A stretch of 20,700 nucleotides of DNA from the IMG/VR virus record IMGVR_UViG_3300012920_000356, positions 1 to 20,700 of that record. One strand, 5' to 3'. The notes under the pieces are model-generated. The model saw nothing but the letters and a program-made list of their open reading frames with translations, did not search any database and was not told where the DNA came from. The stretch is from a virus. Position 1 is the first letter of the stretch. Every line of letters starts with the position of its first letter. Shown here in pieces: positions 1 through 20,700 of the stretch. The translations under genes and the position numbers were made by a program.

Positions 1-1
1 A

Positions 2-3000
2 AATATAAATAAAAATGGTACTGGTGAAGAACGAGATACTTTTGGAAACTTTGTAGGTATGGGCGTAGGAGCACTTAAAAGTAACTTTGTACAGTCTCCT
101 CTTGGTAGTACTGGAGATTCTAAAGAATTAAATATAACAATGTCTGGTAACTTCTCTAGTAATAACAGACCTGCTAGCGTTATATTAGCAAGTCAAGGAA
201 GAGCTAATGAAACTGACTCTGACTATATAGTTGTATCTAAAGCAGGAGAAACTTCTCATGCTAAAGTAGATTTAAGATTTAATGAAAATATTTATAGCTA
301 CTATATTTTAAATATATTTGATGATACTTGGAAAGAACTTAGATTTACATTTTATAATGGAATATTAAACATTTATAATTATGATACTAAAGTAACAGTC
401 TATGATTCTTTAGGTAGCGATAGAAAAGTAGTAGATAGAGTAGAAGCAGCGATTGCTAATATAGCTTATAATCCTTTAACTTTAATGACAGAGCCTAATA
501 CTACTACAACTACACAAGGCTATATATCTGATTTTAAAATAGAAAAAGTAGATAGAACACATGAGATTGTCTTTGAAGGAGCTTTATCTAGTACTTCTAA
601 TGATATGAGATATTACCAAGTTAGAGACATAAATACTTTATCTTTAGGACTTGATGATGGTGCAAGCCTTAGTGATGCTTTTGTAGGTTACTTTATGGGA
701 ACAAAAATATATTTAGATGTAATTACTGAATCTCTTAATGATGGACTTTTTCCTCGGTTAAGAAGTGAAGATTATACTATTTATATAGAAATGACTAAAC
801 AAATTATAGACCTAGAAACAGGAGAAGAAAGTAAAGTTTGGAATATTTCTAATTATAATAACAGTCCTAATACATACTCAGCTATTGCTTTAATTAAAGA
901 CAACGACTTAAATTTAAATCCTCCAGCTTCTGGTTGGAATAATACTCTTGTAGAAGATGCTGGAGTTCCTGTAGGTTTTGATACTTATACTATAGAAGCA
1001 GGAGATGTAATAGAGTTAAATAGTCATAATTTAACAGATAAATTTAAAATTACTATGTTAGGTTCTTTTGGTAATGAAACTAACTCAGAAGACTCAGATG
1101 CTATATATTATAGTAATCATGCAGATGCTCAAGGAATAACAGATACTGGCATATTTTATATCGGTAGAGAAGGTACTACTAACACAAGTGTATTAGGATT
1201 TATACCTAAGAATGCTACAAACCATAAAATCTTTGAACCTTCGAATCCTTTCATTACTCCTATACTAACTCATAGAGCTAATACTAATGAAAGAATAACA
1301 GGATTAAATGCTTTAGATGTACCTGTTAGAACAATACCTATAGTAGATAGTAATGATATTTTAACTATACCTACTTTAGACCCTACTTTAACTATATCAT
1401 CTGTAGGAACTGGTAGTACTACACCACAAGTAAAAGCTGGTATTAGATTAACTTCTACCGATAGTTCCGATTACTTTAATACTTATTATATGTTACAAGG
1501 TGGTACTAACGCATTTAGTACTAGTAATCAAACATGGATTAAAGAAGGAGATTATACTTCTCCTGTTACTAGGTTTACTAAAACTATAGCTAACTCTGGA
1601 GCTTCTAATGAAACTTTAACTTGGGAATTAAAAGTAGGAACTACTACTCAATTTAAAGCTACTTGGAATAAATTTAAAACTTATAATGAAGATGAAGGAG
1701 TAGTTACAGAAGAAAATCCTGCTTATCCTCATTATTGGGGAAATATTCTTTGGGATACTGCAGATGATTCTCATGGTTATACTATCCCCGAGTTTACAAT
1801 AACCCAAGAAACATTTCTTAAATTTATAAATGCTAGTGCTAAAAAGTTTTATGATGTAACTTTTAGTGATGGTACTTTATTTACTTTAGAAGAAGGAACT
1901 GTTAATGTTCTTAGTACTGATAATATAGCAGGTACTTTTAGCTCGGGAGTTACTTTTACTAATTTTGAAGACTTTGAACCTTCTGAATATAATCGTAAAA
2001 CTTTCTCAGTTCAATGGGGAGACAACGCTAATGAAACTATAACAAGTCCTGTTTCACATACATATAGTGAAGGAGTTCCTACTTATGTAAATGGAGTTCA
2101 AAAACTTTACTTTGACGGAATGATAAGTGGTCATTCTTCTATGAAAAAAGTAGAAGTAGAATATAACAATGGCAATGTTGTTGTTAAAATAGATAGCGAA
2201 GAAAAAGTTCTTTATGAAGATGCTGGTTTAACTACTACTAAATCTAGTATAAATACTTTTAATGGTTTTAGTTATAATAGTATCTTACCTAAAATTGGTA
2301 ATATTACTACTTTTGATACTACTAACGAAGACTTTTTATATAAAGGTATTCCTGTTGCAGCTAAAGATAAAGGAGCAGATTTAAAATTAAGATTCTTTAA
2401 ATTAGATATACTTGATGGTACAGGAGTTAATAATATCTTTGATTATAGATTTGAAGATAATACAAACAATATAGTTCTAGATGAAGATAGTAGTACTAAC
2501 AATGCTATATATCATAACTCTAGTAGTTCTTCTAGTACTTGGACTACACCTACTCCTACTCTTACTACTAAATTGCATTATGAATTTAACAACAGTACTG
2601 AAGAAGATAGTTCTGTTTCTAAAGATACTGAAGGAAGTAAAGCTGGAAGTAAAGTAACAGACTCAAGTCCTAATTTACTGCATGCTACTATGAACATAAA
2701 CAGTATTCAGAAATATTCAGATTGTTGGATAACACCTCCTAGTGTAAACTATTATGATAGAACAGTTAAGTTTGGTTATCCTACTGTTAACTCTTATACT
2801 TTATCTAAATACTTTTTACAAAAAAATGGACAATCAGTAGCTACAGGTAGATTAAACTTAAAAGCTTTAGAAGTATCTTTTGCAGAAGCAGTTTATTTTG
2901 ATTTAGAAATAACACCTGAATATAGAGATACTTATATAAAACAATTTTCTACTGGAGTAGGACAAACTACTTCTGATACAATTAATGTAGAAAAAGGTAA

Positions 3001-3130
3001 ACATAAATTTGGATTAAATGCTTTAGCAGAGCATTTAACTTTAACACTTAAAAACAAATCACCTTTTAAAACTAGGTTTACTGCCTTAGGTTATGAAGGG
3101 TCATATATAAATAGGAGCAAGGTTCGATAA
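2..3130 (+). CDS. Tail tubular protein B (nozzle, T7 gp12-like), very large, 5' end outside window
   Basis: The reading frame is open to the left edge, so the first in-frame ATG (59) is probably internal and at least 1042 residues are present. The last ~95 residues (from about 2846) are the clue. They hold GRLNLKALEVSF, an ITPEYRDTY segment, GKHKFGLNA, a KNKSPFKTRFTALGYEG stretch and a final NRSKVR. This resembles the end of T7 gp12-type nozzle proteins as I recall it (GR-L-L, then SPLP, then WEG, then RSR). The nozzle closes the distal end of the podovirus tail. T7 gp12 has about 794 residues, so this one carries large insertions: a PKD-like strand pair (VQWGD then SHTYSEG, near 2010-2070) and two LamG/concanavalin-like openings (YRFEDNT...DSSTNNA near 2445; YEFNNSTEEDSS near 2578), with a Ser/Thr-rich linker between them. 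The stop overlaps the next start as TAATG. The nozzle assignment rests on the C terminus and on synteny. Confidence 0.66.
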   Translation, partial: NINKNGTGEERDTFGNFVGMGVGALKSNFVQSPLGSTGDSKELNITMSGNFSSNNRPASVILASQGRANETDSDYIVVSKAGETSHAKVDLRFNENIYSYYILNIFDDTWKELRFTFYNGILNIYNYDTKVTVYDSLGSDRKVVDRVEAAIANIAYNPLTLMTEPNTTTTTQGYISDFKIEKVDRTHEIVFEGALSSTSNDMRYYQVRDINTLSLGLDDGASLSDAFVGYFMGTKIYLDVITESLNDGLFPRLRSEDYTIYIEMTKQIIDLETGEESKVWNISNYNNSPNTYSAIALIKDNDLNLNPPASGWNNTLVEDAGVPVGFDTYTIEAGDVIELNSHNLTDKFKITMLGSFGNETNSEDSDAIYYSNHADAQGITDTGIFYIGREGTTNTSVLGFIPKNATNHKIFEPSNPFITPILTHRANTNERITGLNALDVPVRTIPIVDSNDILTIPTLDPTLTISSVGTGSTTPQVKAGIRLTSTDSSDYFNTYYMLQGGTNAFSTSNQTWIKEGDYTSPVTRFTKTIANSGASNETLTWELKVGTTTQFKATWNKFKTYNEDEGVVTEENPAYPHYWGNILWDTADDSHGYTIPEFTITQETFLKFINASAKKFYDVTFSDGTLFTLEEGTVNVLSTDNIAGTFSSGVTFTNFEDFEPSEYNRKTFSVQWGDNANETITSPVSHTYSEGVPTYVNGVQKLYFDGMISGHSSMKKVEVEYNNGNVVVKIDSEEKVLYEDAGLTTTKSSINTFNGFSYNSILPKIGNITTFDTTNEDFLYKGIPVAAKDKGADLKLRFFKLDILDGTGVNNIFDYRFEDNTNNIVLDEDSSTNNAIYHNSSSSSSTWTTPTPTLTTKLHYEFNNSTEEDSSVSKDTEGSKAGSKVTDSSPNLLHATMNINSIQKYSDCWITPPSVNYYDRTVKFGYPTVNSYTLSKYFLQKNGQSVATGRLNLKALEVSFAEAVYFDLEITPEYRDTYIKQFSTGVGQTTSDTINVEKGKHKFGLNALAEHLTLTLKNKSPFKTRFTALGYEGSYINRSKVR

Positions 3131-4086
3131 TGGCAAAATCAATTATAGAAAAGACAGGAGCTCAAGTAATAGGTAATAGTTATGTTATTGATTATAGCTC
3201 CTTAGAAACTTTAGAAAACTTTACAAATTTAACAATTCTTCATGTAAAAAATTATCAATTAGAAGATGAAGATAAAGTAGTTTTAACTGTAAATACTAAC
3301 TATACAATAGATGAAAGTAATTTAGAAATTACTATAAACAGTAGTACAGTAACTGTAGATAGTGCTAAAGATAGAATAGCAATATTAAGAACAACTGATG
3401 TTAATAATCCAGCAGTTGCTTTTACTGATACTGCTATACTTACTGATACTGATTTAAATACTTCTGTTAAACAAGCAGTTTTTAGATTACAAGAATTAAA
3501 TGAACAATCATCTGATGGTTATGATACTACTTCTTTAGCTTTAGAAAGCAAAGTAAACTCTAATACTAATACTATTAACGCAGTTACTGCTTCGGGTTGG
3601 GTAGTTAATAATAGATTAGCAGATGATGCAGTTACTACTGATAAAATAGAAAATGGAACAATACAAGGTTCTGATTTAAATTTAGCTAATGTTAAAGCAG
3701 CATTAGGAGATTTATTATATCCTATAGGTTCTATTTATTGTAACTATAGTAATAGTACAGACCCAGGAGCTTTATTAGGTTTTGGTAGTTGGACAAGAAT
3801 AGAAGGTAAAGTAATGGTAGGTTACCATGCAGGAGATGAAGACTTTGGTTCTTTAGGAGAAGACTCTTCTTATGGAGAAAAGAAACATCAATTAACAGTA
3901 GCAGAATTAGCTTCTCATACTCACTCAATAGGAGTTGTTAGTATTAACGATAGAGATGATGATGAAAGAAAAGATACTGCAGTTTTTGGGAGAGGTAGTA
4001 CTAATACTTCATCTACTGGAGGAGATGTTCCTCATAATAACTTACAACCTTATGCAGTAGTTAATATGTGGAGAAGAACTTCTTAA
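3130..4086 (+). CDS. Tail fibre: T7 gp17-type anchor fused to a phage collar tip
   Basis: This 318-residue protein has two recognisable ends. Residues ~1-125 (NFTNLTILHVKNYQ, VNTNYTID, IAILRTTDV, LNTSVKQAVFRLQELNEQ) match the T7 fibre N-terminal domain, which fixes the fibre to the tail. Residues ~196-318 match the phage tail collar domain: LYPIGSIYCNYSNSTDP, GFGSWTRIEGKVMVGY, ELASHTHSI and a final NNLQPYAVVNMWRR. The His-x-His pair (His263, His265) corresponds to the metal-binding HxH of T4 gp12-type tips. Between them lies a short linker, probably a trimerising stalk. It is therefore likely a short receptor-binding fibre. The start ATG overlaps the nozzle stop, with an AGGAG-like site about 13 bases upstream. 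In T7 the fibre gene follows gp16, whereas here it lies between the gp12- and gp13-like genes. Confidence 0.88.
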   Translation: MAKSIIEKTGAQVIGNSYVIDYSSLETLENFTNLTILHVKNYQLEDEDKVVLTVNTNYTIDESNLEITINSSTVTVDSAKDRIAILRTTDVNNPAVAFTDTAILTDTDLNTSVKQAVFRLQELNEQSSDGYDTTSLALESKVNSNTNTINAVTASGWVVNNRLADDAVTTDKIENGTIQGSDLNLANVKAALGDLLYPIGSIYCNYSNSTDPGALLGFGSWTRIEGKVMVGYHAGDEDFGSLGEDSSYGEKKHQLTVAELASHTHSIGVVSINDRDDDERKDTAVFGRGSTNTSSTGGDVPHNNLQPYAVVNMWRRTS

Positions 4087-4568
4087 TGTTTTATTTAAAA
4101 AGACTACGAACCCCCGAAGAAAAATTTCAAGCTGCTCAGTTACACTTTAGACCTTCTGATATTATAGAGTTTACTGGAGCAACTGGAAAACCTTGGGAGT
4201 TTGGATATACAGAAGCTTTAAAGGAAAGCGATATGCTTTGGGGAGGAGTCAATGAAAAAGGAATAATGATTTGTGCAGGAGGTTTTGTTTTAACTCCTAA
4301 CTTATTAATTCCTTGGTTTGCAGGAACAGAAGATAGTCATACTGAAACACTAGGTTGGGTTAGACTTGGAAGACAACTAACAAAACTTTTTAAGACTTTT
4401 AACAAACCTATGAGTAATTATGTTTGGATACATAATGAAGCAACTATGAAATGGTTGCGTATGTTAGGATTTAAAGTAGATAAAGAAACTATACATACAT
4501 TTTATTTTGGGGTACAATTTTACGAATTTTATATAGATAAGCAAAGAAAGGAGCTTGAGAATGTGTAA
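4086..4568 (+). CDS. Internal virion protein A (T7 gp13-like), acetyltransferase-like fold
   Basis: This protein has 160 residues when started at the ATG that overlaps the fibre stop (TAATG). A GTG 18 bases earlier lies inside the fibre gene and is less likely. The segment NYVWIHNEATMKWLRMLGF is close to the NYVWVGN...FLKTIGA segment of T7 gp13, and the N-terminal layout (RPSDIIEF, GAT then an EAL helix, then GGF strands) is that of GNAT-like phage proteins. In T7, gp13 is an internal virion protein needed for assembly. The gene sits just before gp14- and gp15-like genes, as in T7. I see no complete acetyl-CoA binding motif, so enzymatic activity should not be assumed. Confidence 0.7.
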   Translation: MFYLKRLRTPEEKFQAAQLHFRPSDIIEFTGATGKPWEFGYTEALKESDMLWGGVNEKGIMICAGGFVLTPNLLIPWFAGTEDSHTETLGWVRLGRQLTKLFKTFNKPMSNYVWIHNEATMKWLRMLGFKVDKETIHTFYFGVQFYEFYIDKQRKELENV

Positions 4569-5148
4569 TCCAATAGCCGCTGCATTAACATTAGGAAGCT
4601 TAAAGGCAGGAGCAAGTATTTTTGCAGGAGCTAGAAATAACAAAAATGCAAACGCCTTAGCTGAAGCTCAAGCTGAAGCAGCTAAAAATAAGTTTTTTGA
4701 AGATAGAGCAAGAACTGAACTTAACTATCAAATGGATTTAGAAGCTATAGAAGAACAAGAACAAATAGCAGACTTTAAACAAGCAGTAGAAGAAGATAAT
4801 ATTTTAATAGCTATAGGAGATAAACTACCAGCAGGTCAATCTACTTCTAAAATATTTACAAATACTTTAGCTTCTGGAGCTTTAAATATGGCTACTTTAC
4901 AAGGGAATAGAGAGAACTTAAGAAGACAAAATGTTTATGCTTTTAAAGATAGTCAATCTCAATATGAAGGTAAACTAGAAGAAATTAAAGGTAACTTAAA
5001 TCAAAACTTTTTAGGAACAGGAGAAATGCTTTTGGGAGCAGGAGGTGCTTTCTTATCTGGAGCATCACAAGGATTAAGTATTGGTAAAAGTCTTGGTAAA
5101 GCAACTGCTCCTGCTAGTAGCGGAACTACAACAGGAGGTACGGCATAA
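4561..5148 (+). CDS. Internal virion protein B (T7 gp14-like)
   Basis: This protein has 195 residues, matching the 196 of T7 gp14. It begins MCNPIAAALTLGSLKAGASI, as T7 gp14 also begins with Met-Cys and an alanine-rich hydrophobic helix. A long Ala/Glu/Gln-rich helical stretch follows (ANALAEAQAEAAKNKF, QMDLEAIEEQEQIADF), then a Gly/Ala-rich C terminus. In T7, gp14 is ejected into the host outer membrane and starts the trans-envelope DNA channel. The start ATG is chosen because AAAGGAG lies 7 bases upstream; a TTG two codons earlier lies too close to that site. The gene overlaps the gp13-like gene by 8 bases and ends in a TAATG overlap with the gp15-like gene. Confidence 0.75.
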   Translation: MCNPIAAALTLGSLKAGASIFAGARNNKNANALAEAQAEAAKNKFFEDRARTELNYQMDLEAIEEQEQIADFKQAVEEDNILIAIGDKLPAGQSTSKIFTNTLASGALNMATLQGNRENLRRQNVYAFKDSQSQYEGKLEEIKGNLNQNFLGTGEMLLGAGGAFLSGASQGLSIGKSLGKATAPASSGTTTGGTA

Positions 5149-7064
5149 TGGTTGAAAAGTCACAAACATTTAAAGTAGGACAAGCTCCTCAAGAAATACC
5201 ATCTGGAGATGTAATTAATAGAGATAATCAATTTGCTTCTTCTTTATTAAAGTTTCTAGATGTAGCAGGAGATTTTGGAGATAAAGCAGCTAAAGCATAC
5301 TTAGCAAAACAAGAAGAATTTGCTAAAAAAGAACTAGCTAACGAGTATGCTAATAACCCTACCGATTTCTTTACTAAATTTAAAAAAGAAGGCTCAGATA
5401 TAATTACTCCTCCTGAAGGTTGGTCTCAACTTAAATGGAATGCTTATAATGAAATGAAGGGTACTAATGATGCTGCTTCGATTAAAGCTGAGTTAGAAGG
5501 AATAAGATTAGATTATTTAAATCAGATAGCTGCTGATGATGAAAAATCTTATAAGCAAGGGGAGTTAGATGTTCTTTATCAAAATAAATTTGATAGTTAC
5601 TTAAGAGAGTCTAATGGTAATCCTTATTATTTAGAAAAGTTTTATACTGTTGGTACTGCTGCTATAGCTAGTGCTACTGCTAAAGATAGAAAAGAAACTG
5701 CAGATAGAGTAATGAAAAACTTTCAAGACTCATCAAAAGCTTCAGTTGCTGCAGATTTAAATGGTGGATTTGAAGCTCATCATAAAGATAAATTTGGTAA
5801 AGGTAAAGATGGTTTAGATTTGCCAGGTTATAATTTTAGTAAGACATACCCAACAGATACAGAAGCGATAAACGCAGGTGCACAATGGGAATATGAAACT
5901 ATAAATAATTATAGAAATAATTATAAAATTTTAACAGGTAAAGCAGAAAACGGAGAGGTTTCTTTAAATTTATTTAAAACTAAATCTCAAAGAGTTAAAA
6001 ATATTTGGTTAGATAATACTAAAACTTATGAAGAAAAAAAGACAGAAGCCAATAGAATAATAAAAGAAATGCAAGCTTTATATGATTATTCTCCTAAAGG
6101 TGGAGTTAGTTTAAGTAAAACTTCTGGAGCAAATGATTTATTAAGTCAAATAAACAATGCTATTAGTTGGCAAACTGATGAAGACGTAGTAGCAAGTATA
6201 GCAAAAAGAGGAGAGTTAACTACTACTTATAATAATTCTGCTACTACATTAAGAAGAGCAGTTAATACTTTACTTGAAGCTACTAAACAAGATGATGGAA
6301 CTCTTACATTAGCTCCTTTAACTCCTGATTTAGTAAACTACTTAGATATAGATATAAATGCTAATGCTCAAGAAAGATATGAAGCTATTAGAAATACTGC
6401 TAATAAAGAATTAGTTAATATACAAGTACAAATAGATACTGCTAGAAATACAGGAGATACTAAAACTATTAATGCTTTAGAGGCTTCTAGAGATAAATTA
6501 CAAGTTCTTGCAAATGGTCAATTTGCAGAAAAAGATAATTTAGGTTCTATAAGAATATTACAACGAGCAGTATTAAATGGGACTTTTACTCCTGAATTAT
6601 TATATTTAGAAGCAGAAGATTTAACTGTAGATACTATGAATAACTTTATAGATGATTATGCAGAAGGTGCTATAGATGAAGCAATAAATGAAATTAGAAG
6701 AGATATATATAGAAATCTAAATATTCCTACTCCTGATGGTTTATTAAATGACTTTATGGTAGATATACAAGGAGACCCAGTAGCTGAAAGTTTAAGAAAA
6801 CTTAATCAAGAAATAATAAAGTTTTATGAAGTGGGTCAAGAATATGAAGATGCAGAGGGTAATAAGTATAAGTTCTTTGATATAGTTAAGGCTTCTAGTC
6901 GTGTACAAATTATTAAAAATGTTAATGAAGAAATTGCTAACTTAATGAAAAAAGTAGAGACTGGATTAGATAATTTTTATGACACACAATCTAAAGTTAA
7001 AGTAGAAGGTGGTACAGATACTGGTGCTAGTACAGAAAATTTTGAAAGAATAAAGGTACAATAA
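5148..7064 (+). CDS. Internal core protein (T7 gp15-like)
   Basis: This 638-residue protein is rich in charged helices and lacks membrane segments. It is assigned mainly by place, between the gp14- and gp16-like genes, and by size (T7 gp15 is about 747 residues). The N terminus (KSQTFKVGQAPQEIPSGDVI, then an FLDVAGDFGDKAAKAYLAKQEE helix) is typical of podovirus core proteins. Helices rich in Asn, Asp and Lys continue to residue ~600, and the tail is polar. In T7, gp15 stacks with gp16 in the capsid core and is ejected to form the periplasmic part of the DNA channel. The start ATG overlaps the gp14 stop, with a strong AGGAGG about 10 bases upstream. I recognise no catalytic motif. Confidence 0.66.
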   Translation: MVEKSQTFKVGQAPQEIPSGDVINRDNQFASSLLKFLDVAGDFGDKAAKAYLAKQEEFAKKELANEYANNPTDFFTKFKKEGSDIITPPEGWSQLKWNAYNEMKGTNDAASIKAELEGIRLDYLNQIAADDEKSYKQGELDVLYQNKFDSYLRESNGNPYYLEKFYTVGTAAIASATAKDRKETADRVMKNFQDSSKASVAADLNGGFEAHHKDKFGKGKDGLDLPGYNFSKTYPTDTEAINAGAQWEYETINNYRNNYKILTGKAENGEVSLNLFKTKSQRVKNIWLDNTKTYEEKKTEANRIIKEMQALYDYSPKGGVSLSKTSGANDLLSQINNAISWQTDEDVVASIAKRGELTTTYNNSATTLRRAVNTLLEATKQDDGTLTLAPLTPDLVNYLDIDINANAQERYEAIRNTANKELVNIQVQIDTARNTGDTKTINALEASRDKLQVLANGQFAEKDNLGSIRILQRAVLNGTFTPELLYLEAEDLTVDTMNNFIDDYAEGAIDEAINEIRRDIYRNLNIPTPDGLLNDFMVDIQGDPVAESLRKLNQEIIKFYEVGQEYEDAEGNKYKFFDIVKASSRVQIIKNVNEEIANLMKKVETGLDNFYDTQSKVKVEGGTDTGASTENFERIKVQ

Positions 7065-7864
7065 TGACAATAAGAAAACTTCATGTTCCTTCAAAAAATG
7101 ACGACTATAGAAATTTGTCTGATGAAATGATTCTTAAAGAAACTCAAATAGTAAATGAGATTAGACAAGTATTTGGTAAAGATAATCAAATGGCAGTTAT
7201 AGCTATACTAGCTAACATGTATCATGAAACTGGAGGCTCTTTAGATTTTAAACAAAAACAAAATGAAGGAGGCCCTGGAAGAGGTTTATTACAATTTGAA
7301 GGTTATCATTTACAAAACTATAACAGATATATAACTGCAAACAATAAACCTAATTCTTCTTTAAGTCAAATAGAATATCTTTATGAATCTATATATGACG
7401 ACGATAGTATGGTTCACGATTTTTTTGATAGAAACAAAGATGGAGTAGCAGATTTTAAAGATGGTAACTTTCCTAAAGGTTGGAGAAATGAGATAAAAGA
7501 AGCATGGGAAATAAATAACCCTTGGAATGCTACTCAAGTTTTCTCTGACGTATTTTTAAGACCAGGTATTCCTCACATGCAACGAAGACTAGATTATGCA
7601 GGAAATATATTTAATGTATATAGTAATCGTAGTATTAACGATTTTGATAATTTAAATTTACTTCCAGAACAAAAAATACTTAAAATGAATGAATATGTAG
7701 ATATAGTAAAAAGAGCACAACAAAGACAATATTTAGATTATGAAGAAAGATATGATTCAAATAATGATGGAGTTATTAATATAAAAGATGATAAAAGACC
7801 TAAACCTTTAAACCCTGATAACTACGACGCTACTCTTAGATATAATACAATAAGGAATAATTAA
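7064..7864 (+). CDS. Virion-associated muramidase with two EF-hand-like loops
   Basis: This 266-residue protein resembles phage tail lysozymes (Phage_lysozyme2 type). AVIAILANMYHETGG (43-57) places a probable catalytic Glu at 55, and GPGRGLLQFEG (70-80) matches the G-x-G-L-x-Q-x-x-G loop of that family. A PWNATQVFSDVFLRPGIPH segment around 153-171 fits its later half. Two calcium-loop signatures are present: DRNKDGVADFKD (122-133) and DSNNDGVINIKD (231-242), both with the D-x-N-x-D-G-x-x-x-x-x-D spacing of EF-hand/dockerin loops. Lying between the gp15- and gp16-like genes, it probably cuts peptidoglycan during DNA entry, a task done in T7 by the N-terminal domain of gp16. It might also serve as the lysis enzyme. 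TAATG overlaps occur at both ends. Confidence 0.72.
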   Translation: MTIRKLHVPSKNDDYRNLSDEMILKETQIVNEIRQVFGKDNQMAVIAILANMYHETGGSLDFKQKQNEGGPGRGLLQFEGYHLQNYNRYITANNKPNSSLSQIEYLYESIYDDDSMVHDFFDRNKDGVADFKDGNFPKGWRNEIKEAWEINNPWNATQVFSDVFLRPGIPHMQRRLDYAGNIFNVYSNRSINDFDNLNLLPEQKILKMNEYVDIVKRAQQRQYLDYEERYDSNNDGVINIKDDKRPKPLNPDNYDATLRYNTIRNN

Positions 7865-10800
7865 TGACTATTGGCAATAAATTTAAAAATAATAAAACTA
7901 TTACTTTTCCTAAAGCTACAAATTTAGAAACAAGAGAAACTATAGTAGGCACTCCTGTTACAGATGAAGTTTTAGTAAATGGTTTTTCTAGTAGCTTTCC
8001 TGCTTTAGAGGAACTTATAAGAAACCCGCAAGAAAAAAGAATGAGTGCAGGAGGATATGCAGATTGGAGCGTAGGTTTACCTCAAGTTCCTGGTACTGGT
8101 AGTTTTACCTTTAATGCTAAATCTGTAGCTGACGCTCAAATGAATGATTTTAATAGATGGAATACTTATGTTAACTGGAACTCTAAACTTTATACTGAAG
8201 GTCAACATGACGAATGGTTAGATATACAAAAAGAAGCTAGAGTTATTTTTGAATTGCCTGAAGGAGAAATAAAAGAAGCTAGAAAAGCTTTATTTTTAGA
8301 ATCTTTTGGTTTACACATGCAAGAATGGACAGATTATTTTAATACAGATGAAGGTAATATTGAGTATCAAAAATTAATAAATCATGGTTCTTGGTTTAGA
8401 TTTTTAAGAGATGATAAAAAAGTTATTGAATGGAATCAAAAAAATAAAAGACTTCCATGGCAATGGCATGTATTAGCTGGAGAACCTTTTGCACAAGTAG
8501 ACGCAGCTAAAATGAATGAATTTTGGGGAACTTATTTAAACTCTAGCGATTGGACAGAAGGTTCTAAAAAACGAATGGACTGGTCTACTGCTTTTACTTT
8601 ACAAGATATTTTAGAATTTGATACTGACCCTAGCTTAATGTATTATATTGATAGATATAAAATAACAGAAGCTGATTTAGAAACTTCAGATTGGAGTCAA
8701 TCTAAAGGAGTAGCTTTACTAAGTACTTTAGGTGGTGAAATAGGATTAGAACTTCCTACTGGAACTGCTTTTGTATCAGTTGCTAAAAGTTTTAACAAGG
8801 TAAGAAAAGGTATTATAACTGTTTTAAAAAGTAAGAATGGTCAAAACATTTTTAGAAGAAGTAAAAACGCTAGAAATACATCAAGAGCAGTAGGAGAAAT
8901 TTTAACTGGAGGAGCATTCTGGAAGTATGTAGGAGGAGTAGGTAATGAAAATTATGATGCAGTTAAAGCTACTAAACATTTAGGAATTGAAACATTATTT
9001 ACTTCAATAATAACTCCTCTTGGAGGTAAACTAGTTGCTAGATTAGAACCTCAAAAAGTAATTAAAGTTTTTGATGCTCATATGACAGGTAAAATGGAAA
9101 CCATAACTCCTAAAGAATTAAATCAATTTAGAACTTATAGAACAATTTTAGCTGAAGCTTATGATAATGGTAATGTACCAAAGAACTTAAGAGCACGAGC
9201 AGGAGCATTTTTAGATGAGACTCAAGCTTTAGCTTCTGTAATAGAAGAGGCTAATGCTTCTGTAACTAGACTAAGTAAACTACTAGGTAAAAATCCTGAT
9301 GCAATTTCTATTAAAAGATTTGTACAACAAGAAAAAGACTTATTAAAATTTGCTGAAAGAAGATTTACTAAAGTAACTAAGGCTAAGTCAATGTTTGATG
9401 ATACATCTGCTGAAGGCATAGAAAAAATTAGATTAAGATGGAATACTGTAGTAAATGATTTACAAGCAGGAGCAAATCCTAATACTCAACAAATTGATGA
9501 GATGATTGAAATTTTAGTAGGAGGAGGAGCAAGGACTACACTAGATGATATTACTGCAGGAGCAAGCGAATTAGTAGAACCTATATTAGTTAGAAATAGT
9601 AACAAAGTAGTTACTTCTGTTAAAATTAGAGGTTTAAATAAATATATTAAAATGGTTGAAACAGGAGATTTTGCTAGAACAGTAGGAGGAGAAAAACCTA
9701 CTAAAGCTCAATTACTAACTGCTATTAGAACTGCATTAGCACATCAAAAGAAATTATATGCAGATAAAATTTTAGCAATAGCAGATAAAGTTGCAAATGG
9801 TAAATCTTTAACAAAAGCTGAGCAAGCTTTAGTAACTGGAAAAAACAACGACTTTAAAAAAATACTAGATAATACTATAAAGTACTTAGATTTTCAAACA
9901 TCAGTAGGACAAGAAACTGTAGCTTTTAAAATTAAAACAGCAAAAGTAGCACCTGTTAGAGGAGGTTATGGAAGTAAAATTAAGAAAAAAGCAGAGCTTA
10001 CTCCTCAAAAAAATTTAGATTTTATTAATGATGTTAAGTTAAGAATTATTAATTCATCAGATGAAGCTGGAATTACTTTTGATGAATTAGGTAATATAAA
10101 AGGAGATGCTTCCTTAGTAGTTAAACAACTAAAAGAAATTGGTAACGAAGTATATAATATAAGAAAAAAAGTAACAGGAGAAAGAAAACCTGTTTCAAAA
10201 GATGACTACTTTGGTATACCTTTTATAGCTAATAATATATGGCATTTTGCAAAAGATTTACCTTGGGTAGCTACAAGAGCTGCTATATTAGCAGAAGAAG
10301 GTATTAATAGGGTACTAGAACCAATATATGGATTAAGTACTGGAGCAACTCAAAGAGCCCAAGTCTTTTGGGGTAACTTTGTTACTGGTATAATAAAAGG
10401 AGATAAGTATAGACTTAAAGCTGCTGCTTCTGAATTTAATAGTCTTGAATTTTTTACTAGTTTAAGAAGCCACATTAGAAGATGGAGAAGTAATATAGAT
10501 TATAATAATCCTAATGCTATGATAAAAGTAGCAAATGAAGTAACTAAAGAAGCAGGTTTATTATCTAAGTGGGCATATATGCTACAAAAACATAGTGTAC
10601 TTCAAACTACACAAAAGTATTCTCAATCAGTTAGAAATCCTTTAGATTGGGAAACTAGATGGACTCCTGAATTTAGAGAAGTTTTAGAATCAGCAATAGA
10701 AAATTATGGTTCTAAAAAAGGTAAAGATTGGGACGGAAAAAGTTTTAATATTGTTGATTTAACTAATGATGTAATAGCAGAAATAATAAATAAAGGAGGA

Positions 10801-12615
10801 TTAGATTATAGCGACTTAGTAAAAACTGCTAATAACATAGGAGAAGCTACACAATTTTTAGAAAGATGGCTACCTATGTTTAACGACTCTTGGTTAGAAG
10901 GTACTGGTTTATTTACTCAAAGTAGACGTTTAACAGAACGAATGATAATAATGATGAATGATGAAGGTATACTTGGAACTACTTCTCAAGCTTCAAGACT
11001 TGCTCCTTTATTACAAACATATTTTCAAAAAACATATATGCAAGATTTAACTGTTGATTATAGTGCTAAATTCTTAAAAGACTTACAAGATATATATCCT
11101 AACAAAAAAGACTTAAGTATGATACTAGATTATTTAGAAGATAGTATAGATACAGGTTTAAGAAATATTGGGGACTTGACTGTTAAAACTCCTTTAGATG
11201 TTAATGGTAGAGGTTTTATTATGAATCTATTTGGTAAAATAGATAATGCCTCTAAGACTAGTCCTACTCAATTTGCACAATTTGGTGGAGCTTTCATTAG
11301 GTCAAGATTAAATATAGGAGCACAAACCGCAGAAAATGGAGGTTTTATAAATATTTTTAAACTTTCAAAAGCTTTGAAAGAAGGAAATAAATATGACCAA
11401 TCAGTAGCTTTAGGAAACATTGCAGTATCTAGTGCTACTTGGTATACAATAGATAAAATGTTTGATACTGGAATATTAAGTTTTAATCCTAAAACTGGAA
11501 AATCAGAAATAGTAGTAGATGTTTTAAATGATGAAACTGGTATGCCAGAAAGAGCTACTGTAGATATAAATGCTTCTTATCCTCAATTTAAATTATTAAT
11601 GGATATGTATATGGGAATTAAATATATGGAACATAATATAGGTTTAGCTACTGATATATATTCAGAAGACCCAGAGTTTGCAGAAGAATATGAAGAGTTA
11701 GTAACTGGTTATAAAGAACTACAATTACTAGGAGGAGAAGTAGCAAACACATGGTTTAAAACTATGTTAATGACTACTGCTTCAGCTAACTATAAGTTAA
11801 TGGACGGACAAGCTCTTTCTGATACAGTCTTTTTAATGTTAGCTCAAATAGCAAAAGACCCTACTAGTTTAAGTACTATGGTTAGTTTTACAGATGATAT
11901 AAACCAAGCTTTTGGAAATGAATCTTTATTACCAAACAATCCTTTATATAAAGAGTATAGAACAAAATGGGATAGGGTTGCTTCTTCTTCTTTATTTAGA
12001 TTACTTGGGGATAAAGTAAATATGAATCCTCAACCTCAACAACCTAAATTTAATATGGACGGAAGCCTTGCTTATGGTATTGTTAATCCAGCAGTAGGTA
12101 AAATTAGGTATGAAACATTTGAGCCTTGGAAAGTTGTTGCAACTAAACTCTTTATGGATATGAGACCTAAGATGCCTTCAAAGGTTGTAGACCCTTTTAC
12201 TGGTATAACATTAAAGACTTTCCCAAATAACATTTATCAAAGAGCAGCTTGGAGAGTTAGGAATAATATATTTCATACAGAAGGAAGTCCTTATGCACAA
12301 AATCTTAATACTATAGCAAATGAAATTGTAGAAAATCCTGGGTTTAAAAAGATGATGGAAGTAGGAGATTTAAGAAGAGCTAAACAAGAATTATCCTCAG
12401 TTTTAAATAATATTTGGAGTATTGCTTTTGAACTGTCTACTCAAGAATATGATTTTGAAGGTAATAAATTAGATTTAAATGATAAGAGCAAAGTAATTAA
12501 AAATAATAAATATCCTAATGGATTACATAAGGATAGTATATACTACTATATTAATTTTAAATTACCAAAAGCTGAAGCAATCGGAACACAAAAATTATAT
12601 GGAGTAGGTAAATAA
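7864..12615 (+). CDS. Internal core protein (T7 gp16-like), ejection protein
   Basis: At 1583 residues this is the largest gene present, the usual rank of gp16 in T7-like phages (T7 gp16 has 1318). It is assigned by size, by place directly before the terminase small subunit, and by its helical, Lys/Glu/Asn-rich makeup. Some amphipathic segments occur, such as IPFIANNIWHFAKDLPWVAT near 780. I do not see a transglycosylase motif at the N terminus. That fits with the muramidase being encoded separately just upstream. In T7, gp16 spans the inner membrane during ejection and helps pull in the first DNA. The start overlaps the muramidase stop (TAATG), with AAGGA upstream. Confidence 0.7.
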   Translation: MTIGNKFKNNKTITFPKATNLETRETIVGTPVTDEVLVNGFSSSFPALEELIRNPQEKRMSAGGYADWSVGLPQVPGTGSFTFNAKSVADAQMNDFNRWNTYVNWNSKLYTEGQHDEWLDIQKEARVIFELPEGEIKEARKALFLESFGLHMQEWTDYFNTDEGNIEYQKLINHGSWFRFLRDDKKVIEWNQKNKRLPWQWHVLAGEPFAQVDAAKMNEFWGTYLNSSDWTEGSKKRMDWSTAFTLQDILEFDTDPSLMYYIDRYKITEADLETSDWSQSKGVALLSTLGGEIGLELPTGTAFVSVAKSFNKVRKGIITVLKSKNGQNIFRRSKNARNTSRAVGEILTGGAFWKYVGGVGNENYDAVKATKHLGIETLFTSIITPLGGKLVARLEPQKVIKVFDAHMTGKMETITPKELNQFRTYRTILAEAYDNGNVPKNLRARAGAFLDETQALASVIEEANASVTRLSKLLGKNPDAISIKRFVQQEKDLLKFAERRFTKVTKAKSMFDDTSAEGIEKIRLRWNTVVNDLQAGANPNTQQIDEMIEILVGGGARTTLDDITAGASELVEPILVRNSNKVVTSVKIRGLNKYIKMVETGDFARTVGGEKPTKAQLLTAIRTALAHQKKLYADKILAIADKVANGKSLTKAEQALVTGKNNDFKKILDNTIKYLDFQTSVGQETVAFKIKTAKVAPVRGGYGSKIKKKAELTPQKNLDFINDVKLRIINSSDEAGITFDELGNIKGDASLVVKQLKEIGNEVYNIRKKVTGERKPVSKDDYFGIPFIANNIWHFAKDLPWVATRAAILAEEGINRVLEPIYGLSTGATQRAQVFWGNFVTGIIKGDKYRLKAAASEFNSLEFFTSLRSHIRRWRSNIDYNNPNAMIKVANEVTKEAGLLSKWAYMLQKHSVLQTTQKYSQSVRNPLDWETRWTPEFREVLESAIENYGSKKGKDWDGKSFNIVDLTNDVIAEIINKGGLDYSDLVKTANNIGEATQFLERWLPMFNDSWLEGTGLFTQSRRLTERMIIMMNDEGILGTTSQASRLAPLLQTYFQKTYMQDLTVDYSAKFLKDLQDIYPNKKDLSMILDYLEDSIDTGLRNIGDLTVKTPLDVNGRGFIMNLFGKIDNASKTSPTQFAQFGGAFIRSRLNIGAQTAENGGFINIFKLSKALKEGNKYDQSVALGNIAVSSATWYTIDKMFDTGILSFNPKTGKSEIVVDVLNDETGMPERATVDINASYPQFKLLMDMYMGIKYMEHNIGLATDIYSEDPEFAEEYEELVTGYKELQLLGGEVANTWFKTMLMTTASANYKLMDGQALSDTVFLMLAQIAKDPTSLSTMVSFTDDINQAFGNESLLPNNPLYKEYRTKWDRVASSSLFRLLGDKVNMNPQPQQPKFNMDGSLAYGIVNPAVGKIRYETFEPWKVVATKLFMDMRPKMPSKVVDPFTGITLKTFPNNIYQRAAWRVRNNIFHTEGSPYAQNLNTIANEIVENPGFKKMMEVGDLRRAKQELSSVLNNIWSIAFELSTQEYDFEGNKLDLNDKSKVIKNNKYPNGLHKDSIYYYINFKLPKAEAIGTQKLYGVGK

Positions 12616-12863
12616 TGAATAACTTAGAAAAAATGTTACAAGCATTACATTGTGAAACTGCTGACTATATGGCTAGAGAATTACAAAAAGCTAGAGAAGA
12701 TGATACTTATGTACTTCCTCCAGCATTTTTAAGTTCAGTTATAAAGTTTTTGAAAGACAATGAAATTACTTGTGAAATTAAAGAAGGTACTGTACAAGCA
12801 GAATTAGTAAAAGAAATTAGTAGAGAAGATTCAGACTTTCTCAGATTGGTCAAAGGTCAATGA
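12615..12863 (+). CDS. Terminase small subunit (T7 gp18-like)
   Basis: This 82-residue acidic protein has the size of T7 gp18 (89 residues). The helix pair MLQALHCETADYMARELQ and LPPAFLSSVIKFLKDNEITCE resembles the 'sequential selection helix then FLKDNxI' pattern that I recall from small terminase subunits of marine podoviruses. It would recognise concatemeric DNA and guide the large subunit encoded at 15451. Its position after the gp16-like gene and ahead of lysis genes matches T7 synteny. The start overlaps the gp16 stop (TAATG), and the stop overlaps the next small gene (ATGA). The family is inferred from a short pattern and from context. Confidence 0.62.
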   Translation: MNNLEKMLQALHCETADYMARELQKAREDDTYVLPPAFLSSVIKFLKDNEITCEIKEGTVQAELVKEISREDSDFLRLVKGQ

Positions 12864-13012
12864 GAGAAATAATAGAAAGAACAACAGTAGGAACTATGGG
12901 TTTTATATCAAGTGTAGAACTTCAACAAGTTAACGAAGTACTTAGTGCAATAGTAGCAATATGTACAATTATTTATTTAATATCAGCGATAAGGAAAAAT
13001 GCAAAAAGATAA
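12860..13012 (+). CDS. Small single-span membrane protein, possible lysis accessory
   Basis: This 50-residue gene starts at an ATG inside the stop of the terminase small subunit (ATGA overlap) and runs into the next gene, overlapping it by 14 bases. It begins MREIIERTTVGTMGFISSVE. A hydrophobic segment, VLSAIVAICTIIYLISAI (about 27-44), is followed by RKNAKR, so one membrane span with a basic cytoplasmic end is expected. In T7 the holin (17.5) and spanin genes lie around gp18, so a holin or spanin-related role is plausible, but no family is recognised. The tight overlaps on both sides support it as a real gene. Confidence 0.6.
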   Translation: MREIIERTTVGTMGFISSVELQQVNEVLSAIVAICTIIYLISAIRKNAKR

Positions 13013-13313
13013 CGATACAGACTTAAAAATAGGAGAAGGTACAGATATAACTATACCTTTAAGGAATTTATTATCTATAATAGGTGGAGTAGCAATAGCA
13101 GTTGTAGGTTACTTTCATGTAGATGAACGTATTATGCTTCTTGAACATGAACAAGTAAGATTAATTGATGATATTCAAGCTAATGCAACATGGATTGATG
13201 AATGGGAATCAGATGGTATATTACCATTAGATGTAAAACAAAATATGAAAATAGAATTTTTAGAGAAAAGATTGGAGGAACTTGATGGCAAAATCAAAGA
13301 GCAGAGTAAATGA
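12999..13313 (+). CDS. Membrane-anchored coiled-coil protein, putative i-spanin-like or holin accessory
   Basis: This 104-residue protein has a short polar N terminus, one membrane segment (LLSIIGGVAIAVVGYFHV, about 24-41), and then a charged helical tail. The tail (IMLLEHEQVRLIDDIQANA, then IEFLEKRLEELDGKIKE) has coiled-coil heptads. A single N-terminal span followed by a periplasmic coiled coil is the layout of inner-membrane spanins (T7 gp18.5 type). Its place between the terminase subunits is also where T7 has its spanins. Similar proteins are common in marine phages but usually lack a proven role. It overlaps the upstream 50-residue gene and, at its 3' end, the next basic gene. Confidence 0.6.
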   Translation: MQKDNDTDLKIGEGTDITIPLRNLLSIIGGVAIAVVGYFHVDERIMLLEHEQVRLIDDIQANATWIDEWESDGILPLDVKQNMKIEFLEKRLEELDGKIKEQSK

Positions 13314-13467
13314 AGCTGGTAATTATACTAAACCTACTATGCGTAAAAGATTATTTAATAGAATAAAAGCAGGTTCTAAAGGTGGAAAGCCTGGTCAATG
13401 GTCAGCTAGAAAAGCTCAAATGTTAGCTAAAGCATATAAAGCTGCTGGAGGTGGTTATCGTGGCTAA
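13285..13467 (+). CDS. Small basic protein of a family common in marine phages
   Basis: This 60-residue, strongly basic protein has SRVNEAGNYTKPTMRKRLF, then an IKAGSKGGKPGQWSARKAQML block, and ends KAAGGGYRG. I recall very similar proteins from many marine phage genomes. Their function is unknown to me; DNA or RNA binding, or a minor virion component, is possible from the charge. The ATG start is preferred over the TTG one codon earlier because GGAGGA ends 5 bases before the ATG. It overlaps the spanin-like gene by 29 bases, and its 3' end carries the ribosome site of the next gene. Confidence 0.72.
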   Translation: MAKSKSRVNEAGNYTKPTMRKRLFNRIKAGSKGGKPGQWSARKAQMLAKAYKAAGGGYRG

Positions 13468-13696
13468 AGCTAAATCTCAACAGTCTTTAAGTAAATGGAC
13501 TAAACAAAAGTGGAGAACCTCTGATGGTAAGCCTAGTAAAGGAAAGAAAAGATACTTACCTGATGCTGCTTGGAAGGCTTTAAGTATAGCTGAAAAAAGA
13601 GCTACTAATGCTGCTAAAGCTGCTGGTAATAAAAAAGGTAAACAACATGTAAAGCAACCTAAAAAAATTGCTAAGAAAACTGCGAGGTATAGATAA
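13460..13696 (+). CDS. Small basic protein (DUF5872-like), GTG start
   Basis: This 78-residue basic protein starts MAKAKSQQSLSKWTKQKWRT, continues SDGKPSKGKKRYLP, and ends KGKQHVKQPKKIAKKTARYR. I believe this is the Pfam DUF5872 type, seen in marine phages; the label is from memory. The GTG start at 13460 is chosen because GGAGGT, built into the end of the previous gene, lies 7 bases upstream. The GTG at 13451 overlaps that site and is unlikely. The gene overlaps its neighbour by 8 bases and ends in a TAATG overlap with the leucine-rich-repeat gene. The lysine-rich C terminus suggests nucleic acid binding, without proof. Confidence 0.72.
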   Translation: MAKAKSQQSLSKWTKQKWRTSDGKPSKGKKRYLPDAAWKALSIAEKRATNAAKAAGNKKGKQHVKQPKKIAKKTARYR

Positions 13697-14403
13697 TGTC
13701 AGAATATAAAGTTGTTATTGATGATAAAGAAAATCTTGAAACATTTGAATATATAGTAGATAGAACTAAAACAGTAGATAATATAAATACTGCTACTTAT
13801 AAAGGAGAAGATGAAGTAGAATATGAGTTTACTCCTTCAGAATATACTGAATTAAAAAGAATTGATTTAAAATTTACAAAGCCTCAAAATTTAAACTTTT
13901 TAAATTCTTTACCTTCTAACTTAGAAATTTTAAATGTAGGAGCAAATGATTTATATGGTCAAACTATACCTGCTATTACAACTACACATAGCTCATTAAA
14001 AATATTAAGATTATATAATAATGGTTTAGACGGAGAACTTCCTGATATTTCTAAATTTTCTAATTTAGAAGAGTTTAGTTTAGGAGGTCAAAGATGGGGA
14101 ACATGGACTGATAGTCAAAATGGTTGGAACAAAGTATTAAAAGATAGACATAGTGTATCTAGTCACCCTGGACAGTTTACTTTATCTACAGACTTTGATG
14201 TTCCTAGTACTTTAAAAACAGTTTTACTTAAATATAATTCAATGAATACTGATACTATAAATGGTATTCTTATAGCTTTAGATAATGCAGGAGCTTCTAA
14301 TGGTACTTTAGATATAAGAGGAAACCAAATGGCTACTTCTACTGGAACTGGAACTACTGCTAAAGGGAATTTAGCTACGAAAGGTTGGACAATACTATCA
14401 TGA
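13696..14403 (+). CDS. Leucine-rich-repeat protein
   Basis: This 235-residue protein carries leucine-rich repeats from about residue 50 to 215: LKRIDLKFTKPQNLNFLNSL, LEILNVGANDLYG, LKILRLYNNGLDGELPD, LEEFSLGG, LKTVLLKYNSMNTDT and NGTLDIRGNQM. The closing AKGNLATKGWTIL is typical of phage and bacterial LRR proteins. No signal peptide or membrane span is visible. It lies in the late operon between basic small proteins and the lysis cluster, so it is expressed late. It could be a minor virion or adhesion protein, because LRR folds bind proteins and glycans. The start overlaps the previous stop (TAATG), and the end overlaps the next gene (ATGA). Confidence 0.72.
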   Translation: MSEYKVVIDDKENLETFEYIVDRTKTVDNINTATYKGEDEVEYEFTPSEYTELKRIDLKFTKPQNLNFLNSLPSNLEILNVGANDLYGQTIPAITTTHSSLKILRLYNNGLDGELPDISKFSNLEEFSLGGQRWGTWTDSQNGWNKVLKDRHSVSSHPGQFTLSTDFDVPSTLKTVLLKYNSMNTDTINGILIALDNAGASNGTLDIRGNQMATSTGTGTTAKGNLATKGWTILS

Positions 14404-14612
14404 ATATAATCGATAATCCTAATGAGGAAGTAGTAGATACTGCTTATTCTATTATCTATAATACTAATTCAAAAATAATAATAATGTATAATGATTTAAC
14501 AGATGCAGATACTGATACTTATAAAGTAACTAGTCCTTTAAGATTAGTTACTGGAACAAAAGAAGAAATAGATAATTATATAGAACAAGAGGAGTTACAT
14601 TATGAGCGTTGA
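14400..14612 (+). CDS. Unrecognised 70-residue acidic protein
   Basis: This gene begins at an ATG that overlaps the LRR gene stop (ATGA). A TTG 15 bases earlier would need a longer overlap and is less likely. The product is acidic: MNIIDNPNEEVVDTAYSIIY, then a hydrophobic strand SKIIIMYNDL, then LRLVTGTKEEIDNYIEQEEL. The last segment suggests an alpha helix after beta strands, a small alpha-beta fold. No family is recognised. Its 3' end contains the GGAG ribosome site of the holin-like gene and overlaps that gene by 11 bases, so its translation may feed the next gene. Confidence 0.55.
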   Translation: MNIIDNPNEEVVDTAYSIIYNTNSKIIIMYNDLTDADTDTYKVTSPLRLVTGTKEEIDNYIEQEELHYER

Positions 14613-15027
14613 ATTATTAGCAATGCTAGGAGGTAGTTTATCAGGCTTTGTAATGAAGTTGATAGCTGCACAATCACAATCACAAGCAGCACAATTAGAA
14701 GGCATGTTAAAAAAACAAGGTATGGCTGATGATTCTGCTGATAAAGCTATGACTAGAACAGGTCAAGCAGGTGCTATCGTTAGACGAGTAATAGCTATTT
14801 GTACATTATTCGCAGTAATATTTGCACCTTTTATACTAGCATTTTTTAACGAGCCTGTTACTATAGAAGCTAATAAAGCAGGAGGAATCTTTGGATTTTT
14901 ATTTGGAGATTTATTTGCTAAAGGTAACGGTTGGATAGAGTTACAAGGTTATGTATTATTACCAGAAGTAAGACAAACTATGTTAGCATTAGTAGGTTTT
15001 TATTTTGGTAGTTCACAAGTTAAATAG
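14602..15027 (+). CDS. Putative holin-like membrane protein
   Basis: This 141-residue protein has three hydrophobic stretches: ELLAMLGGSLSGFVMKLIAA (4-23), VIAICTLFAVIFAPFILAFF (about 63-82) and TMLALVGFYFGSS near the C terminus. They are separated by a polar Gln/Ala-rich helix and a Gly-rich loop. The layout resembles three-span phage holin families whose last span ends FYFGS. Its late position between the two terminase genes fits a lysis role. The start is supported by AGGAG about 8 bases upstream. It could instead be a membrane protein of another role. Confidence 0.52.
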   Translation: MSVELLAMLGGSLSGFVMKLIAAQSQSQAAQLEGMLKKQGMADDSADKAMTRTGQAGAIVRRVIAICTLFAVIFAPFILAFFNEPVTIEANKAGGIFGFLFGDLFAKGNGWIELQGYVLLPEVRQTMLALVGFYFGSSQVK

Positions 15028-15038
15028 GAGAAATTATT

Positions 15039-15161
15039 ATGCCAATGGGAAAAGGTACTTACGGAAGTAAAAAAGGTAGACCAGCTAAAAGTAAAAAACC
15101 ATTAACTGCTGCTCAAAAGAAAAAGTTAATGGCTATGAAAAAGAAAAAAGGTAAAAAATAA
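15039..15161 (+). CDS. Very small lysine-rich protein (40 aa)
   Basis: This 40-codon gene begins MPMGKGTYGSKKGRPAKSKK and ends AMKKKKGKK. About 40% of the residues are lysine or arginine. AGGAG lies 8 bases before the ATG, and the stop overlaps the start of the next basic gene (TAATG), so it has good translational signals despite its size. The 'MGKGTYGSKKGRP' opening resembles small basic proteins found next to structural genes in many marine phages. A role in DNA condensation or as a capsid-associated peptide is possible but unproven. Confidence 0.7.
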   Translation: MPMGKGTYGSKKGRPAKSKKPLTAAQKKKLMAMKKKKGKK

Positions 15162-15451
15162 TGCCATCAAAGAAAGACCCTAGATTAGCTAGAGCAGGAG
15201 TATCAGGTTTTAATAAACCTAAACGTACTCCTAATCACCCTAAGAAGTCTCATATAGTAGTAGCCAAAGAAGGAAGTAAAATTAAAACTATTAGATTTGG
15301 TGAAAAAGGAGCTAAAACTGCAGGTAAACCTAAAGCAGGTGAGTCAGCTAGAATGAAAGCTAAACGTAAATCATTTAAAGCTAGACACGCAAAGAATATT
15401 GCTAAAGGTAAAATGTCTGCTGCTTATTGGGCTAATAAGGTCAAGTGGTAA
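15161..15451 (+). CDS. Conserved basic phage protein upstream of terL
   Basis: This 96-residue basic protein has the blocks ARAGVSGFNKPKRTPNHPKK, SHIVVAKEGSKIKTIRFGEKG and FKARHAKNIAKGKMSAAYWA, ending NKVKW. I recall this family from marine cyanophages and other environmental phages; its function is unknown. The conserved SHIVVAKEG...IKTIRFG strand pair and the FKARHAKNI...MSAAYWANKVKW end suggest a small zinc-free nucleic-acid-binding fold, which is inference from charge alone. Both ends are TAATG overlaps, coupling it with the 40-residue protein and with the terminase large subunit. Confidence 0.78.
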   Translation: MPSKKDPRLARAGVSGFNKPKRTPNHPKKSHIVVAKEGSKIKTIRFGEKGAKTAGKPKAGESARMKAKRKSFKARHAKNIAKGKMSAAYWANKVKW

Positions 15452-17106
15452 TGAACGTAACTGTTAAGGACTGTAAAGATGATTTAAAAATCTTTACATG
15501 GTATATCTGGAAACACTTAGGATTACCAAGACCTACTGACGTTCAAATCGATATAATGGATTACCTACAACATGGAGGCGATAGAATTATTATCGAAGCC
15601 TTTCGTGGAGTAGGTAAATCTTATCTAACAAGTGTTTATGTTCTTTGGAGGCTTTTCAATAACCCTGAAGAAAAATTCCTCATTGTATCTGCTTCTAAAA
15701 TCAGGGCTGATGAGTTCTCCATTTTTACTAAAAGACTTATTAATGAAGTAGATATATTAGCTCCATTGCGAGGAGGACATAGAGACTCTAATGTAGCCTT
15801 TGATGTAGCGTCCTCAGGAGCTTCTCACGCTCCTTCTGTTAAGTCAGTTGGTATAACAGGTCAGTTAACAGGTAGTCGTGCTTCAGAAGTAATTGCAGAC
15901 GATATAGAAGTAATCTCAAATTCACTTACAAATGATATGAGGGCTAAACTTTTACATAGATGTGGAGAGTTTGAATCAGTTTTACTTCCAGGAGGTAAGA
16001 TTAAATACTTAGGTACTCCTCAAAACTATGAAACAATTTATAATAAACTAGCAGAAAGAGATTATAAACTACGAATATGGACTGCTCGTATGCCAGAGGC
16101 AACAAAAATAATTGATTATAATGGTTGTCTTGCACCTATGGTTTTAAATTCAAATAAAGAAGTAGGCGAACCTATAGACCCTATGAGATTTGATGATGAT
16201 GATTTAAATGATAGAGAAAGTAATATGGGAAGGTCTACATTTAAACTACAATTTATGTTAGATACTTCATTAACAGATGAAGACAGATTTCCATTAAGAA
16301 CTACAGATTTAATTGTTATGGATACTGATGGAGAAAGAGCTCCTATAAGTCTTCAATGGGGAGCTGGTAAGTCTAATTGTATAGAAGATATACCTACAGT
16401 AGGAATGGGCAATGATGCTTGGTATAGTCCTATATTCATATCAGAAGAATGGTCAGAATTTGAAGGGTCAGTTTTAGCTATAGACCCTTCTGGTAGAGGA
16501 GCTGATAATACTGGATACGCAGTAGTAAAAACTCTACATGGAAAGCTATATGTAACTGCCTTAGGAGGAATCCCAGGAGGGTACTCTGATGGTGCGTTGC
16601 AGAAATTAGCTAATATAGCAAAAAAACACAAGGTTAATGCAGTCTATCTAGAAGCAAACTTTGGTAATGGTATGTTTACCAAGTTATTCACACCTTTTCT
16701 AGTTAAGACTCACCCTTGTACAGTTCAAGAAGCTACAGTAAAAGGACAAAAAGAAGTGCGTATTATAAATACTCTAGAGCCTGTAGTTTCAGGACATAGG
16801 CTAGTGATTAGTCGTGAAGTAATCGAGAGGGACGCAGAGATTTCTAGAGACCCTCTTGAATACTTTCATTCCTTTGGCTATCAATTCACTAGAATTAACA
16901 GGTCTAAAAGGTCTTTAAAGCATGATGATGTTATAGATGCTCTTTCATTAGCAGTAGAATATTGGCAATCAGTATTAGCTACTGATGAAGATAGAGCAGT
17001 AGAACAACATAAACTTGACTGGATATTAGAAGAAATGGATAAGTCTACTGAATGGCTTACACATGGTCATAATACGTCTAAACCTTTAAATTGGACAGGC
17101 ATTTAA
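15451..17106 (+). CDS. Terminase large subunit (T7 gp19-like)
   Basis: This 551-residue DNA-packaging motor has both domains. ATPase: Walker A AFRGVGKS (50-57), as in T7 gp19, and Walker B EVIADDIE (about 143-150). Nuclease: the acidic AIDPSGRGADNTGY (Asp near 344), VYLEANFGNG (Glu near 400) and HDDVIDALSLA (491-501). It pumps concatemeric DNA into the procapsid and cuts it. Length is close to T7 gp19 (586). The ATG overlapping the previous stop (TAATG) is preferred over the GTG two codons earlier. It is the last gene of the late operon, as in T7, where the genome end follows shortly after. Confidence 0.95.
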   Translation: MNVTVKDCKDDLKIFTWYIWKHLGLPRPTDVQIDIMDYLQHGGDRIIIEAFRGVGKSYLTSVYVLWRLFNNPEEKFLIVSASKIRADEFSIFTKRLINEVDILAPLRGGHRDSNVAFDVASSGASHAPSVKSVGITGQLTGSRASEVIADDIEVISNSLTNDMRAKLLHRCGEFESVLLPGGKIKYLGTPQNYETIYNKLAERDYKLRIWTARMPEATKIIDYNGCLAPMVLNSNKEVGEPIDPMRFDDDDLNDRESNMGRSTFKLQFMLDTSLTDEDRFPLRTTDLIVMDTDGERAPISLQWGAGKSNCIEDIPTVGMGNDAWYSPIFISEEWSEFEGSVLAIDPSGRGADNTGYAVVKTLHGKLYVTALGGIPGGYSDGALQKLANIAKKHKVNAVYLEANFGNGMFTKLFTPFLVKTHPCTVQEATVKGQKEVRIINTLEPVVSGHRLVISREVIERDAEISRDPLEYFHSFGYQFTRINRSKRSLKHDDVIDALSLAVEYWQSVLATDEDRAVEQHKLDWILEEMDKSTEWLTHGHNTSKPLNWTGI

Positions 17107-17130
17107 GGACTTATACGCCAGTTTAACATG

Positions 17131-17164
17131 CTCCCTATTAGGGGAGAAGGGACTTTAAAGTCCC
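17131..17164 (+). terminator. Twin hairpins after terL, possible late terminator or processing site
   Basis: Two stem-loops lie 25 bases after the terL stop. The first is CTCCC-TATTAG-GGGAG (17131-17146). The second is GGGACT-TTAA-AGTCCC (17149-17164), which as DNA is a perfect 16-bp palindrome. Only a short AT tract (ATTTAG) follows, not a clean T run, so an intrinsic terminator is plausible but weak. RNA processing or a packaging-related signal is also possible. Confidence 0.5.
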
Positions 17165-17183
17165 ATTTAGTTATAGTTATAAA
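17155..17183 (+). promoter_or_regulatory. Possible sigma70-like promoter for the riboswitch cassette
   Basis: TATAAA (17178-17183) lies 17 bases after TTAAAG (17155-17160), a poor -35. Transcription would start near 17190, just before the riboswitch at about 17202. Only the placement argues for it, and the -35 falls in the preceding palindrome. Confidence 0.25.
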
Positions 17184-17201
17184 CTACTACTTTAGATTTA
17201 A

Positions 17202-17257
17202 CTCGTTCAAGTCTTGAAAGACTCGGAAGTACCTGTAAAGTGCAGGGAAGGAACGCC
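17202..17257 (+). promoter_or_regulatory. Glutamine riboswitch (glnA / Downstream-peptide type)
   Basis: The stretch folds as a three-way junction. P1 is CGTTC (17204-17208) with GAACG (17251-17255). P2 is AGTCT-TGAA-AGACT (17210-17223). P3 is CCTG (17232-17235) with CAGG (17243-17246). The unpaired bases are the tell-tale ones: CGTTCA, then CGGAAGTA between P2 and P3, then GAAGGAACGC. As I recall them, these are the conserved core of the glutamine-binding glnA and Downstream-peptide RNAs of cyanobacteria and marine metagenomes (CGUUCA / CGGAAGUA / GAAGGAACGC). A short peptide gene starts 20 bases further on, the arrangement that named the Downstream-peptide motif. A hairpin TAACT-TGGAG-AGTTA (17258-17272) places the ribosome site GGAG in its loop, so ligand binding probably controls translation start. 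The match is to a remembered consensus. Confidence 0.85.
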
Positions 17258-17274
17258 TAACTTGGAGAGTTAAG

Positions 17275-17331
17275 ATGGAAGTTACCTTTAATTACAGAGG
17301 TGTTACTTACGTTAAAAAGATTAATAAGTAA
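17275..17331 (+). CDS. 18-residue 'downstream peptide' with YRGVxY motif
   Basis: The peptide is MEVTFNYRGVTYVKKINK, with GGAGAG 5 bases before the ATG. It lies directly behind the glutamine riboswitch and ahead of a terminator hairpin, so it is the only gene of that cassette. Short reading frames in this position are the hallmark of the Downstream-peptide motif. The YRG(V)xY core resembles the conserved YRG motif of the cyanobacterial/viral DUF4278 family as I remember it. The function is unknown. By analogy with small glutamine-synthetase inhibitors under glutamine riboswitches in cyanobacteria, it may act on host nitrogen metabolism, but no such similarity can be shown from 18 residues. 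Confidence 0.72.
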   Translation: MEVTFNYRGVTYVKKINK

Positions 17332-17344
17332 CTTAAAAATACTT

Positions 17345-17373
17345 GGGAGTATTTATTTACTCCCTTTAGTGTG
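17345..17373 (+). terminator. Terminator-like hairpin closing the riboswitch cassette
   Basis: A perfect 7-bp stem, GGGAGTA (17345-17351) and TACTCCC (17358-17364), with a 6-base loop is followed by TTTAGTGTG. It begins 14 bases after the stop of the 18-residue peptide. The U tract is short, so efficiency is uncertain, but the position and the stem are as expected for an intrinsic terminator. Confidence 0.6.
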
Positions 17374-17507
17374 TTTTGCAAAACTCTTTCAAAATTTATT
17401 AAAAAAATCTGAATGGTTTAATTTTATTGTGAATTTTTAAAATTTCCCCTTCGAAGAAAATTTTGCGATTTACAATAATTAAAATGGCAAAAATACAAAT
17501 TTGTAAT

Positions 17508-17529
17508 TTCCTTCAAAGTTCCTTCAAAG
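17508..17529. repeat. Short tandem repeat, 2 x 11 bp
   Basis: TTCCTTCAAAG occurs twice head to tail (17508-17518 and 17519-17529), followed by a partial TT. It lies in the AT-rich gene-free stretch. Two copies are too few to suggest a function. Confidence 0.8.
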
Positions 17530-17619
17530 TTGTAGTTTTTAAAAATTAAATGACAATATTGTAAGACCTCAAAAAGATTGAAAGTTCATTAAGTTCATTT
17601 TATAATGAACAAGTTGAAC

Positions 17620-17645
17620 GACGACAGCACGTCATTATTTTTTTT
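17620..17645 (+). terminator. Weak terminator-like hairpin with T8 run
   Basis: GACG-ACAGCA-CGTC (17620-17633) is followed by ATTA and a run of eight T (17638-17645). The stem is only 4 bp, so it is a weak candidate. It sits just before the first palindromic repeat and could insulate the early region from read-through. Confidence 0.35.
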
Positions 17646-17652
17646 CTAATAA

Positions 17653-17680
17653 TTATAAAAGGTAGACATTGTCTACTTTT
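17653..17680. promoter_or_regulatory. Palindromic element copy 1 (operator-like)
   Basis: The 15-bp perfect palindrome GTAGACATTGTCTAC lies at 17662-17676 with A-rich left and T-rich right flanks. The surrounding 28 bp (17653-17680) are repeated identically 46 bp downstream. It lies about 80 bp before the -35 of the first early promoter. A binding site for a dimeric regulator is the simplest reading. Confidence 0.8.
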
Positions 17681-17698
17681 AAGAAATTCGAATCCCTT

Positions 17699-17726
17699 TT
17701 ATAAAAGGTAGACATTGTCTACTTTT
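17699..17726. promoter_or_regulatory. Palindromic element copy 2 (operator-like)
   Basis: This is the second copy of the 28-bp block, with core GTAGACATTGTCTAC at 17708-17722. It lies 46 bp (about four to five helical turns) from copy 1 and 34 bp ahead of TTGACG. Paired sites upstream of a promoter are a usual layout for an activator or for a looping repressor. Confidence 0.8.
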
Positions 17727-17756
17727 TAGATACTTAAAAGTTTCTTTGTAGATTGC

Positions 17757-17785
17757 TTGACGTATGCCATTTATTTTATTACGTT
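17757..17785 (+). promoter_or_regulatory. Putative sigma70-type early promoter
   Basis: TTGACG (17757-17762) and TACGTT (17780-17785) are separated by 17 bases. The -35 matches TTGACA at five of six positions. The -10 keeps the TAnnnT frame but is otherwise poor. It follows the two palindromes and precedes the first early gene. The start point would be near 17792, which bears on the choice of start codon for that gene. Confidence 0.5.
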
Positions 17786-17891
17786 CTTAATAATGAAAAT
17801 TACAAATGACAATTCAGCTAATACAGACACCAATTTAGAGTTGGTTGCCAATACAGTTTTGGCAGGCTCTATTAATAAGGAAAATTGTATT

Positions 17892-18359
17892 ATGAAGACT
17901 AAAAATGAAATTGTTAAAATCGCTACTGCTGAGGCAAGAGTTGTAATTGGATTAGCAAAGGGTGAAATCCGAGGCGTTAAAGATATTGCTAGTAAAGTTA
18001 AAGAATCAAGCAAATCGGTTAGCCAGCAAGAATACTTAATCAAGGAAATTTGGAAACAAGCTAAAGTCCAAATGATGAGAGAGTATTTAAAAGGCGTTGA
18101 TAAGCCTTCAGTAAAATTACTTAAGGCTGACGAAGTCGCTAAAAAGGAATATTCTAGAGTAAATAAAATTATCTCTAGAGTAAAAGAGGAATTAGGCTTG
18201 AAAGATAATAAAACTAAAAAGCCTGTTGATATGGTACAAAAATCAATCGACACTCTTTATAAATTATTAGAGGCTGAAGAAATGCAAATTGCTAATGAGA
18301 AACAACTAAAAGAAATCAGCGATTATCTAAAGAGGGTTGCGAAAATTAACAGAAAGTAA
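17892..18359 (+). CDS. Unrecognised basic helical early protein
   Basis: This 155-residue Lys/Glu-rich protein opens MKTKNEIVKIATAEARVVIG and contains VKDIASKVKESSKSVSQQEY, a long charged helix region, and a LEAEEMQIANEKQLKEISDYL end. It looks wholly alpha-helical with no membrane span, and no family is recognised. The start at 17892 is preferred because AAGGA lies 10 bases upstream. An in-frame ATG at 17793 (188 residues) has no ribosome site and would sit at the predicted transcript start. The ~100-base leader carries a 7-bp hairpin (17845-17865). It is the first gene after the paired palindromes and is closed by a strong terminator, so it forms a single-gene unit. It might be the regulator that binds the palindromes, but no DNA-binding motif is clear. 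Confidence 0.68.
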   Translation: MKTKNEIVKIATAEARVVIGLAKGEIRGVKDIASKVKESSKSVSQQEYLIKEIWKQAKVQMMREYLKGVDKPSVKLLKADEVAKKEYSRVNKIISRVKEELGLKDNKTKKPVDMVQKSIDTLYKLLEAEEMQIANEKQLKEISDYLKRVAKINRK

Positions 18360-18382
18360 TTAGCTAGAATTATGTAATTATT

Positions 18383-18413
18383 GAGAGAGGCTTCCGAGCC
18401 TCTCTCTTTTTTT
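18383..18413 (+). terminator. Strong intrinsic terminator
   Basis: A perfect 10-bp stem, GAGAGAGGCT (18383-18392) and AGCCTCTCTC (18397-18406), with loop TCCG is followed by seven T. It lies 23 bases after the stop of the first early gene and is the clearest terminator in the window. It would separate that gene from the palindrome-led genes downstream. Confidence 0.93.
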
Positions 18414-18429
18414 ATTGGATTTAAGAAAA

Positions 18430-18444
18430 GTAGACATTGTCTAC
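18430..18444. promoter_or_regulatory. Palindromic element copy 3
   Basis: The core GTAGACATTGTCTAC is flanked by AAGAAAA on the left and CTTTGTG on the right. It lies 17 bp after the strong terminator and 70 bp before the next start codon, with a GTGT-rich leader between. Its place directly after a terminator suggests that new transcription starts or is controlled here. Confidence 0.78.
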
Positions 18445-18514
18445 CTTTGTGATTTGTGGTGTGTCGTGTGGTGTGCCATGTGTGTGTAAATTAATAATAA
18501 AGGAAGTGTGTGTT

Positions 18515-18673
18515 ATGAAATTAAAACGACTAAATAATAAAGTGTGTGTGTGGTTACCTTATCAGACTATGAATTATCCTTGTGATATGAAAAGGTGTGC
18601 TAACTGGTTTAAGGCAATGTGTAAGAATTTACAATTCTTTAAATACAATCCTTGTGTGAATTATAAAAAGTAG
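18515..18673 (+). CDS. Unrecognised cysteine-rich small basic protein
   Basis: This 52-residue protein has five cysteines (in KVCVW, YPCDMKRCANW, AMCKN and NPCVN) plus several Lys and aromatic residues: MKLKRLNNKVCVWLPYQTMN begins it. The cysteine spacing does not form a clear zinc knuckle, though a metal site is possible. The start ATG has AAAGGAAG about 8 bases upstream, separated by GTGTGTGTT. The reading frame extends upstream to a TTG inside palindrome copy 3, but that start has no ribosome site. The stop codon TAG is formed by the first bases of palindrome copy 4. Small early phage proteins of this kind often target host factors; nothing specific can be said. Confidence 0.6.
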   Translation: MKLKRLNNKVCVWLPYQTMNYPCDMKRCANWFKAMCKNLQFFKYNPCVNYKK

Positions 18674-18684
18674 ACATTGTCTAC
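18670..18684. promoter_or_regulatory. Palindromic element copy 4
   Basis: The core GTAGACATTGTCTAC is preceded by TTATAAAAA and followed by TATTATGAAAGG. Its TAG (18671-18673) is the stop of the upstream gene, and it ends 22 bp before the next start codon. Confidence 0.8.
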
Positions 18685-18706
18685 TATTATGAAAGGTGTG
18701 TGTGTT

Positions 18707-18931
18707 ATGACTATTGATAAACGTAATAGGTTAATTCAACTACTTGAAGATATAGATGAAGCATATAGTAGTATGTATTCGTATGGTGTCATAGGAGCAT
18801 TTGAAATGAGTGGCGATACTGAAGACTGTCATCTTTTGAATGGCAAATTTAATAAGTTAGTTGATGAAGCAATGGGAATAATTAAGAACATGGAAAGTGT
18901 CGAGTTCGGAAATGGAAGAATAGATATATAA
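18707..18931 (+). CDS. Unrecognised 74-residue acidic early protein
   Basis: The start ATG at 18707 has GAAAGG about 10 bases upstream with a GTGTGTGTT spacer, the same leader pattern as the gene before. An in-frame ATG at 18689 lies upstream of that ribosome site and is less likely. The protein (MTIDKRNRLIQLLEDIDEAY, then SYGVIGAFEMSGDTEDCHLL, then NKLVDEAMGIIKNMES) is acidic and likely two helices around a short loop. No family is recognised. It is followed by a 77-base gap that contains a TTGACA but no good -10. Confidence 0.6.
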   Translation: MTIDKRNRLIQLLEDIDEAYSSMYSYGVIGAFEMSGDTEDCHLLNGKFNKLVDEAMGIIKNMESVEFGNGRIDI

Positions 18932-19008
18932 ATAAATGTGTGTGGCTATTGACATAGGATTGTTTATATGAGAAGATATATAAAGAATAGAGAAAGTGTA
19001 GGTGTATT

Positions 19009-19233
19009 ATGAATTATACTCACAATGGTGTGAGATACAAACTAGAGGGATTTTCAAGTGACTTTGCAAAGTCCTTGAAAGATAGAGAATATTCTAGAGG
19101 AGTGCGTGTGCAAGCCCTAGGAAGTAAAAGGTTTGCAGTAGCTATCGCAGACAAAGGAACAGAGATTGTTCGTGGTGTGTTGCATGATAGTGTAGGTGCA
19201 AATCTTGGTGAGTTACTAAATTGGAAAAAGTAG
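19009..19233 (+). CDS. Unrecognised 74-residue early protein
   Basis: The product begins MNYTHNGVRYKLEGFSSDFA and continues through VRVQALGSKRFAVAIADKGT to a GELLNWKK end. The centre reads as a beta hairpin followed by a helix. The opening NGVRYK is loosely like the YRGVTYVKK of the riboswitch peptide at 17275, too short to claim relationship. A GTAGGTGT stretch before the ATG gives a modest ribosome site. It is the only complete early gene in the window without a palindrome directly ahead. Its stop TAG comes from palindrome copy 5. No family is recognised. Confidence 0.58.
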   Translation: MNYTHNGVRYKLEGFSSDFAKSLKDREYSRGVRVQALGSKRFAVAIADKGTEIVRGVLHDSVGANLGELLNWKK

Positions 19234-19244
19234 ACATTGTCTAC
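19230..19244. promoter_or_regulatory. Palindromic element copy 5
   Basis: The core GTAGACATTGTCTAC is preceded by GGAAAAA and followed by TATTACAAAGG. It supplies the TAG stop (19231-19233) of the upstream gene and ends 25 bp before the start of the amidotransferase gene. Confidence 0.8.
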
Positions 19245-19269
19245 TATTACAAAGGAAGGAAACAAGTAA

Positions 19270-20190
19270 GTGTGTATAGCAATCATTAAACCTAGTGGCA
19301 TTCCATTGCCAAGTGAGGATACTTTGCATTTAAGTTTTTGTGCAAACTCTCATGGAGCTGGACTGTCTACTGTGTCAGAAGATGGTGGGTTTATGATTAG
19401 TAAAGGTTACTTCGACTTCGACGAATACTATTCAGCATTGAAACAGTATGTGTCGACTGATAACCTTGCGTTTCTGCACATGAGAATTGCTACTCATGGA
19501 AATGTGGATAAAGGCAACTGCCACCCATTTCCTGTGTGTGATGATTATGGGCTGATGAGGTATGATGAAATAGATAATGCTGACATGGTGTTCATGCACA
19601 ATGGTATGTTATCTATTGATACCGATAGCAAGGAAGTATCAGATACTATGACATTCAACAAGATGTTATATATGGGTGGAGTGAATCCTTTCAATCATAG
19701 AGCCAAAGCATTGATTGAAGAAATCATAGATGGGAGTCGTATTGCATTCATGAAAATGGATACAAATGGTACTCCTATCTATCGGAAGTATGGTGAGGGG
19801 TGGATTAAAAGTGATGGGGTGTGGTATTCTAACTACTCTTATTGTAATCCATTATATCCTACTCCTACTTCTACTAAAGTAACTTATGGTGGGTATGGTT
19901 TCGGTAACTATGCCTTCGAAGTAGAAGACTTGATGCCTGATGAGGTAGAGTGTGTGGCTTGGGGAGAGTGTCCAAGTACTATGCAGACTCTAGACTCTAA
20001 TCATGTGTGTAAGTCTGCCAAGCTAGACTACAGTAATATAGTCAAGTGGTTACACAAAGCAAGTGCTGACGAGTTAAGGCTGAGTGGCATGAGTCAGCAG
20101 TTTATTGTCGAGTGGCAAAAAGTACAGAAAAGTAGACAATGTCTACCTATTGTGAAAGGAGTAAATAAAAATGGAAGCGTCAGCGTATAA
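19270..20190 (+). CDS. Class II glutamine amidotransferase (Ntn-hydrolase), GTG start
   Basis: This 306-residue protein has an N-terminal Gn-AT_II domain. Cys2, exposed once the initiator Met is removed, is the nucleophile (MCIAIIKPSG). NSHGAG lies at 26-31. HMRIATHG (70-77) gives the Arg and His that hold glutamine, as in HTRWATHG of GlmS. FMHNG (108-112) supplies the oxyanion hole, and SDT (124-126) supplies the Asp. It would release ammonia from glutamine. The last ~100 residues are not a GlmS isomerase or other synthetase domain, so the acceptor enzyme must be separate, perhaps the next gene. The GTG start is fixed by the need for Cys at position 2, with AAAGGAAGGA upstream. Palindrome copy 5 lies before it, and copy 6 lies inside its 3' end. 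Use in DNA-base, nucleotide or peptide modification is possible. Confidence 0.85.
   Translation: MCIAIIKPSGIPLPSEDTLHLSFCANSHGAGLSTVSEDGGFMISKGYFDFDEYYSALKQYVSTDNLAFLHMRIATHGNVDKGNCHPFPVCDDYGLMRYDEIDNADMVFMHNGMLSIDTDSKEVSDTMTFNKMLYMGGVNPFNHRAKALIEEIIDGSRIAFMKMDTNGTPIYRKYGEGWIKSDGVWYSNYSYCNPLYPTPTSTKVTYGGYGFGNYAFEVEDLMPDEVECVAWGECPSTMQTLDSNHVCKSAKLDYSNIVKWLHKASADELRLSGMSQQFIVEWQKVQKSRQCLPIVKGVNKNGSVSV
20132..20146. promoter_or_regulatory. Palindromic element copy 6 (centre A)
   Basis: GTAGACAATGTCTAC is the same 15-bp palindrome with the central base A rather than T. It lies inside the last codons of the amidotransferase gene (reading SRQCL) and 24 bp before the next start, followed by CTATTGTGAAAGG as in copy 4. 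Confidence 0.78.
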
Positions 20191-20700
20191 TCCCAAGACT
20201 ATACGTCAGCTATACAACATATTCAGACGTGGTGTCGAAGACCAATCTGATGGGTATAGGTTTGACTATAACTTGGTTACTGCAGACTTGTATGTCAAGG
20301 TGCGTAAGTATCGTTATTGGCAAGGGGAACATAGTAGGTATCTACATGATAGACCTAGGTTCGAAGAACGTAAGTGTGCTTTGATAGGTTTCTACTATGA
20401 CCTCAACCATGAGTATAGTGGTACATTGGTCAAGGGTATCAAGCAAATGGTAGAGAGGGGTCTAATACCTAAGGACGACCTTATATCATACCAAGAGTTC
20501 TGTAAGTATCTAGAAACAGGTGCTATTGTGTTGGTCATGAGAGGCTATGACAATGGTATTCAGTTCTATGTAGCACCCGAACACGTTGTTCAGTTTCGTG
20601 GTAGTGCGTTCAAAGTCATACCTCAATGGTGGTTGTGTGATGGGAATGGCACAAGACAAGAGGGACATAGGCATGAAGTACCAATAGTCGAGAGTCATAG
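20171..20700 (+). CDS. Unrecognised early gene, 3' end outside window
   Basis: An ATG at 20171, with AAAGGAG about 10 bases upstream, opens a frame with no stop to the window end (176 complete codons). It overlaps the amidotransferase gene by 20 bases, so the two are probably coupled. The product starts MEASAYNPKTIRQLYNIFRR. It contains FDYNLVTADLYVKVRKYRYW, RKCALIGFYYDLNHEYSG, and a strand-rich QFYVAPEHVVQFRGSAFKVI part ending in PQWWLCDGNG. No family is recognised from this fragment. As the partner of a glutaminase without a synthetase domain, it could be an ammonia-accepting ligase, which the missing C terminus would show. Codon use is richer in G and C (CGT, GTC, GAC) than in the late genes. 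Confidence 0.72.
   Translation, partial: MEASAYNPKTIRQLYNIFRRGVEDQSDGYRFDYNLVTADLYVKVRKYRYWQGEHSRYLHDRPRFEERKCALIGFYYDLNHEYSGTLVKGIKQMVERGLIPKDDLISYQEFCKYLETGAIVLVMRGYDNGIQFYVAPEHVVQFRGSAFKVIPQWWLCDGNGTRQEGHRHEVPIVESH

Follow-up and report, generated by a model that had tools for sequence, protein, structure and literature searches.

A predicted type 1 glutamine riboswitch ahead of an 18-codon YRG-type gene in a marine T7-like phage

Introduction

The locus considered here raises the question of whether a T7-like phage carries an RNA that senses the glutamine of its host, and of what the very small gene directly behind that RNA would then be doing. The window, by which we mean the whole stretch analysed, is the entire 20,700-base IMG/VR virus record IMGVR_UViG_3300012920_000356. 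The original prediction placed a glutamine aptamer in front of an 18-residue peptide at the junction of the late and early genes. The aptamer family, the conservation of the ORF and the gene order can be read from sequence, and the reading that we consider probable is that a minimal protein of the DUF4278/YRG type, encoded by the last late gene, has a type 1 glutamine riboswitch in its 5' leader.

Identity of the aptamer

17202-17259, plus strand: type 1 glutamine riboswitch aptamer (RF01739), stems P1-P2-P3, core CGGAAGUA / GAAG, from a covariance-model match

A cmscan of the window matches RF01739 over the full model (1-53), with 49.9 bits against a gathering cut-off of 35 and E = 2e-8 (4227 families, both strands), and with E = 2.2e-10 when the search is limited to 17150-17380, where the original prediction had proposed looking for glnA. 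P1 is formed by 17204-17208 and 17251-17255 and P2 by 17210-17214 and 17219-17223; P3 is present as well. The aptamer had been described as glnA/Downstream-peptide, and the glnA or type 1 half of that description stands, with its core and three stems; RF01704 (now Glutamine-II; Downstream-peptide/type 2) has zero matches in the window record, and the type 2 reading was rejected on that ground. Matches to mir and snoRNA families in the same scan fall short of their own cut-offs and are due to palindromic repeats or to chance.

Related viral aptamers were gathered with a search pattern in which P1 and the core are set and P2 and P3 are free to vary, and at least 120 viral contigs carry it. In 116 distinct viral aptamers among the matches listed, the outer positions of P2 and P3 are paired in fractions of 0.909 and 0.914, as against 0.615 and 0.518 in controls with swapped partners, and the pairs vary widely in type, a sign of covariation; P1, being fixed by the search pattern, is uninformative in this respect. 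From the model match and these stems, membership of the RF01739 family appears virtually certain, and glutamine would be the ligand by family membership.

The phage and the position of the cassette

15445-17106, plus strand: terL (terminase large subunit), the last large late gene ahead of the cassette (PHROG phrog_38, E = 1.5e-105)
17149-17164, plus strand: hairpin GGGACTTTAAAGTCCC with a weak T tail, 5' of the cassette (terminator-like scan)
17345-17364, plus strand: terminator-like hairpin at the end of the cassette, GGGAGTATTTATTTACTCCC TTTAGTGTGT (terminator-like scan)
17578-17606, plus strand: weak sigma-70-like promoter TTGAAA-17-TATAAT (11/12), 3' of the cassette and aimed at the early genes

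The genes run in the order tail, T7 gp14-like protein, tail lysozyme domain, small genes and terL, followed by an early-type region. The virus is a T7-like phage, as had been predicted, by its PHROG TerL match, a T7 gp14-like match that scores below cut-off, and the T7-type RNA polymerase encoded on the 38.8-kb contig of a relative. The cassette lies between the end of terL (17106) and the first early genes, with terminator-like hairpins on both sides; this arrangement, too, agrees with the original prediction. The stretch 17000-17900 contains 5 hairpin-plus-T sites where shuffles would give 0.3, and GGGGTAA/TTACCCC hairpins resembling 17345-17364 are seen by eye 3' of the site in the relatives L003 and L005. 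Promoter-like sites are no more frequent than in shuffles, which makes the promoter call at 17578-17606 a weak one. The position of the 18-aa ORF after terL, before the terminator and upstream of the sigma-70-like early promoter suggests that it is the final gene of the late (packaging) transcript, from which we infer late expression.

The same position would suit an aptamer that steers transcription, choosing between termination and readthrough from late into early genes with the small ORF secondary: late and early genes meet at the cassette, and a terminator-like hairpin (17345-17364) follows the ORF immediately. We think this unlikely, since that hairpin is about 90 nt past the aptamer, with the ORF in between, the ORF has been kept at the protein level (see below), and the characterised glutamine riboswitches switch on expression of the ORF that follows (PMC6316151).

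A 15-bp palindrome, GTAGACANTGTCTAC, occurs six times (17662, 17708, 18430, 18670, 19230 and 20132) where 0.04 would be expected, always in the part from the terL cassette to the right end. In a relative (G001/L252) its place is taken by TATGACANTGTCATA, present eight times, and L005 has GTTGACANTGTCAAC; we read these as operator-like sites, the centre being constant and the arms differing by lineage. In L003 (4280-4345; G001 34441-34512) the P2 stem of the aptamer is replaced by that phage's own repeated palindrome, TATGACANTGTCATA. Proteins resembling class II glutamine amidotransferases are also encoded near the glutamine riboswitch (window 19270-20190; G001 28920-29777 and 31688-32629); they begin with MC at the N-terminus, match Pfam GATase_4 under its cut-off and are nearest to proteins of Methylophilales phages.

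The 18-codon ORF and its relatives

17264-17267, plus strand: ribosome-binding site GGAG, 7 nt 5' of the ATG (from sequence, position computed)
17275-17331, plus strand: 18-aa ORF MEVTFNYRGVTYVKKINK, ATG at 17275 to TAA at 17331, with a single YRGxxY motif, conserved behind the aptamer

The predicted tiny gene with its own ribosome site is thus present, and its YRG-type motif is kept in relatives. Behind the aptamer, L002 (TerL 100% identical) encodes MEITFNYRGVTYVKKIDR, and L003 and L004 (TerL 85%) encode MEVTLNYRGQTYKKTIKKS and MEVTLNYRGSTYKKTIKKS, respectively; aptamer and peptide occupy the same genomic place in all three, the L004 aptamer scoring under the Rfam cut-off. Similar peptides of 16-20 aa follow the aptamer in L017, L020, L027, L039, L047, L074, L081 and L104, and at least 12 viral contigs, from phages of several types, have single-motif YRG peptides of this size behind a type 1 aptamer. 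Among the matches listed, a YRG ORF follows 28 of the 115 viral aptamers with a clear start. The terminase of L104 is T7-type, 57-68% identical to those of Roseobacter/Pelagibacter-type phages, L017 and L039 have a different terminase/portal block, and the 33-kb contig in which L081 lies encodes a 732-aa protein (a portal, judging by size and position) with no match in deposited phages; with such differing terminases and portals, the peptide-bearing contigs are not a single lineage.

Codon comparisons were made between pairs of these ORFs. L020 and L027 differ by three synonymous and no replacement changes and L017 and L027 by six and one, with 0, 1 and 7 L017-L027 changes at the first, second and third codon positions; diverged pairs in general change mostly at third positions, and the window-L002 and L003-L004 pairs have too few differences for such a signal. 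By this codon pattern the ORF is conserved as protein.

The cousin phage L005 (TerL 80%) has no cassette, and a different ORF of 107 aa occupies the slot, so the cassette is dispensable and its site an exchangeable accessory slot. BLASTN of the intergenic region or the cassette against deposited phages gave nothing meaningful. A decaying host-derived fragment (moron) with no present function would fit the absence from L005 and the single motif, and is nonetheless distinctly improbable: the diverged relatives L002-L004 keep every part of the cassette intact (aptamer core, stems, ribosome site, YRG motif), and phages unrelated to them have the mini form again.

Most viral glutamine aptamers (L011-L130, among the matches listed) precede short basic proteins of other kinds, 26-65 aa long, in a few recurring families such as MNRFDHLHK..., MKTKNNWQLVLI... 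and MTYRPFSWKRF...; some of these have look-alikes in SAR86 or Pelagibacteraceae genomes.

Relation to DUF4278

The phage ORFs behind the aptamer carry one to three YRG motifs. Several phage YRG proteins of 54-60 aa pass the DUF4278 (PF14105) cut-off, with a best E = 5e-7; the 20-21 aa relatives give no DUF4278 match, and the 18-aa peptide is shorter than the 20-aa minimum of the search. The comparison with DUF4278 proposed in the original prediction proved apt, the YRG motif being common to the peptide and to the longer phage proteins that match PF14105. The window peptide has both the YRGxxY motif and the association with a glutamine riboswitch, as in DUF4278. Because the longer YRG homologues match DUF4278 and the literature ties that family to glutamine riboswitches, the peptide is, on sequence comparison, best described as a minimal, single-motif DUF4278-like peptide.

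Cyanobacterial glutamine riboswitches lie mainly upstream of DUF4278 proteins, activating their expression, and both riboswitch types are tied to such proteins, including IF17, in which the N-terminal DUF4278 part stabilises the protein and is dispensable for function on glutamine synthetase (PMC6316151). That dispensability means that glutamine synthetase inhibition cannot be assumed for a YRG-only peptide. The basic C-terminal inhibitory region of IF7/IF17 has no counterpart here, as the 18-aa product ends just past the YRG motif. For DUF4278, a comparison with solved structures gave nothing beyond chance matches.

Among deposited phages, a 45-aa YRG protein finds matches exclusively in phages of Prochlorococcus and Synechococcus and in viruses from marine single cells; in the four cyanophages checked, RF01739 lies just upstream, over its cut-off in DSL-LC02 and P-SSM2 and slightly below in P-SSM7 and S-SRM01. 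In all four, a second aptamer-like core (CGTTCA ... GACGCA...AAGGAACG) comes after the first glutamine aptamer (L255 802-961, L256 771-960, L257 801-977, L258 798-959, for P-SSM2, P-SSM7, S-SRM01 and DSL-LC02). It encloses an ORF of 49-59 codons, which is thereby nested inside an aptamer upstream of the YRG gene, with the two sides of P2 at either end of the nested ORF; by eye these can pair in 4/4, with differing pairs, and collapsed folds support two.

Distribution in bacteria and the host

Bacterial genomes scanned with the same pattern gave matches in cyanobacteria, marine alphaproteobacteria, SAR86 and other gammaproteobacteria. As read from sequence, the ORFs behind these matches are DUF4278 and IF7-like proteins in cyanobacteria, and ammonium transporter-like and glutamine synthetase-like proteins in marine alphaproteobacteria. 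In the SAR86 order, DUF4278-like proteins occur in 10 of 81 genomes, and the nine stronger matches are all directly behind RF01739 (the weakest, L297, was left out of the RF01739 scan); one DUF4278-like protein of a Porticoccaceae assembly is likewise directly behind RF01739. DUF4278 was found in none of 115 sampled alphaproteobacterial genomes, a sample not confined to marine ones, so an alphaproteobacterial donor was rejected as not supported.

Loci of the SAR86 order (L289-L295; for example L290 1299-1436) have in aptamer stem P3 a conserved insert of about 80 nt, GGAAGATAGGAAAACCT...AGCAAGTACC...GGGAACGAGACCGAATATCTACC, which includes a variable hairpin and has no Rfam family match; it is possibly a nested second RNA domain.

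TerL and portal are nearest to those of Rhizobium, Roseobacter and Pelagibacter phages (Alphaproteobacteria), at 45-50% identity, and the RNA polymerase on the relative's 38.8-kb contig is 32% identical to those of Pseudomonas phages. One small protein is near a Verrucomicrobia phage and the GATase-like protein near Methylophilales phages; inspection of the window and the 38.8-kb relative, short of a gene-by-gene search, revealed no cyanophage hallmark gene. RF01739 is absent from 12/12 tested deposited marine autographiviruses related by TerL. DUF4278 would point to cyanobacteria or SAR86 as possible hosts, and the structural proteins are nearest to those of alphaproteobacterial phages.

Switching and proposed mechanism

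17198-17212, plus strand: predicted anti-ribosome-site arm, overlapping the 5' strand of P1 and pairing with 17260-17273 when P1 is open (minimum-energy fold)

In the lowest-energy fold of the window, pairing of 17198-17212 with 17260-17273 hides the ribosome site (unpaired 0.07-0.10), and forcing P1 frees it (0.56-0.63), an opening matched by 3/300 shuffles. In the L003 and L004 folds the start codon remains in a hairpin and the anti-ribosome-site arm of the window is absent. Across the 115 viral loci among the matches listed, forming P1 has no consistent opening effect on the ribosome site (a mean change of -0.01, with p = 0.16 relative to shuffles), so that a general ON-switch model for all phage aptamers is not supported. 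With the arm absent from L003/L004 and no net effect over the 115 loci, the ON switch is a prediction for this phage alone. The modelled fold is in line with what is known of the family, whose members act as ON switches, and we take the ON direction to be rather likely; that the aptamer regulates the 18-aa ORF is very likely.

At low glutamine, then, the leader arm 17198-17212 would pair with the ribosome site and keep the peptide off; glutamine would close P1, free the GGAG and turn translation on. This suggests that the virus makes its tiny protein only when the host cell is rich in glutamine. The peptide, probably through its YRGxxY motif, might then act on the glutamine/nitrogen-assimilation machinery of the host in late infection, a role that we infer and put forward tentatively. 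A riboswitch that still senses glutamine but works through the translation of a leader peptide, the peptide itself having no part in it, is highly improbable: 18 codons fit the size, but no gene lies between the ORF and the terminator-like hairpin, substitutions favour third positions, and the motif is common to phage proteins of 36-61 aa and to DUF4278 proteins.

Should the peptide be produced and behave as the riboswitch-effector reading proposes, the virus would read host nitrogen status by RNA and answer with an effector of 18 residues, and DUF4278, a domain of unknown function, would gain a natural version smaller than any other and easy to work with experimentally. With the mini-peptide recurring in several phage types and YRG proteins lying behind glutamine riboswitches in SAR86, the range of these riboswitches extends past the cyanobacteria, to which a published statement confines them, and a layer of nitrogen control in ocean phages that has been little explored comes into view. 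A bolder idea, possible but doubtful at present, is that marine phages of unrelated kinds have time and again taken up a single-motif YRG micropeptide under glutamine control, with which they rewire the nitrogen assimilation of the host in late infection; YRG/DUF4278 peptides would then be a general effector module of glutamine riboswitches in cyanobacteria, SAR86 and marine viruses.

Comparison with known systems

The original prediction regarded a metabolite sensor of this kind in a T7-like phage as unusual. Glutamine riboswitches are not rare in phages, given the viral contigs counted above and the cases published from SAR11 and OM43 phages (PMC9004378) and T4-like cyanophages (PMC9602691, PMC9964418). 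Since tiny peptides behind glutamine aptamers have also been published, with Downstream-peptide RNAs preceding ORFs of 17-100 aa (Weinberg 2010, PMC2864571), the kind of element is already known. A literature search with incomplete journal coverage found no report of T7-like phages with a glutamine riboswitch, nor of any phage with a single-motif YRG peptide.

The locus resembles known type 1 glutamine riboswitches (glnA motif, RF01739) in its full-length model match, core, three stems and small DUF4278-type ORF behind, and differs in belonging to a T7-like phage with an expression platform of its own and a ligand assigned by family. With type 2/Downstream-peptide RNAs (RF01704) it shares a tiny conserved peptide ORF after a glutamine-aptamer-like RNA, but the aptamer here is type 1. 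DUF4278 proteins (PF14105, including the IF17 N-terminus and PMM1846) have the same YRGxxY motif, two or three times in about 57 or more residues as against once in 18 here, and the phage peptide is without the glutamine synthetase-inhibiting part of IF17. Closest in setting are the marine-phage glutamine aptamers of Melnitz, Mosig and AG-345-P14 (PMC9004378) and of the T4-like cyanophages; those, however, are in myophages (at the tmRNA locus in Melnitz) or T4-like cyanophages, whereas the phage described here is T7-like.
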